Source: a virus
Direction: 5' to 3' (one strand)
Virus record (IMG/VR): IMGVR_UViG_3300046457_000175
Span: 1-64,000 of that record
Length of the DNA: 64,000 bases
Shown: in pieces, positions 1-64,000 of the stretch
How the letters are laid out: every line of letters starts with the position of its first letter
Numbering within the stretch: position 1 is the stretch's first letter
Position numbers and translations under genes: made by a program
Notes under the pieces: model-generated
What the model saw: the letters and a program-made list of their open reading frames with translations, nothing else
The model's database searches: none
What the model was told of the DNA's origin: nothing

Positions 1-16
1 TTTGGGAGAACCCTAC

Positions 17-1453
17 GTGACTGTTCAATATCTCCACGGCATCGAGACGATCGAGCTCGATAGCCCCTCCGGCCCGGTCGAGACCGTCAAGTCCAACGTG
101 ATCGGCCTCGTCGGCACGGCGCCGGATGCTGACCCGGATATCTTCCCGCTCAACACTCCGGTGCCGGTGTTCGCCGACGCACTGAAGGCGGGTCAGCTGA
201 AGTCGACCGGCACGCTGCTGGACGGCGTCGACGCGATCTACAGCCAGAAGTCGGCTGTCGTGGTCGTGGTCCGCGTCGCCGAAGGCGAGAGCCAGGAAGA
301 GACCTGGTCCAATGCCGTGGGCTCGCCCAGCGGCAAGACCGGCATCTGGTCCCTGCTCAAGTCCCGTCCGATGCTCGGCCTCGTGCCGAAGCTTCTGGTC
401 GCCCCCGGCCTCACCTCCGGCCGCCCGACCAACGGCGTGAAGGGCTTCGTCATCGGTACCCAGGGCGCCGGCTACGTGCTCTCCACCACGAGCGTGACCA
501 TCGCTGCTCCCCCGACCGGTGGTCGTCAGGCAACGGCTGTGCCCCAGGTTGTCGGCGGCAAGCTGACCGGCATCATCCTCACCGACCCGGGTTACGGCTA
601 CGACACCGTTCCGGCGATCACCATCACGGGCGCGGGCACGGGCGCTGCGGCGACCGCAACCCTCGGCCACGTTGCCAACCCCGTTGGCGTCGCCTTCGCC
701 TCGATCGTCGACCGCCTCCGCGCGGTGGCGTTCCTCGACGGCCCCGGCACCTCGTATGAGGACGCGGTCGAGTACCGCCAGGACTACGGCAGCCAGCGTA
801 TCTCGATCGTCGACCCCGGCGTTCTGAGCTGGGATACCGAGAACTCCATCTACACGACCAAGCCCGCCTCCGCTTACGCGGCCGGCATCCAGGCTCGGAT
901 CGATGAGGAGAAGGGCTTCTGGTACTCGTTCTCGAACGAGCTGATCCAGAACATCGGTGGCCCCGGCCGCCCGGTGGACTTCATGCCGAACGATCGCGAC
1001 TGCGAAGCCAACCAGCTGAACAGCCAGCAGATCACGACCATCATCCACGATGACGGTTTCCGGTTCTGGGGTCTGCGTGGCACCGGTACCGATCCGCTCT
1101 GGGCCCAGCTCTCCGTGCGCCGCACGGCGGACATGGTCTACGAGAGCTTGGAGCGCGCTGAGCGTTCGCGCCTCGACAAGCCGTTCAGCCTTCAGCTGCT
1201 GTCGGGCATCGAGGGCGACGTCAACAAGTACCTCCGCTTGCTCCGCGCTCGCGGCGCTCTGATCGGTGGCAAGGCCTGGATCGACCCGACCATCAACACC
1301 CCGGCGACGTTCGCTGCGGGCGAGTTGACCGTGGACTTCGATCTCGAGCCCCCGGCGTGCTTGGAGCACCTCCAGTTCCGCGCCTCGCGAAATCCGAACT
1401 ACTACACGGACTTCATCGAGGAGTTCAACCGCACGATCGCCAACAACGGCTAA
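17..1453 (+). CDS. Tail sheath protein (P2 gpFI-like)
   Basis: Contractile tail sheath subunit of a P2-type myovirus. The N-terminus (HG.ETIELDSPSGPVETVKS, then VGTA.DAD...FPLNTPV) and the C-terminus match the P2 gpFI family. I start it at GTG 17, preceded by GGGAGA at the usual spacing; the frame is open to base 2, so an upstream start outside the window cannot be excluded. At 478 residues it is about 80 longer than P2 FI. The extra length is a Gly/Ala/Thr-rich insertion at about residues 138-222 with the pattern GYGYDTVPAITITGAGTGAA, a beta-rich motif seen in surface-exposed phage structural proteins. The tube gene follows, as in P2. Confidence 0.93.
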   Translation: MTVQYLHGIETIELDSPSGPVETVKSNVIGLVGTAPDADPDIFPLNTPVPVFADALKAGQLKSTGTLLDGVDAIYSQKSAVVVVVRVAEGESQEETWSNAVGSPSGKTGIWSLLKSRPMLGLVPKLLVAPGLTSGRPTNGVKGFVIGTQGAGYVLSTTSVTIAAPPTGGRQATAVPQVVGGKLTGIILTDPGYGYDTVPAITITGAGTGAAATATLGHVANPVGVAFASIVDRLRAVAFLDGPGTSYEDAVEYRQDYGSQRISIVDPGVLSWDTENSIYTTKPASAYAAGIQARIDEEKGFWYSFSNELIQNIGGPGRPVDFMPNDRDCEANQLNSQQITTIIHDDGFRFWGLRGTGTDPLWAQLSVRRTADMVYESLERAERSRLDKPFSLQLLSGIEGDVNKYLRLLRARGALIGGKAWIDPTINTPATFAAGELTVDFDLEPPACLEHLQFRASRNPNYYTDFIEEFNRTIANNG

Positions 1454-1549
1454 GGCCGCGGCGCTCCACGGCATCCACAACAACAAAGCTAGTCATGAGC
1501 CGCCCGGTCCATATGGGTCGGGCGCGCTCTGGCTTGGCCGGAGACCTAC

Positions 1550-2074
1550 ATGGCAAACCTTCGCGACAGCAACATTTTCCAGGACTTCACGGTCTGGATC
1601 GACGACATCGGCAAGATCGGCGAAGCGCCGAACTTCCAGCCGCCCGAAATCAACATCCAGACGGAAGAGTTCCGCGGTGGTGGTATGGACGGCACGGCTG
1701 AGATCCCGATGGGGATCGACAAGATCGAGTTCGACTTCAGCCTTCACACCTGGGACGAGCAGATCTGGCAGAACCTCGGCTACGGCCCGGGCTCGCTCGA
1801 TGTGCCGATCACTTTCCGCGGCTATCTGCTCACCGCGAGCGGCGCCGAGAAGGGCGTCGTCATCGACACCCACTGCCTGATCAAGGCCATCAAGCCGAGC
1901 AAAGTCGAAGCCGGCAAGAAGGCTGACGTCACGGTCAGCCTGGTGGCGAACTATTACAAGCATACCATCGACGGCACCGTCGTCACCGAGATCGACGTGT
2001 TCAACAAGATCACGATCATCGGCGGTACGGACCAGAGCGCAAACGCTCGGCGGATCCTCGGCTTCACCTACTAA
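1550..2074 (+). CDS. Major tail tube protein (P2 gpFII-like)
   Basis: The 174-residue product builds the inner tube that the sheath contracts around. MANLRDSNIFQDFTVWIDD and the spacing of the remaining conserved segments fit the P2 FII family, as does the normal length of about 170 residues. The start ATG follows GGAGA. It sits directly after the sheath gene, the standard FI-FII order. A terminator lies 30 bases past the stop, which would raise the level of sheath and tube transcripts over downstream genes. Confidence 0.92.
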   Translation: MANLRDSNIFQDFTVWIDDIGKIGEAPNFQPPEINIQTEEFRGGGMDGTAEIPMGIDKIEFDFSLHTWDEQIWQNLGYGPGSLDVPITFRGYLLTASGAEKGVVIDTHCLIKAIKPSKVEAGKKADVTVSLVANYYKHTIDGTVVTEIDVFNKITIIGGTDQSANARRILGFTY

Positions 2075-2104
2075 GGCGTAGCCGGAGAGATCATTCTACC
2101 CACT

Positions 2105-2137
2105 GGCCTCGCCCTAACCGGCGGGGCCTTTTTCTTT
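2105..2137 (+). terminator. Rho-independent terminator after tail tube gene
   Basis: A 9-bp stem (GGCCTCGCC with GGCGGGGCC, one G-T pair) with a 6-base loop is followed by TTTTTCTTT. It separates the abundant sheath/tube transcript from the chaperone gene. Confidence 0.85.
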
Positions 2138-2167
2138 CTGTGCAAGATACAAGGCGTGCAAACCAAA

Positions 2168-2449
2168 ATGGCTACCGAGAAAAAGAAGTTCGACCTCAAG
2201 TTCCCCTTCGAATACCGCGGCGCGACCTACGTCGAGTTCAATGCTCGTCGTCCGAAGGTCCGCGACATCCGCAACTTCATCAAGAACGTCGAGAAAGACG
2301 GCATGGGCGCGATGGAGAAGGCGCTGGCCGACCTGTTCGAGGTCGACAACGTCATCATCGCCGAGATCGACTCCGAAGACTTCGGCCCGATGAAGATCTG
2401 GTTCGAAAGTTTTTTGGAGAAAATGACGAACGGATCGGACGAATCCTAA
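2168..2449 (+). CDS. Tail assembly chaperone, short form (P2 gpE-like)
   Basis: Small 93-residue protein between tube and tape measure genes, the position of the tail assembly chaperone in P2-like and lambda-like phages. It helps load tube subunits on the tape measure and is not in the virion. The start is taken at ATG 2168; the in-frame GTG at 2156 lacks a convincing ribosome site. The frame runs through a T6G slippery heptamer at 2410-2416 and stops 33 bases later, with a second open frame covering it in -1, so two products are expected. Confidence 0.85.
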   Translation: MATEKKKFDLKFPFEYRGATYVEFNARRPKVRDIRNFIKNVEKDGMGAMEKALADLFEVDNVIIAEIDSEDFGPMKIWFESFLEKMTNGSDES

Positions 2450-2607
2450 TCGACAGCTTCCCGATCTTCGAGCGCTTCCACTGGACGCTCGAAGACGTGG
2501 AGCAGTTAGAATGGGACGACTTCGTCCTCATCGCTGAAGGCGTCAAGGCGCTCAACCAGCGAGACGCTGACGAAATAGCGCGGCTACGCGCGGCTCAGGG
2601 CAAATAG
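2168..2607 (+). CDS. Tail assembly chaperone, frameshifted long form (E-E' type)
   Basis: Predicted -1 frameshift product of the preceding gene. Ribosomes decode 83 codons in frame 0 up to TTG (2414-2416), slip back one base on T-TTT-TTG, and continue in the -1 frame from GGA 2416 to the stop at 2605, adding 63 residues (starting GENDERIGRILIDS). The total is about 146 residues. The -1 frame has no start of its own at a useful place. The architecture and T6G slippery site are those described for P2 E/E'. The 3' end overlaps a terminator. Confidence 0.82.
2410..2416 (+). other. Programmed -1 frameshift site (T-TTT-TTG)
   Basis: Canonical X-XXY-YYZ heptamer with X and Y both T and Z G, in the correct phase of the chaperone frame (codons TTT and TTG). 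The -1 frame is open from here through 2604. Confidence 0.85.
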
Positions 2608-2626
2608 CCCTGGGCCTTCTTTTTTT
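2592..2626 (+). terminator. Rho-independent terminator before tape measure gene
   Basis: A 10-bp stem GGCTCAGGGC/GCCCTGGGCC with loop AAATA is followed by TTCTTTTTTT. The left arm lies in the last codons of the frameshifted chaperone and the loop and right arm contain its stop codon. Confidence 0.88.
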
Positions 2627-2645
2627 GTGACTCCGGGGAGCGGCA

Positions 2646-5600
2646 ATGTCCGACAACAATCTCGACATCAGGGCCCGCCTTACTGGCGAAGATCGGCTGT
2701 CCCCGACCGTCGTGAAGCTCATGGCCAAGATCAAGAGCCTCGAAGACCAGATGAAGCGGTTTGGTGACAAGGCGCGGGCCTCGATCACCGACATCCCTAT
2801 GGAAGGCTACGTCAAGAAGCTCACCAAGGCCGGGACCGAGCTGAATGGTCTGACGAAAAAGCACATGGAGTGGGCCAAGGCGAACGGCGTCGGCAACAAG
2901 GATGCCGCCCTGTCCTGGGGCAAGCTCACCAACGAAATCATCCGCCTGAAGGGCGAGCACGAGAAATTCACCAACTCTTCGGCGAAGGGCGCCAAGGCGC
3001 GAGCGGCGAACGCCGAGAAGGAGCTGAAGCTCCAGTACAAGAACGCGGTCGCGTTCAAGTATCTCTACAACAAGGTCGGCGACCAGCGCCTCGACATTGC
3101 CCGCCGCGTGACCGAGCAAGAGGGCAACCTCGAAGCGGCCCACCTGCGCAACCAGGAGCGCCGGCACCAGCGCTACCTTGGAAATGTCGCCAAGATGCGC
3201 CGCGATGCGATGCGCAGCTTTGGCATGATGTCCAACATCGGCAGTCGAGCCGGTCCATACGCGGCTGCCACAGCTGCTGCGACCGGATACGCCGGAGTCA
3301 GCGCCTTCAAGGCTCGTATGAAGGTCGACACGGCCGAGACGAACATGCGGATGTTCGCGGAAATGTCTCAGGACCAGGTCAAAGACCTGCGCAAGAACTG
3401 GGGCAACAAGGCCGCCATCAGGTACGGCATGGGTCCGGCTGAGACGCTCGACGCCTACACGGAAACCCGGAAGGCAGGCATCCCGGAGAAGTACGCCCAG
3501 AGCGTCACTGACACGATTATGAAGGCCGGTGCTGGCCTCGATCTGGATCTCAAGGAGACGACCCGCTTCGCCACCAGATTGGCGACCCTGACGCAGGATA
3601 TGACCAACCTCGATCCTGCAAAGCTGAAGTCGATGCTCAACTCGGTTGCCATCGCTGGTATCGCGACCGCTGCCGACCCGAACGAAATCATCGCCGCCAA
3701 CCGGCGCGCATCGGGCGCATTCTCATCTTCCAAGATGAACCCGAATGACCTGTCTGCGTTCACTGGCGCCGGCATCTCGGCCGGTTTGCCTTCGTCCAAA
3801 ACCGGCACCTTCATAGGCTTCCTCGTCAACGAATTGGTCGGCGGCAAGTTTGCCCGCGGCCAGCGAGCCCAAGACCTTGGCAAGGCTTCGAACATGCTCG
3901 GCCTCGGTGGTCGTCAGGCGATGTCTTCCAAGATGGCATCCAACCCGACCGAAACGCTGCTCCAAATCTTCGAAAAGATGGGCGGCATGTCTGAGGAGAA
4001 GAGGTCTCAGGTTGCGACGTTGCTCGGTATGAGGGAGTGGCGCGACGAGTTGCAAACCTTCGTTCAGGTCCGCGACGACGTGCGTCGCACGCTGACGGAG
4101 ATCCAAGACCCGAAGAATGCGAATAGGCTCGACGATATCAGCGACTCGAAGCTGAAGTCGCTGTCTGGCCGTTGGAAGTCGCTCGTTGCAGCTCTCACCA
4201 TCGTGTGGGAGTCGGTCGGCGCCGGCTTCGAGAAGGCGTTCGGTCAGATCACCGACTTCTTCACCGACTATCTCGGCAGGCTTGACACCAAAAAGATCAG
4301 CGACACCGTCGAGGCGTTCACGGACGGCCTGGTGGAAGGTCTCGGCTTCAACAATTGGACAGAGATGCTCAAGGCAGCCTTCGGTGACCCCTCGACAGTT
4401 AAGGGTGCTGCCAAGGAGGTCGGAGGCTTCACGAAGGGTTTCATGACCTCAATGAAGGACATGTGGACCACCTTCAAGATGATCTGGGAGGGTATGATGA
4501 AGGTCGCGGGCGTTGTGCCTGGCGACCCGGAGTCGATCGGCCGTTTCACCGGCAAGATGGTCGAGCTGGCTGTGGCAATGAAGGCGATCGGCACGTTGGC
4601 CGACTCGCTTGCAGGCATCGTGACCTTCGTAAAGGGTCTCGTTTCTGCTGTCATGGTTGCTCCGGAGTTCTTTGCTGCCATCTCTGGCGGCACTCTCGGA
4701 GCCTACCTCGGCAAGAAGGCCCGTGAGTACGTGGATGGCGGCGGCTCCGCTCCGGAGCGCAAGCCCGGCGAGCGCCATATGGGGAGCACTCCTCCCTCCA
4801 TGCAGAAAAGGATCGACGATTATACGCTCAAGCAGCTGTATCACCCGTCGAACTACACCGGGGCGACTGACTTCTCGGGTCGGCGCCGCACGGGCGATCT
4901 GTCTGACAGCCTGAACAAGTTCACCGGCAAGGTCGAGCTTGCTGCTTTCCGCAACGGAAGCGGCGGGCTGCAATACGCGGCGGTCGGCGGCGGCTCAGGA
5001 CGCGGTCTGTCCTCCTCTGGAGGCGGCGGCTTCAGCGGTGGCCTTCTCGGTGGTGTCCCGAGTTTGCTCAAGAGCACGCCGGGTTCGGCTCTCCCCGATT
5101 TCGGGGTGGGTCGAAGCGGCAGCATCATCGGTCGCGACAAGGTCGGCGCTCTCACGGGCGCGAACAAGTCCCCGTCCTTCGGAGCCTCTCCTGGCGGTGT
5201 TGCCGACATGAGCGTTGGGCAAGGACTCGCTGGAAATGCGTTCCTCGCTGCGCGTCGTGCCAAGTTTGCTGAGGAGATCAAGAACGATCCGACCTTGGCG
5301 ATGCACCTTGCTGCCATGCAGGCGACTGAGGGCGCGAGCAAGGGTGGGACGATCGAGAGTCTGATGAACCGTGCAGACATGCAGGGCAAGTCTCTCCGGC
5401 AAATGCTCGGCTACAGCGCTGATGGCGTAAGCAGCACGGACAGCAGGGGCCGGCAGAACAGCTTCTACGGTCCCATTCGTCGTCAAGAACTGCCGGCTGC
5501 GATCCGCAGACTGCAGAACAACCCGAAAGAGTTCGCGAAGTACAACGCGCTCACTCAGAGGGCTCTTGCTGGCGGTCACGTCATCGGTGGCTATACCGAC

Positions 5601-6011
5601 CAAGGCTTGCCCACCGATCCCAACGGATCGGCAAGGACCGGCATCGCGGGCTTCAAGATCAGCCCGAAGGATGGCAACGAGTTCACGGACTGGGTTGGTC
5701 CCGGATCGAAATTCGGTCGCGGACGCAACGGTGCGATGAACTATCGCAAGTTCATCGAGCAGGGCATTGCTGGAAGTAACAGCAGCCCGATCGGCAACGT
5801 TCCGACGCCGAGTCAGTCCATCCAGAACGTTCCATTGCCTTCGTCAGGTGCTGGAGCAGGGGCGGGCGACGTCAGGTCCTCCTCGGGACCGGTGGCGATC
5901 CACATCAATGGAAGCAGCCACGATCCGGAAGCACTGGCAACCCTGGTGCAGCGTCGGATCGACGAGAGCATGAACTGGCGCACTCACGACACCAGCAGCG
6001 AATACACCTAA
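2646..6011 (+). CDS. Tail tape measure protein
   Basis: At 1121 residues it is the longest + strand protein and lies just after the tail chaperone, as expected. It has an N-terminal helical region rich in Lys/Glu/Ala, a TP901-like core (about residues 230-470, with AETLDAYTETRKAGIPEKYA), hydrophobic segments at about 630-680, and a Gly/Ser-rich linker near 770-830. The C-terminal part (about residues 880-1045, with ATEGASKGG.IESLMNRAD and a later GYTDQGLPTDPN) resembles a small lysozyme-like/SleB-like cell-wall hydrolase domain, which would help penetrate peptidoglycan; that part is an inference. Length should set tail length. The start ATG follows GGGGAGCGGCA. Confidence 0.9.
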   Translation: MSDNNLDIRARLTGEDRLSPTVVKLMAKIKSLEDQMKRFGDKARASITDIPMEGYVKKLTKAGTELNGLTKKHMEWAKANGVGNKDAALSWGKLTNEIIRLKGEHEKFTNSSAKGAKARAANAEKELKLQYKNAVAFKYLYNKVGDQRLDIARRVTEQEGNLEAAHLRNQERRHQRYLGNVAKMRRDAMRSFGMMSNIGSRAGPYAAATAAATGYAGVSAFKARMKVDTAETNMRMFAEMSQDQVKDLRKNWGNKAAIRYGMGPAETLDAYTETRKAGIPEKYAQSVTDTIMKAGAGLDLDLKETTRFATRLATLTQDMTNLDPAKLKSMLNSVAIAGIATAADPNEIIAANRRASGAFSSSKMNPNDLSAFTGAGISAGLPSSKTGTFIGFLVNELVGGKFARGQRAQDLGKASNMLGLGGRQAMSSKMASNPTETLLQIFEKMGGMSEEKRSQVATLLGMREWRDELQTFVQVRDDVRRTLTEIQDPKNANRLDDISDSKLKSLSGRWKSLVAALTIVWESVGAGFEKAFGQITDFFTDYLGRLDTKKISDTVEAFTDGLVEGLGFNNWTEMLKAAFGDPSTVKGAAKEVGGFTKGFMTSMKDMWTTFKMIWEGMMKVAGVVPGDPESIGRFTGKMVELAVAMKAIGTLADSLAGIVTFVKGLVSAVMVAPEFFAAISGGTLGAYLGKKAREYVDGGGSAPERKPGERHMGSTPPSMQKRIDDYTLKQLYHPSNYTGATDFSGRRRTGDLSDSLNKFTGKVELAAFRNGSGGLQYAAVGGGSGRGLSSSGGGGFSGGLLGGVPSLLKSTPGSALPDFGVGRSGSIIGRDKVGALTGANKSPSFGASPGGVADMSVGQGLAGNAFLAARRAKFAEEIKNDPTLAMHLAAMQATEGASKGGTIESLMNRADMQGKSLRQMLGYSADGVSSTDSRGRQNSFYGPIRRQELPAAIRRLQNNPKEFAKYNALTQRALAGGHVIGGYTDQGLPTDPNGSARTGIAGFKISPKDGNEFTDWVGPGSKFGRGRNGAMNYRKFIEQGIAGSNSSPIGNVPTPSQSIQNVPLPSSGAGAGAGDVRSSSGPVAIHINGSSHDPEALATLVQRRIDESMNWRTHDTSSEYT

Positions 6012-6020
6012 CAAACTCAA

Positions 6021-6049
6021 CCCTGGCCCTACGGGGCCGGGGCTTCTTT
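6021..6049 (+). terminator. Probable terminator after tape measure gene
   Basis: CCCTGGCCC pairs with GGGCCGGGG (one T-G pair) around a short loop, followed by CTTCTTTCC. The U tract is imperfect, so termination may be partial. Confidence 0.6.
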
Positions 6050-6070
6050 CCCCAACATCAGAGGAAATCA

Positions 6071-6577
6071 ATGGCTGACGTTCTACTCGGGCTTGGCTCG
6101 CAAGACCCCAATGCGACTGACGAGACCGGTCTGATCCTCTTCTACGTGCCAGCGAAGGGCATCGACACCCCAAACTTCGAGTCAATTCAGCGCGACGCGC
6201 AATACACCTGGACCTCGGCCGATCGCCTCTCGCGCGATCCTGCGATGCAGTTCACCGGCCCGGGCGAAGATAACGTGGTCATCGATGGCCGCATGTTCCC
6301 CTACCACTTCGGTGGCCTCTCCACGCTGGAGCGACTGCGTGCGGCCGGCCGCGCCGGCAAGCCGATGCTCCTGGTGCGCTTCTATCCGCTGACCAATCCG
6401 GACGGGTACGGCTCCGAGGTCATCGGCAACTACGCGATCAAGCGGGTCCGCACCGTGGAGTCGAAGATCGGCAGGATCGGTATCGCTCACAAAGTCGAGT
6501 TCACCGTCGAGCTTCAGCGCTATGGCGATGATCTCTCCTCGACAACCGATCTGCTCCAGGAAGTGGTGAACAGCTAA
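6071..6577 (+). CDS. Tail terminator/completion protein (P2 gpU-like)
   Basis: 168 residues matching the P2 gpU family, with the strong signature GRMFPYHFGGLSTLERLRAAG followed by KPMLLVR. gpU caps the tail tube end that joins the head. The stop codon overlaps the start of the next gene (TAATG), so the two are translationally coupled. Order tape measure-U-X-D is as in P2. Confidence 0.9.
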   Translation: MADVLLGLGSQDPNATDETGLILFYVPAKGIDTPNFESIQRDAQYTWTSADRLSRDPAMQFTGPGEDNVVIDGRMFPYHFGGLSTLERLRAAGRAGKPMLLVRFYPLTNPDGYGSEVIGNYAIKRVRTVESKIGRIGIAHKVEFTVELQRYGDDLSSTTDLLQEVVNS

Positions 6578-6798
6578 TGTCGACGTACATCACCAAGCTC
6601 TACGATCGGCTCGATAAGATCTGCTACGCCCGATACGGTTCCACCGACAACGACATTGTCGAGTGGGTCATCGAGCAGAATTACGGCATCGAACTGCGTG
6701 GGGTCCTGCTGCCAATTGGCATCACGATCAATCTGCCGGAAGCGCCGCGACAGCTGACGCAGGCTCCGGTCGTCCCACAGCTCTTCCTCTGGAAATAA
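6577..6798 (+). CDS. Tail protein X (P2 gpX-like, LysM-like fold)
   Basis: 73 residues, the size of P2 gpX. The pattern DRLDKICYARYGS...VEWVIEQNYGI...LLPIGITINLPE is the short LysM-like module of the gpX family, a baseplate/tube component. Start ATG overlaps the gpU stop. A strong UUCG-loop terminator follows. Confidence 0.88.
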   Translation: MSTYITKLYDRLDKICYARYGSTDNDIVEWVIEQNYGIELRGVLLPIGITINLPEAPRQLTQAPVVPQLFLWK

Positions 6799-6827
6799 TT
6801 CCCCCTGGCTCCGAGAGAGTCAGACAG

Positions 6828-6858
6828 GGCCGTCCTTCGGGGCGGCCTTTTGCTTTTT
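6828..6858 (+). terminator. Strong UUCG-tetraloop terminator
   Basis: 8-bp stem GGCCGTCC/GGGCGGCC closed by a TTCG tetraloop, then CCTTTTGCTTTTT. Lies between gpX and gpD. Confidence 0.88.
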
Positions 6859-6869
6859 AGGAGGCATGC

Positions 6870-8045
6870 GTGACCACCGGCTACACCCCGATCTTCCGGG
6901 TCTTCAAGGGCGGAGAGGATATCACTGGTCGACTCAATGACCGGACGCTCCAGATCAAGGTCGACCTCCAGTCCGGCAATGGCAACGACGACCAATGCAC
7001 CATCCTCCTCGACGATCGCGACTGGCGCATCGCTCGGCCGCTGGTTGGTGAGGATCTTCAGATCTGGCTCGGCTACACCGAGGTCGGGCTCGCTTATATG
7101 GGGACGTTCGAGATTGACGACGTCACGTTCCTTGGGCCGCCCAGGAATATCAAGCTGGTCGGCAAATCGACCGGGTCCAGCAACATCCAGAAGGCTCCCG
7201 CGATCCGGGAGTTTGCCAACGCGACGGTTAGCCAGATCCTTGGTCACATGGCTGGGCAGACCGGACTCGGCACGGCGATCTCTGGCGGGCTCGGAGACAT
7301 CCAAATCCCGTTCAAGAACCAGATCACCAGCAACCTGCACATGATCCACGAGCTGGAGCGCCTCACGGGCGCGGTAGCCAAGGTCGTGGATGGCAAGCTG
7401 ATGTTCGTCAAGCGCGACGGTGCCGAGTCGGCAAGCGGAGTGGCCATGCCCACGCTCGTCCTGCACCCGGAACACTTCGGCACCTGGCAGGTCCGCTACA
7501 CCAGCAAGCCTGGTTACGGAGAGGTCAAGGCCGCGTGGTTCGACAAAGACGAGATGGTCCGGAAATGGGTCGGCTCGGCCGTGAGCAGCGGCGATGGTGG
7601 CGTCGGTCTGGCTAAGAAATTCGGCGGCGCATTCAACATTGGCCAGCTCTTCAACTCTGAAGCGGAGGCGAAGGCTGCTGCTGGATCACAGGCAGAGAAT
7701 TTCAAGCGTGCAGAAGTTCAGGCGACCTTTGATCTCGCCAAGGGAGACCCTTGGATCAGGGATCAGCAGACGCTGCTGGTGACCGGAATGCGCGACGGCA
7801 TCGACGGATCGTACGTCATCGACAAAGTCACCCACACCTACATCAAGAGCACCGGCATTAAATCCCAGATGGAATGCAAGGCGCCGGGTGACGGCTCGAA
7901 TTACGAGGAAGCGTCCAAGGAGTTCATGCGGCCAGGTCCGGGCGAGTTGCTCGGCGAATACCTCCGCACCCACCCCAACATCAACCCCGGCGATCTGTCG
8001 CAGAGCGACATCGATGCGATCAGCCAGGGCGGGTTCGCCCGATAA
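6870..8045 (+). CDS. Baseplate hub protein (P2 gpD-like)
   Basis: 391 residues matching the late control protein D / phage tail protein D family, which forms the trimeric hub under the tube (homologue of VgrG N-terminal half and T4 gp27). It has typical segments GEDITGRLNDRTLQIKVDLQSGNGNDDQCTI and the later DLA.GDPWIRDQQTLLVTGMRDGIDG.Y.IDKVTH, which matches the hub repeat. Start is GTG 6870, five bases after GGAGG. It lies directly after gpX and before endolysin. Confidence 0.9.
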   Translation: MTTGYTPIFRVFKGGEDITGRLNDRTLQIKVDLQSGNGNDDQCTILLDDRDWRIARPLVGEDLQIWLGYTEVGLAYMGTFEIDDVTFLGPPRNIKLVGKSTGSSNIQKAPAIREFANATVSQILGHMAGQTGLGTAISGGLGDIQIPFKNQITSNLHMIHELERLTGAVAKVVDGKLMFVKRDGAESASGVAMPTLVLHPEHFGTWQVRYTSKPGYGEVKAAWFDKDEMVRKWVGSAVSSGDGGVGLAKKFGGAFNIGQLFNSEAEAKAAAGSQAENFKRAEVQATFDLAKGDPWIRDQQTLLVTGMRDGIDGSYVIDKVTHTYIKSTGIKSQMECKAPGDGSNYEEASKEFMRPGPGELLGEYLRTHPNINPGDLSQSDIDAISQGGFAR

Positions 8046-8060
8046 ACCAACGAGTATCAC

Positions 8061-9233
8061 ATGTTCAGTCAAGAGATCATCGACGCCATCGTGCAGGCGG
8101 CGAAGGCCAAGGGTTGGCCTGCTTCTGCGCTGCTTGCGGTCGTGGAATGCGAGACGTCCGGCAAGCCGTTCGAGCAGGACAATCACACGCCCTCGCTGCT
8201 GTTCGAGCGCCATAAGTTCTATTCGGAACTCACGAAGCATCAGCCCAGCAAGCTGAAGGCCGCCATCATGGCAGGTCTCGCGATCCCGAAGTGGAGTCGC
8301 AACACCCAGTACAAGGACCAGGGCACGTCGGCTGGCCGCCTGAACGTCATCGCCAAAGCGCGAGCGATCGACGAGGAGGTCGCCAACCGCGCGGCATCCT
8401 GGGGCCTCGGTCAGACCATGGGCTTCAACGCCGAGAGTCTGCACTATCCCAACGCGACCGAAATGGTCGACGAGCTGTCGAAAGGCATCGCCGAGCAGGT
8501 CGACGCGCTGGTCCGGGAGATCTCGGTGAACCACCTGGACAAGTTCCTGGTGGCCAAGAACTTCGCCTCGTTTGCTCGCGGCTACAATGGCGCCGGCTAC
8601 AAGCAGAACAACTACGACACCCGCATGAAGACTGCAGATGAGCGCTGGCAGCGGCGCCTGGAGCAGATCGCGGGCGGCGAGTTCTATCCCAAGCCCGGCA
8701 AGACCATCACGCTGGTCTACCAGACCAAACTGAAGGAGCTGGGGTTCAGCATCGGCAAGGTCGATGGCGATTGGGGTGACCTGACCACGGGTGCTTGCTC
8801 CGCCTTCCAGCGGCGTGAGGGCCTGAAGATCACGGGCCATCCGAACGACGAGACCACTGCTGTCCTCGACAAGACCGAGGACAAGCGTGAGGTCTCCCCC
8901 GAGCGATCCTCGGCCACTGTCGATGACCTGCGCTCTGCGGGCTCGCAGACGGTCGCCACGGCCGACAAGGGTTCGCTGATGTCGAAGATCATGGTCGGCG
9001 CGGGCGCACTCGGCGGCGCGTCGCAAAGCGGCCTGCTCGATAAGGCGCAGGGTGTGGTCGACAAGGTCCAGCAGTTCCAGGGGATCATGGACAGCGTCCA
9101 CAACCTAGCAACTGCGCTGGCTCCCTACTGGTGGGTCGGAGTGATCGTGGTCGGCTTCGTCACCTGGAAGCTCTACGGCGACGTCATCAAGCATCGCCTG
9201 CAAGACCACCAAACCGGAGTTCATCTTGGATAA
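8061..9233 (+). CDS. Endolysin: N-acetylmuramidase with peptidoglycan-binding domain and C-terminal membrane anchor
   Basis: Residues 1-200 match the N-acetylmuramidase family (DUF3380): VECETSGKPFEQDNH.PSLLFERHKFY contains the expected catalytic Glu, and SWGLGQTMGFN and FASFARGYNGAGY are conserved. Residues 215-275 resemble a PG_binding_1 domain. A transmembrane helix at about 353-372 (WWVGVIVVGFV) near the C-terminus is unusual for an endolysin and could tether the enzyme until lysis. No signal peptide is seen. It overlaps the spanin gene by 8 bases. Confidence 0.9.
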   Translation: MFSQEIIDAIVQAAKAKGWPASALLAVVECETSGKPFEQDNHTPSLLFERHKFYSELTKHQPSKLKAAIMAGLAIPKWSRNTQYKDQGTSAGRLNVIAKARAIDEEVANRAASWGLGQTMGFNAESLHYPNATEMVDELSKGIAEQVDALVREISVNHLDKFLVAKNFASFARGYNGAGYKQNNYDTRMKTADERWQRRLEQIAGGEFYPKPGKTITLVYQTKLKELGFSIGKVDGDWGDLTTGACSAFQRREGLKITGHPNDETTAVLDKTEDKREVSPERSSATVDDLRSAGSQTVATADKGSLMSKIMVGAGALGGASQSGLLDKAQGVVDKVQQFQGIMDSVHNLATALAPYWWVGVIVVGFVTWKLYGDVIKHRLQDHQTGVHLG

Positions 9234-9717
9234 CGTAATGGAGAAAGCCGCAGCCCTCAGGGCAGCGGTCGGGTTCTATTGGGCAAAAGCCCAGGGACTG
9301 TTCATCGGCTGGAAGGGCAAGGCCATCGCGGCCTCGCTCGTTCTGGTCATCGTCGCTGGCTACGCTCACCATCTGGGCGCCGCCGGCAAGGCCGACCTGA
9401 AGGCTCAGGTCAGGCAGCTCAAAGAAGATCTCGCTCAAGCTGACGAGAGGGCGGCCAAACCGGCCCCGCAGCCCGAGATCCCGTACTGGCAGTGCAATGG
9501 TCCGAAAGAGACCCGCCACCCGAAGTGTCCGGACGACAGCGCAGCCGATCAGCGCGCAGTCGAGCTGAAAACCCAGCTCGCTGAGTCCGAAGAGGCGAAA
9601 GCCAATCTCGAAAAAAAGGTCAAGGACTATGAAACGCAGCTGGCTCACCGGCCTGCGAAGGGCGGCTCTCATAAGCTGTCTCCCGCTGACGCTCGCAGCC
9701 TGTCAAACATCCGGTAA
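9226..9717 (+). CDS. Inner-membrane spanin (Rz-like)
   Basis: 163 residues with one N-terminal membrane helix (about 33-50, IAASLVLVIVAGYAHHLG) and a long periplasmic coiled-coil region rich in Glu/Lys/Ala, the architecture of i-spanins. TTG 9226 has GGAG six bases upstream and overlaps the endolysin stop; ATG 9238 is the alternative. The o-spanin gene begins inside its 3' end in another frame, the classic Rz/Rz1 arrangement. Together they fuse inner and outer membranes at lysis. Confidence 0.85.
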   Translation: MDNVMEKAAALRAAVGFYWAKAQGLFIGWKGKAIAASLVLVIVAGYAHHLGAAGKADLKAQVRQLKEDLAQADERAAKPAPQPEIPYWQCNGPKETRHPKCPDDSAADQRAVELKTQLAESEEAKANLEKKVKDYETQLAHRPAKGGSHKLSPADARSLSNIR

Positions 9718-9925
9718 CAAAGCTCCCATCGAGAGCCGGATGGACGTCACGCCCTGTCTGAGGGTCGCACAGACGGTCCCCATGCCACCCATCAAGGCCG
9801 GCATGGACTCCCGCGCTGTGCTCGCCCGGTATCGACAGGCGCTCATCAACGCAAACACAAACATCGACGACACGAAGGCCTGCATGGCCATGCTCGATCG
9901 AGCGGAACAGGAAGGCTACTTCTAA
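9629..9925 (+). CDS. Outer-membrane spanin lipoprotein (Rz1-like)
   Basis: 98 residues beginning with a lipoprotein signal: basic N-terminus, hydrophobic stretch, and lipobox LAAC with Cys25. It overlaps the i-spanin by 89 bases in a different frame. At 73 mature residues it is longer than lambda Rz1 (40 mature residues) but within the range of known o-spanins. Its stop overlaps the start of the next gene. Confidence 0.85.
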   Translation: MKRSWLTGLRRAALISCLPLTLAACQTSGNKAPIESRMDVTPCLRVAQTVPMPPIKAGMDSRAVLARYRQALINANTNIDDTKACMAMLDRAEQEGYF

Positions 9926-10260
9926 TGGACTTCACGCAAGCACTCCCTTACGTGATGCCCTTCGTGGGTCTATTCGGCCTCATCTCGGGCATCTGGTACC
10001 GGGTCGAGGGCAAGATCAACGCTGGCGTCGCTGACGCCAAGGCCGCAGGCCTCGCTGCTCAGAAGCGGGCAGAGGAGGCTGACAAGGCTCTCTCCAGCTT
10101 CAAGCTGGAAGTCGTGCGAGAGTACGCCTCCTGGGACACCGTCAAGGCGATCGAGTCCAGGTTGACCGAGCGCATGGACAATCTCTCGGAGCAGGTGATG
10201 AAGATGCCCGACCAGATCGTCAACCGAATGGTGGACATGATCAAGCTCTCCAACAAATAA
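9925..10260 (+). CDS. Small membrane protein with coiled coil, possible holin
   Basis: 111 residues: one hydrophobic helix at about residues 8-25 (YVMPFVGLFGLISGIWY), then an Ala/Lys/Glu-rich helical tail. It is the last gene of the lysis cassette and its ATG overlaps the o-spanin stop (TAATG). No other holin candidate is seen nearby, so a holin or antiholin role is reasonable but unproven. It could also be a tail- or membrane-associated accessory protein. Confidence 0.7.
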   Translation: MDFTQALPYVMPFVGLFGLISGIWYRVEGKINAGVADAKAAGLAAQKRAEEADKALSSFKLEVVREYASWDTVKAIESRLTERMDNLSEQVMKMPDQIVNRMVDMIKLSNK

Positions 10261-10263
10261 GGC

Positions 10264-10305
10264 TTGACCGTCTCGTTTGCATTCTGATATTTGCATGAAT
10301 GCAAA
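10264..10305 (+). promoter_or_regulatory. Promoter-like sequence with composite dispersed motif (half site + full palindrome)
   Basis: A -35-like TTGACC (10264-10269) is followed after about 16 bases by a -10-like GATATT. A half site TTTGCATTC (10276-10284) lies between them and a full palindrome TTTGC-ATGAAT-GCAAA (10290-10305) just downstream, where an operator would block initiation. The same half-plus-full arrangement recurs at 20277-20305. Confidence 0.65.
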
Positions 10306-10316
10306 AGTTGTGCTAT

Positions 10317-10338
10317 CCCCGAGGCCGAAATCTCGGGG
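10317..10338 (+). other. Stem-loop in 5' leader
   Basis: CCCCGAG pairs with CTCGGGG around an 8-base loop in the leader between the operator and the next start codon. It has no U tract and may be an mRNA 5' structure rather than a terminator. Confidence 0.45.
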
Positions 10339-10386
10339 GTAGGCACTCCCTCGTGGTTCCGGGTTCCCAACCAACCACAGGGCAAA

Positions 10387-12378
10387 ATGACTTTTCAACC
10401 GCTCGCCACCGAAGAACGCGCTCGCAGAAAGCAGGTCATCGAAGATCTGCTGAAGCAGGGCTATCATCCGCAGGGCTCGCGTGGAGGCATTGCCTCCGCG
10501 ACCAAGACTGCGGAGCGCGTCGAAGGCCTGAACTATCCGAACTGGGTCCGCGCCGAAGAGGCGCTGAAGCGCAAGCGCAAAGAGAACTTCGCGATCGACT
10601 GGTCGCTGTACGTTCCGCCTGTCCCGCAGGCTACCGTCACCTCAGGTGGCGAAGAACTGTCCGCCGAAGAAGTCGACCCGTTGATCCGGGCGAAGACGCT
10701 CTCGGCCGAGGTTACCCAACTCATCACCCGATCGAAATACCCCGTCATCAACCCGGAAGCCGTCATCGTCGACACGCCGATGCTGCGACGCTGGTCCACG
10801 AAGCATCGTCGCTACGAGGAGACCGAAGGCAAGCCGCGGACCTGGATGGTCGACACCCTGAAGGTCGAGGCCATTAAGGACTCGCGGAATCGGAACTTCA
10901 TCTTCACGGGCGCGCAGAACGATGCGCTCCTGCACGAGGAGTTCTGGGTCAATCTCCAGGCCTATGCCGCCTATATCGACGCCGAGATCATCGTCGGCCC
11001 CTGGACCTACGAGACCCAGTGGTGGTCCGAGAACGACCCGCAGGCGCGCGAGTATGCCCCTGAGCTGGCTGAGCACCTGTGCTTCGGCCAGATGAAGATC
11101 GGCACCAACTTCATGTTCTGCGGCGAGATGAACACGCTGCCGACCGCGTCGCAGCCGATCTCGGACCTGGTGACCTACAGCCGGGGCCGCTGGGCCGTGT
11201 TCCCGCACGCCAAGCGCCAGCTGAAGTCCGTCCCCTCGACCGATCCCAACATCCAGGCCCACCAGGTCATGACGTCGGGCGCCTGCACGCGGCCGAAGAT
11301 CATCCCCCGCAAGGCGGGCGTGAAGTCGATCTTCCATCAGATCATCGGCGCCACCGTGGTGCAGTTCGACGAGGATGGCGACATCTTCTGTCGGCAGATC
11401 ACGGCCAACGACGACGACGGCTCGTTCTACGACCTCGACGCCTATGTGGCGAACGCTGAGGTCACAACCGGTCACCGCGTCAAGGCGATCACCATGCCGG
11501 ACCTCCACGTCCGCAAGATGGACCAGACCAACTGCATGGCCATCTTCGGGTGGGATATGCGGGGCGGCCGGGCGCAGTACCGCAACAGCATCATGGATGT
11601 CCTCGATCCCGAGAACGTCATCGGTCACGACATCTTCGACAACGAAGCGCGGAACCACCATCACGTCCACGACAACGCCTACAGCTACGAGATGGCCATC
11701 CGTGGCCGCGACAGCGTGGAGGAGGAAGTCGACCAGTGCGGCCGATTCCTGCTGACGGCTGTCGGTCTGAGCGACCTTCTGCCGATGGTCACGGTCGGCG
11801 ACCGCACCTTCATCGTTGCGGAGGGCAACCACGATATCGCGCTTGAGAAGTACGCCCGAGAAGGCCGGTACCGGAACGACGGCCGGAACGTCCGCTTCGG
11901 TCTGCAGCTCGAAGACGCATACCTGGATCACGTCGAGCGTCGCTCATTCGCGATCGACAACGAGCTGCCGGTGCCGCGTTTCTCGCTGCTGGAGCACGCT
12001 ATCCGGATGAAATATCCGCAGCTCGGCGACAAGGTGGTCTGGTGCCATGACGGCTACAGCCACCTGCTCGACGGCATCGAGGTCGGAAACCACGGCTTCC
12101 GCGGCGCGAACGGCGCCAAGGGAACGGTGGCGGGCTTCGCGCGGGCAGGGCGCAAGATGTCGATCGGCGACAAGCACAGCCCCGAGATCATGGAGGGTGT
12201 GTACGTGGCCGGCGTTATCAACCTGCGCCACGGCTACAACAAGGGCCTGTCGGGTTGGGCGGTCACCGTGATCATCCAGTATCCGGACGGGAAGCGCTCG
12301 CTGTTGACCCTGCAGAAGGGCAAGTGGCGTCCGGGACGGCGGGTCATCCGCGTGCCGGCCCCGTCTTTGGCTGCCTGA
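10387..12378 (+). CDS. Large metallophosphoesterase-fold protein, T5 A1-like
   Basis: 663 residues. N-terminal 60 residues look like a small DNA-binding helical module. The C-terminal half carries calcineurin-like metal motifs in order: D-L-H at 372-374, HDIFDNEA..HHH after it, GNHD at 480-483, and a late CHDG.SH...GNHG. The central IFTGAQNDALLHEEFW resembles the phage T5 pre-early protein A1 family, linked to host DNA degradation and DNA transfer. Family assignment is from memory of motifs, so the nuclease role is an inference. ATG 10387 is chosen over an in-frame ATG inside the upstream operator. It is the first gene after a promoter-like region and the first of the early/accessory block. 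Confidence 0.6.
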   Translation: MTFQPLATEERARRKQVIEDLLKQGYHPQGSRGGIASATKTAERVEGLNYPNWVRAEEALKRKRKENFAIDWSLYVPPVPQATVTSGGEELSAEEVDPLIRAKTLSAEVTQLITRSKYPVINPEAVIVDTPMLRRWSTKHRRYEETEGKPRTWMVDTLKVEAIKDSRNRNFIFTGAQNDALLHEEFWVNLQAYAAYIDAEIIVGPWTYETQWWSENDPQAREYAPELAEHLCFGQMKIGTNFMFCGEMNTLPTASQPISDLVTYSRGRWAVFPHAKRQLKSVPSTDPNIQAHQVMTSGACTRPKIIPRKAGVKSIFHQIIGATVVQFDEDGDIFCRQITANDDDGSFYDLDAYVANAEVTTGHRVKAITMPDLHVRKMDQTNCMAIFGWDMRGGRAQYRNSIMDVLDPENVIGHDIFDNEARNHHHVHDNAYSYEMAIRGRDSVEEEVDQCGRFLLTAVGLSDLLPMVTVGDRTFIVAEGNHDIALEKYAREGRYRNDGRNVRFGLQLEDAYLDHVERRSFAIDNELPVPRFSLLEHAIRMKYPQLGDKVVWCHDGYSHLLDGIEVGNHGFRGANGAKGTVAGFARAGRKMSIGDKHSPEIMEGVYVAGVINLRHGYNKGLSGWAVTVIIQYPDGKRSLLTLQKGKWRPGRRVIRVPAPSLAA

Positions 12379-12381
12379 TCG

Positions 12382-12397
12382 CTTGCACGAATGCAAA
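12382..12397 (+). promoter_or_regulatory. Dispersed motif copy
   Basis: CTTGC-ACGAAT-GCAAA, directly before the AAGGAAG ribosome site of the next gene. Gene-sense orientation. Confidence 0.75.
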
Positions 12398-12408
12398 AGG
12401 AAGTTTCG

Positions 12409-12873
12409 ATGCTCGTCTATCTCGCAGGCCCGATCTCAGGCCTTAACTTCGAGGGCGCCACCGACTGGAGGGAGTACGCGAAAGCGGAACTCTCGCAGTT
12501 CGGGATCAAGGGGCTCTCGCCGCTGCGCGAGCAGGAGCACATGAAGGCGATCGGTGTGTTCACCGACGCCGCAAAGGAGACCGAGCGGCTGAAGTCGCCC
12601 ATGTCCACGCCGAAGGGCCTCACGGTCCGTGACCGCTGGGACGCGATGCGCTGCAACGTGCTGCTGGTCAACCTGCTGGGTGCCACGAAGGTCTCGATCG
12701 GCACGGTGCTGGAGCTGGCATGGGCCGACTCCCAGGGCATCCCGATCGTGGTGGCCATGGAGGACGACGGGTCGAACCCGCACGAGCACGCGATGGTCAA
12801 CCACATCATCGGCTACCGCGTCACCACGCTGTGGGACGCCATCGATCTGACGCGGCAGCTGCTTGCTGCCTGA
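12409..12873 (+). CDS. Nucleoside 2-deoxyribosyltransferase-like protein
   Basis: 154 residues with the N-terminal YLAGPISG signature, a central Asp-containing segment (TVRDRWDAMRCNVLLVNL) and TVLELAWA, typical of the nucleoside deoxyribosyltransferase-like / DUF4406 superfamily. These enzymes exchange bases on deoxynucleosides or hydrolyse deoxynucleotide glycosidic bonds, consistent with the dNMP kinase encoded next. ATG 12409 follows AAGGAAG; an in-frame ATG inside the upstream palindrome is not used in this call. Confidence 0.78.
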   Translation: MLVYLAGPISGLNFEGATDWREYAKAELSQFGIKGLSPLREQEHMKAIGVFTDAAKETERLKSPMSTPKGLTVRDRWDAMRCNVLLVNLLGATKVSIGTVLELAWADSQGIPIVVAMEDDGSNPHEHAMVNHIIGYRVTTLWDAIDLTRQLLAA

Positions 12874-12876
12874 ACG

Positions 12877-12892
12877 CTTGTTTGAATGCAAA
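12877..12892 (+). promoter_or_regulatory. Dispersed motif copy
   Basis: CTTGT-TTGAAT-GCAAA, immediately followed by AAGGAAGG and the dNMP kinase start. Confidence 0.75.
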
Positions 12893-12906
12893 GGAAGGAA
12901 TTGCAA

Positions 12907-13587
12907 ATGACGGTTATCGGTCTCGCGGGTTTCGCACAGTCGGGCAAGACGACGGCGGCGCTGTACCTGGAGAAGAAGTATGGCGTGCGGCGCAAGCACA
13001 TCGCCGAGCCGCTGCGGGCCATGCTCGCGGTGCTGCTCCAGGCGAACGGCATGTCGTCGGACATGATCAGCCGGTACCTGGAAGGCGATCTGAAGGAGTC
13101 CGTGATCCCCGAGCTGGGCGTCACCTCGCGCTACGCGCAGATCACCATCGGCACCGAGTGGGGTCGTGAGTTGATCGGCGAGGATCTGTGGTCCAATACC
13201 TGGGCTCGCGGCGTCAAGGACGGCGAGTCCGTTATGAACGACTCCGTGCGCTTCCCGAACGAGGCGGCTGCGATCCGCGGTCTCGGCGGCGTGGTCATCA
13301 TGATCAAGCGCCCAGGCACGCGGCCGGCGAAGTTCAAGAACAAGCTGGGCGAGTTCCTGTTCGACAAGTTCGGCATCATGTGGGGGGTGCATCCGAGCGA
13401 GCGCATCGACCTGATCAAGCCGGACTTCATCATCCACAACGATGCGGACGTGGAGACGCTCTACGCTGACCTGGACAAGGCCATGGCCGCGCATTTCAGC
13501 CGCGTCCAGCAGACGAGCTTCGCCAACTCCAAGAAGGCCGTCGCAGCGGCCACGGGGCTGGCGCTGGCGGTGGGGCTCGGCCGCTGA
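12907..13587 (+). CDS. Deoxynucleoside monophosphate kinase
   Basis: 226 residues with a Walker A loop near the N-terminus (GFAQSGKT, residues 8-15) and the conserved VRFPNEAAAIR segment of phage dNMP kinases, including the DSVRFPNE motif. It phosphorylates dNMPs for DNA synthesis and should act with dCMP deaminase, ThyX and NrdJ encoded here. The C-terminal tail (KKAVAAATGLALAVGLGR) is hydrophobic and unusual. ATG 12907 is preceded by AAGGAAGG. The stop overlaps the next ATG. Confidence 0.85.
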   Translation: MTVIGLAGFAQSGKTTAALYLEKKYGVRRKHIAEPLRAMLAVLLQANGMSSDMISRYLEGDLKESVIPELGVTSRYAQITIGTEWGRELIGEDLWSNTWARGVKDGESVMNDSVRFPNEAAAIRGLGGVVIMIKRPGTRPAKFKNKLGEFLFDKFGIMWGVHPSERIDLIKPDFIIHNDADVETLYADLDKAMAAHFSRVQQTSFANSKKAVAAATGLALAVGLGR

Positions 13588-13865
13588 TGGAGCTTCGCTG
13601 GAAGGACGACAAGCGGCCCCAGCGCTTCGGCTGGGCGCCAGGGGGATATCTGAACCACTGTCACGGCGCGGGGTGCAAGGAGCTGGAAGACAAGACCTTC
13701 ATCGGCGACAAGCGGGCGGTCATCTGCGCCGACTGTGCCTACGCGCTGCCGGACCCGGAGCCGGAGCCGCCATTCGAGGTGACCATGCGCGCGAAGGTCA
13801 GGGACATGCTCCGGCGCATCAGGGAGCTGGAGATCGAGCTGGAAAAGCACCAGGAGGGGAAATGA
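13587..13865 (+). CDS. Hypothetical protein with zinc-ribbon-like cysteines
   Basis: 92 residues. Two Cys/His pairs (HCHGAGC and CADC) could bind a zinc ion; a C-terminal helix rich in Glu/Lys/Arg follows. Starts at the stop of the dNMP kinase and its own stop overlaps the next start (ATGA). Family not recognised. Confidence 0.75.
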   Translation: MELRWKDDKRPQRFGWAPGGYLNHCHGAGCKELEDKTFIGDKRAVICADCAYALPDPEPEPPFEVTMRAKVRDMLRRIRELEIELEKHQEGK

Positions 13866-14041
13866 GGCTGATCAACATGAAGCTGACCCGGGGTGACGCA
13901 GAGGTCATCACCCCGGAGCAGGTATGGGCGGAGATCGGCAAGATCTTCGTGCAGCGCGCGACCGGAGAGCTGAAGCCCACCGGTCCGGTCAGGACCAACC
14001 GGCCCCAGGTCAACGTGCGGGAGCTGTTGAAGGACCTGTAG
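13862..14041 (+). CDS. Small hypothetical protein
   Basis: 59 residues beginning MRLINMKLTRGDAEVITPEQVW, last gene of the + strand group. ATGA overlap with the upstream stop supports it as a real coupled gene. No family recognised. It converges with the first - strand gene 5 bases later, without an obvious terminator. Confidence 0.65.
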   Translation: MRLINMKLTRGDAEVITPEQVWAEIGKIFVQRATGELKPTGPVRTNRPQVNVRELLKDL

Positions 14042-14046
14042 GAAGA

Positions 14047-14310
14047 TCAGGCGTAGATGGAGGGGGCGGTGACCTGCGGCTTCACGGTCGTCCGCACCCC
14101 GGTCCGGACATGCCGGCCGCCGATTTCTTCAACGACAGCACGCACCTCCTTGCCGAACAGGCGGCGCATGCCGTGCGAGAGAACACCGAAACGGTCGGTG
14201 ATCAAGAGGTCAAGTTCACGCAACGGCGAGCGATTCTGCCGGCGAGATGCCTCGATGATCGTGAGGCAAGCGGTCTCATGGAGGAAGGCGCGAATTTGCA
14301 GAGACTTCAT
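14047..14310 (-). CDS. Hypothetical protein
   Basis: 87 residues, basic, no recognised domain. AAGGAA lies upstream of the start. It is the most distal gene of the - strand block, separated from the previous gene by about 107 bases in which I see no clear gene. Confidence 0.6.
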   Translation of the reverse strand: MKSLQIRAFLHETACLTIIEASRRQNRSPLRELDLLITDRFGVLSHGMRRLFGKEVRAVVEEIGGRHVRTGVRTTVKPQVTAPSIYA

Positions 14311-14417
14311 GGGGGATTCCTTGTGGCGGGGACGCTCACATACCCCTTTTCAAGATGCGTAAAAGGGGGTCCTCCAACTATTTCGACTAGACCCCCTAGC
14401 GTTTGCCGCGGCGCAAC

Positions 14418-14660
14418 CTAAAGCGCTGTCACTTCAAGGCCCTTTTCCAGCATCTCGATGGCATATTTCCGGTCGCGGGTGTGAGCGCCGCTCGCCTCGC
14501 TGTCCTTGAAGGTCTTGACCACGGTCTCGACCCACCAGCGGAGTCCGCCGTGCCGGGTTCGCGAGACCTCGTAGCCGTGATCCCCCAGGATCTTGATCAC
14601 GTCGACCAGCGGGTAACCGTAGACGGTCTTGCGGTGCTCTCCGTTTCGCTCGGTGCTCAT
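14418..14660 (-). CDS. Hypothetical protein
   Basis: 80 residues (MSTERNGEHRKTVYGYPLVD). ATGA overlap with the upstream Lar-like gene supports the start. Content (DVIKILGDHGYEVSRTRHGGLRWWV) may be a small nucleic-acid-binding fold; not recognised. Confidence 0.65.
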   Translation of the reverse strand: MSTERNGEHRKTVYGYPLVDVIKILGDHGYEVSRTRHGGLRWWVETVVKTFKDSEASGAHTRDRKYAIEMLEKGLEVTAL

Positions 14661-14905
14661 GCTGCTAGGTTCCATTTTTCGATTGCGGTGATGTGTCGGT
14701 GGTAATAGTCGTCGGGCCCCCGCGTCCTTGAGAGCGGACCATCGGCGCCGCAGGCCAGACAGGTGACGTGCGGGTGCGGCCCCATGTAGAGTCCGACGTG
14801 GGACGTTTTGCAGAACGGACACCATTTGATCTTCTGACCAAACCGGTGCAGGACCTCCTCGGGTCTCATGACGTTGCGGTCGTCGTATTGGGTCCAGCTG
14901 CTCAT
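14657..14905 (-). CDS. Lar-like restriction alleviation protein
   Basis: 82 residues with the Lar pattern: CPFC near residue 30, a second pair CLACGADGP near 52, and a terminal AIEKWN. The Rac prophage Lar protein modulates type I restriction-modification, and many phages carry short zinc-ribbon relatives. Function here is by family resemblance. Coupled by ATGA overlaps to both neighbours. Confidence 0.75.
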   Translation of the reverse strand: MSSWTQYDDRNVMRPEEVLHRFGQKIKWCPFCKTSHVGLYMGPHPHVTCLACGADGPLSRTRGPDDYYHRHITAIEKWNLAA

Positions 14906-15078
14906 GACAGTTTCAAAATCCCCATCTCGTAAAGCTCGCGACGGTCCATGCTGTTGTGGACCAGAACGTCAATCCAATCGGTCGGATGGCACCAGCACGG
15001 CTTGTCGGAGTCCGTGCTGTGCGGTTTCAGGTCGTCGATCGGGACGATGTGGCATTTGTCCGACTCCCAGCCGATCAA
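14902..15078 (-). CDS. Small conserved phage protein
   Basis: 58 residues beginning at TTG 15078, which overlaps the upstream stop (TTGA). Content CHIVPIDDLKPHS...CWCHPT...LVHNSMDRRE resembles a small family found in many tailed phages with this C.C and HNSMDRRE signature. Function unknown. Confidence 0.7.
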   Translation of the reverse strand: MIGWESDKCHIVPIDDLKPHSTDSDKPCWCHPTDWIDVLVHNSMDRRELYEMGILKLS

Positions 15079-15452
15079 GCTGCGCGCTCCTTGAACCAGG
15101 CCTTGATGAAGGCATCGAGCTTCGGAGCCCGGCGCGGCAGCTGAGCCAGGCCGGTCCCTATCCCGTCTTCCGGGACCACGACGGTGTGGCCAACTGCGAG
15201 AAGCAGGTCGATCTTCCCCAGATCGAATCCGACATGAGCCCAACAGTCGGGCTCGTCGTCGAGAAAGAAGGCGCTGTTGTCATTGCTCGGCGCCCATTTG
15301 GTCACGACGCCGATCGCGTTCGGCTCCCCCCGCATTTCTCGAGCCTGGCCGCCGTAGCCGACGCGCTGCATGTTGTCGCCGAAGACGTAGAATTGATCGC
15401 GGTTGTTGCGCAGGTCCTGCCTGCGGATGAACTTCTGGTAACGAATGCCCAT
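15075..15452 (-). CDS. Conserved phage protein with GDN...GGQA...MRGEPNAIGV signature
   Basis: 125 residues. The segments FYVFGDN, GYGGQAREMRGEPNAIGVVTK and VVVPEDGIGTGLAQLPRRAPKLDAFI form a well-conserved family I have seen in unrelated large phages, without a known function. Starts at ATG 15452, overlapping the upstream stop. Confidence 0.75.
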   Translation of the reverse strand: MGIRYQKFIRRQDLRNNRDQFYVFGDNMQRVGYGGQAREMRGEPNAIGVVTKWAPSNDNSAFFLDDEPDCWAHVGFDLGKIDLLLAVGHTVVVPEDGIGTGLAQLPRRAPKLDAFIKAWFKERAA

Positions 15453-16087
15453 CACGCCTCCGCTGTCGTGTGGTTGCGCTCGACGCTGCGGGGCACGTAC
15501 TTCCAACTCGGGAAGGCGTGATTGATCGAGTTGCCTTCGAGGTTGTAGCGGGACTCGGAAATCGAGATCTTCACGAAGGTGCGGACACCCGGCGTCTGCT
15601 CGGCGACGCGATGGATGACAGCCTCGTCCAGGCGCAGCAGGTGCTTGTCGGGGTAGGTCACGATCGGCCCGCTGGATGCGACTTCCATCTCAGCCAGGGA
15701 AGCGTGATGGTCCTGCGTGAACTCGATCAGATCAGCCGGCTGCCAGAACTCGGTGCCGTTGCGGTCAGACCAGACGTAGTTGAGGTCTTCGGTCATGAAG
15801 CCATCAGAGTGCCAGCCCGGGCGATTGCCGGGGCTCTCCTTGCAGACCCACAGCGTCTTGGCCGTGACGTAGACGTAGCTGTCCAGCCACAGCGAGACGT
15901 TGCCAGCAATGTTCTGCAGGTCGCGGAACACAGCCTCGACAATCGGCTGAAACTGCCGGAGGTTGCTCGGGATCCTCTCTCCGTACTGTCCCGGCTCCTT
16001 GATCGGGCAGTACATCCAGAACATCATCTCCTTCGGAGACAGGTCGACGAGTCCGAGATCGACGGGTGGGGTGCCGTAAAGCGTCAT
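15452..16087 (-). CDS. 2OG-Fe(II) oxygenase-like protein
   Basis: 211 residues. H93-S-D95, H159 and R169 are spaced as the HxD...H...R iron/2-oxoglutarate set of 2OG-Fe(II) dioxygenases, within GWHSDGF and VIHRVAEQTPGVRTFVK. Substrate unknown; protein or nucleotide hydroxylation are possible. The start ATG overlaps the upstream stop (ATGA). It is part of a tightly packed - strand operon with the MT-A70 methyltransferase. Confidence 0.6.
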   Translation of the reverse strand: MTLYGTPPVDLGLVDLSPKEMMFWMYCPIKEPGQYGERIPSNLRQFQPIVEAVFRDLQNIAGNVSLWLDSYVYVTAKTLWVCKESPGNRPGWHSDGFMTEDLNYVWSDRNGTEFWQPADLIEFTQDHHASLAEMEVASSGPIVTYPDKHLLRLDEAVIHRVAEQTPGVRTFVKISISESRYNLEGNSINHAFPSWKYVPRSVERNHTTAEA

Positions 16088-16641
16088 CGGACGATCTCCT
16101 CGAAGATGTAGAGGCCCAGCTCCTGCTGGACGAACACGGCGCAGAAGCCGACGTACGTGAGGTTCAGGTCGTCGGGAATCTTGCCGCCGCACTTGAAGGC
16201 ATAGAACTTGCGCTCCTCGTCCGGCACGTCGGTCCGCACCATGGCCCACATCCAGAACATGCCGCCCTGGTCCTGCACGCGGAGGATCTCGGCGCCCTTC
16301 GGCAGCTTCATCGTGAAGCTCTCCAGCACCGGCATCTGGTATTTGAAGATCACGCGGCCCGTTGCGTCGGACATCTTCTTGCCGCGGGTCTTTTCGTCCC
16401 ACTGGTCGACCTGAACGGTCTCGCGTCGGGCCGATCCATCGAGATTTTCGCCGCGCTGTCGCGCCTGAGCGTCCATCGTCAGAAGCTGCTCCTTGCAACG
16501 CCGACACTTGCCGCAGCCGCTGCCGATGCTCATGTCGCCCTTGCACATTGCTGTGCCCTCTTCGAGGCTGTCCTTGCGGACTTCCCCGGTCAGCCCGTAT
16601 CCCGACTTGTCCCGCAGGTCATCGTGATCCCAGCTCGCCAT
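16084..16641 (-). CDS. Zinc-ribbon plus DUF7352-like fusion protein
   Basis: 185 residues. The first part contains a Cys cluster MCKGDMSIGSGCGKCRRC (about residues 29-46). The second (from about 91: VIFKYQMPVLESFTMKLPKGAEILRVQDQGGMFWMWAMV) resembles the small DUF7352-like phage family, normally a separate protein. Function unknown. The alternative ATG 16644 exists; 16641 has better GGAGG spacing. Confidence 0.65.
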   Translation of the reverse strand: MASWDHDDLRDKSGYGLTGEVRKDSLEEGTAMCKGDMSIGSGCGKCRRCKEQLLTMDAQARQRGENLDGSARRETVQVDQWDEKTRGKKMSDATGRVIFKYQMPVLESFTMKLPKGAEILRVQDQGGMFWMWAMVRTDVPDEERKFYAFKCGGKIPDDLNLTYVGFCAVFVQQELGLYIFEEIVR

Positions 16642-16643
16642 CA

Positions 16644-16874
16644 TCACCCTCCAAATTCGTCTTTGAGTTTCTCTCTGGCCACGTCCCGGAAAGCCTCTGC
16701 TGCCGACAGCGCCTCTCTGCTGGTGCGGTAGCAGTGCTCTTCTTCTTCCGAGAGTTGGCAGATCATCCCGCCGATCGAGGGCAGGAACTTTGTCCGCCCC
16801 TCGAAGCTGCGTGCCACAGAGCGAACTTTGCCCTGTGACACGATCCGCAAGCGTGCTTCTCGCGAGTCCGTCAC
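16644..16874 (-). CDS. Hypothetical protein
   Basis: 76 residues, GTG start overlapping the upstream stop (GTGA), stop overlapping the next start. Charged helical C-terminus (AAEAFRDVAREKLKDEF). Not recognised. Confidence 0.62.
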   Translation of the reverse strand: MTDSREARLRIVSQGKVRSVARSFEGRTKFLPSIGGMICQLSEEEEHCYRTSREALSAAEAFRDVAREKLKDEFGG

Positions 16875-17374
16875 GTCGGCGACAGCCAGGCGCGAATGCG
16901 GGAGCGCGGATAGACGCTCTCGGCCACACGGTGACCGTGGTTGCCGCTGATCACGATCGGGTCGCCCTTGGCGGTGAAGCCAGAGACGACGCCGACATGT
17001 CCGCCACCGCGACGACCCATGGTCACAACTGCGCCGACCTGCGGAGCAATGTGCTGATGCTTCTCCCAGGAGAGGGCACGGTCATCGACGTCCTGAGCAC
17101 CTGTGACCTTGCGCAGGAATGCGGAGCACCACAGGGTCGAACGCACACCGACCTGGTGCGCCGACTCTCCAACGAATTGGCGAGCGCGACCGACGACGTC
17201 GCTGCTGGCGCTCCGGAAGCTGCCGAAGAACGACTGCTCCTGGGGCTCGGTGACGTTGATCTTGGCCACGCGGGCGTGGTGGTGATGATGGTGGTGCCTC
17301 GGTCGGGCCTCAGCAGCCGAAAAGGACAAAGCGAGGATCGCGGCGCCAATGAGCGCCGTGTTCAGGTTCTTCAA
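16871..17374 (-). CDS. Secreted CHAP/NlpC-like cysteine peptidase-like protein with His-rich segment
   Basis: 167 residues. Signal peptide (ALIGAAILALSFSAAEA) is followed by seven consecutive His, then a domain of the TIGR02594 / NlpC-P60-like type: WCSAFLRK holds the presumed catalytic Cys and GGHVGVVSG the His, with SGN and YPRSRIRAW at the end as in that family. It may be a second cell-wall-acting enzyme or act in infected or lysogenic cells. TTG start 17374 is chosen because AGGAGAAG precedes it and the signal peptide begins there. Confidence 0.72.
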   Translation of the reverse strand: MKNLNTALIGAAILALSFSAAEARPRHHHHHHHARVAKINVTEPQEQSFFGSFRSASSDVVGRARQFVGESAHQVGVRSTLWCSAFLRKVTGAQDVDDRALSWEKHQHIAPQVGAVVTMGRRGGGHVGVVSGFTAKGDPIVISGNHGHRVAESVYPRSRIRAWLSPT

Positions 17375-17387
17375 GATACTTCTCCTG

Positions 17388-17708
17388 TTATGCGAGGTGG
17401 TCGGGCCAGCCGGCCTGCGATGCCGCCTCGTTGGATTGGCGCCGTGCAGCGACGGCGCGACGATCAGCCTCGACGGCTGCGTAGGTCGGCAGACGGGTCC
17501 ACTCGTCGTCGTATTCGCGAGCGAGGGTCTGCTGGACCTGGGAGGCAAAGAAGCGCGCGGCTTCTTCACCCATGTCAGCGAGGACGGTGTCCCCGAAGAC
17601 CATTCGGAATTTGATGTTGGTCTGCTCGCCCTCGTTCTCGATCTTCGTGGCGGCGAAGGCGATCGGACCCGCGCGGACGACGGTGAGGTTCGTAATCTTC
17701 TGGGTCAT
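17388..17708 (-). CDS. Hypothetical protein
   Basis: 106 residues, coupled to the methyltransferase gene by ATGA overlap. N-terminal half is predicted beta-rich, C-terminal half helical. Not recognised. Confidence 0.68.
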   Translation of the reverse strand: MTQKITNLTVVRAGPIAFAATKIENEGEQTNIKFRMVFGDTVLADMGEEAARFFASQVQQTLAREYDDEWTRLPTYAAVEADRRAVAARRQSNEAASQAGWPDHLA

Positions 17709-18334
17709 GCTGCGATCTCCGTGGCTTGGACGTTGTCGTTGTCGAACTTGCTTATCTCGTTGCCCCAGGCGTCCCAGCCGGGGCGCTGCACGCGGGCGAA
17801 GATGTCGGCCTTCGGATATGGCCCAGCCATCTTCGCGGCATCGACGTAGCCTTGCTCGGGCTTGCGCGAGTGCTCGCGGCGCGTCTCAAGGATCGCGGAG
17901 CGGATGTTGCGAGAGTGAATGCGGGGCTTGCCGATCTTCCCGATCAGGAAAGGCTCATGGCAGTTGCGCAGGACGTAGCCCGTGCCGAAGGTCGGCCGGC
18001 TCATATCCTTGACCATCTTCACCCACACGCCCTGGGTCACGTAGGTGACGTTCCACTGGCGGAAGCACTCGCGAGCGGCGTCGTACATCGGCGCGGTGGC
18101 GTAGAGCCAAACCCACATGCCATCGCGATGGGCGAGGCGATCAACGTCGAGCGCGAAGATGTCGTCGAGCGTCATGCAGTCGTAGTGCTGCTCAGCCGAC
18201 TTGCCCTTGCCGGCGTCGGAGTAGGTCTTGAAGGTCCACGGCGGGTCGATCTTCGCGAGGCCGTAATGGTTCTCCTTCAGCGGAGCGAGATTGAATGTCG
18301 GTGCCGGGATGATCGGCATGGGGCTGACGAGCAT
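17705..18334 (-). CDS. MT-A70 family DNA N6-adenine methyltransferase
   Basis: 209 residues with the catalytic DPPW at 30-33 and downstream segments (MWVWLYAT, NCHEPFLIG, PEQGYVDAAKM.GPYPKADIFAR) of bacterial and phage MT-A70 enzymes. It probably methylates phage DNA to evade restriction or to regulate. ATG 18334 is chosen; an in-frame ATG six bases upstream lies inside the dispersed palindrome. First gene after its motif copy, which suggests its own control. Confidence 0.88.
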   Translation of the reverse strand: MLVSPMPIIPAPTFNLAPLKENHYGLAKIDPPWTFKTYSDAGKGKSAEQHYDCMTLDDIFALDVDRLAHRDGMWVWLYATAPMYDAARECFRQWNVTYVTQGVWVKMVKDMSRPTFGTGYVLRNCHEPFLIGKIGKPRIHSRNIRSAILETRREHSRKPEQGYVDAAKMAGPYPKADIFARVQRPGWDAWGNEISKFDNDNVQATEIAA

Positions 18335-18349
18335 TTGCATTCAAGCAAG
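18334..18349 (-). promoter_or_regulatory. Dispersed motif copy
   Basis: Plus-strand TTTGC-ATTCAA-GCAAG; abuts the methyltransferase start and overlaps the stop codon of the upstream gene. Confidence 0.8.
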
Positions 18350-18568
18350 CCTCCGGGTACGACTCGACTTCACCTCGTCCTTCGTGGCTTCGAGGTAAGC
18401 GGCCATGCCGGACTCGGTGATCTTGAATTGGTCGCCGTAGGAGGGGTGCTTCTCCTTCACGAAGAGGCCTTGCTCCGCCAGCTTCTCGGTCGTCTTGCGC
18501 ATGAAGAGGCCCCAACCACCGGGGCGGGTTGCCGCATCTCTCAGCGCGTCGATCTCTCTCTTCTTCAT
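18341..18568 (-). CDS. Hypothetical protein, possible winged helix
   Basis: 75 residues (MKKREIDALRDAATRPGGWG). The pattern LAEQGLFVKE...FKITESGMAAYLEA resembles a small winged-helix DNA-binding domain, an inference. Starts on the upstream stop (TGATG). Its stop lies in the next motif copy. Confidence 0.65.
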   Translation of the reverse strand: MKKREIDALRDAATRPGGWGLFMRKTTEKLAEQGLFVKEKHPSYGDQFKITESGMAAYLEATKDEVKSSRTRRLA

Positions 18569-18867
18569 CACTTCCCCGATTTCTCTTTCCACTCGCGGGC
18601 CTCAGCCAGCAGTCGTTGGTCGATCACCTTGGTCTCGTCCGTCTCCATGATCGCCTGCACCAGCAGGGCGTCAGGCAGGATGGACATGCACGGCTGCTTC
18701 TTGTCCGGCCGCTTGCACGAGGTCTCGGTCAGCTTCTCGCGGACGACGAACATCTCGCGATCGGCGCCGAAGCGCTCAATCAGGCCGTCGATCTTCAGAC
18801 GGCCCTCTCGATCACAGTTGCCGCACTTCACGCGCACATAGGGCAGGGGCCATTCAGCGAGCCGCAT
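18568..18867 (-). CDS. Hypothetical protein with CxxC
   Basis: 99 residues. VKCGNCDREGRLKIDGLIERFG suggests a zinc knuckle completed by later cysteines. Coupled to the dCMP deaminase gene by overlap. Not recognised. Confidence 0.66.
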   Translation of the reverse strand: MRLAEWPLPYVRVKCGNCDREGRLKIDGLIERFGADREMFVVREKLTETSCKRPDKKQPCMSILPDALLVQAIMETDETKVIDQRLLAEAREWKEKSGK

Positions 18868-19337
18868 CAGACCTCGGCCGGCTTGGTCGTATCGATCAGG
18901 TCGCAGGTCACGCCAACCTCGGCGTAGACAGCCTGAGCCTCAGCAAGCGAGTCCTTCCATCTCTCCTTCAGCTCCTCGGGCAGCTCCGGCGCGACCACGC
19001 GGGTGATGCCGGTCTGGATGACGTGGAGAGAGCAGCGCTTGCAGGTCAGGAACGGCCAGGTGTAGAGCGTGTAGCCATGCAGGGGCTCGCGAGCGGTCAG
19101 GATCGCGTTGATCTCGCCGTGGATCACGAGGTCGTACTTGATCTCGCGGGTCGTCAGGCGGTGCTCCGTGTCCGCAATGCCGCGGGGAAAGCCGTTGTAG
19201 CCGAGCGACGCCACTGTGCGGTCCGGCCGGGTGATGACGGCGCCGACCTTGGTGCTCGGGTCCTTGGAGGCCGCTGCGGTCGACTTCGCCAGACCCAGGA
19301 AATACTGGTCCCACCAGAGCTGAGAACGCTTCGTCAT
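18867..19337 (-). CDS. dCMP deaminase (ComE/deoxycytidylate deaminase family)
   Basis: 156 residues. Zinc-binding HGEINAI and TCKRC, KDPSTKVGAVI and YNGFPRG are the family hallmarks. Converts dCMP to dUMP, the substrate of the phage ThyX. Start ATG 19337 overlaps the upstream stop. The usual PC..C is TC..C here, which keeps both cysteines. Confidence 0.9.
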   Translation of the reverse strand: MTKRSQLWWDQYFLGLAKSTAAASKDPSTKVGAVITRPDRTVASLGYNGFPRGIADTEHRLTTREIKYDLVIHGEINAILTAREPLHGYTLYTWPFLTCKRCSLHVIQTGITRVVAPELPEELKERWKDSLAEAQAVYAEVGVTCDLIDTTKPAEV

Positions 19338-19600
19338 GCGATCACCTTCAGGCTGAGGATGCAGTAGCCGGGCGACAGGACTGCGCTGGAGAACGCGCAC
19401 GGCACGGTGCGATTGGTGATGTAGGTGACTTCCACGTTGATCTCCTCGCCCGTGTAGAGGCCGTTGATGTTGTCGTATTCCTGGAGCACCAGGACGTCGC
19501 CGATCTGGAAGCCTTCATCCTCGCGCACGTCGTGGAGCTTGCGGCCGGCCTTGATCGCCTGGAAGAAATGGGTCCAGGACTTCTTGCGGTGGACCGCCAT
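19334..19600 (-). CDS. ASCH/DUF3850-like protein
   Basis: 88 residues. TWPEFF-like start (WTHFFQAIKAGRKLHDVRED), FQIGDVLVLQEYD and YTGEEINVEVTYI match DUF3850 of the ASCH/PUA-like fold, thought to bind RNA or modified nucleotides. Overlaps neighbours on both sides. Confidence 0.78.
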   Translation of the reverse strand: MAVHRKKSWTHFFQAIKAGRKLHDVREDEGFQIGDVLVLQEYDNINGLYTGEEINVEVTYITNRTVPCAFSSAVLSPGYCILSLKVIA

Positions 19601-20256
19601 TACTTGGCGTCCTCCTGCGTAAAGTGGTTGAAGCCATCAGCGCCGACGAAGGGCTCGCACTTGGTGACCTTGCCCTCCTTCACCGCGCGCTCGACCAGAT
19701 CGAGCATCTCGGAGGTGACCACGCCCTGATGCCCCTTGGCGCGGTAGCTCGAAACAGCACGAGCCCGGAGCTGGATGCGGGGCGAGAGCGTCTCGATCAG
19801 GTTGTCGGTCTTGACGGGCTGAACCTCGACCTTGCGCTCGACGTAGATCTTCTTGGGCTGCTGCGGCGCGGAGACTGCGACGCCACGGGCTGCCGCTGCC
19901 TGCTCGATGGAGAGACCGGCCTCGATCTCCGCAGGCGTGCGACGGAACCGCTTCGCCTTAATCTCGACGGGTTTCTCCGCTTTCACGGTCCTCGGCCGAC
20001 CGCGGGCCCTCTTCACCTTCTGTGGCAAGCTGGCACGAGCTGCCATGGCCTGCTCGATGGTGAGGCCGAGTTCGATCTCCTGCATGTTCCGCTTGAACCG
20101 CTTCGTGGCGGCCTGCGGAGCAATGATCGTTGCGAGTTCGTTAACAACTTGGGTTGTCACGACCGGGGCCGTCATGGCGATCGGCGCAGCGGTATCCTTT
20201 GCCGGAAAAACAGGCAAAACCCTCTTAAAAAAAGCTCTCAGGCTCGATCCAAGCAC
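19600..20256 (-). CDS. Basic protein with duplicated EIExGLxIEQAxAAR motif and AT-hook-like segment
   Basis: 218 residues from GTG 20256, which has GGAAGGG at good spacing. Two copies of a 22-residue unit (RFKRNMQEIELGLTIEQAMA and RFRRTPAEIEAGLSIEQAAA) flank an AT-hook-like ARGRPR. This suggests a DNA-binding role, possibly regulatory. Function unknown. First gene of its unit after a composite motif; an in-frame ATG inside that motif was not used. Confidence 0.62.
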   Translation of the reverse strand: MLGSSLRAFFKRVLPVFPAKDTAAPIAMTAPVVTTQVVNELATIIAPQAATKRFKRNMQEIELGLTIEQAMAARASLPQKVKRARGRPRTVKAEKPVEIKAKRFRRTPAEIEAGLSIEQAAAARGVAVSAPQQPKKIYVERKVEVQPVKTDNLIETLSPRIQLRARAVSSYRAKGHQGVVTSEMLDLVERAVKEGKVTKCEPFVGADGFNHFTQEDAK

Positions 20257-20276
20257 GTTCGGAAATCCCTTCCTCG

Positions 20277-20305
20277 TTTGCATTCTGTATTTGCATTAAA
20301 GCAAA
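20277..20305 (-). promoter_or_regulatory. Composite dispersed motif (half site + full palindrome)
   Basis: Half site at 20277-20285 and full palindrome TTTGC-ATTAAA-GCAAA at 20290-20305. The layout is almost identical to 10276-10305, but here the - strand gene lies on the half-site side. Confidence 0.75.
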
Positions 20306-20446
20306 TAGAGAGGAAAAGCAAGAAGTAGGAGGGGAGCCAACTCCGTTCCATTTTGAACGGTTGTTCAGGCGCCAACCCTGCGCGGAATAGAAGGTTTTGC
20401 TATCTGGTTAATCCAATTGCCGTATTTCTACGGAACCGAAATCGGG

Positions 20447-20464
20447 CTTGCATTTTGATGCAAA
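20447..20464 (+). promoter_or_regulatory. Dispersed motif copy, 8-base spacer variant
   Basis: CTTGC-ATTTTGAT-GCAAA, upstream of the + strand paralogue pair. The only clear copy with an 8-base spacer. About 140 bases separate it from the divergent composite motif; that stretch holds no gene I can support. Confidence 0.65.
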
Positions 20465-20523
20465 TAGCGTTAGCTCACGGTCAAGAGGCGCCTGGCGGCA
20501 GGCTGCAGGGAATGAGAACAATA

Positions 20524-20832
20524 ATGAACACGTCCTTCGAGTATCGGTCCTATCAAGTCAGCCACGACGGCGTCGCTTTCACCGCCGAACCCCAGGACGG
20601 GGAACCCTTCCAGCTCAGATCGAAGAACATGCTTCGCGTCACTCGGGCGATCGATACCCTTTGGAATGCCCTCGAAGGAACCGTTGCCGCCCCGGCCTGG
20701 CTGTTTGAAGAGACCAGTTCCGTCGATCTCGATGCGGCCTCGGAGGCTATGCTGATCGTTGACCGTCCGAAGTCGGTGACCTACTTCCCTTTAGGGCCCA
20801 TGGCTGGGATGCCCGCCCGCGCCGCAGCCTGA
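20524..20832 (+). CDS. Hypothetical protein, paralogue of next gene's N-terminus
   Basis: 102 residues. Its core (YRSYQV...FTAEPQDGEPFQLRS..., IDTLWNALEG, APAWLFEE.SSVDLDA) aligns with residues 5-70 of the next gene (YRNYVV...FVAKSPDDECLLVSS..., IDDLWDSLEK, PAWFSGSSAIDLDT), so the two are a duplication. Start ATG 20524; ATG 20512 is an alternative. A + strand pair embedded in a - strand block suggests an acquired moron unit. Confidence 0.66.
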   Translation: MNTSFEYRSYQVSHDGVAFTAEPQDGEPFQLRSKNMLRVTRAIDTLWNALEGTVAAPAWLFEETSSVDLDAASEAMLIVDRPKSVTYFPLGPMAGMPARAAA

Positions 20833-20840
20833 GGCTCGTG

Positions 20841-21449
20841 ATGACGACGATCTACCGGAACTACGTTGTCGCTCGTGTGGGCGACAAGTTCGTTGCTAAG
20901 TCGCCGGATGATGAATGCCTGCTGGTGTCATCACAGCAGCAACGCCTTCACGCAGCGATCGACGACCTCTGGGATTCTTTGGAGAAGGGGGCCGAGCCTG
21001 CGTGGTTCTCCGGCAGCTCTGCCATCGATCTCGACACATTCGGGCCGGAAGCGGTGCCGTCGAGTTCTGACCCCCCTGAGTCGACGCCGAGGCCGGTTCT
21101 GAGGATCAGCTACGTCGCCTTCGTCGCCACGGCGGTAGCTGTGTCTGCGCCGGTATCCTATTTCATGGAGACGATGTGCTGGCCGATGCGGGTCGACGTC
21201 CTGTTGACCCTCGGGGTTTGTGCGGTCGCGGTGGCCTTCGGTAGGCGCTACGCACTGATCGCGGCCGGGATCGCAGCAGTCGTATTCAACTTTTGCGCCG
21301 TGGAGCCTCTATTGGCGTTCACGGTTCCTACGACGAGTGAGATTGTCCTGATGGCGTTCAATCTCATCGCCGCTCTCGGCATTCCCGAGTTGCTCAAACT
21401 GCGATGTCTTCAGGCCGCACAAGGGAAAGGCCGAACTCGGCGCATCTGA
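20841..21449 (+). CDS. Membrane protein: duplicated N-terminal domain fused to DUF4118-like transmembrane domain
   Basis: 202 residues. Residues 1-70 are a paralogue of the previous protein. Residues 95-185 hold three to four transmembrane helices; LLTLGVCAVAVAFGRR.ALIAAGIAAVVFNFCAVEPLLAFTV resembles the DUF4118 membrane region of KdpD-type sensors. A membrane-located lysogenic or exclusion function is possible. Its 3' end overlaps the convergent SLOG-fusion gene by 56 bases. Confidence 0.7.
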   Translation: MTTIYRNYVVARVGDKFVAKSPDDECLLVSSQQQRLHAAIDDLWDSLEKGAEPAWFSGSSAIDLDTFGPEAVPSSSDPPESTPRPVLRISYVAFVATAVAVSAPVSYFMETMCWPMRVDVLLTLGVCAVAVAFGRRYALIAAGIAAVVFNFCAVEPLLAFTVPTTSEIVLMAFNLIAALGIPELLKLRCLQAAQGKGRTRRI

Positions 21450-22047
21450 TCATCATGTCTTGTGTCCCTGTCCCGCCAGGACACGCGACAGCAAGCTGCG
21501 GGCGACCTTCGCGCAGCATTTGTTCATTTCGTACGTGGCCGGCAAGCACATCGTAGAGCTTGCCATATTTGTTCTTTTTCACCACGGCGCCCGGCCGATC
21601 GATGTTATCCCAGTCGGCCGGGTAGGGATCAAACGCGACACCACGATCCTCAGCCCATTTGCGAGCCAGCCTGTCAGCTCCAGACGCCTCCCCCTCAACG
21701 ATGCATGTGATCCGCCTACGCGCATCGAGCGCGTCCAGACCGCGATACAGCGTATCTCTGTCGGCGTAGTTGCGGCCACCGAACACGACCACGCGGAAGT
21801 TCGCCTTCAGCAGGATCGAGTCACCGTGGCAGCGGTGCGGCGCGCAGTAGCACTTCAGGTTACTGCCGGTCAGCGCCGAGACATCCATGTCCGGCAGCTG
21901 CTCGCAGTCGAACATATTGCAGACCTGGTCGCGGTCGCCGTGCGCCCCGATGACGAACCGGTTGCCATAGGGCGAGCCGCGGCCGATGTAGACCGCGTCT
22001 GCTGGGGCGTCCTGGTGGTGGACGTTGTAGACTCGTGGCGCCGGCAT
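21394..22047 (-). CDS. DUF4326-DUF2493 (SLOG-type) fusion protein
   Basis: 217 residues. Residues 1-80 match DUF4326: VYIGRGSPYGNRFVIG and the metal-type CYCAPHRCHGD. Residues 84-210 match DUF2493, a SLOG/Rossmann nucleotide-binding domain related to DprA: VVVFGGRNYAD, VEGEASGADRLARKWAE, RNEQMLREGRPQLAVACPGGTGT. SLOG domains bind nucleotide ligands and appear in phage-defence contexts; the role here is unknown. The C-terminus overlaps the convergent + gene. Confidence 0.8.
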   Translation of the reverse strand: MPAPRVYNVHHQDAPADAVYIGRGSPYGNRFVIGAHGDRDQVCNMFDCEQLPDMDVSALTGSNLKCYCAPHRCHGDSILLKANFRVVVFGGRNYADRDTLYRGLDALDARRRITCIVEGEASGADRLARKWAEDRGVAFDPYPADWDNIDRPGAVVKKNKYGKLYDVLAGHVRNEQMLREGRPQLAVACPGGTGTQDMMIRCAEFGLSLVRPEDIAV

Positions 22048-22400
22048 CAGTTCATACCCTTTGGTCCGATCCCGATCGCGGTCAGCCTTGCCTTGAGCTG
22101 CTCATCGGTCTCGCCATCCTGCCGCTCCGTGAGGTAGCACTTCGCGGCATAGTTCAGCTTCTCGTCACGCAACGGTTCGAGCTGCCCCTGAATAGTCTCG
22201 GGCTTGATCTGTTGCAAAAGCTGCTCCGCCGGGATGGTGCGGGTCAGGCTTGCCATGCCTGGATTGGTGCAGACTGCCTTCAGTTGGCCTGGACCTTCGA
22301 CGGAGGTGATCTTGAAGTACACCCCGTGAGCAAACCCCACCCCGTTGAACTGGGTCATCGCAATGCCGGCAATCCGGCCGATCAGATCATCATCGTTCAT
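22047..22400 (-). CDS. Hypothetical protein
   Basis: 117 residues, stop overlapping the next start (TGATG) and start overlapping the previous stop. Not recognised. Predicted mixed alpha/beta. Confidence 0.66.
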   Translation of the reverse strand: MNDDDLIGRIAGIAMTQFNGVGFAHGVYFKITSVEGPGQLKAVCTNPGMASLTRTIPAEQLLQQIKPETIQGQLEPLRDEKLNYAAKCYLTERQDGETDEQLKARLTAIGIGPKGMN

Positions 22401-22816
22401 GTCGTCTTTCCTTTCATCCAGCTCAGCTGCTGGCCCATCATCAGACCTTCCATAGGCACCTCGACATCCCCGAACAAGAGTCTGAAGGTCGGCATCAGGA
22501 ACTCGCGATAGCTGACGCCTGCGAGCACGATCGCCTTCGTGCCCATGATGCGTTGGCGCTCCAGTTGTTCCTGGACCATGGCCGTCCAGTCCTTTCGGAG
22601 TTTGACGCCGAGGCCATTGAGTGTGAGATCGTACGGGTCCGTGACACGGTACGGATGGAGTAGGCCAGCGCTGGCCGACAGGATGAACCACCGGTCGGCG
22701 TTGCGGCGGGCGTACTCCTTCGCCATCTGGAACCACGGGGAGATGTAGAGGTCCTGCGCCGGAAGCGGTCGGTCCGCCTTGGTCTTCACGCAGGATACGA
22801 ATGCGACTCGGGTCAT
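22397..22816 (-). CDS. DUF6884-like protein
   Basis: 139 residues with the family start VSCVKTKADRPLPAQDLYISPWF.MAK.YA and DRWFILSASAGLLHP, PYDLTLN. These proteins are common in phages and bacteria near DNA-modification genes; biochemical function unproven. Confidence 0.78.
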   Translation of the reverse strand: MTRVAFVSCVKTKADRPLPAQDLYISPWFQMAKEYARRNADRWFILSASAGLLHPYRVTDPYDLTLNGLGVKLRKDWTAMVQEQLERQRIMGTKAIVLAGVSYREFLMPTFRLLFGDVEVPMEGLMMGQQLSWMKGKTT

Positions 22817-23199
22817 GATGCCAATCCTGCCCAGTGAAGTTGATGGGTGTCGTCGAAGATCCAGCCGGAGATGCGGCCGACCTGCGATGGCGACGCGCGG
22901 TTCTGACGCATCCAGGCGTAGGCGCCGTTCTCGGCCGCGTGCGTGACCTTCACATGGTAGCCGCTCGACCTGATCTCGCCCGGCGAGCCCAACATGAACT
23001 TCCGCAGAGGCGAGAGCCCGCTCCAGGCGCCTGCAACACGGCTGCACATCAGGTCGAAGGTTTCGTCGGTCATGAACGACTGGTCGTGGCGATAGTAGAG
23101 CAGGGACGCGACGACGATCTGCCGAGCACAGAGGTCGAGCGATGGCCCAGCCTCCTTCGCGGGCGGCAGGCCGGCAAACAGATCCAGCGTCTCGCTCAT
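22813..23199 (-). CDS. Hypothetical protein
   Basis: 128 residues, ATGA overlaps with both neighbours. Not recognised. Confidence 0.66.
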   Translation of the reverse strand: MSETLDLFAGLPPAKEAGPSLDLCARQIVVASLLYYRHDQSFMTDETFDLMCSRVAGAWSGLSPLRKFMLGSPGEIRSSGYHVKVTHAAENGAYAWMRQNRASPSQVGRISGWIFDDTHQLHWAGLAS

Positions 23200-23501
23200 T
23201 GTGACCTCTTCGGCGGTGCCGGCCGGCGCATCCAGTGCGTCGCCTTAACCTCTGGGGATAGCGCGTAGCCGGGAGGCAGACCTCCGGACGGGTACCAGCC
23301 CGGTCGGTTCGGCGGGAAGTGCCGCCACCGCACGTCTGTCACCCGGCCCTGGAGCATCGGCTGACCACGCTTCACCTGGTAGGCACCGGGGCAGTAGAAC
23401 TTGACCATGCTGTGGTCGACGTCCGGGCCGGCGCTCTCGATCCAGAGATCCACCACTGACCCATCTGTCGGCGCGCTGTCGATCGCCTCCCACTCGCTCA
23501 T
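23196..23501 (-). CDS. DUF551-like small protein
   Basis: 101 residues. WEAIDSAPTDGSVVDLWIES is the N-terminal pattern of DUF551-like phage proteins. Overlaps the upstream secreted-protein gene. Function unknown. Confidence 0.66.
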   Translation of the reverse strand: MSEWEAIDSAPTDGSVVDLWIESAGPDVDHSMVKFYCPGAYQVKRGQPMLQGRVTDVRWRHFPPNRPGWYPSGGLPPGYALSPEVKATHWMRRPAPPKRSQ

Positions 23502-23752
23502 CGGAACGCCTTGCATGCGTCGCCGCTCCGGAATGTGCCGGAGGGGCAGGCCGTGCCGGGGATGTACGGGTATGCGCGCGGGGTGTCCTTGTGGAGCGCC
23601 TCGCACTTGTCGCCGAGTCCGACGTAACCCGTGGGGCACGTTCCAGTGCGCTGGATGCGCTCCCTGCCATCTGGAGTCGGTGTGGGATATTTGGTCTCGG
23701 CGAGCGCAGGGGCTGCCAGGGTAAGCAAGACGAGGGCGATGATCTTCTTCAT
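23498..23752 (-). CDS. Small secreted protein with two cysteine repeats
   Basis: 84 residues. Clear signal peptide (KKIIALVLLTLAAPALA) then two similar units, CPTGYVGLGDKCEAL and CPSGTFRSGDACKAF, each with a Cys pair that could form a disulphide in the periplasm. Located directly downstream of integrase and coupled to it by overlap, so it could be expressed with integrase in lysogeny. Function unknown. Confidence 0.72.
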   Translation of the reverse strand: MKKIIALVLLTLAAPALAETKYPTPTPDGRERIQRTGTCPTGYVGLGDKCEALHKDTPRAYPYIPGTACPSGTFRSGDACKAFR

Positions 23753-24990
23753 GGCTGATCTCCAATGATCTTTTTCAGTTCCTGACTGAGCAGTATTGAA
23801 ACCGCCCGCTTCTCGGGCAGCATGTCGTATTTGTCGTAGACGGCGGTGACGTCGCCATCGATGTGGTCGAGCATTGCCTTGACGTCCGGTCGCGGGGCGC
23901 CGCAGCGCCGGGCAAGAGTGGCCGCGGTGCGCCGGAGGTCGTGCGGGGTGAAGTGTTCCATCTTGAGGAATGACCGAATGCCGACCCGGTTCGAGCGCTC
24001 CTTGTCGTTCAAAGCCTGAGACAAAGAGCTGCGCTTGATCTCGACCTTCTCCCCGTACTTGGATGGGAAAAGACAGACCTGCTTCTCGTCCTTGATGGCG
24101 GCCTTGATGACCTCCGTTGCCAGCGGCGAGACAGGCACGATCACCTCGCGCCGGCCCTTCACCCTGATAGGAGGCATCTGGTACTGGGCATGCTCCGTGC
24201 CGAGCCCGCTGATCTCCGACAGGAGGGCGCCGGCCGCCTGGTATGGTCGGACCATGGTGGCCAGAACCATCTTCAGCGCGAGCGCCACCTGGCGATCACA
24301 GGGCACGTCCGGATGCTCCAGACCCCACCAGAGCGTCCTAATCTCGTCGTCGGATAGGACCCTGTTCCGAGCCTTCTCCGATCCGCCGCGGCGCTCCATG
24401 CCGGTGATCGGATTGGAGGGCACGTATTTCCGGCCGGGCTGCCTGGCCCATTCGAACATCTTGTGGATAACCGACTGCGTCCGGTTGGCGCTGATCGGGG
24501 CATCCTCGGCGATCTCGTCAAGGACATCGGCAATGTCGTCGTCCGTCACCGTGTGCGCTGGCATGTGCCCCAGGGCGACCTTGGGGCGTTTCAGGTAGCC
24601 CTCGTCGTTCTTCCAGGAGGACTTGTTCGGCTTTGCGTACTCCTCCATGTAGGCGTCGCAGAGAGCTTCGAACGAGAGATCCTCTGCACGGGCCGCAGCG
24701 CGCCGCTCGCGCCGCTGTTCGGATCGGGGGTCCTTGTCGTCGCCGATCTTCTTGCGCTGCTCGGCGGCCTTCTCTCGGGCCAACGCGAGGGAAATGTCCG
24801 GATACCGACCGAGCGATATCCGGACCGCCCGCGAGAGCAGGGGCGACCAATAGGTGAGCGCGAAGGACTTGGCGCCGGACTTGAACACCCGGACCTTGAG
24901 CCCGGGGCAGGCATCGTCCGCGACGTCGATCTGCTCTTTTTCTTGGGGGCATTTGAGCCCTGTGATATGCTTGTCAGTGAGCCTTGGCAC
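23749..24990 (-). CDS. int: Tyrosine recombinase / phage integrase
   Basis: 413 residues. N-terminal DUF4102-type arm domain (KVRVFKSGAKSFALTYWS, ISLGRYPDISLALAREKA), central SAM-like domain, C-terminal catalytic domain: Arg in MVRPYQA, HDLRR with H350 and R353, His376 in LDHI, and the nucleophile near Tyr385 in VYDKY. GTG 24990 has GGAG six bases upstream; TTG 25002 is the alternative. attP lies about 170 bases upstream. It integrates the phage at a tRNA-Pro gene (inferred from attP). Confidence 0.93.
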   Translation of the reverse strand: MPRLTDKHITGLKCPQEKEQIDVADDACPGLKVRVFKSGAKSFALTYWSPLLSRAVRISLGRYPDISLALAREKAAEQRKKIGDDKDPRSEQRRERRAAARAEDLSFEALCDAYMEEYAKPNKSSWKNDEGYLKRPKVALGHMPAHTVTDDDIADVLDEIAEDAPISANRTQSVIHKMFEWARQPGRKYVPSNPITGMERRGGSEKARNRVLSDDEIRTLWWGLEHPDVPCDRQVALALKMVLATMVRPYQAAGALLSEISGLGTEHAQYQMPPIRVKGRREVIVPVSPLATEVIKAAIKDEKQVCLFPSKYGEKVEIKRSSLSQALNDKERSNRVGIRSFLKMEHFTPHDLRRTAATLARRCGAPRPDVKAMLDHIDGDVTAVYDKYDMLPEKRAVSILLSQELKKIIGDQP

Positions 24991-25023
24991 CCTAGTCTCC
25001 AACTTCGAAAATCCAGCAGTTTG

Positions 25024-25031
25024 CCTTACCT
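25024..25031. other. Candidate integrase arm-type site (left)
   Basis: CCTTACCT, the exact reverse complement of the two AGGTAAGG sites on the other side of the attP core. Confidence 0.5.
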
Positions 25032-25066
25032 ACAGTGAAGGAAAGCCTGATGCTTGGTGGACCATA

Positions 25067-25082
25067 TTTGCATCCGTGCAAG
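25067..25082 (-). promoter_or_regulatory. Dispersed motif copy upstream of integrase
   Basis: Plus-strand TTTGC-ATCCGT-GCAAG, with an extra half site GTGCAAG at 25084-25090. Lies between the integrase start and attP, so a regulator binding here could affect both transcription and recombination. Confidence 0.7.
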
Positions 25083-25157
25083 CGTGCAAGTAGAAAGATC
25101 AATGACTTGACCTCACTCATGCGGTCCACTTGCACCATAAAGCAAATGCAAATCAGC

Positions 25158-25202
25158 CTGGGAGACTAGGGGTCGGAGGTTCAAATCCTCTCGCTCCGAC
25201 CA
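25158..25202 (+). other. attP: attP core: 3' half of tRNA-Pro(GGG)
   Basis: The segment folds as the 3' part of a tRNA. Anticodon loop CTGGGAG at 25158-25164 gives anticodon GGG; then come the anticodon-stem 3' strand ACTAG, a variable loop GGGTC, the T arm GGAGG-TTCAAAT-CCTCT, the acceptor strand CGCTCCG, and ACCA. The 5' half of a tRNA is absent, so this is not a functional tRNA but the identity block by which a prophage restores the host gene. CGCTCCG-A-CCA is typical of alphaproteobacterial tRNA-Pro. Confidence 0.85.
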
Positions 25203-25270
25203 AAATAACCAAGTAATAACAGATACTTGGCAACTCGGTCAGAAACCCAATCTTCTCCCAAGCCGATCAA

Positions 25271-25289
25271 AGGTAAGGTATAGGTAAGG
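25271..25289. other. Candidate integrase arm-type sites (right pair)
   Basis: Two direct copies of AGGTAAGG at 25271-25278 and 25282-25289, 11 bases apart (one helical turn), on the opposite side of the core from the inverted copy at 25024-25031. The rest of 25203-25342 holds no gene that I can support. Confidence 0.55.
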
Positions 25290-25342
25290 AAATCTCAAGA
25301 CCCAGGTGAGAACGCCTGACATCGTCTGCTCCTGCCTCAACG

Positions 25343-25370
25343 AAAAATCGCCGGCTCTGAGGCCGACGAT
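25343..25370 (-). terminator. Terminator after excisionase gene
   Basis: On the - strand ATCG-T-CGGC pairs with GCCG-G-CGAT around CTCAGA, followed by TTTTCG. It ends excisionase transcription before attP. Confidence 0.8.
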
Positions 25371-25379
25371 CCTTCAGTT

Positions 25380-25592
25380 CTAAGCAGCATCACTGAGCTG
25401 CTTCTGCCATTCGATCACCTCGTCCAGGTACCAGGCGATCCTCCCATCGGTAATCTTCTTGGCCTTGGGGAAGGAGCCGTCGCCCGCCTTACGCAGCAGG
25501 GTGGCTTTGCTGAACGGGACCTTCCCCAGCACCTCCTTGATGCTGATCATCTGTCTCAGCTCGTTGTCCTGGGTCGTCGTCTCGGTGGTCAT
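25380..25592 (-). CDS. AlpA/Xis-type excisionase
   Basis: 70 residues of the AlpA / phage excisionase winged-helix type: ISIKEVLGKVPFSKATLLRK, FPKAKKI and IAWYLDEVIEWQ. Next to attP and on the opposite side from integrase, so probably the directionality factor. ATG 25592 is preceded by GAGG. Its 5' half overlaps the upstream Cys-rich gene by 104 bases, which could couple their translation. Confidence 0.85.
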   Translation of the reverse strand: MTTETTTQDNELRQMISIKEVLGKVPFSKATLLRKAGDGSFPKAKKITDGRIAWYLDEVIEWQKQLSDAA

Positions 25593-25869
25593 TCTGGTCG
25601 TCCTCAAAGAGTGGGTCTCGGGTCAGCTTGCAGGTCCGCCGGACCTCCTCAGCCTCGTCATTTTCGCCATAGTCGCAGTCGCCGCAGCGGGTGCATGTGT
25701 TGACCGGGATGGAGCAGCTGCAGAGGCCGCGCTCGCCATCGCAGCTGGCGCTACACCCGCCGATGGACTTCATGTCGCAGCCCAGCTCTCGGCAGGTAGC
25801 GGTGGCCGCGATCCTCTCCAGGTGGGCGACATGCGCCCGGGCTGTCTCCAGTTGATCAGTCAGATTCAC
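25489..25869 (-). CDS. Cysteine-rich phage protein overlapping excisionase
   Basis: 126 residues. N-terminal helix (MNLTDQLETARAHVAHLERI) then a Cys-rich block (CRELGCDMKSIGG, CSCSIPV, CTRCGDCDYGEND) likely binding zinc; I have seen this arrangement in other phages. The last 40 residues are low complexity and lie over the excisionase gene in another frame, so the true end may matter less than the N-terminal domain. Confidence 0.68.
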   Translation of the reverse strand: MNLTDQLETARAHVAHLERIAATATCRELGCDMKSIGGCSASCDGERGLCSCSIPVNTCTRCGDCDYGENDEAEEVRRTCKLTRDPLFEDDQNDHRDDDPGQRAETDDQHQGGAGEGPVQQSHPAA

Positions 25870-26242
25870 GGCCGGTCCCCGGGATCATCCAGATGCTGAA
25901 CGACGGATCGCCGCAGCCGGCGCCCGATCCCTTCCGTCCATAGATGACGATGTCGCCATCCTCGGGATCGCCCAGCCTCGGGTGATTGGGATAGAAATCA
26001 GTCTTCCAGATATTCGTCCGGTGCGGACCGTTCGGCGGTCGTCCCGGCCTCCAGGCCGCAGTCAGGCCCATCATGCTGAGGGGGCGGTGGCGGTACGAGC
26101 TTTCCTTACTCATGTCGCCGCGAACATCCAGTTCCACATCCCAGCTGTCGTGGACCGTGGTCACGTCGATCCACTCCCTGTCGTCATCGAAGTCTCGACT
26201 CGGCGCGGGTCGGCGGAGGATCATCATCGTGTCCGGTCTCAT
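25856..26242 (-). CDS. Hypothetical protein
   Basis: 128 residues; start overlaps the upstream stop. Mixed composition, no family recognised. Confidence 0.62.
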   Translation of the reverse strand: MRPDTMMILRRPAPSRDFDDDREWIDVTTVHDSWDVELDVRGDMSKESSYRHRPLSMMGLTAAWRPGRPPNGPHRTNIWKTDFYPNHPRLGDPEDGDIVIYGRKGSGAGCGDPSFSIWMIPGTGRESD

Positions 26243-26421
26243 GCCGCTGCTCCAATCAGGATGCGGCTCTCGTCGCGGGTGTTGCCGATCCAGCAGTTCG
26301 TGATGCCGGTGTAGCTCTTGATGTCCTTGTGATGCAGCTCGGCCTCGGCCTGAGACTGATACGGACCAGCCTGGTAGTCCTTGCCCATGACGGTGTAGTT
26401 GACGAAGTGCTGTCTGCTCAT
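26239..26421 (-). CDS. Small hypothetical protein
   Basis: 60 residues (MSRQHFVNYTVMGKDYQAGP). Overlaps on both sides by 4 bases. The text YQAGPYQSQAEAELHHKDI suggests a small alpha/beta fold. Not recognised. Confidence 0.65.
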   Translation of the reverse strand: MSRQHFVNYTVMGKDYQAGPYQSQAEAELHHKDIKSYTGITNCWIGNTRDESRILIGAAA

Positions 26422-26741
26422 TGCTTTTTCCCAAAGACGCTGTCGACGGTCGGCGCCCGCTCATCGCTGGGGGCTATCCAGACCCTCGTCTGTCGGTTGC
26501 CGTGATTGTTGCCCTTGACGTGAAAGTCCTGCTCGTGTCGGGCTCGGTTCAGTTTTGAAACCATGACACGGAAGCCGGCGAGCATCGCTTGATCGTGATC
26601 TCGAAATGTCTCCGGCTTCCCGTCCTTGCCATTCACCCACTCTGGCGAAGATCCCGGGATGCCGTAGGTCGCGTGGTAGAGACCATCGATTTCCTTGTGG
26701 GGTACAACTGCCGAATAGTAGGAGTTGGCAATCTTGGTCAT
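26418..26741 (-). CDS. Hypothetical protein
   Basis: 107 residues, coupled to ThyX by ATGA overlap. Not recognised. Confidence 0.66.
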   Translation of the reverse strand: MTKIANSYYSAVVPHKEIDGLYHATYGIPGSSPEWVNGKDGKPETFRDHDQAMLAGFRVMVSKLNRARHEQDFHVKGNNHGNRQTRVWIAPSDERAPTVDSVFGKKQ

Positions 26742-27715
26742 GCAGCTTTCCTTAAGACGTCTAGCTCGATGAATTTGCGGTTCTGGCTCCAGCCGCGGAA
26801 ATTTCCGTGAAGGTGCGACTGCTGCCAGTATCCGACGCGGAACTCGCCATACGGCCCGATCTGACCCGGCACTCGGACGTCTGGCGTGGCCTGATGCTCA
26901 GCCGGTGAGGCGTGAAGCGGCCGGGCACCGACGAGGTCGTTGAACAGCGCGAGATCCTTGTGGACCTGCGGCTGCTTGCCTTCGTGGGTCAGGTAGGAGG
27001 TGCGAGCGCAACGGGCGACGGAGATTTTCTTCTGCGTATCCAGGTCGAGCCACTCCTGCTCGAACTCCGAGACGAACGGCAAATGCCATTGGCCCGGCTG
27101 CAACAGCTGTGGCTTGCTGTCGGCAAACGCTGCCTTGATCGCGATAGCCAGCGCCTGGATCTCCGGCTGCGCATCCTTGTGGTCACGCAGCTCGAAGAAG
27201 TTGTCCCAATCGGTCGCTGTGATCAGGACGTTGATGTGGGCGTAGGGCTCGAGAATGCGGTTGACGACCTGTTTGTGATAGCCGGCCTGGTCGTAGGCTC
27301 GTGCGAATGCGATGGCGTGGTCACGAGCCTCGCACCACATCTGCTGCGGCGACAGCAGCGATCCCATGAGGACGTTGTCGTTCGCGAAGGGATTCTTGAT
27401 GTAGTCGGTCAGCTCGATGTCGGCCTGCATGCCCTTCTGGTTTTTGCCCCAGTGGATCGGCATGGCCGTGTCGCGGATGATGTCGTCGATCAGACGCTGA
27501 ACCGGGATCGCGCGGGAACTGGAAGCGTTCCGAGACAAATTGCGGTCGTACATCAGGCCATCGTTGATCTCGATGATCATGTCGGGCGTCGAGCTGAGGA
27601 CGCGATGGGTCAGCTCTTCAGCGTGGATGAAGCGCGGGTAACGCGCGAGCACCGTCTTCAGTTCGATTTGCTGAGGTGAAACCGAATGCAAAACTTTAGT
27701 TGCAGAGACCGTCAT
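26738..27715 (-). CDS. thyX: FAD-dependent thymidylate synthase
   Basis: 325 residues. LSRNASSSRAIPVQRLI is the ThyX nucleotide/flavin-binding motif and HINVLITATDWDNFFELR plus QPEIQALA are further hallmarks. Makes dTMP from dUMP. Longer than the common 220-250 residue ThyX enzymes because of an extended C-terminus. Works downstream of the phage dCMP deaminase. Confidence 0.9.
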   Translation of the reverse strand: MTVSATKVLHSVSPQQIELKTVLARYPRFIHAEELTHRVLSSTPDMIIEINDGLMYDRNLSRNASSSRAIPVQRLIDDIIRDTAMPIHWGKNQKGMQADIELTDYIKNPFANDNVLMGSLLSPQQMWCEARDHAIAFARAYDQAGYHKQVVNRILEPYAHINVLITATDWDNFFELRDHKDAQPEIQALAIAIKAAFADSKPQLLQPGQWHLPFVSEFEQEWLDLDTQKKISVARCARTSYLTHEGKQPQVHKDLALFNDLVGARPLHASPAEHQATPDVRVPGQIGPYGEFRVGYWQQSHLHGNFRGWSQNRKFIELDVLRKAA

Positions 27716-27921
27716 AGGCTTGCATTCCCTTCAAGGTTGCGGTTAGCTTCTTCTTTGCTGTCGTATGGGCCAATGGCGTCCCAGCTGTAGCCTTCGCCGT
27801 CTGGCCCCATGTCGCCGTCGTCACGCGGCTCCATGCACAAGATCCACCAGCCAGACTGATCTTCACCGACATCCTCCGGCGGGAGGAACTTCACGATGGT
27901 TCTGGATAGCTCTACCGACAT
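27712..27921 (-). CDS. Small hypothetical protein
   Basis: 69 acidic residues, ATGA overlap with ThyX. A segment GPYDSKEEANRNLEGN is typical of small phage proteins of unknown role. A degenerate motif-like GAATGCAAG lies in its last codons. Confidence 0.66.
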   Translation of the reverse strand: MSVELSRTIVKFLPPEDVGEDQSGWWILCMEPRDDGDMGPDGEGYSWDAIGPYDSKEEANRNLEGNASL

Positions 27922-27922
27922 G

Positions 27923-28411
27923 TCACGAGTCCTCAGGCGGGATCGGCACTGCCTTCAGGAGCAGATCGACCTGAGCCTTGAGCTGGCGGATCACATCGCG
28001 CTGAGCCCGGTTTTCAAAAAGCTTCTCGTTGTTGGACGAGATCAACTCCTTGATGCGGTCCTCCGCGAACGCCTCGCGGACGAACGACTCTTCGATCGCT
28101 TCGAGCAGGCGCGGCATTGAACGCATCAACCCGGTCAGGAAACGGGCGCGCTCGGCCGCATCAGGCGTGTTGCCTGTCATGGCCAGCACAAGGCCGGTCT
28201 TGCCGTTACGCACTGAGTGCATGACCGTCTTCTCGGGAAGCAAGGTCCGATCGCGCGTCTTCGAGAGATGGACCTGCATCTCGCCGATCTGTTCGTCATC
28301 GGTCAGCTCGGCTGAACCGACCCACTCCGGGTCTTCGACGAACCGAAGGAATTTCCTCGCCTCTCGAACGAACGAGAGCAGCTCTTGATCTGTGTTCTGC
28401 TTGTCTGACAT
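27923..28411 (-). CDS. Hypothetical protein
   Basis: 162 residues, largely helical with a C-terminal coiled-coil (KELISSNNEKLFENRAQRDV). TTGGAG precedes the start. First gene after a hairpin and motif copy. Not recognised. Confidence 0.68.
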   Translation of the reverse strand: MSDKQNTDQELLSFVREARKFLRFVEDPEWVGSAELTDDEQIGEMQVHLSKTRDRTLLPEKTVMHSVRNGKTGLVLAMTGNTPDAAERARFLTGLMRSMPRLLEAIEESFVREAFAEDRIKELISSNNEKLFENRAQRDVIRQLKAQVDLLLKAVPIPPEDS

Positions 28412-28456
28412 GGTCACTCCAAAAATTGACAAATAGAAAAGACGTCTATCGGAACC

Positions 28457-28485
28457 GCCCCGGTCACCCAATCGAGTGCCGGGGC
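28457..28485. other. GC-rich stem-loop
   Basis: GCCCCGG pairs with CCGGGGC around a 15-base loop. It sits between the end of the binding-protein gene and the next gene; no strong U tract on either strand. Confidence 0.5.
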
Positions 28486-28501
28486 TTTGCATGGAGGCAA
28501 T
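28486..28501 (-). promoter_or_regulatory. Dispersed motif copy (diverged spacer)
   Basis: Plus-strand TTTGC-ATGGAG-GCAAT; part of a larger inverted repeat TTGCATGG...CCATGCAA (28487-28509). Confidence 0.55.
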
Positions 28502-28533
28502 CCATGCAATCCGTTGTGTTGTCGCGGAGGTCG

Positions 28534-29421
28534 TTACTTCGGCTGAACGAGCTTCGCGATGTCGGGCTTGGCGTTGGCGAAACCGTCGACGATCTTCTCG
28601 AAGTCGTTACTGTGAGCTGAGATCCAGTCGCGGTTGGCAACGAACACGGCATCGACCTGGATCGTGTCGACCGCCTTCGAACCACCGAACATGCCGGTGG
28701 GCTGGATGCCCTTGTAGGTGTTGGCCGGGATCTCGCCGTAGGTGTAGACGGGCTGACCGCGGCTATCCTTGGCGTTCTTGGTCATGTCGCGGTCGTCGGT
28801 GGCAACCAAGCCAACGCTGTCTGCATACTTCGGCGCTTCGTTCTTGAGGAACGGGGCGTTCAAAGCCGTGACGATCAGGGCACACTGCACTTCCGAACCG
28901 TCGTTGACGGCACTGAGCGCGAGGGTGCCGGCGAGGTCAGAGGTGCGAACCTTGCCGTAGCGAGCCTTGTCCGCCGCGACGAATGCGGCCCAGGTCGTGT
29001 TGGCGCCCGAACCTTCGGGACCGATGGCGACCGTGAAGTTGGAGTTCAGGTCGACCATGCGGGCGGAGGTGTATGCCTTGCGGTTGCAGATCAGGTTCGC
29101 TTGCTCCTGGTAGAGCACGCCGGCACGCTGCAGCGCCGAGATCGCCTTGGCGTTGCGACCCGAGTAGACGAGCAGGGCGTCGGACTGAACGAACGCGCCG
29201 TCGCATTCGCCCGCCGTGACCTTGTCGAGGTTGTCCAGCGAACCCTTGGTCTCGATGACCTCGACCGCGGTGGCGTGGCGCTTCAGGTGCTGGCCGGCAG
29301 CGAAGTAGTTGAGCTTCTGGTTGCCGGTGCAAAGGCGGAACTTGGTCGGCGCATCAGCAGCGATGGTGGGTGCGGTCATCGCACCGAGAGCGAGAGCTGC
29401 GATCAGGAAAAGCTTCTTCAT
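28534..29421 (-). CDS. Periplasmic solute-binding protein, TAXI/TRAP-like
   Basis: 295 residues with a signal peptide (MKKLFLIAALALGAMTAPTIAA). The mature part (CTGNQKLNYFAAG, VEVIETKGSLDNLDKVTAGECDGAFVQSDAL, VAIGPEGSGANTTWAAF) resembles TAXI-family TRAP or NMT1-like binding proteins. No transporter membrane subunits are encoded here, so it would work with host permeases or scavenge a ligand. A binding protein in a phage genome is rare. It has its own motif copy and ends at a stem-loop, so it looks like an independent moron unit. Confidence 0.72.
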   Translation of the reverse strand: MKKLFLIAALALGAMTAPTIAADAPTKFRLCTGNQKLNYFAAGQHLKRHATAVEVIETKGSLDNLDKVTAGECDGAFVQSDALLVYSGRNAKAISALQRAGVLYQEQANLICNRKAYTSARMVDLNSNFTVAIGPEGSGANTTWAAFVAADKARYGKVRTSDLAGTLALSAVNDGSEVQCALIVTALNAPFLKNEAPKYADSVGLVATDDRDMTKNAKDSRGQPVYTYGEIPANTYKGIQPTGMFGGSKAVDTIQVDAVFVANRDWISAHSNDFEKIVDGFANAKPDIAKLVQPK

Positions 29422-29454
29422 GTAGTGCTCCTTGAAAACCCGTTTGCAGGGTCA

Positions 29455-29470
29455 GTTGCATTCAAACAAA
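29455..29470 (-). promoter_or_regulatory. Dispersed motif copy
   Basis: Plus-strand GTTGC-ATTCAA-ACAAA, upstream of the binding-protein gene (33 bases before its start). Confidence 0.78.
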
Positions 29471-29480
29471 CGCGAGGGGA

Positions 29481-29594
29481 CTAAAAAAACCAGCGGAGGA
29501 GGGGGTACCTACGGGCCGCCTTGAAGACGATGGTGCCGAAGTAGATCACTCCCAGGCCGCCGAGGGCGTGGTTCAAGAGAAGTGCGACGATCAT
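29481..29594 (-). CDS. 37-residue membrane peptide
   Basis: Begins MIVALLLNHALGGLGVIYFG and ends LLRWFF; one hydrophobic helix with positive charges after it (FKAARRY). It starts just past the upstream stop (TGATCATG). Short but plausible as a phage membrane microprotein; not recognised. Confidence 0.5.
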   Translation of the reverse strand: MIVALLLNHALGGLGVIYFGTIVFKAARRYPLLRWFF

Positions 29595-29596
29595 GA

Positions 29597-29986
29597 TCAG
29601 GACTCGATGGTCTTGGGCAGACCCGTTGCCTCGTTGTAGGTCTGGTCGGGGCGACGCGCGAGGCGGGTCGGGTCCTCACCGTTCATCAGAAGCCGCTTGA
29701 TCTCCTGGATCAGGAAGGTCACGCCGACAACGATGTTGGGGATATCGCCTCCGTAGCTGCGGAAACCGCTCCAGTCCTGCGGATAGCAGTCCGGGACCTC
29801 GTTGAAGGCGCCCGGATATTCGAAGCGCCGATCGAAGGTGGCTTCGAGCTGTGCGAAACCGCCAGCGAAGAGTTGGCCGTTCTGGATGTCGGTTCTGTTG
29901 GAGGCGTCGCCCCACATCCCGTTCTGCAGACCCAGCTCACCCATGACGAGTTCGAGGGCCTTCTTCTCAGCTTCATTTGCGTTCAA
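29597..29986 (-). CDS. Conserved phage protein (DRRFEYPGAF family)
   Basis: 129 residues from TTG 29986 with GGAG upstream. DRRFEYPGAFNEVPDCYPQDWSGFRSYG and a downstream helix VGVTFLIQEIKRLL resemble a phage family of unknown function. First gene after a motif copy. Confidence 0.7.
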   Translation of the reverse strand: MNANEAEKKALELVMGELGLQNGMWGDASNRTDIQNGQLFAGGFAQLEATFDRRFEYPGAFNEVPDCYPQDWSGFRSYGGDIPNIVVGVTFLIQEIKRLLMNGEDPTRLARRPDQTYNEATGLPKTIES

Positions 29987-30010
29987 AGTCAGTCTCCTTT
30001 GCAGTTGTTA

Positions 30011-30026
30011 TTTGCATTCAAGCGCG
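30011..30026 (-). promoter_or_regulatory. Dispersed motif copy
   Basis: Plus-strand TTTGC-ATTCAA-GCGCG (right arm diverged). Gene-sense GCTTGAATGCAAAT precedes a GGAG ribosome site. Confidence 0.72.
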
Positions 30027-30052
30027 TAAGAAAGCAAGCGAAAACTTGCGGC

Positions 30053-30466
30053 TCAGTACTTCTTTCCGCCTTTTTTGACGCGGTTCTCGGCCTTGTGGTC
30101 GGGCCGCACCAGGTTGAAGGCAGACTTCTCACGGGCTGCGGCGCCGAGACTGAGCGTCAGGGCTCCGCCGAGGTCACCGATCCGGATCAGCGCGTCCGCC
30201 AGCTCCACCTCTATCCCCTTGCGGTGGGGCAGCTTGTCGTCCATCTCGTCCTTGCGGTCGGCTTCCATCGCCTCGCAAAGCTCGCTGACGGTCAGCATCA
30301 GCTTGGTCGGAACGATCAGATCCTTGCCGCGGAGGTCTTCTCCGGTGATCGGATCGATCCACCAGTGCTTGTTCATCTTGTGGCAGATAGCCACAAGGGC
30401 GTTGACCGATCTCTCCAGTTCGATCAGGTCGGCCTCTGTAAAGTTGTCGTTCGCTACGGTCGTCAT
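30053..30466 (-). CDS. MazG-like NTP pyrophosphohydrolase family protein
   Basis: 137 residues. TVSELCEAMEADRKDE...VELADALIRIGDL has the E-x2-E-x12+-E-x2-D metal-binding pattern of all-alpha NTP pyrophosphatases. It may cleanse dNTPs or lower (p)ppGpp. ATGA overlap with the next upstream gene. Confidence 0.78.
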   Translation of the reverse strand: MTTVANDNFTEADLIELERSVNALVAICHKMNKHWWIDPITGEDLRGKDLIVPTKLMLTVSELCEAMEADRKDEMDDKLPHRKGIEVELADALIRIGDLGGALTLSLGAAAREKSAFNLVRPDHKAENRVKKGGKKY

Positions 30467-30792
30467 GACGCCTCCTTAAAACGGAACTCGTCAGCAAGGT
30501 CCTCGAACATCCGGACGACCTCTTTCTGGTTGCGCCCGGTCTGATCGTTCCAATCGAATGGGTGCTTGCCCAGCTGACCTTTGATCAGGGGGACGAAGCG
30601 CGCATACGCGCCTCGATCTTCTTCGCCAGCTGCTCTTCTGATGCAGCCCTCGATGTCGAAGGCCTTGGCTTGGCGGCTGAATACCGGGACCGGCTTGCCT
30701 TGCCGATCCCTCGCAAGTGTCTTCTGAGTCCAGCGACCGGGCTTGGAGAACATCAGGAGACAGCGCTCAATGACCTCCAGCTCGGTGAACAT
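30463..30792 (-). CDS. DUF6197-like conserved phage protein
   Basis: 109 residues. The pattern LMFSKPGRWTQKTLARDRQGKPV....AFDIEGCIRRAAG resembles small proteins often annotated DUF6197. Start overlaps the stop of an upstream membrane peptide gene. Confidence 0.62.
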   Translation of the reverse strand: MFTELEVIERCLLMFSKPGRWTQKTLARDRQGKPVPVFSRQAKAFDIEGCIRRAAGEEDRGAYARFVPLIKGQLGKHPFDWNDQTGRNQKEVVRMFEDLADEFRFKEAS

Positions 30793-30890
30793 CAATGACC
30801 TGCCAGACCGCGGGCTATCCCGTAGAAACATAGAATCCAAACGAGCAGCACCGCAGTCCATTTCAGTTGATCGGCGTCAGGCAGCCGCAT
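30792..30890 (-). CDS. 32-residue membrane peptide
   Basis: MRLPDADQLKWTAVLLVWIL followed by CFYGIARGLAGH. One hydrophobic helix. Its start lies inside the end of terC and its stop overlaps the next start (TGATG), so it is translationally coupled on both sides, which supports it being real. Confidence 0.55.
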   Translation of the reverse strand: MRLPDADQLKWTAVLLVWILCFYGIARGLAGH

Positions 30891-31536
30891 CAGCAACTAC
30901 AGCCTGTTTCCAGCGCCAGAACAGGCCTACGAACAGCACCAGCACCATGCCAGCCAGCGATGTCGAGTAGTGGTGACCGAAGGACAACGGGTCCGCGGCG
31001 ATGATGCCACCAGCAACCCAACCCAGCAGGGCTGCACCAGCCCAGGTGAGGATCGGGAAGCGGCCGATGACCGTCGAGATGATGGCGCTGCCAGCGATCA
31101 CAAGCGGGATCGAGAGCAGGACACCGAGGGCCATCAGGAGCGTCTGGCCGTGAGAGAGCGCGGCGATTGCCATGACGTTGTCGAGGCTCATGCTCGCGTC
31201 TGCCACCGAGATGGTCCAGATCGCAGCAGCGAGGCTGATGACCTTCTTGGCCGGGCCGGCTTCGTCGTCACCGCCCATGAGCAGCTTGGCAGCCACCCAG
31301 AGCAGGAAGATGCCGCCCGCGATGCTCAATCCCGGAACGCCGAGGAGGAAGGAAGCGAAGAACGACATGATGACGCGCAGGCCAATGGCCGCCGCGGTGC
31401 CGCCGATGATGCCCCACTTCCGTTGGTTCTGCGGAAGCTGGTTACTGACGAGGGCGATGACGACTGCGTTGTCGCCGGAGAGGAGAAGGTCGATCCAAAC
31501 GATGCCGGCGAGTGCGGCCCAGAAGAGGCTGTCCAT
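30877..31536 (-). CDS. TerC/YjbE-family integral membrane protein
   Basis: 219 residues, about seven transmembrane helices. Conserved WIDLLLSGDNAVVIALVSNQLP and the second acidic site SVADASMSLDNVMA are the TerC family metal-site motifs. TerC relatives handle metal export or the protection of secreted proteins from mismetallation and occur in tellurite-resistance operons. Next to a TerB homologue, so the pair looks like a reduced Ter module. Starts about 60 bases after the TerB gene. Confidence 0.85.
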   Translation of the reverse strand: MDSLFWAALAGIVWIDLLLSGDNAVVIALVSNQLPQNQRKWGIIGGTAAAIGLRVIMSFFASFLLGVPGLSIAGGIFLLWVAAKLLMGGDDEAGPAKKVISLAAAIWTISVADASMSLDNVMAIAALSHGQTLLMALGVLLSIPLVIAGSAIISTVIGRFPILTWAGAALLGWVAGGIIAADPLSFGHHYSTSLAGMVLVLFVGLFWRWKQAVVADAAA

Positions 31537-31597
31537 TGAAAACTCCGAATTGGGAAAGGGGCGGGCGGCCCGAAGACCGCCCGTAGTTCTCGTTCGC

Positions 31598-32035
31598 TTA
31601 GGCGGCGAGCAGTTTCTCGCTGTCGAGGCTGAGCAGCTTGCCGATGTCGGCGAGTACGACCTTCTCCTGGTCGCCGATGCCACCCTGATCCGCCGTGTCA
31701 GCAGCGATCATGAAGATGTCCTGGCGGACGGACACGTCGCGGGTCACGAGCGCCTCGATGAAGCGCTTGTTCTCCAGGCGGCCGGCGCGGGTCTTGGCGC
31801 GGCTGAGCGCGGCGGTGAGAGCCTCCTCGATCTGCGAGGAGTTGTAGGACGCCGAGACAATCGGGTTGGCCTGCATGCCGGACAGAGCGGCATCGATCTC
31901 GTTGTCGTCGATCGAGCCATCCGCAGCGGTCACGTTGGCGGCAGCCGAAGCCACGCCATTGAGGAACGCCTTGTCGCCGGCATAGCTGGTGATGGTCTTC
32001 TGCGCGCTCGCCATGAAGTTCTTGAAAAAGCTCAT
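31598..32035 (-). CDS. TerB-family (tellurite resistance/DjlA-like) protein
   Basis: 145 residues, all helical. AAANVTAADGSIDDNEIDAAL and DIFMIAADTADQGGIGDQEKVVLADIGKLL are the two halves of the TerB fold with acidic metal-binding residues. Normal TerB length (about 150). Expressed from the motif copy 40 bases upstream, together with terC. Confidence 0.85.
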   Translation of the reverse strand: MSFFKNFMASAQKTITSYAGDKAFLNGVASAAANVTAADGSIDDNEIDAALSGMQANPIVSASYNSSQIEEALTAALSRAKTRAGRLENKRFIEALVTRDVSVRQDIFMIAADTADQGGIGDQEKVVLADIGKLLSLDSEKLLAA

Positions 32036-32074
32036 CTGATTTCCTTTCGATTTGCAGGCTTCCGGCCTGCACGG

Positions 32075-32090
32075 TTTGCATTCATGCGCC
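32075..32090 (-). promoter_or_regulatory. Dispersed motif copy
   Basis: Plus-strand TTTGC-ATTCAT-GCGCC (right arm diverged) before the terB/terC unit. A stem-loop GCCGGA...TCCGGC lies at about 32112-32131 on its upstream side. Confidence 0.72.
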
Positions 32091-32150
32091 GCACAGCGCA
32101 TGGGTAGTCGGCCGGACCCGTAGATCCGGCTGTCTCGTTGACTGCGACGA

Positions 32151-32275
32151 TCACATGTCGTGGATGCCGTAGTCGTTCTTGCCGCAGCGCGGGCAGGTCC
32201 AGCCATACCCGCCCCAGCTGTCGTCGCCGATCCGCTTGTGATCAAAGACGATGCAGAGCAAACGCCTGAGCCACC

Positions 32276-32279
<4 letters not shown>
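32151..32279 (-). CDS. 42-residue zinc-ribbon-like protein (DUF1660-like)
   Basis: [20 protein letters not shown] then [16 protein letters not shown]-terminal LC...DHK and a late CPRC pattern resemble DUF1660 phage miniproteins. ATGA overlap with the nrdJ stop supports translation. Confidence 0.65.
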
Positions 32280-35707
<3,428 letters not shown>

Positions 35708-35710
35708 TCG

Positions 35711-35995
35711 TCACTCGTCTTTCGGGAGGAAAACACAGTACGGCCAGTCAGCCGGGATCGGGTCGTACTCGGACGTCGGCCGTGAAGGCGGCGCCCAATC
35801 ATTGATGCGGTAGATGTTGCCGGTCGCGGTCCGGAAGACGTTCGGCTCGATCTCCTCCACCACCTTCGCGGTGTAGATGAACCAGCCGTCGCTATACTGG
35901 CTCTTGATGTCGCCCCAGATCGTGCCGCGCAGCGAGAAGCCGCCGCCCGGAATGGAGACGCGCTGGGCCTTCTTCAGCGTGCCGCGGACCTGCAT
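35711..35995 (-). CDS. Hypothetical protein
   Basis: 94 residues, beta-rich, just upstream of nrdJ (4-base gap). Not recognised. Confidence 0.66.
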   Translation of the reverse strand: MQVRGTLKKAQRVSIPGGGFSLRGTIWGDIKSQYSDGWFIYTAKVVEEIEPNVFRTATGNIYRINDWAPPSRPTSEYDPIPADWPYCVFLPKDE

Positions 35996-36337
35996 TTACC
36001 CGCCCCGCTTCTTGGATCGGTAGGGATAGGTCTTCGAGTACTCGACGCGCTGCTCGCGCTTCCTCGGGACGAACTTGATCGGATGCTTGGCCAGCTCCTT
36101 GAAGAGGGCTTCGATCTCGACCTTGTTGTTCTCGTCGCGGGGGTCGATCGCATTGAGCTTGCCAACGATGGTGTCGACGGCAGCCGCCTCGGCCTTGCGC
36201 AGGCAGCGACTGGTGTGGATAGCGTTGCCGATCGAGCTGTAGGTCCGCTTCCGCTTGACCTGACTGCCCTTCGACTGCTGCTGCACGAGCAAGCCGAACG
36301 CTCGCAAAATCCCGTCCTCGGTGCTTCTGACTTCCAT
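35996..36337 (-). CDS. Hypothetical basic helical protein
   Basis: 113 residues, rich in Lys/Arg at the C-terminus (KREQRVEYSKTYPYRSKKRGG). First gene of the nrdJ unit. ATG 36337 is taken rather than the in-frame ATG inside the motif copy. Confidence 0.64.
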   Translation of the reverse strand: MEVRSTEDGILRAFGLLVQQQSKGSQVKRKRTYSSIGNAIHTSRCLRKAEAAAVDTIVGKLNAIDPRDENNKVEIEALFKELAKHPIKFVPRKREQRVEYSKTYPYRSKKRGG

Positions 36338-36354
36338 GGTCCTATCTTCTCCGG

Positions 36355-36370
36355 TTTGCATTCAAGCAAG
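36355..36370 (-). promoter_or_regulatory. Dispersed motif copy (near consensus)
   Basis: Plus-strand TTTGC-ATTCAA-GCAAG. Gene-sense GCTTGCTTGAATGCAAACC, followed by GGAGAA and the start. Confidence 0.82.
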
Positions 36371-36372
36371 CT

Positions 36373-36594
36373 TCACGACATGTCTCGAATGCGGCGTCTA
36401 ATCTGTTGTCGTGCGTAGTTGGACGAGTACGGGGTCCGTGGGGACACGGCGACTGGCACCGACATCCAAATTCCCCTGACTCGAAACTCTATGAGGTGGT
36501 GCTTTTTGTCGCGGCCGAATGTGAAGGCGTCGATCTCCCCCGCATCCTTCAGCTCCTCAGCTACCTTCTTCACCTCTCGAACGTGATTTCGCAT
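36373..36594 (-). CDS. Hypothetical protein, possibly HicA-like fold
   Basis: 73 residues. KHHLIEFRVRGIWMSVPVAVSPR..YSSNYARQQIRRRIRD has the beta-beta-beta-alpha look of small HicA-type or related phage proteins, without a partner antitoxin being evident. Overlaps the HNH gene by 38 bases. Confidence 0.6.
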   Translation of the reverse strand: MRNHVREVKKVAEELKDAGEIDAFTFGRDKKHHLIEFRVRGIWMSVPVAVSPRTPYSSNYARQQIRRRIRDMS

Positions 36595-37048
36595 CTTGCT
36601 TGCCCCGCTTTGGAAATGGCCTTGATTGCCACTTCTTCTTGCGCCGAGGCTGCTCAGGCGCCTCCGCTTCGGGGTCACCTTTGGCCAGCATTCGACGTCG
36701 AAAATCTTCGGTGTCTCTCGCTATCCGCTTGGTGCGGGCGATCTCCTGCACGTCACCGCGCGTCAGCTCCTCGCGGGAGCCGAACGTTTTCTTCGCGTGA
36801 CAATCTGTGTGCTTGGCAAAGATGAACTCCGGATCGTTGGACCGCGGAGTGACGTCCTTGGCTTCAGCGTCCCAGCACCTCAGCTGGATTGCGGGGACGT
36901 GGTCGAATTGGGTGTCGTCGAGCTTGCCCAGTCGCTGACCGCATTGGGTGCAGAGGCTGTGCTGTCTGATCACCACCTCAAGCTTCACGGTGACCGGGAT
37001 GGCCTTCCGGAAGCCTGTAGGAGGGGCAAGGTCGAGGACGCTGGGCAT
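36557..37048 (-). CDS. HNH endonuclease
   Basis: 163 residues. VVIRQHSLCTQCGQRL, then FDHVPAIQLR and a later HTDCHAKKTFGS give the HNH metal/active-site order with a zinc-type Cys pair. A basic low-complexity tail follows. Own motif copy upstream. Mobile or DNA-processing nuclease; no intron or intein is evident. Confidence 0.8.
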   Translation of the reverse strand: MPSVLDLAPPTGFRKAIPVTVKLEVVIRQHSLCTQCGQRLGKLDDTQFDHVPAIQLRCWDAEAKDVTPRSNDPEFIFAKHTDCHAKKTFGSREELTRGDVQEIARTKRIARDTEDFRRRMLAKGDPEAEAPEQPRRKKKWQSRPFPKRGKQDAKSRSRGEEGS

Positions 37049-37060
37049 TTGCTTTTCCTA

Positions 37061-37076
37061 TTTGCATTCGAGCAAA
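37061..37076 (-). promoter_or_regulatory. Dispersed motif copy
   Basis: Plus-strand TTTGC-ATTCGA-GCAAA, a perfect-arm copy before the HNH gene. Confidence 0.82.
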
Positions 37077-37091
37077 AGGTCAAGCAAATGT

Positions 37092-37343
37092 TTAGCCCTT
37101 CTTCAGTGCGGCTATCCGAGGATGGACTTTCGCCCCGTTCCGCCTGGCGACCTTCACCGCTGTCTCAAACGGCTCGGGCAGGGGGAGCGGAACTCTGCCG
37201 AGGCAGCCGTCCGGCGTCGGCTGATCTTGCTCCCAGCCTTTCTCGCGAGCACAGCCGTAGCTTTTCGGGCAGCCCTCGGGAGGGCAGTGCTTGCTGCCGT
37301 CCCTGTGGCAGAGCCATATGGTCCAATCATCTGCCTCAGCCAT
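37092..37343 (-). CDS. Hypothetical Cys-containing protein
   Basis: 83 residues, with WLCHRDGSKHCPPEGCPKSYGC, which may bind metal. Coupled to the next gene by overlap. Not recognised. Confidence 0.63.
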   Translation of the reverse strand: MAEADDWTIWLCHRDGSKHCPPEGCPKSYGCAREKGWEQDQPTPDGCLGRVPLPLPEPFETAVKVARRNGAKVHPRIAALKKG

Positions 37344-37779
37344 CGCGGCGCTCCGGATCGATATAGAGCCGGTACTCCAGACCTTCGCGGTGCCACTGGC
37401 CGTCGCACACGGCGATGACCTTGTTGGCAGCGAGGAAATCCTCGTCGGTCATATCGTCGTATTCGTACAGCTCGCGCAGCTCCTTGGCCGGAACCAGGTC
37501 GCTGGTCCATTCCAGCTCAGCGTTACCGACCTTGATCCTGGCCATGTCGGTCAGGCTGTTCTCGACCTGCGAGATCGCGTGACGCAAGTCTGCAATCTCC
37601 GACAGGAGCAGAGCCGCATTGTTCGCGCCACCATTGGGATGGGCACTCAGGAAGCCGAAGCGGTCGACCTTACCCTTGGCTCTCAGGACTCTGCCGATGA
37701 CCTCGACAACCTCGCCGGCTTCTTCACCGAGGCGGTCGACCTTGCCTTGAGGCGTGGTGGGTAGGAGGTGCGGGTTCAA
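37336..37779 (-). CDS. MazG-like pyrophosphohydrolase-like protein
   Basis: 147 residues. KVDRLGEEAGEVVEVIGRVLRAKGKVDRFG resembles the first helix pair of MazG/HisE-type NTP pyrophosphatases and LLLSEIADLRHAI the second. This is the second such gene in the window (see 30053-30466), not closely similar. Confidence 0.7.
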   Translation of the reverse strand: MNPHLLPTTPQGKVDRLGEEAGEVVEVIGRVLRAKGKVDRFGFLSAHPNGGANNAALLLSEIADLRHAISQVENSLTDMARIKVGNAELEWTSDLVPAKELRELYEYDDMTDEDFLAANKVIAVCDGQWHREGLEYRLYIDPERRDG

Positions 37780-37997
37780 CGGACTTTCCTTTCCTTAATG
37801 CGAACAGAGATCGGCCAGCGAACATTGATCCGCCATTCGTGGCGCCAGCAGCGCCAATCGCCGAGCGGCTTGCACTCACCCCAATTCCACGTCACCCCCC
37901 AATCCCGATGGCTGATGTCTGGACCGATGATCACGACCCAGCCATCTCCATAGAACAGGTGGTGTGTGGCTCGATGCCATAGCAATTTCCAGTTCAT
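37776..37997 (-). CDS. Hypothetical Trp-rich protein
   Basis: 73 residues with ten Trp (WVVIIGPDISHRDWGVTWNWGE). Overlaps neighbours by 4 bases. Not recognised. Confidence 0.63.
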   Translation of the reverse strand: MNWKLLWHRATHHLFYGDGWVVIIGPDISHRDWGVTWNWGECKPLGDWRCWRHEWRINVRWPISVRIKERKVR

Positions 37998-38539
37998 GCC
38001 CGTGCCACCTTCAGTGCGGTTTCGAGCGCCACATGGACGCGCCGGTCGATCTCGTCGTTGGTGATGGAGTTGATCTTGCGGTTGATACGCTCGTCGATGT
38101 TGGCCAGAGCTTTCTCTTGGATGCGCTCGAAGGCGGCCTGTGCTGCCGCTGCTACCATCTGCTCGCCCGTGATGGCATATTCCTTCATGAGGGCACTGGT
38201 CTGCGCGCTCAGAGCTTCGTCCAGTTTCTTCTTTGCCTCGGGCTTGAGGGTGTAGGAGTCGCCGCGCCAGGCGTCTTTCTTGACGTTGACCAGGGCGTTC
38301 TCGAACATCTTCTCGAAGCGAGCCTTGAAGGCCTCGTTCTCCTTGACCAGGTCGATCAGGGTGTTGGCCTCGCCGCCGAAGACGGCCTGAATGACCTTCA
38401 GCACGTCCTTGTTGATGTAATTCTCGAACAGGCGACGGCAGATCTCCGCAATGACAGCCTGCTGCAGGTCCAGCTTGGCTTCCTCGGAGGCGAACAGCGC
38501 AGAGACGGCGCCGGCATCAAGTTTCAGTGCAACGGTCAT
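37994..38539 (-). CDS. Conserved helical phage protein
   Basis: 181 residues, almost entirely helical, no Cys after residue about 33. Likely a coiled-coil scaffold or nucleic-acid-associated protein; not recognised. Confidence 0.68.
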   Translation of the reverse strand: MTVALKLDAGAVSALFASEEAKLDLQQAVIAEICRRLFENYINKDVLKVIQAVFGGEANTLIDLVKENEAFKARFEKMFENALVNVKKDAWRGDSYTLKPEAKKKLDEALSAQTSALMKEYAITGEQMVAAAAQAAFERIQEKALANIDERINRKINSITNDEIDRRVHVALETALKVARA

Positions 38540-38790
38540 TTCAGTTCCTTCATTTCGATGTCGACGAGTCCGTTGCCGGCGAGCCAAGCAAGGACGTTCA
38601 TGGCATTGAAGTGCCAGACCCTGGTGCCGTCTGGCTTGACGACGTTGAGCCTGCCTCGCGGAAATCGGGGAGGCGGCTTCCAGCCCTTCGGCGTGGTGAG
38701 CAAGATGCCAGCCTCCTTAGCCGGCATCTTGTTGGTGGTGTAGAAGTTGATGTTGTCGGCGCACTGCTTGGCGAGATCAGCGGGGTTCAT
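38536..38790 (-). CDS. Hypothetical protein
   Basis: 84 residues; central FPRGRLNVVKPDGTRVWHFNAMNVLAWL. Overlaps on both sides. Not recognised. Confidence 0.65.
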   Translation of the reverse strand: MNPADLAKQCADNINFYTTNKMPAKEAGILLTTPKGWKPPPRFPRGRLNVVKPDGTRVWHFNAMNVLAWLAGNGLVDIEMKELK

Positions 38791-39239
38791 GCCGCGTCCT
38801 GCTTTGGAAAGCGCACCGCCAGCTCCGCCTTGACCCGGTCGATGACGCGGCCGGAGAAGTTGTCGGGATGGCGCGGATCGGTGATGAAGCCATCCGTCAG
38901 CTCGGCATCCTCAGCCTCGGTGTGCGGATTGTTCGCATGCCACATGCCGTAGTAGTTCCGGATCGACATCGGGGAGAACAGCAGACATCCGGCGTTCTCT
39001 GGAACATCGACCTTCGGCGCGAACGGCATCTGGCGATCCCCGATCGGCGGGAAGCGCCAGCTCCACGGATCGAGCCAGTTCCTCACGGCGACTGGATCGG
39101 CTGTGACGCGCTTGAGCACGTCGGCAACGATGCCGTCCTCGTCGAGGTACGAGCCGAACCACGGCTCTTTCTGCGGTTTTTCTTTCTTCCCGAGACCCCG
39201 CATCAGGTTCGAGAGCTTCAGAAGGGTGGCCAATACCAT
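38787..39239 (-). CDS. Hypothetical protein
   Basis: 150 residues. Start ATG 39239 overlaps the upstream stop (TGATG). Not recognised. Confidence 0.65.
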   Translation of the reverse strand: MVLATLLKLSNLMRGLGKKEKPQKEPWFGSYLDEDGIVADVLKRVTADPVAVRNWLDPWSWRFPPIGDRQMPFAPKVDVPENAGCLLFSPMSIRNYYGMWHANNPHTEAEDAELTDGFITDPRHPDNFSGRVIDRVKAELAVRFPKQDAA

Positions 39240-39736
39240 CACGCTACCTCTTTGTTCTGCCGCTCGTCGTTGTCGTTGGCGGCGTCCTTGTAGTTGGACT
39301 GGGCCCGGGCTTCCTTGAGCAGCTCGTCGAGATCGAGCCCGGGGATGATGACCGACGCGACGATTTCCATCGCCCGATCGAAGTAGATCTTGAACTCCTC
39401 CTCCGGCATCGCGTCGAACGCGGTGGAGGAGGGGACGTAGATGAACTCGCCCTCGGTCGTGAGGATGGGCTCAGTCACGTTGCAGGCCAGCAGCAGCGTT
39501 TTGTGGAGCGCGTCCTCGGTCGAGAACTTGTCGGTGTTGTTGACGATGATCCGCAGCGTCACCCGATACAGGCGATGCCGCGGGCCGCTGCGTGGCTGGG
39601 CGAGCTGGATCCGGAGGGGGACGTTCTCCGGGTAGCGCTCGAACATCTCGACGTCGAACGGTGCGTGAGGGATCAGCGAGCCCTCGACCTTTCTGACGAG
39701 AATCCACTGGCTCTTGGACTTGTTGGTCTTGCTCAT
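39239..39736 (-). CDS. NinB/DUF1367-like recombination-associated protein
   Basis: 165 residues. PRSGPRHRLYRVTLRIIV, EDALHKTLLLACNVTEPI and IYVPSSTAFDAMPEEEFKIYFDRAMEIVA follow the pattern of phage proteins related to NinB/DUF1367 (single-strand DNA recombination mediators). It is adjacent to the annealase and exonuclease genes, which fits. Family call is moderate. Confidence 0.62.
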   Translation of the reverse strand: MSKTNKSKSQWILVRKVEGSLIPHAPFDVEMFERYPENVPLRIQLAQPRSGPRHRLYRVTLRIIVNNTDKFSTEDALHKTLLLACNVTEPILTTEGEFIYVPSSTAFDAMPEEEFKIYFDRAMEIVASVIIPGLDLDELLKEARAQSNYKDAANDNDERQNKEVA

Positions 39737-39742
39737 GACACC

Positions 39743-39994
39743 TCAGATCAGGGCTAATTGCCGCGGCGGCTTCTTCTTCGGCTGCGGCTGCTGGGGAGCT
39801 TCCTTGGCAAGTTCGCCGAGGCTCCGGACGTGATCGCGGCAGGCGTTAGCCAGCATGTCGATCTGCTCCTGAGACAGCTCGTACTGTTCCCGGTGGGCGG
39901 ATTCCTCCACCCACCAGGCACGGAGACTGCCGGCGCTGCCTGCGATTTTGATCCCAAACAGCGCCAGCTCGCAGTACGCCTCAGCTGGGGTCAT
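39743..39994 (-). CDS. Hypothetical protein
   Basis: 83 residues with a C-terminal Pro/Lys/Gln tail (QQPQPKKKPPRQLALI). Not recognised. Confidence 0.62.
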   Translation of the reverse strand: MTPAEAYCELALFGIKIAGSAGSLRAWWVEESAHREQYELSQEQIDMLANACRDHVRSLGELAKEAPQQPQPKKKPPRQLALI

Positions 39995-40139
39995 GCCACT
40001 TGCCGAGGAATCTGGCGGCACCCTCGTAAAACTCCATCCAGTCACCCTTGAACGTCGTGTTCTGGTTGGCCTTCAGGAAGTTGCGATGGAGCTTTTTCGC
40101 CAGCTCCACCGCCTCGGGGTTGAACGTCGTATCAGCCAC
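39981..40139 (-). CDS. 52-residue hypothetical protein
   Basis: GTG 40139 has AAGGAGG six bases upstream. It overlaps the end of the annealase gene (8 bases) and the next start (14 bases). Encodes ADTTFNPEAVELAKKLHRNF then KANQNTTFKG.WMEFYEGAARFLGKWH. The strong ribosome site supports it. Confidence 0.68.
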   Translation of the reverse strand: MADTTFNPEAVELAKKLHRNFLKANQNTTFKGDWMEFYEGAARFLGKWHDPS

Positions 40140-40974
40140 TCGCGGCCTCCTTGTCCTGCCTGGCCGGCTTGCTCCAGCCCAGCTTCTTCAGGCAATCCGT
40201 GGCAAAGCCGCGGAGGTCGGCGACCGCGTCTTTCGACATCTCGCCCATCATCTCCTTCACGTCCTTGCTGTTCATGAACTCCGTGACTTCCTTGATCGAC
40301 TTGCAGTTCCGGAGGTCCGTCTCTGCCTTGATGATCATGTCGTCGTGCCGGTTGCCGCCGCGCTTGTCGCCACCGTCATTGTCACGACGGTTGTCGTTAT
40401 CCTGGCGGTTGTCGTTGCTGGCCTGATCGCGACTATCGTCACGGCGATCATCGCCACGGTTGTCACGGTCGTCGCTCCGGGGTGCGGTCTTGAAGTCGTC
40501 GGCCTCCTCGGACGAGTAGGCATCGCCGTGCAGGTCGGCGAGCTTGAGGATCACGCGATCCTTGGCGCGCTTCTCAGCCATGGCGTACGGGTAGGCAGCC
40601 TGGGAGCCGCTGACGATGTAGTTGCCGAAGCAGCCATCCTTCGGCTCCTTGATCTCCTTGCCCCAGTTGTTCTTCTTGCCGGTGCCGACCAGCTGAGTGA
40701 TCTTGGCTTCGCCGATCGACCACTCCATTTTGTCGCCGACGCTGCCGAACACGATGATCACGGCCTCATCCGCCTCAGCGCGGATGATCTGGGGCTTGTC
40801 GTAGCGGATGCCCATAGCAGCACCGAGACGCTCGACGTCCTTGTGCTTGACGACTGGAGTCCCTTGGACCTCCCAGATCGCATCTTTGTCGATGTCGACC
40901 TTGTGCTTGTCGAAGACGTCGTAGATCTTGTCGAGCCGGGCGCGATTGTTGCCGTTGTTGTTCTGGCGAGCCAT
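40132..40974 (-). CDS. Putative ssDNA-annealing recombination protein
   Basis: 280 residues. Residues 1-150 end in YPYAMAEKRAKDRVILKLADLHGDAYSSEEADDF, like the closing part of ERF/Rad52-like phage annealing proteins. Residues 165-215 are a D/R/N-rich low-complexity linker and 220-275 a short helical domain. The next gene is a YqaJ-type exonuclease, and annealase/exonuclease pairs are the normal two-component phage recombination unit. Assignment rests mainly on context. Confidence 0.6.
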   Translation of the reverse strand: MARQNNNGNNRARLDKIYDVFDKHKVDIDKDAIWEVQGTPVVKHKDVERLGAAMGIRYDKPQIIRAEADEAVIIVFGSVGDKMEWSIGEAKITQLVGTGKKNNWGKEIKEPKDGCFGNYIVSGSQAAYPYAMAEKRAKDRVILKLADLHGDAYSSEEADDFKTAPRSDDRDNRGDDRRDDSRDQASNDNRQDNDNRRDNDGGDKRGGNRHDDMIIKAETDLRNCKSIKEVTEFMNSKDVKEMMGEMSKDAVADLRGFATDCLKKLGWSKPARQDKEAASG

Positions 40975-40986
40975 TTTTGCCTCCGA

Positions 40987-41961
40987 TTATGCCGCTTCTT
41001 CAGCGGCGGGTTTGTCGTTGCTATTCGCGGGTTTCTTGCGCGGCGCCCGGGTCTTCGTTGCCGCTTCTTTTGCCGGTTCCTCTGCCGGTGCCGGCGGCCG
41101 GTTGGCTGCCTCTGCGACAGCCTCCTTGATGGCCTCCTCGTCGAACTTGATCAGCTGCTTGCCGTCCTTCGACAGGTTGATGGCGATACCCTTGCCGGCA
41201 GCGGATTTGGCATCCGCGGGGAACAGCTTCTTGATCGCCTTCTTGGCCTTGTCGTGCTTCTCGACAGCCGGCTTGGTGCTGAGCAGCGTGAAGGCCAGAT
41301 CGCACCACTCGTTGTTGGTGCTCATGTCGTGGATCTTGATGCGCTCTGCGATCGGGATGTCGATCTTCGGAGCACCAGGCACGCGGCCGGTCTCGACGCA
41401 GTCCCAGAAGTCCTTCTCCGCTTCGAGCAGGGCGATCTGGTAGAACAGGTCCGCCTCGACATCGAGGATGACGTGCTGAGCTGCACCAGTCAGAATCGAC
41501 AGGTAGCCCTTCGGCAAATCCGTCACCATCATGTTGTGCTGGACCTGCGGGTAATACTTCTCGTACGCCTCCTGCTTGTTGAAGCCGAAGGGGAACATGA
41601 ACTTGAACTCGACGATCGCGATCGGGTCCGACTCCGGTGTCCTGCGCACCAGACCGTCGAGTGTGGTGTGAGCCAGCTCCCAGGCGTAGTAGTGGACCTT
41701 CTTCTGCTCGTCGGTGACGACCAGATCCATCTCGTCCTCGAACAGGTCTGCGTTCAGAGGTTCGGTCAGGTTGCCGAGATTGATCAGGATCACCTCGTCG
41801 AGGTTCTCCGGAACAGCCTCGCCACGCTTCTCCAACCACAGGCGCTCGATCGCCTCTTGATCGCCGGACATGATGATCTTGGCGTCAGATCCGCCGATAG
41901 ACTTCATGCGGGCGGCACGAGCCTCTTCGCTCATGCCAATGTGTCCAGTTCGCTTCCTCAT
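40987..41961 (-). CDS. YqaJ-like 5'-3' exonuclease (lambda exonuclease fold)
   Basis: 324 residues. Motifs in order: SIGGSDAKII, LGNLTEPLNADLFE, TLDGLV, IVEFKF and YYPQVQHNMMVT, the PD-(D/E)xK core of YqaJ/RecB-like nucleases. C-terminal 50 residues are Ala/Pro/Lys-rich and disordered. ATG 41961 follows AAGGA. Works with the adjacent annealing protein. Confidence 0.88.
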   Translation of the reverse strand: MRKRTGHIGMSEEARAARMKSIGGSDAKIIMSGDQEAIERLWLEKRGEAVPENLDEVILINLGNLTEPLNADLFEDEMDLVVTDEQKKVHYYAWELAHTTLDGLVRRTPESDPIAIVEFKFMFPFGFNKQEAYEKYYPQVQHNMMVTDLPKGYLSILTGAAQHVILDVEADLFYQIALLEAEKDFWDCVETGRVPGAPKIDIPIAERIKIHDMSTNNEWCDLAFTLLSTKPAVEKHDKAKKAIKKLFPADAKSAAGKGIAINLSKDGKQLIKFDEEAIKEAVAEAANRPPAPAEEPAKEAATKTRAPRKKPANSNDKPAAEEAA

Positions 41962-41971
41962 TGTGCAAATC

Positions 41972-41987
41972 CTTGCATTCAAACAAA
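41972..41987 (-). promoter_or_regulatory. Dispersed motif copy
   Basis: Plus-strand CTTGC-ATTCAA-ACAAA before the exonuclease/annealase unit. Confidence 0.78.
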
Positions 41988-41990
41988 TGG

Positions 41991-42665
41991 TTAGACGTAC
42001 TGACGCCAGATGGCCTTGTCGCCGAGGGTCTCGACGAAGGCTCTGTGGGCCGCACGATCCTCATTGGTGATGGGGCTCGGCAGCGGCGTTGGCCGCTGCA
42101 GAGTCTTTGGTGCGTCGAAGACTTCCTGCACGGCCTCGGAGGCCAGCGACATGCCGAACTGCCGGCCGCCGCACAGCTCCACGTAGACCTGAGCCAGAAG
42201 CTCGGAGTCGAGAAGGGCTCCGTGCGTTATTCGTCTCGACGAGTCGATGTCGTAGAGCGAGCAGAGTGCATCCAGGGTGTGCCGGCGACGCGGATGGACC
42301 GCCTTCGCCAGCTCCAGGGTGTCGACCACTTCGTTCTCAAGCGGGTTGATGCCGAGCCGGTCCAGCTCCTCATTGATCATGCCCATATCGAAAGCTGCGT
42401 TGTGGATGACCAGACGGGCTCCTTCGATGAAGTTCAGGAACCGGTTATGAATCCGCTTGAACGTCGGCTTCGTGCGGAGAAACACGTCGCTCAGACCGTG
42501 GACCTTGTAGGCTTCCCTGTGAACAGGATGCAGCGGGTTGCAGTACTGATGGTACGTGTTCCCTGTGGGGATCATGTCGATCATCTCGACACAGCCGATC
42601 TCACAGATCCGATCGACTTTGCGATCGAGCCCGGTCGTCTCCGTGTCGAGAATGATCTCACGCAT
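41991..42665 (-). CDS. DnaQ-like 3'-5' exonuclease (pol III epsilon type)
   Basis: 224 residues. DTETTGLD at residues 7-14, VIHNAAFDMGMI and RITHGALLDSELLAQVY supply the DEDDh residues. Resembles the bacterial epsilon proofreading subunit. A phage polymerase is not seen in the window, so it could act with the host polymerase or in repair. Confidence 0.9.
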   Translation of the reverse strand: MREIILDTETTGLDRKVDRICEIGCVEMIDMIPTGNTYHQYCNPLHPVHREAYKVHGLSDVFLRTKPTFKRIHNRFLNFIEGARLVIHNAAFDMGMINEELDRLGINPLENEVVDTLELAKAVHPRRRHTLDALCSLYDIDSSRRITHGALLDSELLAQVYVELCGGRQFGMSLASEAVQEVFDAPKTLQRPTPLPSPITNEDRAAHRAFVETLGDKAIWRQYV

Positions 42666-43632
42666 TCGTCAGTTCTTCCATAAGTGGCTCGGTCACCGTC
42701 TGGTACCGCTGCATCCGGGTGATTGCCTTGACCTCATCGACGGAGATCTCGAACTCGGCTGCGATGTTGCGCAGACCATCGTCCGGGATGAAGTCTTTCC
42801 AACCACGGCTCAGCTTCCAGTAGCGCTTGAACACGCCTGGCACATAATCAGGTGCTGAGGGCTTGGACGTGGATGCTGCCGGCGTCATCGTGATTGCCGT
42901 ATCGACGTCGATACGCTTGGTGGCAACGGGGGCCGGAGCGGTCGCAACGGGAGCCGGGGCTGGCTTGGTCGCCGCGATATACGGCTTCCTACGGCCCGGC
43001 TTGGGCTTCCACTTGCGCAAGCACTTCGCGTTTTCGCCTGATCCGAACGCCTGTTCCCACAGATCGTCCAACTTCCAGTCACCACGCACGCTATCCTTGA
43101 ACAGCGAGACGTACGGATACGGCCCGTTCGTGTTGACCTTCAGCTCCTGACCTGCTTGCCGGCGGCCTTCCTCCGTGTCCTTGCGTTCCACCACACGATC
43201 GAGACTGCGCACCCGACGATCCGAGGAAATCTCGTAGAAGCCTCGATATAGACGGATTGGCTTCCACTTCACGACCTCGCCCCGAGCGTCGCTCTCAACC
43301 TTTTCCGTTTTCGCCGGGTTGCGCTCATTCTTCCAGAGAGGGATCGCCATCGCGCCGCCCCCGAACTCCTGCTCCATCAGGTCATCGACAGTGAAGCACA
43401 TCTCCTCGCGAAGCCGGAAAAGCGTGACGCGCTCTTCACCTGACGCGGTGATCCTCTTCTGCTTGATGCGCTCGGGGACTGTCGTCATATCGCCTCGGCT
43501 CCCCATTCGCGGGACGAAGCGCTCGACGCCCTTGATTCTGCGCAAGCTCGAGATCTGGTAGTCACCGTTGAAGCCCTGGATATCTTTCCAGTCCTCGGTC
43601 TGATTGATCGGTAGTTCGTGCTGCTCGTTCAT
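42658..43632 (-). CDS. Tandem NUMOD4 protein without HNH domain
   Basis: 324 residues. Two NUMOD4-type units: EDWKDIQGFNGDYQISSLRRI (about 13-33) and VKWKPIRLYRGFYEISSDRRV (about 121-141). NUMOD4 normally precedes an HNH domain in homing endonucleases; no HNH is visible here, only an Ala/Pro linker and a C-terminal domain ending in a helix-turn-helix-like AAEFEISVDEVKAITR. It may be a domesticated DNA-binding derivative. Confidence 0.75.
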   Translation of the reverse strand: MNEQHELPINQTEDWKDIQGFNGDYQISSLRRIKGVERFVPRMGSRGDMTTVPERIKQKRITASGEERVTLFRLREEMCFTVDDLMEQEFGGGAMAIPLWKNERNPAKTEKVESDARGEVVKWKPIRLYRGFYEISSDRRVRSLDRVVERKDTEEGRRQAGQELKVNTNGPYPYVSLFKDSVRGDWKLDDLWEQAFGSGENAKCLRKWKPKPGRRKPYIAATKPAPAPVATAPAPVATKRIDVDTAITMTPAASTSKPSAPDYVPGVFKRYWKLSRGWKDFIPDDGLRNIAAEFEISVDEVKAITRMQRYQTVTEPLMEELTNA

Positions 43633-43838
43633 CGCCGTATCGGTCTCCTGGTAAATGGGTCGATGCCGTCTTCACGGATCTGGATGTTGAGTTGTTCGTG
43701 CGCCCGGTCCAGGACGGCCTCGGACGCAGAGTGGTAGGCGGACCTCGCGAGATCGATTTCGTGCGGCGATGCCCCCGAAAGGATTGCCGCCCGAAACCGC
43801 TCCAGCGTCGAGAGCTGAACATGCAGGGCTGAGTGCAT
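43629..43838 (-). CDS. Small hypothetical protein
   Basis: 69 residues, helical (LSTLERFRAAILSG), ATGA overlap with the NUMOD4 gene. Start choice uncertain because of a weak ribosome site. Confidence 0.58.
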   Translation of the reverse strand: MHSALHVQLSTLERFRAAILSGASPHEIDLARSAYHSASEAVLDRAHEQLNIQIREDGIDPFTRRPIRR

Positions 43839-43866
43839 GTTCAGGTGAGCCTCAGCCCCTTCTTGG

Positions 43867-44499
43867 CTACGCCGCGTCACGGAGCCAGGTCTTCCGGAAG
43901 GTGATGCCGGTGCGTTCCTCGAACCGGCGCAGCAAGGCGACCACTTCGTCGGCATTGAACTTGGTGTAGAGACCATCGAGCGACGGCGCGGCGTCCTTGA
44001 AGAAGGTCGAAGTCGGCTTCTCGATCGGGTAGATGTCCTCGAACTGCTGCAGCATCAGGACGGTCTCGTTGCCAGCGATGCGGATGGTGTGCAGGTCGTC
44101 AGCCTGCATGTAGTAGGACTCGCCATTGGTGAACCGACTGCGGTTCGCCTCGAACAGCATCTCCTCACCAGCGAAAGTGAAACCGTCGCCGCCGTTCATC
44201 GGCGTCCGATACTCGAACCAGTTGTAGATCTTGCCCAGCTCGTCATTCATGGTGCGACGGAACCAGACGTTCTCGACAGCGCCGGCTGCGACGAAGGTCT
44301 CGAAGTCGTAGCGGTGGTCGTGAGGCGCAACGACCTCGGGCAGCTTGTTGACGTCGCCGTCGAAGAAGTGCAGCCGAACCGTCTCCGTCTCCGAGCGCTT
44401 CAGGCAGAGATAATGGAAACCCTTGACGTGCATGTCCTTGAACGAGTGCTCAACGATCTGGTCGATGTCGAGTCTGGCCGGCAGCGGAAGGCTATTCAT
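43867..44499 (-). CDS. Cupin-like conserved phage protein
   Basis: 210 residues. VAPHDHRYDFETFVAAGAVEN and a later YYMQADDLHTIRIAGNETVLML give two His-containing strand motifs as in cupin metalloproteins. Normal for a single-domain cupin. Substrate unknown. Overlaps the next upstream gene by 4 bases. Confidence 0.65.
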   Translation of the reverse strand: MNSLPLPARLDIDQIVEHSFKDMHVKGFHYLCLKRSETETVRLHFFDGDVNKLPEVVAPHDHRYDFETFVAAGAVENVWFRRTMNDELGKIYNWFEYRTPMNGGDGFTFAGEEMLFEANRSRFTNGESYYMQADDLHTIRIAGNETVLMLQQFEDIYPIEKPTSTFFKDAAPSLDGLYTKFNADEVVALLRRFEERTGITFRKTWLRDAA

Positions 44500-45089
44500 T
44501 GGGTGTAAACCTCTTTGAAGGTGATGCCGTCTCCCGGGATGATGCCCAGGGTTCGCTTGAGACCGGTCGAGATGAAGCCGACCGTCCTCGTTCGGATGTC
44601 GTAAGCGACCTGCCGATCCCGGCTGCGCGGGGAGGTGGGCAGGTAAATTTTGTGAACCAGTTCGGAGTCACCGCCGCGTGCGAGTGCGACTGCTGCCTTG
44701 GTCAGCCGATCTGGAATGCGAGCGCTCACGCAAAACCGCATCCACGCCAGGACACCGAGAGCGCGATCGACGTCATCCCGTTGGGGCATGACCTTGGTGT
44801 TGCCGTCGAATGGCTTCATGGCGCTGAGCAGGCGGATCTTCTCGATCACAACCAGCTCGGCGCGGGTCATGCCGACCATGTTCCAGCCGCCGGATCTATG
44901 ACCGGACGTGAGCCAGCGGCGCTCCTGGTCAGGTGTCTTTTCGATGACCTCGACGGCCTCGACGAGCAGCTGCCAGATAACATCTGAGTGGCGGGCCTGA
45001 TTGCCTCGGAGGGCCACGGCCAGCTCGCCACCATGGGCGAGCCAGCCGAGAGCCTTCGTACGGTCCTCAAGCGGTGACGAGATTGTCAT
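44496..45089 (-). CDS. Hypothetical protein
   Basis: 197 residues, basic and helical; the middle (DDVDRALGVLAWMRFCVS) may be a helix-turn-helix. Not recognised. Confidence 0.66.
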   Translation of the reverse strand: MTISSPLEDRTKALGWLAHGGELAVALRGNQARHSDVIWQLLVEAVEVIEKTPDQERRWLTSGHRSGGWNMVGMTRAELVVIEKIRLLSAMKPFDGNTKVMPQRDDVDRALGVLAWMRFCVSARIPDRLTKAAVALARGGDSELVHKIYLPTSPRSRDRQVAYDIRTRTVGFISTGLKRTLGIIPGDGITFKEVYTQ

Positions 45090-45417
45090 TCCGGATACCT
45101 GAGACCGTGGGTTGGCCGCCGGAGATCCGGCGACGGGTTGCGCGGTATTCGAAGAGGTTCTCGCCGATACGGAGCTGCGTCAGGTGAAGCAGTCCGTGCT
45201 TGGTGTCCTGAAGGACACGGCTGGCGACGAAGTTAAGCGCTTCGATGCGAGAGCGCTCGGACGACCGGAGCACGTCATCGACCGGCACTTTGATCTGGCG
45301 GTCGTACTGGAGGTCACCCTGCCAGTAGACCAGGACGTCGCCATTGGCGGCATCCTTGATCCAGTCGTAGTACTCAGCGATAGCGCCCGGGCCGATCTCC
45401 AGGACGGTTCTTGCCAT
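45067..45417 (-). CDS. Hypothetical protein
   Basis: 116 residues from ATG 45417, overlapping the downstream gene by 23 bases. Not recognised. Confidence 0.62.
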   Translation of the reverse strand: MARTVLEIGPGAIAEYYDWIKDAANGDVLVYWQGDLQYDRQIKVPVDDVLRSSERSRIEALNFVASRVLQDTKHGLLHLTQLRIGENLFEYRATRRRISGGQPTVSGIRNDNLVTA

Positions 45418-45418
45418 A

Positions 45419-45871
45419 TTAGGCCACCAGATCCTGCAGAAGCTTCGCATGGATCTCAACGACGGTCGTGAGACCCTCGATGATGCGACCGAGTTGAGCG
45501 ACAGCCTCGACCTTGTCTTCCATGGGCAGCTCGTCGGACAGTTCGAAATCCGGATCGAACACGACCTCGAAGTCGTCGTCGTTGTCGTCCTCGTCCTCTT
45601 CGTCCGGATCATTCTCGTCACCGCCGTCGCTGGCGAGGTCGAGACCGAAGACGGCGTTCACGAGGGCGTCGAGGGAGTTGTACTCGCCGAGCGCCTTGGA
45701 GAACTCGTCCTGCGGACCGAGGCAGATGCCGGGCGGGCAGTCGCAGAGCGCAGCCGGCGGCTCGCCGATGGAGCCCAGTACAGTCAGCATGGCGATCAGG
45801 TCGATCGGCAGCCCGGTCTGCATCAGGGCCTCGCCGATCTCGCGATCGTCCAGGGAAACTTTGGATGTCAT
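45419..45871 (-). CDS. Acidic hypothetical protein
   Basis: 150 residues with a run of Asp/Glu (DENDPDEEDEDDNDDDFEV) at about 85-103. Acidic stretches in phage early proteins sometimes mimic DNA; that is speculation. First gene after a terminator and motif copy. Confidence 0.66.
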   Translation of the reverse strand: MTSKVSLDDREIGEALMQTGLPIDLIAMLTVLGSIGEPPAALCDCPPGICLGPQDEFSKALGEYNSLDALVNAVFGLDLASDGGDENDPDEEDEDDNDDDFEVVFDPDFELSDELPMEDKVEAVAQLGRIIEGLTTVVEIHAKLLQDLVA

Positions 45872-45881
45872 TCTAGCTCCG

Positions 45882-45897
45882 TTTGCAATCGTGCAAA
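45882..45897 (-). promoter_or_regulatory. Dispersed motif copy
   Basis: Plus-strand TTTGC-AATCGT-GCAAA, perfect arms, directly before GGAGC and the acidic-protein start. Confidence 0.8.
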
Positions 45898-45907
45898 TGA
45901 TAAGATG

Positions 45908-45971
45908 TGAAAAGGGGCGCCCCAGCACGCACAACCAATGGAGCGCCCCTCGATTTCCCCGCTCAACGGGG
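45908..45971 (-). terminator. Terminator downstream of SSB
   Basis: On the - strand AGGGGCGC pairs with GCGCCCCT and is followed by TTTTC (45908-45950). A smaller hairpin CCCCG/CGGGG (45957-45971) precedes it. It ends the SSB unit just before the next motif copy. Confidence 0.78.
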
Positions 45972-46024
45972 AAGCTCAGATAAACTCACCGCACCTCATG
46001 CGGGTGAGGACGTCAGTCGGACGA

Positions 46025-46681
46025 TCAAAACGGAATGTCGTCATCCATGTCGTTGTTGCGACCGCCGCCGTTGTTGGCGTTGCCGCCGCGGCTGCTGCCA
46101 CGGTCATTGCCACCACGGTCATCGCGATCGTCACGGCCACGGTTGCCACCACGGCTTGCGCCACGATCATCGCCGCCGCGGTCGTCGTCGCGAGAGTTTC
46201 CACGGCTCGACGAGCTACGGCTTCCGCGGTCATCGTTGCCACCGCGATCGTCACGGTCGCGGCTGTTGCCGCTGCTGCGGGAGCTGCCACGGCTATCGCT
46301 GCCACGGTCGTTCTTGTTGTCGTTGTCGAACGACAGCTTCATCAGCGCATCGATCGGAGCGAAGGCGGGGATGACGATCTCGGTCGAGTAGCGATCGACG
46401 CCGTCCTTGTCTTCCCACTTGCGGGTCTGGATCTTGCCTTCCAGACGGACCAAGTCGCCCTTATGGACGTAGTCCTCGACGAACTTGATCGTGTTCTCGT
46501 TCCAGACGACGATATTGTGCCACTCGGTCTTCTCCTGCTTCTCGCCGGAGCGCTTGTCCTTCCAGGTCTCACTGGTAGCGACGCTGAAGTTCGCGACCTT
46601 GGAACCGTTGGACAGGGATTTCACTTCGGGGTCTTTACCGAGCCGCCCGATCAGCTCAACTTTGTTCAGACTTGATGCCAT
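46025..46681 (-). CDS. ssb: Single-stranded DNA-binding protein
   Basis: 218 residues. OB fold at 1-110: NKVELIGRLGKDPEVKSLSNG, VATSETWKD and EWHNIVVW. The linker (about 120-208) is an Arg/Asp/Gly/Ser polyampholyte; the tail DDDIPF is the canonical partner-binding C-terminus. Has AGAAGGAG ribosome site and a composite motif upstream; its unit ends in a strong terminator, consistent with high expression. Confidence 0.93.
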   Translation of the reverse strand: MASSLNKVELIGRLGKDPEVKSLSNGSKVANFSVATSETWKDKRSGEKQEKTEWHNIVVWNENTIKFVEDYVHKGDLVRLEGKIQTRKWEDKDGVDRYSTEIVIPAFAPIDALMKLSFDNDNKNDRGSDSRGSSRSSGNSRDRDDRGGNDDRGSRSSSSRGNSRDDDRGGDDRGASRGGNRGRDDRDDRGGNDRGSSRGGNANNGGGRNNDMDDDIPF

Positions 46682-46698
46682 TGGTCTCTCCTTCTGTG

Positions 46699-46731
46699 TT
46701 TGCATTAGCATTTCGTTTGCATTCAAGCAAG
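46699..46731 (-). promoter_or_regulatory. Dispersed motif: full palindrome plus half site
   Basis: Full palindrome TTTGC-ATTCAA-GCAAG at 46716-46731 and half site TTTGCATTAGCA at 46699-46710, nearer the SSB gene. The layout matches that at 55921-55948. Confidence 0.82.
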
Positions 46732-46738
46732 CGAAAAG

Positions 46739-48292
46739 TTACGTGAAAGGCGCAACAAATAGTCCGGTCCGCTCGTCGAAGGACAGGATCGAGATGCCGG
46801 TGTTGCCGGCGAGCCGCTTGAGGCGGACCTTTGCGATGTTGATCTCGCGATCGTTGGGGCTGTCTTCATTGCCGCCGTGAACCAGAATGCCGAGGTCGGC
46901 CTTGTTCGCCCAGTGCGCGGAGTCCGAGATGTTGTAGAGCCCCGGCTTCTGCCCAGCATCCAGCTTCGTCGGGTGAGCCACCACGATGACGCAGACACCA
47001 AACTGCTTCGCGAACCGCTTGAGCATCTTGATCGCCTTTCCAACGTACTCCGTCAGCGACATGTTGGCCGGACGGTTGTGCTCCAGCTCGTTCCAGGGGT
47101 CGACGACCATGCACTTCACGCCATCGCGGAACACCGCGACCATTGCCGTGTCGATCAGGAACTTGACGTCGATCTCAAAGTCTTTGCCTTCATCGTAGTC
47201 GATGAACTGGAAGTATCTCTGGACGAACGCCTCGGCTTTCTTCTTCTCCTCGAACGTCCATGTCTTGCGCTCCTTTTCCAGGAAGGCGGTCATCAGCTCG
47301 TGTGCGAGGAACGGCTTGACGTCCTTCTCACCCGAGAAGATGGCGATCGGCCACTTGTGCTTCTTCGCCAGCAGCACTGCGACCTGGTTGATCAGCGTCG
47401 ACTTGCCGACGTTGGGCGTGCCGGTGCAGACCACGAACTGGCCGGGGTAGAACTTCATCAGGCCGTCCAGCTCCGCGGACAGACCGATCTCGCACATAGC
47501 CGGCACTTCCAGCTCCGGATAGTCGGAGAGGCGGAACAGACCCTTGACCGGCCATGGCTTGGCCGCCTGGATCATATCCGTCACCGCCTTGGCGCCGAGA
47601 TATTGCCTGACCTCGTTGAGATCCTTGGGGGCTCTGAGTTTGTTCCTGTTCTTCTTGTCCGGAACGACCTCGTCCGTGGGGTACTCGACCCAGAAACACT
47701 TGGCCGCACCGAGACGTCTGACCAACTCCTTGGCCAGGCGCTGGCCTGGCTCGTCAGCGTCGGTGCAGATGATGTGGTGCTTGACCTCCATGATCTGGTG
47801 CATCAGCCGGCCCATGAACGCGAACTTGTCGTCGTCCTCGGGGTCGATATCGCTGTCGTCGTCGGGCACATCGATCAGCCGACCCTTGGCGTCGCGGGCT
47901 GGCGGCGCACCATCGGGGACCGAGACGATGGTCTCGTAGCTGCACTCCTTGCCGGCGAGCACGTCGAACTCGCCCTCGACCCAGATCAGCGACTCATCGC
48001 CCTGGCGAAGTGCGTCCATCAGTGCCGGGTGGAATAGCACTTCCGCATTGTACAGCGTCTTGACCGCGTCCTTGCGCTGCATGAAGCGGCGCTGTCCGTC
48101 CTGCGACCACCGGTATTTGGTGTTCACCTCGACGCCATGCTCGAAGTAGGGGAAGCAGAGGATGTTGCCACGCTCGTCAGCTTCGATTGACCCATCGTGC
48201 GAGCGACGCCCGCTGTAGAGCCCCATAGCCGCCGCCGTTTCGACGCTCAGGCCGCGGTCCTCGATCCCCCGTGCGTGCTTCTCGTTTAGCAT
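46739..48292 (-). CDS. Replicative primase-helicase (TOPRIM + DnaB-like)
   Basis: 517 residues from ATG 48292 (MLNEKHARGIEDRG). TOPRIM region: WVEGEFDVLAG, IICTDADEPGQRLAKEL. Helicase region: GTPNVGKSTLINQ Walker A at about 300, MVVDPWNELEH Walker B, AHPTKLD motif. Resembles T7 gp4-type proteins. Its usual N-terminal zinc domain is encoded just upstream in another frame (48177-48497); the join would need a +1 shift, most simply at G5 (48266-48270). No ribosome site as strong as its neighbours precedes the start. Confidence 0.87.
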   Translation of the reverse strand: MLNEKHARGIEDRGLSVETAAAMGLYSGRRSHDGSIEADERGNILCFPYFEHGVEVNTKYRWSQDGQRRFMQRKDAVKTLYNAEVLFHPALMDALRQGDESLIWVEGEFDVLAGKECSYETIVSVPDGAPPARDAKGRLIDVPDDDSDIDPEDDDKFAFMGRLMHQIMEVKHHIICTDADEPGQRLAKELVRRLGAAKCFWVEYPTDEVVPDKKNRNKLRAPKDLNEVRQYLGAKAVTDMIQAAKPWPVKGLFRLSDYPELEVPAMCEIGLSAELDGLMKFYPGQFVVCTGTPNVGKSTLINQVAVLLAKKHKWPIAIFSGEKDVKPFLAHELMTAFLEKERKTWTFEEKKKAEAFVQRYFQFIDYDEGKDFEIDVKFLIDTAMVAVFRDGVKCMVVDPWNELEHNRPANMSLTEYVGKAIKMLKRFAKQFGVCVIVVAHPTKLDAGQKPGLYNISDSAHWANKADLGILVHGGNEDSPNDREINIAKVRLKRLAGNTGISILSFDERTGLFVAPFT

Positions 48293-48497
48293 TCTCTGAT
48301 CCAACCCATCCACAGTTCTTGCAATTCCAGACGACCCCGCTGACATCGATCTTCACCGATAGGCAGCGGATTTTCTTGTGAGCGCCCTTCCGCTTGTGCG
48401 AACACTGCGGACAGGTCGAATACTGATTTCCGAATTTGATGGACCGCAGCTTGATCCCCTCTTCGGACAGGACCTTCTCGATATCCACACTGGCCAT
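48177..48497 (-). CDS. Primase zinc-ribbon domain, out of frame with primase-helicase
   Basis: First about 75 of 106 residues are the zinc domain of a T7-type primase: CPQCSHKRKGAHKKIRCLSV and VWNCKNCGWVG. Residues after about 78 are not primase-like and read over the primase gene in the wrong frame. If one G of the G5 run at 48266-48270 is skipped the text reads ...REARTGIEDRGLSVETA and joins exactly to the primase-helicase. It is either a separate small product, a programmed +1 shift, or an assembly error. Confidence 0.72.
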   Translation of the reverse strand: MASVDIEKVLSEEGIKLRSIKFGNQYSTCPQCSHKRKGAHKKIRCLSVKIDVSGVVWNCKNCGWVGSENAKREARTGDRGPRPERRNGGGYGALQRASLARWVNRS

Positions 48498-48498
48498 G

Positions 48499-49326
48499 TC
48501 AGATCGCCACCTTCATCTTTCCCGGCATGCCTCGGGGCTTGATCGGCGCCTCCTCGGTCTCCCACCTGGCGTTGTTGATCCAGACGCTGGCTGCCGCGAT
48601 GAACTTGACGTTCCTCGGATCAGCCTTCACGTCGGCGTTCATGCGCTCGGCGTAGAAGCCAAGACCTTTCAGGATGTCCTCGAACTCGACCTCGTCGTCG
48701 CGCTCCAGCTTCTCCAGCTTGGTGTAGGCTGCCTTGCGGCTGTCACCCGGCTTCTTCGGATAGAGGGCCCAGAACTGCTTCCGGTAATCATCCGGCCAAG
48801 CCTTCGTCTTGCGGGGCTTGCTGGTTCTAGCTTTCGGTTCAGGTGATGGTTTTAAGTGATGGTTTAAGGTGTCATCCTGGTTGACACCCCTATGTCGCTT
48901 CGGTTGACGCCCGGTGTCGTCCAGGGTCTCACCAGCGTCGTCCTGGTTGCCACCCCTGTCATCCTGGTTGACACCCCCCGTGTCATCCTCGTTGACACCC
49001 TCTTCCTCGGCCGGGACCGGGCCGTCGTAGAGGTTGAGGACGTCCATGTGGATCGTGTACTCGGATGACCGGGTGCTGCCGTCAGGACGGACGCGAGCCT
49101 CGGCGGTGAGGATGCCGATCTCTTCCATCAGCTTGAGGTTCTTGTTCACGCAAGCCCTGCTCAAGCCGGTGATCCGGGCAATGGTGTTCTGGCGCGGATA
49201 GGCGCTGTCCTCGTCGCCGGCAAAATTGGCCAGGATCGTTAGGATGTGCCGCATGGTGGGGGTGACCCGCTTCGGACTGACGTCGACGAAGGACTCGATC
49301 ACCCAGTTGATCGCTCTGATGCTCAT
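48499..49326 (-). CDS. Replication initiator-like protein (winged helix) carrying heptapeptide repeats
   Basis: 275 residues. N-terminal winged helix (MRHILTILANFAGDEDSAYPRQNTI, ITGLSRACVNKNLKLMEEIGIL) as in phage O-type initiators. Residues about 110-152 are six repeats of roughly GVNQDDT, encoded by 21-bp DNA repeats. The C-terminal part (FWALYPKKPGDSRKAAYTKLEKL...) resembles DnaT/O-type domains. It is followed by the primase-helicase, as lambda O is by P, so it probably recruits helicase at the internal origin. Confidence 0.78.
   Translation of the reverse strand: MSIRAINWVIESFVDVSPKRVTPTMRHILTILANFAGDEDSAYPRQNTIARITGLSRACVNKNLKLMEEIGILTAEARVRPDGSTRSSEYTIHMDVLNLYDGPVPAEEEGVNEDDTGGVNQDDRGGNQDDAGETLDDTGRQPKRHRGVNQDDTLNHHLKPSPEPKARTSKPRKTKAWPDDYRKQFWALYPKKPGDSRKAAYTKLEKLERDDEVEFEDILKGLGFYAERMNADVKADPRNVKFIAAASVWINNARWETEEAPIKPRGMPGKMKVAI
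48843..48867. repeat. AT-rich direct repeat beside iterons
   Basis: GTGATGGTTTTAA followed by GTGATGGTTTAA, clearly AT-rich against the surrounding GC-rich coding DNA, and directly adjoining the first iteron. Candidate unwinding element. Confidence 0.6.
48868..48999. repeat. Six 21-bp iterons inside initiator gene (candidate origin)
   Basis: Units begin at 48868, 48891, 48913, 48934, 48955 and 48979. Best unit is GGTGTCA-TCCTGGT-TGACACC, with 7-bp inverted arms. Units 3-5 are exactly contiguous; the others are separated by 1-3 bases. All lie within the initiator gene, as lambda ori iterons lie in O. Confidence 0.72.
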
Positions 49327-49378
49327 GATGTTCCGTTGAATTTGCCCGCCGGTTTGACACCGTCGCGCGGCCGGTGTA

Positions 49379-49394
49379 TTTGCACGAATGCAAA
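49379..49394. promoter_or_regulatory. Dispersed motif copy between divergent genes
   Basis: TTTGC-ACGAAT-GCAAA, perfect arms, in the 126-base gap between the initiator (- strand) and resolvase (+ strand) genes. A half site AATGCAAG follows at about 49399. Confidence 0.8.
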
Positions 49395-49452
49395 CTAAAA
49401 TGCAAGCCACGAGATGTGGTTGCTGCGACTTTCGAGTCACACCAGGGAACTC

Positions 49453-50064
49453 ATGAGCAAAATCCTCGTCGCCGGCCTCGATCCGGCTTTCGCCGCCTTT
49501 GGCATCAGCAGATTCTGGCTCGACCTGAACACCCTGGAGTTCACGTTCGACCGGTTCCGGACCATCTGGACCGAGAAACTGGCCGGCAAGAAGAAGGTTG
49601 TGCGCCAGAACTCCGACGACCTGCGCCGGGCCACTGAGCTGCATGACGCGCTCCACGAGGAGCTGGAAGGCTGCATGGTAGCCTTCGGTGAGATCCCGTC
49701 AGGATCCCAGCGCGCCCGGGCCGCCTTTGCTTTCGGCGCCGCGGTTGGCATCCTCGCATCGGTCAAGATCCCGTTGATCCAGGTTATGCCCCTGGAGACG
49801 AAGCTGGCGTCCGTGGGGAGCAAGACGGCCGAGAAGCCAGAGATCATCGCCTGGGCCGCCGAGCGCTTCCCTGAGGCTCCCTGGCAGCGCTACGAGGCCG
49901 ATACGAAGAACAAGAAGGGCGAGATCATCAACCGGGCAGGGGGTTTGCACGTTGACAATGAGCACGTCGCGGACGCCTGCGCGGTGCCGTACGCCGGCAT
50001 TCGAACTCCCGAGTTCAAGTCACTGCTTGCACTCTGGAAGGCGACCCAAATAAATCATCGTTGA
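49453..50064 (+). CDS. RuvC-like Holliday junction resolvase
   Basis: 203 residues. D10 in AGLDPAFAAFGIS, the Glu in FGEIPSGSQ, and EHVADACAV near the C-terminus fit the RNase H-like RuvC active site in order and spacing. A family common in phages for resolving replicative or recombination branches. Divergent from the initiator gene. Confidence 0.82.
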   Translation: MSKILVAGLDPAFAAFGISRFWLDLNTLEFTFDRFRTIWTEKLAGKKKVVRQNSDDLRRATELHDALHEELEGCMVAFGEIPSGSQRARAAFAFGAAVGILASVKIPLIQVMPLETKLASVGSKTAEKPEIIAWAAERFPEAPWQRYEADTKNKKGEIINRAGGLHVDNEHVADACAVPYAGIRTPEFKSLLALWKATQINHR

Positions 50065-50068
50065 TATA

Positions 50069-50087
50069 GAGGGGCCCAGCGCCCCTC
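50069..50087 (+). terminator. Stem-loop after resolvase gene
   Basis: GAGGGGC pairs with GCCCCTC around a 5-base loop, five bases past the stop. U tract is poor, so termination may be weak. Confidence 0.5.
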
Positions 50088-50149
50088 GTAAGCCATTGTT
50101 TCTGCTTCATTTCGCGATACTTCCGGGACGAAACCGGAACAAAAAAACA

Positions 50150-50201
50150 TTTGCAATCACGCGAAACCTATCGTATTTGCCGTTGTTAGCATCCACGCAA
50201 A
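50150..50201 (+). promoter_or_regulatory. Operator-like cluster upstream of repressor
   Basis: Two diverged full sites, TTTGC-AATCAC-GCGAA (50150-50165) and TTAGC-ATCCAC-GCAAA (50186-50201), with a half site TTTGC (50176-50180) between them. They lie 140-190 bases before the repressor start. A GC-rich hairpin GGGCCCCGCC.GGGGCT at about 50281-50297 lies in the leader. The rest of 50090-50340 holds no gene. Confidence 0.6.
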
Positions 50202-50340
50202 CGGATGGACATGGGCAACGATGACTGCAAACACTTTACCCCTTTTCAGAATTTGCTGACTGTTCAGTATTGCACACAAGGGCCCCGCCTGGGGCTCACT
50301 AAGAACTTGTTATGCGAACCATGATAATGGAGGATCGCAA

Positions 50341-51054
50341 ATGGCATTGGCAGCGAGTCAAATGAAGAAGCAGACCCCGAAGGAGATCGTGATCGAATGG
50401 ATCGATCACATCCTCGATCGAAAGAAGTGGACTGGAACCGACCTCGCGCGGCACGCCGAGCTGGCTCCGTCAACGATTCTGCGTCTCCTCAACAACCCGA
50501 AGCATCCCTTCATCCCTACAGTCTCTACCCTGCGGAAGATCGCCGATGGCTCGGGTTACCCGATCCCGAAGAAGGTGATGGCCGCGCTCGGAGCTGAGGG
50601 TGAGATGGCGTCGTCCGCTGAGATGGAGCCCGATAACGTTCGTCGCCTCCACGTTCGTACGGCTCGGTCCGCCACGGTCGAGCTGCGCCATGTGTCGTCG
50701 CTGCCGGCCGCTCTGCAGTCCGCGGCGAACCCGCAGCGTGAGGGCTACGTGCCGGCTCCGCCCCAGCTTGAGGGGGACGAGACTGCCTTCGCCTTCCACA
50801 TGCCCGACAACTCGTTCGGCATGTGGTTCAAGACCGGCGGCCTGATGTACGCGACCAAGCGGCGCGATCCTCTGCCTGGCGACATGGTGATGGTCACGGA
50901 CAAGAACGGGAAGACCCGGGTTCGTCTGCTGATGGATATCACAGAGAACGGCCTGAAACTGACGAAGTCGATGCCGGAGAAGGAAGACGAAATCCTGACC
51001 TTTGACCAGGTCGCCGAGATCGCCATCGTCATCGTGACGGTTCGGCAGATATAA
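50341..51054 (+). CDS. S24/LexA-like phage repressor
   Basis: 237 residues. HTH at about 29-66 (WTGTDLARHAELAPSTILRLLNN) and a C-terminal S24-type domain with HMPDNSFGMWFKTGG (Ser158 in the nucleophile position) and PLPGDMVMV. The lysine expected for self-cleavage (usually in V-K-R) is not obvious: the text is KTRVRLLMD. It may therefore cleave poorly or be induced another way. GGAGG lies upstream. The operator-like cluster before it makes it the leading candidate regulator of the dispersed motif. Confidence 0.85.
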   Translation: MALAASQMKKQTPKEIVIEWIDHILDRKKWTGTDLARHAELAPSTILRLLNNPKHPFIPTVSTLRKIADGSGYPIPKKVMAALGAEGEMASSAEMEPDNVRRLHVRTARSATVELRHVSSLPAALQSAANPQREGYVPAPPQLEGDETAFAFHMPDNSFGMWFKTGGLMYATKRRDPLPGDMVMVTDKNGKTRVRLLMDITENGLKLTKSMPEKEDEILTFDQVAEIAIVIVTVRQI

Positions 51055-51058
51055 TCGG

Positions 51059-51078
51059 GGGTCGCCTGTCGGCGGCCC
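51059..51078. terminator. Bidirectional stem-loop between convergent genes
   Basis: GGGTCGCC pairs with GGCGGCCC around TGTC, filling the 24-base gap between the repressor stop and the convergent gene's stop. Confidence 0.6.
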
Positions 51079-51456
51079 TCACACCTCGAACAACTTCTCG
51101 ACCCGCTTTAGCATCATCCGGATCGTCTGCGGTGGCGATGTCATAACATCGACATTGAAGTCTTCTTCCAGCTGAGTGAGCTGCTTCAGCCATTCTTCAG
51201 CTTCCCGAACAGCGGGGAGATCGACCTGCGGCTCCCACCGCAGCCTCTGGATCTCAAGCGCTGTCTTCTGGATTTCGAAGTCCAGATAGTCGAGAAACTC
51301 TCGCAGCTGAACAGTCAGTCGTTCAACCGCCGGCTCTATCACCATCAAGGACTCGCAGATGTCCGACATGATGCCAGGAAGGCGATCCTTGAACTTTGGG
51401 TTAATTGGACGCGGCACCGTTTCCGGCATCGCCGCAACACTGTTCTTCATCGTCAT
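51079..51456 (-). CDS. Hypothetical helical protein
   Basis: 125 residues, coiled-coil prone (LREFLDYLDFEIQKTALEIQ). Coupled to the upstream Xre-type gene by overlap; could be a partner of that regulator. Not recognised. Confidence 0.66.
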   Translation of the reverse strand: MTMKNSVAAMPETVPRPINPKFKDRLPGIMSDICESLMVIEPAVERLTVQLREFLDYLDFEIQKTALEIQRLRWEPQVDLPAVREAEEWLKQLTQLEEDFNVDVMTSPPQTIRMMLKRVEKLFEV

Positions 51457-51734
51457 GCGTCCACCTTATTACGCAGTTTTTTGCGACGCTCCCGGCCCTC
51501 GACAGCATTGAGGTCAGACTTCGTCGGCTTGAACGGCTGCAATCCTCGATCGATTGCCGACAGCGCGAGCGCCGTGGCTTTCGTTACGCCACGTTGCTCG
51601 TACATGCCGACCGCCTGAGTCGTCAGACCAAGCCAGTCAGCCAGGTCTGATTGCGTGAGACTTCGCGAAATCCGGAACGCTTTTACTTCCTCGCCAGTGA
51701 GGTACTTCTTCGATGCGTTGCGACTGAGCGCCAT
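51453..51734 (-). CDS. Cro/Xre-type transcriptional regulator
   Basis: 93 residues. Single HTH_3-like domain: VKAFRISRSLTQSDLADWLGLTTQAVGMYEQRG. ATG 51734 has AGGAAGAGG upstream. Size and position near the S24 repressor suggest a Cro-like role in the lysis-lysogeny decision. Confidence 0.8.
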   Translation of the reverse strand: MALSRNASKKYLTGEEVKAFRISRSLTQSDLADWLGLTTQAVGMYEQRGVTKATALALSAIDRGLQPFKPTKSDLNAVEGRERRKKLRNKVDA

Positions 51735-51793
51735 TGCTGACCTCTTCCTAAAAGGCACGACAAAATTGCATTCCTACCGGACAGGCCGGGTAC

Positions 51794-52081
51794 TCACTCC
51801 ACACACACTGGCAGCGGCCGAATGCCTACTCCGCAGGCGGGACACCATCTCCTGGCGCTTCCCCTGTTTTTCAGCTTTCGTTCGAAGGTTCTCGACGCTC
51901 CCGGGAAAAATGTGGCGACATGCACGCGGCTGCCAGCTGCTACAGCAGCCTTTACCAGCGGCGAGCCGCGCCCCGCGAGATGCTGCTGAAGTCTTCGTTC
52001 AGGCGTTTCATCCTCGCAGAATCCGATGTAGTGTCCAGCATGCTGATAGCTGGGATCGAAGTGCAGTAGATAGACACTCAT
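51794..52081 (-). CDS. GIY-YIG-like nuclease domain protein
   Basis: 95 residues. VYLLHFDPSYQHAGHYIGFCEDETPERRLQQHLAGRGSPLVKAAVAAG fits the first half of the GIY-YIG fold (modified motif LHF...YIG), with the basic Arg on the following helix. It lacks extra domains, so it may be a minimal nuclease or a degenerate relative. Confidence 0.72.
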   Translation of the reverse strand: MSVYLLHFDPSYQHAGHYIGFCEDETPERRLQQHLAGRGSPLVKAAVAAGSRVHVATFFPGASRTFERKLKNRGSARRWCPACGVGIRPLPVCVE

Positions 52082-52284
52082 TTGCTTTCTCGCAACGTCG
52101 GCGTGGGCAGTGTCTCTGCCTTTGGCGCAGGCCTGATCCGCGCCAGATGCTTCAATTTCCACTGATCGCGAACAATTAGGACCAGTTCGGACCGAGGTGC
52201 TGGCTCAGATACCGCTCGCCACCGCGGGCCAGGACTTGTGAGCGCCCAGACGACGTACAGCGCGGGCATCGGCTTCGGCTTCAT
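52078..52284 (-). CDS. Small basic hypothetical protein
   Basis: 68 residues, preceded by AAGGAGG. Overlaps neighbours by 4 bases at each end. Not recognised. Confidence 0.62.
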   Translation of the reverse strand: MKPKPMPALYVVWALTSPGPRWRAVSEPAPRSELVLIVRDQWKLKHLARIRPAPKAETLPTPTLRESK

Positions 52285-52577
52285 GTTGCCTCCTTTATTT
52301 TGATGAAGTTGGTGATTGGGCCGTCGCCCTCGTCGAACACATTGACGATGCCGCGACCCTCCAACTCGTTGATGGGAATCCACATCGTGAAGGTGAGGCC
52401 CTGAGGCGGGGCTACGTGCTCGATGCACTCGATGAGTCCGTCAGCACCGGGGAGGGTGGTCTGCTCGTTGTCATCGTGATCGGCGCCTGTGCAGGCACCG
52501 AGCATCGTCACACGCTGGCCGACCTTGAAGCCCTCGGCTTCCGGCAGACCATGGCGGTGGTCGAGCTGCCTATCCAT
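52281..52577 (-). CDS. Hypothetical protein
   Basis: 98 residues (MDRQLDHRHGLPEAEGFKVG) with beta-rich GQRVTMLGACTGADHDDNEQ. Overlaps the upstream gene by 8 bases. Not recognised. Confidence 0.62.
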   Translation of the reverse strand: MDRQLDHRHGLPEAEGFKVGQRVTMLGACTGADHDDNEQTTLPGADGLIECIEHVAPPQGLTFTMWIPINELEGRGIVNVFDEGDGPITNFIKIKEAT

Positions 52578-52953
52578 AGACGATGTCCCCGAGCACGCAG
52601 GCCTGGAGGAAGACGTCTGCTGTCTCGGCGTCGCCGGTCTCCTTGACGATCTCCTCGATGCGATCGAGGTGATTGTCGGCGAGCCACTGCAAGCCCTTCT
52701 GCAGAGACTCCGGCGTGAAGAAGAGCTTCGTGCCGTCCTCTGCATCAGCGACCTCGATCCTGAAGTCGCCAGCCCAGATCGTCTCGTCGTCGTACCAGGG
52801 GCTGACCTTGGTCTTGATCTTCCTTCCGTCCGCTGGCTTGAAGCTACCGCACCAGTAGCCGGAGCCGCCCTCGATCGCCGTCACGATCTGGTCGGTGATC
52901 TTGCGCCAGGTGAGCCCGTTGATGGTCAGCGGGATTGTCGTTGTGTCAGTCAT
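52570..52953 (-). CDS. Conserved phage protein
   Basis: 127 residues. TINGLTWRKITDQIVTAIEGGSGYWCGSF and SPWYDDETIWAG...RIEVADAEDG resemble a phage family of unknown function that I recall in other large phages. Confidence 0.66.
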   Translation of the reverse strand: MTDTTTIPLTINGLTWRKITDQIVTAIEGGSGYWCGSFKPADGRKIKTKVSPWYDDETIWAGDFRIEVADAEDGTKLFFTPESLQKGLQWLADNHLDRIEEIVKETGDAETADVFLQACVLGDIVYG

Positions 52954-52962
52954 GTGTACCTC

Positions 52963-53160
52963 TCAGGCGAAGTCGAGTTCGCCGTATCCATCTTCTGTGA
53001 AACGGTTGGATCGTCGGTGCTCCCCGGATCGTCGGGGCGAAGATCTCCGCTCACCTCTGCTGGTGGTGATGACCTCGGAGACACTCGCCTCGTCGAACTC
53101 CTCGTCGAGGAGCGTGACGGTGTCCCAGCTGAAGTCGCCTGGGCGTCGGGGGTTTTTCAT
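52963..53160 (-). CDS. Small hypothetical protein
   Basis: 65 residues, Arg/Ser/Glu-rich, ATGA overlap with the next upstream gene. Not recognised. Confidence 0.6.
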   Translation of the reverse strand: MKNPRRPGDFSWDTVTLLDEEFDEASVSEVITTSRGERRSSPRRSGEHRRSNRFTEDGYGELDFA

Positions 53161-53915
53161 GCTGCCTCCTTGGCGCGCTCGAAGTTCTTCGCGCCGACGC
53201 CGTGTGCGATGATGGTGATGTCCGATTTGGCCTTGGTCCGAGCGCCCCCGCAGAGGAGGCACTGCGCGCACTGCGTCGCCTTGCCCATCTCCTTGCTCGC
53301 CGGGCAGTGGCCTTCGCCGCTCAGCTTCGGTTCGTCCTTGCCGCGGACACGAAAGGTCCGGAAGCCGAGAGCCTTGGCTTCTTCGCGATCCTGCTCGCTG
53401 TCGCAGGACGCCATGCAGAATGCCGACAGCGTCGGATACTGGCGCCACAGATGCGTGTAGCCAGACAGCTCGGTCACGAGATCGAGGGACTGCTCCCAGA
53501 CGTGGAAGGGGACAGCGCCGGGATCGCCATAGGCGCCCAGCCGAACCCGCCTGTGAGCCAGCAGCTTGCGTGCCTTGGCCAGGGGGACATCGGGATAGAT
53601 GCCACGGGAGAACGCATCCCAGACCACGCGCGGGCCCTGGAATAGGGTCACGTAGCAGGACCGGCCGACGTTCTTGCGCTCGCCAGTCTTCAGGTCGGTG
53701 ACGATCTTGCCGCGATGGCCGCAGCCGCCGCAGATCGACACATCGTCGCCAGTCTGCACCGCCTTGAGCGGGCTCTGGTCAGCCCGCATGATGTAGACCT
53801 GGATCATGTGGCCGGTTTTGGAATTGTTGCCACCGGTCATCAGGCCGGTTGCGATCACGATGATCGGCTGCTCGTCGATCACTGATGGGCCACGGTAAAG
53901 AACGAAACCGTTCAT
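53157..53915 (-). CDS. Cys-rich conserved phage protein (DUF7227-like)
   Basis: 252 residues. YRGPSVIDEQPIIVIATGLM..GNNSKTGHMIQVYIMR, SICGGCGHRG and CYVTLFQGPRVVWDAFSRG are features of a widespread phage family; two further Cys pairs (CQYL-like ...CAQCLLCG) near the C-terminus suggest zinc binding. Function unknown. First gene after its motif copy. Confidence 0.75.
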   Translation of the reverse strand: MNGFVLYRGPSVIDEQPIIVIATGLMTGGNNSKTGHMIQVYIMRADQSPLKAVQTGDDVSICGGCGHRGKIVTDLKTGERKNVGRSCYVTLFQGPRVVWDAFSRGIYPDVPLAKARKLLAHRRVRLGAYGDPGAVPFHVWEQSLDLVTELSGYTHLWRQYPTLSAFCMASCDSEQDREEAKALGFRTFRVRGKDEPKLSGEGHCPASKEMGKATQCAQCLLCGGARTKAKSDITIIAHGVGAKNFERAKEAA

Positions 53916-53928
53916 GGGTCTCTCCTCG

Positions 53929-53944
53929 TTTGTATTCATGCAAA
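53929..53944 (-). promoter_or_regulatory. Dispersed motif copy
   Basis: Plus-strand TTTGT-ATTCAT-GCAAA, fills the 20-base gap between two genes; overlaps the stop codon of the upstream gene and is followed by GAGGAGAG. Confidence 0.75.
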
Positions 53945-54307
53945 GCTCGGGACAAGCCGATCCAGCGGATGCGGCTCAGTGAGCGACAGCTCAATCTGCG
54001 CTCGGCGGAGCTGGTTGGTGACGATGCGGATTTGCTTGCGCTTGCGGGCCTTGAAGTCGTTGATCGCGTCTTCTTCGGTCTCCGAAAACTTTTTCTTGAA
54101 TGCGGTGAGCAGTTGGAACTCACCGCACACCCAGGCGCCTTTCGGCGTCCGGCGATCGACGGGGTACCACCGCAACTCCAGGCGCGGGGCGGTGAACCCG
54201 TACTGCTCGCGATCGGCATCGATGATGTAGGAGTAGCTCTGGGCCTCGCACCGCCAGAGAGCGTCGACTCCCTCTGGCGGTTTGCCGTGCGGATGGTGCA
54301 GCCTCAC
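53936..54307 (-). CDS. Hypothetical protein
   Basis: 123 residues from GTG 54307, overlapping the helicase stop (GTGA). Basic helical C-terminus (AINDFKARKRKQIRIVTNQL). Not recognised. Confidence 0.66.
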   Translation of the reverse strand: MRLHHPHGKPPEGVDALWRCEAQSYSYIIDADREQYGFTAPRLELRWYPVDRRTPKGAWVCGEFQLLTAFKKKFSETEEDAINDFKARKRKQIRIVTNQLRRAQIELSLTEPHPLDRLVPSFA

Positions 54308-55890
54308 GCTGCCTTCTCCTTCGGCTGCTTCACGTTGTCGTTGACAGCCTTCTGCTTCGGCATCGGCGGCAGCAGGTCGATCAGCTCGCCCATGGAGCGG
54401 GTGGCTGCGACATACTGAAGGTGCTTCTCCTGCTCCATTTCCCAGTCCATCGAGGCATACTTCGAAGGGCAGGTGTTGAACCGATCGAGCCAGAAGACCC
54501 GCTTCCATTCACGTCCCTTGGCTCGATGGATGGTCGACAGCGTCAGGATGCCGGTCACGTTGTCGGCGAAGATGTTGTCGATGTAGGCGACGACATCCGT
54601 GATCCTGTGGAGCTTGGCCTCACGGCAGGCATCCATCACGACCTTGAGCGTCTCGACCTTGTCCTCGGCCTCCTGGACCTTGGACATTTTCTTCTTGGGC
54701 AGCCACTTCGCCCGCTCTTTCTCCAGCCATTCCTCGAGTTTTTCTTCGAGGGCCGAGATGTTGGCGATCGACTTCCATCGGGTAGCCAGCTTCTTCAGCT
54801 GCTCGCCGATGTCCCGGCCTTCGATCCGGCAGGGGATCTTGGCGCGGATCAGTGCGAATGCCGCGGTGACCAACGGTCGAGTGTTACGGCAGAGGATCGA
54901 GGAGTCGCCGTCCAGGCGGGCCGGATTGAGCATCATCTGCTCGAAGCCCTCCAGAGTGACTGACCCCTCCGGCGCGGACTCGTGAGCCTGGATGTGGTTG
55001 ACCCACGTCTGAGCCATCTTGACCACCGCCTTGGGGCACCGGTAGGTGACCGTCAGCGGCATCTCCTTGGCATTGAAGTCCTGCTTGATGATCTCGATGC
55101 TGTCGTTGTCGGCGCCCGTGAAGCCGTAGATGGCCTGATGGGGATCACCGACCGCGAACAGTCGAGCGCGGGGCTTCATCAGGGCCTTCGCCAGCAGCCG
55201 GCGCACCGTGTTGGTGTCCTGCGCCTCGTCGATCCAGACGTTGTCGTATTGGAAGAACCTGATCTGGTAGATCAGGGGCAAGTAGATCATGTCGTCGAAG
55301 TCGATGATCTCCGGCTCGGAGTTCGATGCCTTCAACACCTCGATCGACAGGTCGATGAGAGCGTCGGCCTTCTTTGCCAGCTCCTCGCTGTCGAACAGAT
55401 CGAAGTGCTCGACGATGTCCTCCCAGATGGAGGTGTCGTCGATGTGGCCGTAACCCTGGATACCGACGCCGCTCTGCTTGGCGAGCGAGACCAGATGGCA
55501 GACGACGGAAGCGTGGAACGCCAGGTCGGAGCCGATCTTGCCGGACTCGATCCAGCCCTCGGTGATGTTGGCGACCTTCTCCTTCACCGTGCGGACCTTG
55601 GGGAACGCCTTGCGGTAGTTCCGGAAGCCGATGGAGTGTACGGTTGCGGCCTCGGCCTTCTTCCAGTCGATGCCGGCCTGCTGAAGCTTGCCCTTGATCT
55701 CCTCGGCAATCTTCTTGTTGAAGGACAGGATGATGGAGGAGCCCCGCATGCGCTCCACCGTCTTGATGATGGTGGTGGTCTTGCCGGCGCCGGCCACGGC
55801 GATCAGCACCAGGGAGCTGGTACCGTTCCAGGCTTCGTGCTGGAACGCCGCCTGCTGCGGGGATGGAACCCAAATTGATGGAGCTTGCAT
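54304..55890 (-). CDS. UvrD/Rep-like SF1 DNA helicase
   Basis: 528 residues, a compact SF1A helicase. Motif I AVAGAGKTT (Lys37), motif II WIDEAQDT, motif III VGDPHQAIYGFTGA, motif IV-like TVTYRCPKAVV, and VI-like STIHRAKGREWKRVF and QYVAATRSMGELI. Probably promotes replication or recombination. First gene of its unit after a motif copy; ATG 55890 chosen over upstream in-frame codons. Confidence 0.9.
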   Translation of the reverse strand: MQAPSIWVPSPQQAAFQHEAWNGTSSLVLIAVAGAGKTTTIIKTVERMRGSSIILSFNKKIAEEIKGKLQQAGIDWKKAEAATVHSIGFRNYRKAFPKVRTVKEKVANITEGWIESGKIGSDLAFHASVVCHLVSLAKQSGVGIQGYGHIDDTSIWEDIVEHFDLFDSEELAKKADALIDLSIEVLKASNSEPEIIDFDDMIYLPLIYQIRFFQYDNVWIDEAQDTNTVRRLLAKALMKPRARLFAVGDPHQAIYGFTGADNDSIEIIKQDFNAKEMPLTVTYRCPKAVVKMAQTWVNHIQAHESAPEGSVTLEGFEQMMLNPARLDGDSSILCRNTRPLVTAAFALIRAKIPCRIEGRDIGEQLKKLATRWKSIANISALEEKLEEWLEKERAKWLPKKKMSKVQEAEDKVETLKVVMDACREAKLHRITDVVAYIDNIFADNVTGILTLSTIHRAKGREWKRVFWLDRFNTCPSKYASMDWEMEQEKHLQYVAATRSMGELIDLLPPMPKQKAVNDNVKQPKEKAA

Positions 55891-55920
55891 GGTCCTCGTC
55901 TCGGTCTTTGGTGGGGGACG

Positions 55921-55948
55921 GTTAGCATTGCGTTTGCATTCAAGCAAA
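55921..55948 (-). promoter_or_regulatory. Dispersed motif copy (consensus) with half site
   Basis: Plus-strand TTTGC-ATTCAA-GCAAA (55933-55948), perfect arms, plus half site TTAGCATT (55922-55929) on the gene side, in the same layout as at 46699-46731. Confidence 0.85.
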
Positions 55949-55955
55949 CAAAAAA

Positions 55956-56375
55956 TCAAACGTCGACGGTCTCATTGGTCAGGGCGACGTCTAGCTGTGC
56001 CGGCGACAGGCTGGCGACCATGCCGGGCATCTCGATCGCCCGGAGAGCCTTCAGAGCCTTGACGATGCGGTTGGCCTTCTCCTCGGAGCGAGGCTTGGCG
56101 ATCAGCTCGCGGCCCTCGAAGATCAGCCAGCAGTTGTCGTAGATGTCCTGGATCGCGAACACCTCGTCGTTCTCGCCGAAGAAGATGGTCTTGATCTCCG
56201 GAGTGAGGTACTGCGACTGGACCATCGACGCATAGCAGTGCTTGTCGAGCAGCCCTTTGTTGATCAGGCTTTTCGCCGAATTGACGTAGCCCTTGGACAG
56301 ATACAGCGTGTTCATTGGCTCGGCGATCACACGAGCGATGATGCGCTCTTGCAGCTTAGTGAGGGTCTTGGCCAT
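55956..56375 (-). CDS. Hypothetical protein, possible winged helix
   Basis: 139 residues. The start (KTLTKLQERIIARVIAEPMNTLYLSKGYVNSAKSLINKGLL) resembles a small winged-helix domain. ATG 56375 has AAGGAGG upstream. Not recognised. Confidence 0.66.
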   Translation of the reverse strand: MAKTLTKLQERIIARVIAEPMNTLYLSKGYVNSAKSLINKGLLDKHCYASMVQSQYLTPEIKTIFFGENDEVFAIQDIYDNCWLIFEGRELIAKPRSEEKANRIVKALKALRAIEMPGMVASLSPAQLDVALTNETVDV

Positions 56376-56391
56376 TTCAATCCTCCTTGTC

Positions 56392-56434
56392 TTTGCATGC
56401 ATGCAAGTGGCCGGGCAGCGTGAGCCACCCGGCC
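56392..56434 (-). promoter_or_regulatory. Dispersed motif copy adjoining a stem-loop
   Basis: Plus-strand TTTGC-ATGCAT-GCAAG (56392-56407), nearly perfect palindrome, directly beside stem-loop TGGCCGGG/CCCGGCCA (56408-56435) that follows the upstream gene. Confidence 0.78.
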
Positions 56435-56442
56435 AGATGCGA

Positions 56443-56850
56443 TTACAGCTCGGCGGCGAGCTTGCGGAGTTCCTCCAGGGACGACCCGCCCAGCTTCTCG
56501 GCCTCCTTGGCGGCGATCAGCGCCAGGATCTGCTGCTTCTTCTCGCGGTTCGACGCGGTCTCGGCAGCCTTCTCGGCCTCGCCCTGCTTCGTCTCGACGA
56601 CGTACTTGACGATGTCGAAGGCGAGCTGCGTCTCGTTGTCGGCTTTGCGGCCGGAGCTGAGGAACGGCAGATCGTCGTCGCTGCTGTCCTTCAGCCGGCG
56701 GTTCAGCTCACGCGCGATGCTGGCAAGATCATTGCCGGCCTTCGCCTTGGTGGTGATGGGCAGATCCCACAGCTGCTCCGCCGTGATGCCGCCGACCGCC
56801 GCCGGGAAACGGATCTTGAGGCGCGCGGCCTTCTCGAACAAGTCTGACAT
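56443..56850 (-). CDS. Conserved phage protein
   Basis: 135 residues. FEKAARLKIRFPAAVGGITAEQLWDLPI followed by a helical tail resembles a family found near replication or rII-like genes in large phages. Function unknown. Forms a unit with the genes at 56865-61544. Confidence 0.7.
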   Translation of the reverse strand: MSDLFEKAARLKIRFPAAVGGITAEQLWDLPITTKAKAGNDLASIARELNRRLKDSSDDDLPFLSSGRKADNETQLAFDIVKYVVETKQGEAEKAAETASNREKKQQILALIAAKEAEKLGGSSLEELRKLAAEL

Positions 56851-56864
56851 TTTAGTCCTTTCGC

Positions 56865-58928
56865 TTAGAAGATGACCTTGACGGTCCGGTTGAAACTGCC
56901 CTTCACTTTGACCAGGAGTTCGTTCCGCTGTGTGCTGGAGAACCCGAGACCGCTGATCTGGTCGGCCGACGACTCGGCCTTCATCTTCGAGCCGACCAGC
57001 TCGATGACCTTCCGATGCTTGTCGAGTTCTGCCCTGAGAAACTCATTGTAGAACCCGCGCGCCTGCCCGTCGTTGAGGCAGCCGTCCAGCATGAAGAAGT
57101 AGTGCTTGTTGCCGACGCCGTGCCCGTTCCAGAAGTTCGGGGACAGCATCATCATGTCGACCTTGTGGAATGCCTGCGTCTGCAGACCCCAGCTGGTCTT
57201 GGTTGTCTGCGAAGTCGGGAGCATCTCCAGGACCTTGAACTGGCCCTTCTTCAGCTCGATCTTCGCGACCGTGACCCACTCCTTTTGCTTGAGCGCGGCG
57301 GGGTACTCGAACTCGTAGAGGTTACCGCCGCACTCGATCTCGGCGCTGAACCCGGAATCCGTGGGAGGGCGCCGCGACCAGTTGTGGATCTTGAAGGTGT
57401 AGACACCCTCAGGCATTTTGCTCAGGCTCGGGAACGTGATGTTCTCGACCGGGACATAGCCCGCCGGCGCCGCATCGACGTAGTCGACGTCCTGGATGCC
57501 GCCAGAGATATGGTCCTTGCGGTTATTCCATCCCACTCGGCGTCCGGCCGGATAGCGGTCGCTGCATCCGCCGGCATGCTCTGACGAGCCCGGCATGAAC
57601 ACATGCAGGTCCATCAGGCTGGCGTTGCGGCCGATGTGGTTCCACATGTGGGTGAACCGCAGCACGCCATCGACGCGGCCACCACGCTGCTGCACCTTCT
57701 GCCGCATCGAGTCCGCGATGTCGCCGTTGTAGGACCACGAGAAGTTGTTGTCCCACTTGAACAGCGGAGCTGCTGTCGGATCGACCGGAGCAACCAGGCT
57801 GACCAGGTTGTTGATGTGCTGGTTCTCCAGCATCACCTCGATCGACTCGGCGTTCGGAACGATCTGCGAGATGAACTTCTCGATCGGCACTTCCTCGACC
57901 TTGTCGAGCTTGCGGGTCGAGGGCTTCTTGGTCGGGATCGTATCGAACACGTCGCCGGTCATGACCTTGCGGACTGCGCCATCGACGAACAGGATGTTCT
58001 CGACCGAGATGTCCGTCTTCGCTGCGTACCGGCGCTCCAGGGCGGACGTCAGCCCCAGCTCGACGATGGTCTCCTTGGCCTTGGCGACCATGGCCGGCGT
58101 GACCAGGGCGGTGCTGCGCTTGTAGTTCTCCGGGGCAACGACAGCCTCGAACTTGCCGACAGCCTTCTCGAGTTCCATGCCCTCCGACAGGTCGACCAGC
58201 AGGGTGCCGATCGCGGTGTTGCGGATCTTGGAGACGGCGCCCGGCAGCGTCTTGATCTGAGACCACACGAACGCATCGCGGTCGGCGACCGGCAGCTCGT
58301 CGAAGGCCGCCTTGACCTTACGGAAGGTGTCGACTGCGAACTTCTGCTCGGTGCCGCGGTACAGCGAGTTCTGAGCGATCAGGTCCAGGACCGTATCGAC
58401 AGCATCCATCGCCAGCTCGTTGCAGCTGCGCAGCAGAACGTCGTGGAGCGCACGGGTGTCGCCATGACGAGGCCCGATCTTGTCGCCAGCGAGGACACTG
58501 GCGGGCGGGATGCGGACGAAGAAGTGGTCCCAGGTCTTGACCTGGCCGAGGACGTCCTCGAAGTTCTTGTCGGTGCCTGCGGTGGCCTCGGTGTAGAGGA
58601 ACTCGTTGTCGATCGGCTTCGATTTGACCAGCGCGGCCATGGCATCGGACACGATCTGGTAGTTCGGGTCGCCGACCTTGCCGTCCCAGATCGTTACGAT
58701 CTTGCCCTCGACGATCGACACGACGTTGCCGACCGCGCGGATGAACTGGCGGCAGCAGCTGCAATCATGCTCGGCGCGCTCGCGGTAGGTCTGGTTGGTG
58801 CCTTCGGGAAAGCTGCCGAGGTAGGCGGCATAGAGGTCATCCTTCTCGACGGTGGTGCAGAACAGCGCACCCTTGCTCATCTTGGCGAACTGCTTCGCGA
58901 CGGCGTTCTTGAACAGACAGAAGTCCAT
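56865..58928 (-). CDS. Large conserved phage protein with YfaP/DUF2135-like domain
   Basis: 687 residues. N-terminal half has a Cys cluster HDCSCCRQFIRAVGNVVS and is conserved in other large phages. C-terminal half contains LRFTHMWNHIGRNASLMDLHVFMPG and GGIQDVDYVDAA, then PEGVYTFKIHNW, which follows the pattern of YfaP/DUF2135-like beta-sandwiches. Located in the rII-like cluster; function unknown. Confidence 0.72.
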   Translation of the reverse strand: MDFCLFKNAVAKQFAKMSKGALFCTTVEKDDLYAAYLGSFPEGTNQTYRERAEHDCSCCRQFIRAVGNVVSIVEGKIVTIWDGKVGDPNYQIVSDAMAALVKSKPIDNEFLYTEATAGTDKNFEDVLGQVKTWDHFFVRIPPASVLAGDKIGPRHGDTRALHDVLLRSCNELAMDAVDTVLDLIAQNSLYRGTEQKFAVDTFRKVKAAFDELPVADRDAFVWSQIKTLPGAVSKIRNTAIGTLLVDLSEGMELEKAVGKFEAVVAPENYKRSTALVTPAMVAKAKETIVELGLTSALERRYAAKTDISVENILFVDGAVRKVMTGDVFDTIPTKKPSTRKLDKVEEVPIEKFISQIVPNAESIEVMLENQHINNLVSLVAPVDPTAAPLFKWDNNFSWSYNGDIADSMRQKVQQRGGRVDGVLRFTHMWNHIGRNASLMDLHVFMPGSSEHAGGCSDRYPAGRRVGWNNRKDHISGGIQDVDYVDAAPAGYVPVENITFPSLSKMPEGVYTFKIHNWSRRPPTDSGFSAEIECGGNLYEFEYPAALKQKEWVTVAKIELKKGQFKVLEMLPTSQTTKTSWGLQTQAFHKVDMMMLSPNFWNGHGVGNKHYFFMLDGCLNDGQARGFYNEFLRAELDKHRKVIELVGSKMKAESSADQISGLGFSSTQRNELLVKVKGSFNRTVKVIF

Positions 58929-58935
58929 GGTGGCT

Positions 58936-59400
58936 TTAATCCTTGATGATTTCTTTGATGGAGGTGTTGGCGACGAAGCCGAAGAAGCCTTCCTCGGACT
59001 CGACCATGATCGTCTTGTCGGTATCCTCACGGTCGGAGTCGCCGACCACATAGATGCCGTCCGGAGCGTCCTCGTCTCCCTCGACACGGACCTTGTCGCC
59101 GGGATTGACGACAAGAACCCGCATCGCATCGGGAGTTGATGCAGCCTTGTCGTGCCAGACCGAAGACAGCTGCTCGCCGTCCAGGAACAGGCCATCCTCG
59201 CTGAGGACGGCCCGCCCATCGGTGGCGTCGTTCACCGCCACGCGAACGTCCGTGAGGCGGACGACCTCATCTTCATCCTCGCACCCAGCAGCAAGGCGAG
59301 TTTTCACCAGGTCGAAAGCCGGGTGATCCACCGCCAAGGTCCAGGGACGGCCCTTGGCGATGAAGAAGATTGACGTGTCGGTGATGACGCTGGCGATCAT
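58936..59400 (-). CDS. rIIB-like protein
   Basis: 154 residues. ITDTSIFFIAKGRPWTLAVDHPAFDLVKTRL followed by RAVLSEDGLFLDGEQL fits the N-terminal domain of rIIB-type proteins, which neighbour rIIA in T4-like and other phages. The C-terminal half (VLVVNPGDKVRVEGDEDAPDGIYVVGDSDREDTDKTIMVE) is a beta-rich module. Together with the rIIA-like gene it may block superinfection or protect against abortive infection. Confidence 0.6.
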   Translation of the reverse strand: MIASVITDTSIFFIAKGRPWTLAVDHPAFDLVKTRLAAGCEDEDEVVRLTDVRVAVNDATDGRAVLSEDGLFLDGEQLSSVWHDKAASTPDAMRVLVVNPGDKVRVEGDEDAPDGIYVVGDSDREDTDKTIMVESEEGFFGFVANTSIKEIIKD

Positions 59401-59417
59401 GTTGAGCTCCGGTTGGA

Positions 59418-61544
59418 TCAGGCGGCGAGGTCGAAGTCTTCGACGAGGTCTTCGACGCAGCCGTCCTCGTCGTTGTCGTTCGCGGCTTCGGGTCGGGCGA
59501 GAAGCGAGAAGTAGTGCTTCAGCTTCGCCGCCTTCTCCTGACCACGGTGGCTGTACTCGTACGCTTCGACGATCGTCTTCAGCAGCAGGTATTCATTGCA
59601 GAGAAGATTGAAGCGCGCTTCGATCGCCTGGATCGGACACGTCACTTCCGGCGTGTCGATCTGAACGCCGATCTTTTTCAGTGCCGAATAGGCCTTGTCG
59701 CTCTCGGTTGCTGCGGTCGAGTTGTTTTGCAACGAGCGATAGAGGGTCTTGAGATCACGCATGAATGCGAGAACGTCCTCCGGAGCCTGACGGATCCGGA
59801 TCGTCGCCACTTGCTGAAGGTTGGAGTTCAGGTTGTGGATCGTCTTCTTGTGCAGACCCGTGAACTCAGCGACGTTCACTCGCCCCTTCAGTTCCTCGAC
59901 CATGTCGTTGGCCAGCATGGTCCAGTCGCCCGGAACGTCCTGGTCGCTCGACTTGACGAGGATGACGGTGCCGACCTCGATCAGCTCGAACTCCACCATC
60001 GACCTGATGAAGCTCTCGGTTGAGTTGAAGTCCATCGAGCCGGCCTGGGCATCGTGTAGCCGGTACCAGTCACTCCCGCCGCGACGGCGACGGTACGTCC
60101 CCGGCATGCTCTCGACCATCACGCCGCCCTCGGCCAGGTCAACGTCTTGGGTGAGACGTTGCAGACCGTGGTTGGTGACGACCAAGGTCTTGCGCTTGCG
60201 GATCGTCTTGCTGACCCGTTTGGCGACTGGCACCTTGAAGGTGTCGAGATCGATGACCTCGGGATTGCCGAGCGCATTGAGCACTTCGTCGCGAAACACA
60301 CGCTTGCAGCGCACCCAGAGCACCTTCTGACCGACCAGCTCAGCCATGTGGAAGCGGCTGAGCGAGTAGCTCGGATTGTGCTCGATCACGATCTTGGCGT
60401 CGGCGGCCCACTTCGTGCGGACGCCCTTGTCCTCGAACTTCTCGAACTGTTGCCAGCCTTCCTGGAGCATGTCCGTCTTGAAGTTTGCCTTGACCAGCAT
60501 CGCCGGGATGTAGGCGTCGCGCCACCTCACCACGTCGCGAAGCCGGCCTTGCCGGGTGGCGCCCAGCATGTCGGTCTCGTCGTCGAAGATTTCGGCGGCT
60601 TCGAACAGGGTCTCGGCGGCATCCAGCTTGTCGCGGAGCTGGTCGAGGAAGCTGTCCTCGTACTGCTTGACCAGGTTCTTCAGCGTGGTCCGGGTCGTGT
60701 CATCATAGGCCAGTTCCTCGCGGGACAGCGTGACCTTGAGCGAGCCGATGGGAGCGTCGAACAGAACCTCGTCGCTGACATCGAGGAAGCCGCTGTTCTC
60801 GATCTGGCGCAGGTCGAAGGGATACATGACGCAGCCCATGCGAACGCGCGGACCTTGGAACGGCACGGTGCCGGTCTTGAACTTGGTCCAGTTATCGCCC
60901 TCGCTTTCGACGACCGGCTCCTTCCAGGTGATCGCGTCCCGGGGGAAAATCTTCGGGCGCGGATGGAAGGACCACAGGATGGAGCGAGCGCCACCGACGA
61001 AGTGGTCAATGTCTTCGCGGCGGACGGCGAACGAGACGTCCAGCCCGTTCCGCTCCTCGGTTGGGACGGTGGCCATCAGGCGCATGACCGGAGCGCCGTC
61101 CTGAGCCAGCGAGAGCACATAGGAGCGCATCACGCCGTCATGGTAGGACGTCACGTAGTAGGAGCCGGCGCCGCTGTCCCCGATCAGATAGGCGAACGGG
61201 CTCTTGGAGCCGAGGCCCCAGCCGCCGACCTGCTCGTTGGTGCCGCGCTTGGTCGAGGCGTAGAGACGAGCATAGACGTTGACCATCTGGTCGTGGCTCA
61301 TGCCGGAGCCGTAGTCGCGAACCCGGAACACCGGGTTGAGTCGGGTCGGAAGATGGACCTCGAAGTCGCCGCGGGAAGCGTCCCAGGCGTTGGTGGACAG
61401 CTCCCGGATCGGATACTTGATCTTGTCCTTGGCGAGACCGGAGATCTGGGCGTAGAACGCCACACTGTTCGCCTCGAAGGCGATCTTGATCTCGTCCTGC
61501 ACGCCGGTTGCGACGTCAACGTGGTCCTTCATTCCGAGCTGCAT
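59418..61544 (-). CDS. rIIA-like GHKL ATPase
   Basis: 708 residues. HATPase fold at 20-170: IRELSTNAWDASRGD, VRDYGSGMSHDQM and GGWGLGSKSPFAYL are GHKL motifs N, G1 and G2 in order. T4 rIIA and its relatives share this architecture. AAGGA precedes ATG 61544. Works with the rIIB-like gene. Confidence 0.82.
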   Translation of the reverse strand: MQLGMKDHVDVATGVQDEIKIAFEANSVAFYAQISGLAKDKIKYPIRELSTNAWDASRGDFEVHLPTRLNPVFRVRDYGSGMSHDQMVNVYARLYASTKRGTNEQVGGWGLGSKSPFAYLIGDSGAGSYYVTSYHDGVMRSYVLSLAQDGAPVMRLMATVPTEERNGLDVSFAVRREDIDHFVGGARSILWSFHPRPKIFPRDAITWKEPVVESEGDNWTKFKTGTVPFQGPRVRMGCVMYPFDLRQIENSGFLDVSDEVLFDAPIGSLKVTLSREELAYDDTTRTTLKNLVKQYEDSFLDQLRDKLDAAETLFEAAEIFDDETDMLGATRQGRLRDVVRWRDAYIPAMLVKANFKTDMLQEGWQQFEKFEDKGVRTKWAADAKIVIEHNPSYSLSRFHMAELVGQKVLWVRCKRVFRDEVLNALGNPEVIDLDTFKVPVAKRVSKTIRKRKTLVVTNHGLQRLTQDVDLAEGGVMVESMPGTYRRRRGGSDWYRLHDAQAGSMDFNSTESFIRSMVEFELIEVGTVILVKSSDQDVPGDWTMLANDMVEELKGRVNVAEFTGLHKKTIHNLNSNLQQVATIRIRQAPEDVLAFMRDLKTLYRSLQNNSTAATESDKAYSALKKIGVQIDTPEVTCPIQAIEARFNLLCNEYLLLKTIVEAYEYSHRGQEKAAKLKHYFSLLARPEAANDNDEDGCVEDLVEDFDLAA

Positions 61545-61580
61545 TGTCAGTTCCTTCTTGAATGTCTGTGTTGGTTGTGA

Positions 61581-62558
61581 TCAGGAGGCGGCGCTGAACA
61601 GATCGTCGATGTCATCGAAGATGCTGGGCCGGTTGGGTTGCTTCTGCGACTCGGCTTTGCCGTGGACTGCGTCGTGGAGCTGGTCGAAGGTGACGCCGCT
61701 ATTCTCCAGGAAGGCGGCAACCTTGTCGGCGTGGTGCCAGACGATGTCACGAAGGGTCTCCTCGCGACGGTAGCGAAGGCCGCCGAACGAAGCTCCAGAA
61801 CCCTTCGTCGCCTTGAACTTCGGCTTGGCAAAAGGGTCGCGTTCGATCACCAGCTTTGACTGGTCGATCTTGACCATCCAGTTGCGCAGCTCGATCAGGT
61901 GGCCGACATCGAGCGCCTCCTGGGGGCGATGCTCGTTGTAGTAGCCGACCGAAATGTTGGTGCATTCCGCAACCAGGTTTCGGTACTGTTTGGTGTCGGT
62001 CAGCACCCCGGTGTCGTCCAGCTTGAAGCGTGACGGCAGCTGAGCCACCATTGAGTTGCCGAACGTGTCGGAGCAGGTGCGCTGCCCCTGGTGGGTGATG
62101 ACAGAGCCGGTGCCCTTGCGATCGAATGCGATGGCAGCCTGAATGCCGGCGAGCAGCTCGGGCTCCTTCTCGACGATGGCCCGCGATCCCACGCAACCGA
62201 TCTCCTCGGCGAAGTGGAACAAGTAGAGGCCAGGCACCTTCGCCTTGATCATTTCCGCCATGATCCAGACGCCTGCAGCGCAGTCCGCGCCGAGGCAGTT
62301 CGACTTCGAATTGACGGGCAGGGAGATGTACTTCCCGTCATAGTCGACCTTCTGGTAGCCCTCCTTGGAGTGGACGCTGTCGGTGTGCGACGACCACAGG
62401 ACAGCAGGAGCTTCCCCGATCTTCAGTCGCCAGTTGCCGTGCTTGTCCATCTTCGCGCCGAGCGGGATGATGAACCTCTTGATGAACTCCATCTCACTGG
62501 CCGAGCCAGCCGGACGGCGATAAGAGAGCATCGAGATGATGGTTTCGAGATCAGACAT
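61581..62558 (-). CDS. Zinc metallopeptidase-like protein (M28/M20 fold)
   Basis: 325 residues. Metal-binding set visible: LWSSHTDSVH (His-x-Asp), CLGADCAAGVWIM (Asp), HFAEEIGCVGS (Glu-Glu), AFDRKGTG (Asp) and late NEHRPQEALD (His), matching di-zinc aminopeptidases. C-terminal 70 residues are an extension. Peptidases of this type are unusual in phages; a role in salvage or in processing of a host peptide is possible. Confidence 0.72.
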   Translation of the reverse strand: MSDLETIISMLSYRRPAGSASEMEFIKRFIIPLGAKMDKHGNWRLKIGEAPAVLWSSHTDSVHSKEGYQKVDYDGKYISLPVNSKSNCLGADCAAGVWIMAEMIKAKVPGLYLFHFAEEIGCVGSRAIVEKEPELLAGIQAAIAFDRKGTGSVITHQGQRTCSDTFGNSMVAQLPSRFKLDDTGVLTDTKQYRNLVAECTNISVGYYNEHRPQEALDVGHLIELRNWMVKIDQSKLVIERDPFAKPKFKATKGSGASFGGLRYRREETLRDIVWHHADKVAAFLENSGVTFDQLHDAVHGKAESQKQPNRPSIFDDIDDLFSAAS

Positions 62559-62567
62559 GAGGTTTCC

Positions 62568-64000
62568 TTAAGCAACCCGGCGGTGGCGAGTGAGGATGAG
62601 TTCGTTGATGTTGGGGTGACCAGGGCGATCGATGTCATCGACGATGAACATGTCTGCACTCTTGCCGCTGATCTTTGAGAGGACGGTCATGTCGTCCGAG
62701 CCGACGTCGAAGCCGGTGAAAGCCTTGCGACGACCGCGAGGCTTCTTCTGGGGCTGGATCTCCGTGAACTCGTTGCCGTCCTCGTCGTAGAGATCGGCGA
62801 CGCTACGATGCATCCGCTTGTCGCCCTTCTGGACCATCTCGCTCTTGGGCCAGTTCCGTCCCGTGAAGATGCAGTGCTCGCCATGCTCTGCGAACCACTC
62901 CTTGGACCACTGCACTTGGCGGTTCTGAGAGCCGTGACCCAGGAGCACCCTGCAATCGCGGTCCCAAAGCTTTCCGCTGCCAGCGCAGGTGAAGGCGTAC
63001 TGGTCGATCGCATGGGTAGACCACAGTTGATCGGCGCCGTGGACGTACCGCATGTTGCTGACCGGATAGGCGGAGCCGATCTTTGGGCAGCGAGCCTGTA
63101 GGACCGAATGGCCGGACGACGAGCTGGTGACGTACTTCGGGCCAGCCTCTGTCGGAGCGGCAGCAGCCGTCACGAAGTGGTCGCCCATGTCGATGCCGAC
63201 GCCGATGTCGTCGAAGTAAGGCATGACGAACTCGTGTTCGTCGTCTTCGGTCGGGATCTTCAGGAGTCGAGCACCGACGAACGTGTCCTGCTTGTTGCCT
63301 GTCCCCTTGCGGAGATCGTCGTAGCCTTCGTTGGCGAGGGCAGACCGCATCGCTTCGACCGCGCCATAGCATCGGCCATGAAGCTTCTTCTCCGGCCAGC
63401 AGAGCGCGCGTGACTGGATGCGGCCCTTGCTGTTCTTGGTGTAGGCGACTGCCAGGTCGCCAGCGCCGTAAGGAGCGACCGGCCATTCCGGGAGATCGTG
63501 GAAGTCGTGAGCGCCATCCATGCACGACGACGGGCCGTGCTTGTAGACGTAGACGATCTCCTCCGGCGTCGTCGCATAGAAGACCTCGCCGCTCGGATCG
63601 ATGGCAGCGATCAGCTCGCGACGGCGCTTGTCGACCATCTTCCTGTCGTCGGTCTCGTAGAACCGGCTGATGTAGCGGCCCGGAGTGAGGGCGGTCAGCT
63701 TCTGGATGATCCCGTGATCCTCGCTCTCGATGAACGCGATCTTGCTGATGTCGGGAGCCCACAGATGGGCGAAGTGATCTTTGATCGGTTCCAGGTCCCA
63801 CTTCTTTGGCAGCAGTGTCAGCTCGCCCGAATCCAGGCGCTTCTGCATCGCAGCTCGCCAGTCGCCTGCCTGAGCAATGCGTCGGCACTGGACCTTGAGG
63901 CCGCTCGAAGCAGCTACTGTTTTGGAAGCCTTTGCTGCATCGGCTCCCTTGTCGAACGTTCCGCAGTCCGGCAGAGGCGTCTCAACGAGATTGCCGTCTG
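62568..64000 (-). CDS. Large conserved phage protein, 5' end outside window
   Basis: At least 476 residues; the - strand frame stays open to the window edge (upstream residues include ETPLPDCGTFDKGADAAKA), so the start lies beyond 64000. Segments such as IIQKLTALTPGRYISRFY and GRCYGAVEAMRSAL resemble a protein found in other large phages; function not known. Cut by the window end, not truncated biologically. Confidence 0.75.
   Translation of the reverse strand, partial: DGNLVETPLPDCGTFDKGADAAKASKTVAASSGLKVQCRRIAQAGDWRAAMQKRLDSGELTLLPKKWDLEPIKDHFAHLWAPDISKIAFIESEDHGIIQKLTALTPGRYISRFYETDDRKMVDKRRRELIAAIDPSGEVFYATTPEEIVYVYKHGPSSCMDGAHDFHDLPEWPVAPYGAGDLAVAYTKNSKGRIQSRALCWPEKKLHGRCYGAVEAMRSALANEGYDDLRKGTGNKQDTFVGARLLKIPTEDDEHEFVMPYFDDIGVGIDMGDHFVTAAAAPTEAGPKYVTSSSSGHSVLQARCPKIGSAYPVSNMRYVHGADQLWSTHAIDQYAFTCAGSGKLWDRDCRVLLGHGSQNRQVQWSKEWFAEHGEHCIFTGRNWPKSEMVQKGDKRMHRSVADLYDEDGNEFTEIQPQKKPRGRRKAFTGFDVGSDDMTVLSKISGKSADMFIVDDIDRPGHPNINELILTRHRRVA

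Follow-up and report, generated by a model that had tools for sequence, protein, structure and literature searches.

Replication genes at the locus

The DNA analysed here, referred to as the window, comprises positions 1 to 64,000 (64,000 nt) of the IMG/VR virus record IMGVR_UViG_3300046457_000175, which has 119,289 bases and represents a large phage whose host is a soil-type bacterium. A contractile tail had been proposed in a preliminary description of this DNA, and a tail-sheath Pfam match supports that assignment. A replication module is encoded on the minus strand of the window (Table 1). Its primase/helicase is likely the helicase that is loaded at the origin, and the single-stranded DNA-binding protein, recognized by sequence, corresponds in place to an SSB annotated in the Bradyrhizobium phage BDU-MI-1. 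The +1 overlap of the primase zinc-binding and Toprim-helicase ORFs, with the junction peptides VGSENAxR and MLNEKHA, is conserved in BDU-MI-1, G001, G003, L008 and L010, and is a candidate for a programmed frameshift or coupled restart that would yield two primase-helicase forms.

Table 1. Features of the replication module, with positions in the window
Feature	Position	Strand	Basis or remarks
Single-stranded DNA-binding protein	46025..46726	-	by sequence
Toprim + DnaB-type primase/helicase	46739..48346	-	Pfam DnaB_C, Toprim_4; PHROG 239 (E=1.2e-69)
Primase zinc-binding ORF	48177..48497	-	overlaps helicase ORF in +1 frame
O-like replication initiator, 275 aa	48499..49326	-	PHROG 270; Pfam HTH_36
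AACC tract, candidate unwinding element	48823..48867	-	TTAAACCATCAC TTAAAACCATCAC CTGAACCGAAAG CTAGAACC; period ~12 bp
Iteron 6	48868..48888	-	perfect dyad; adjoins AT-rich tract
Iteron 5	48891..48911	-	RQPKRHR, out of frame; 4 mismatches to GGTGTCA-N7-TGACACC
Iteron 4	48913..48933	-	GETLDDT; 3 mismatches
Iteron 3	48934..48954	-	GGNQDDA; 4 mismatches
Iteron 2	48955..48975	-	GVNQDDR; 2 mismatches
Iteron 1	48979..48999	-	GVNEDDT; 1 mismatch

Other genes in the window include two large minus-strand ORFs, one resembling ribonucleotide reductase (32276-35707; BDU-MI-1 annotates a class II enzyme) and one resembling a thymidylate synthase ThyX-like protein (26738-27715). A 16-bp near-palindrome, TTTGCATTCGTGCAAA (also TTTGCATTCAAGCAAA), is repeated across the phage genome, for example at 12382, 37061, 45882, 49379 and 55933, and at 85477 and 86187 of the record. 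With up to 4 mismatches it had 49 strand-wise matches in the record against 1 in a shuffled window, and it probably serves the phage as a promoter or operator.

The initiator matched PHROG 270, "replication initiation protein", over residues 3-263 (E=3.8e-28), a match that covers both of its domains, and its match to Pfam HTH_36 was above the cutoff of that family. It is composed of a winged helix (residues ~21-93), a disordered linker (~98-157) and a helical C-terminal domain (~178-255). The AlphaFold2 model had pLDDT values largely of 80-91 in the winged helix and the C-terminal domain, and most of residues 98-157 scored below 50. Both its sequence and its domain layout thus place the protein in the O-like initiator family (PHROG 270 and relatives). 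A Foldseek search of the PDB with the model returned only generic winged-helix neighbours, none below E=0.001; a search of genome contigs with P0001 gave a single distant match, in a Prevotella MAG, and a search of plasmids found distant relatives only, in five records.

Dyad iterons and an AT-rich tract within the initiator gene

The preliminary description had placed six units of GGTGTCA-N7-TGACACC inside a winged-helix initiator gene, a setting that PHROG 270, HTH_36 and the AlphaFold2 model all bear out. Six 21-bp dyads related to this consensus do lie at 48868-48999. By ascending coordinate their mismatches number 0, 4, 3, 4, 2 and 1, so that one of them is exact and four match the consensus loosely. 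Three are exactly contiguous, as stated before (48913 to 48975). Scanning the whole 119-kb record for the consensus with at most 2 mismatches gave matches only at this array and at 85854-85940.

The iterons encode residues 110-153 of the initiator, within the disordered linker. Several of the units encode the heptapeptide GVNQDDT or a variant of it, as was claimed previously. Read in coding order, beginning at the N-terminal side, successive units are spaced 24, 21, 21, 22 and 23 bp apart, however, which puts the fifth out of frame, so that RQPKRHR is encoded there in place of GVNQDDT. An equivalent out-of-frame unit is also present in L009, L010 and BDU-MI-1. Both the dyads and the AACC words of the gene exceed chance: of 20,000 trials in which codons were re-sampled synonymously according to the phage's own usage, 19 matched the observed number of loose units, 236 that of dyads and 31 that of AACC words.

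The AT-rich direct repeat that had been described next to the iterons was found as GTGATGGTTTTAA/GTGATGGTTTAA at 48843-48867, with a GC content of 0.32, a level reached by 0.3% of the 25-mers in the window. It is part of a longer tract of AACC repeats on the C-terminal side of the iterons. This tract occupies the position of the AT-rich tract in the lambda origin and is therefore a candidate unwinding element. Tracts of this kind are present in this phage and BDU-MI-1 as well as in Pseudomonas, Labrenzia, Arthrobacter and Salmonella ST64B phages; AACC repeats were looked for in lambda and are absent there.

In-gene arrays retain helical spacing but not reading frame

Viral contigs were scanned for three successive TGTC-N9-GACA cores, a pattern in the DNA alone that makes no reference to any protein, and 99 stretches were found. 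(Exact tandem GGTGTCA dyads, used as a query of the viral contigs, gave no matches, this pattern being too strict.) Among the 80 stretches listed of these 99, 60 arrays lie in ORFs that match an initiator profile built here; in the full set the number of arrays inside such ORFs is 72 of 99, of which 42 are non-redundant. This is so although the initiator ORF containing an array covers a median of about 9% of its locus.

Across the 42 non-redundant arrays, 103 of 120 spacings are 21-23 bp (22 bp in 64 cases, 23 bp in 21 and 21 bp in 18), and the units of 36 arrays are spread over different reading frames. Among in-gene arrays it is thus the helical spacing that is retained and not the frame, which argues that the DNA has been selected and not the heptapeptide. 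The proposal that the protein repeat and the DNA origin are the same bases holds for the bases themselves; since the units occupy different frames both here and in these 36 arrays, the peptide is better regarded as a by-product. The 42 stretches of 70 nt that follow the last iteron contain 83 AACC words, as compared to 23.6 in shuffles and 14 upstream, and successive words are most often 11-13 bp apart. The mean GC content of this downstream region is 0.43, versus 0.60 for the contigs.

Arrays outside recognized initiator ORFs also occur in phage contigs (L072, L106, L115, L112 and L120); among arrays of this kind, those of the BDU-MI-1-like clade were the ones followed further. In L053, seven near-identical TGTCCGGAAACCGGACA units at 6316-6460 lie in an ORF missed by the initiator profile and are followed by TTAGACTC repeats. 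This ORF perhaps represents another initiator family of the same layout.

A second, intergenic array in collinear phages

The second array of the record, which the preliminary description had missed, has four units of the same dyad type (85854-85940; 2, 3, 2 and 0 mismatches) and is accompanied by its own AACC tract, TTAAACCACCAC TATAACCACCAC TTGAACCACCAA, array and tract together extending over 85854-85976. It is located between leftward and rightward ORFs, and the spacers within it are found in either orientation, which would be expected if the dyad alone matters. A promoter-like site, TTGACA...TAGGAC, is found on the AACC side of this array (record ~86146-86190), and similar sites are found in G001 and G004.

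Four related, collinear phages, namely BDU-MI-1 and three from IMG/VR, also have both arrays; their initiators share 36-63% identity with that of this phage over the matched part. BDU-MI-1 (121 kb), the closest annotated phage with an initiator 57% identical, carries its in-gene array at ~17.1 kb and its second array at 100132-100243, in an annotated gap between genes, with AACC repeats on the left. The arrays are at ~96.6 and 63.2 kb in G003 (127.6 kb) and at ~19.0 and 57.2 kb in G001 (114.5 kb). The remaining IMG/VR relative is split over two contigs of one assembly, with the initiator on G005 and the intergenic array on G004; the gene order of these contigs maps to complementary parts of the other genomes, and they are therefore halves of one phage. 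The distance between the arrays is 37 kb in this phage, ~38 kb in BDU-MI-1, 33.4 kb in G003 and 38.2 kb in G001, and in these four measurable genomes the AACC tracts point outward from the segment between the arrays. Four of the five intergenic arrays have an AACC tract next to them, with the side and order seen at the in-gene origin; in the G001 copy the tract is largely lost.

A relative that keeps the gene and loses the repeats had been named as evidence against an in-gene origin, and the split phage goes half of the way: it retains a single iteron in the gene (L008 on G005), the equivalent of iteron 6, and its partner contig carries five iterons between genes (L075).

The arms of the two arrays also vary together. 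The arms are of the TGTCGG/CCGACA type in either array of G001, and the second array of G001 scored 3.04 on the in-gene profile of that phage compared with -1.68 at best on those of other phages, the G003 and BDU-MI-1 profiles scoring still lower. The second array of BDU-MI-1 likewise scored best on its own in-gene profile (1.44 versus at most 0.68 on the others). Where the arms of a lineage have changed, the change is thus seen in both arrays, with only two lineages having clearly different arms.

By comparison, seven longer records with TGTC-type in-gene arrays (G014-G020), used as controls, each had one array and no second one. When the second array was sought near homologues of the flanking gene P0002, it was present in L122, which is near-identical to this phage, and was not found nearby in L123-L129; P0002 is therefore not a reliable marker of the site. 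GTTAAC-type arrays were sought in five of the records with P0002 homologues (G007-G011) and in G013, an initiator relative of 40% identity, and none was found; G012 had the in-gene array only.

Comparison with lambda, SPP1 and other replicons

The lambda layout proposed earlier, with dyad iterons followed by an AT-rich tract in an O-like gene, is upheld by homology, by the AlphaFold model and by many relatives. Lambda has four iterons within its initiator gene O with an A-rich tract on their C-terminal side, and in this phage the dyads likewise lie within the initiator gene, about two helical turns apart, with the AT-rich tract on the same side. The lambda iterons are 20, 24 and 23 bp apart and are therefore not all in one frame either. 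Two iterons and the AT-rich tract form the minimal unwinding unit of lambda (PMC7466680). Unlike lambda, this phage has AACC repeats, its own primase-helicase and a second array, and the iteron sequences of the two phages are unrelated.

Given the second, intergenic array, phage SPP1 is the better comparison. Of the two SPP1 origins, oriL is located inside gene 38 and oriR between genes. Each is made up of repeats and an AT-rich element, G38P binds both, and when bound at oriR it has been proposed to stall replication forks and so bring about the theta-to-sigma switch (PMC6316719, PMC3485210). The likeness is one of site layout, namely an in-gene and intergenic pair in which direct repeats accompany an AT-rich element. 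SPP1 differs in its host group, being a Bacillus phage, and in that its origins are 12-13 kb apart in a 44-kb genome, whereas the sites described here are 33-38 kb apart in genomes of 114-128 kb.

The PHROG 270 phages of Pseudomonas, Arthrobacter, Salmonella (ST64B) and Acinetobacter share the domain layout of the initiator, have in-gene repeats of 18-24 bp (except for the Arthrobacter phage, which has the AACC-type repeat only) and, where present, carry AACC repeats of ~11-13 bp after the iterons. They differ from this phage in that each has its own iteron sequence, and the seven longer records with TGTC-type arrays show a single array. Among plasmids, P1 has two iteron clusters (oriR and incA) for one initiator; the initiator family is a different one, and the second cluster described here, unlike incA, retains an AT-rich melting tract.

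Cumulative GC skew, which had been suggested as a means of locating the origin, was weak and confounded by transcription. In all four genomes that could be read through, the cumulative skew reached its maximum at or near the second array, where the slope change was among the lowest 1-6% of positions (10-kb windows). The slope change at the in-gene array had the opposite sign and was strong in only two of the four genomes. By the usual convention this pattern would put the origin at the gene and the terminus at the second site and would fit an SPP1-like fork barrier; it is suggestive at most, because transcription diverges near the second site and can itself explain a skew peak.

Proposed function of the two sites

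Taken together, these comparisons make it likely that this phage has a lambda-type origin within its initiator gene and a second initiator-bound, origin-like site, as in the oriL/oriR arrangement of SPP1. By analogy, the in-gene site would work like the lambda origin and the pair of sites like that of SPP1. The winged-helix initiator, probably as dimers, would bind each ~21-bp dyad, and the occupied in-gene array would wrap or bend the DNA so that the adjacent AACC/AT-rich tract melts and the phage's own primase-helicase, encoded just downstream, can be loaded there. The unstructured linker encoded by the iterons may tolerate any peptide that the DNA dictates. The intergenic copy, presumably bound by the same initiator, may serve as a second or late origin or as a site of the SPP1 oriR type at which bound initiator stalls forks and triggers concatemer replication.

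It is less likely that the in-gene array is the sole origin and the intergenic array a control locus, acting through titration or handcuffing as does P1 incA, or a repressing operator. Extra iteron clusters serve copy control in iteron replicons, the second array is near a divergence of transcription, and a TTGACA-type promoter-like site is found on its AACC side in this phage (G000) and in G001, and is readable in G004, all of which would be consistent with such a role. A control locus, however, needs no melting element, and four of the five second arrays retain the AACC tract on the side and in the order seen at the in-gene site, which makes this explanation unlikely.

That an initiator gene was once duplicated and left the second array behind as a non-functional relic appears very improbable. 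One frame is open through the second array and its AACC tract in this phage (GVNQDDR...LNHHYNHHLNHQ), and the first spacings of the array (24, 21 and 21 bp) are those of the in-gene array, as a duplication would predict. The second arrays nevertheless hold matching places in collinear genomes despite the divergence of their initiators, their dyads are intact and their arms updated, and most of them, those of the other phages, have reading frames interrupted by stops.

Finally, the notion that the heptapeptide repeat was selected as a flexible acidic linker, with the DNA dyads following from codon usage, is scarcely credible and already largely refuted: the in-frame units GVNEDDT, GVNQDDR and GVNQDDT do encode disordered linker, but the fifth unit is out of frame in this phage and its relatives, most in-gene arrays mix frames, dyads also occur in non-coding DNA, and synonymous re-sampling seldom reproduces them.

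Returning to the paired origin-like sites, we tentatively suggest that the BDU-MI-1 group of large alphaproteobacterial phages may possess two initiator-bound sites in a fixed pairing, separated by 33-38 kb and with melting tracts facing away from each other. A division of labour between them could then have the in-gene site act first, after which the intergenic site, as late origin or fork barrier, would bring about the switch to concatemer replication; in lineages of the G004/G005 type, with one in-gene unit, the intergenic site might be the main origin.

A search of the literature for this origin pair in BDU-MI-1-like phages found no report. These phages would apparently represent a second lineage, after SPP1 and with distant hosts, that has an in-gene and intergenic origin pair. 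More generally, in a widespread initiator family the linker appears to be shaped by DNA repeats and not by the peptide that they encode, and the AACC repeat of ~12 bp that follows the iterons is a candidate for a shared melting motif. The role of a second phage origin, whether as late origin, fork barrier or copy control, could be tested with BDU-MI-1 on Bradyrhizobium diazoefficiens USDA110.
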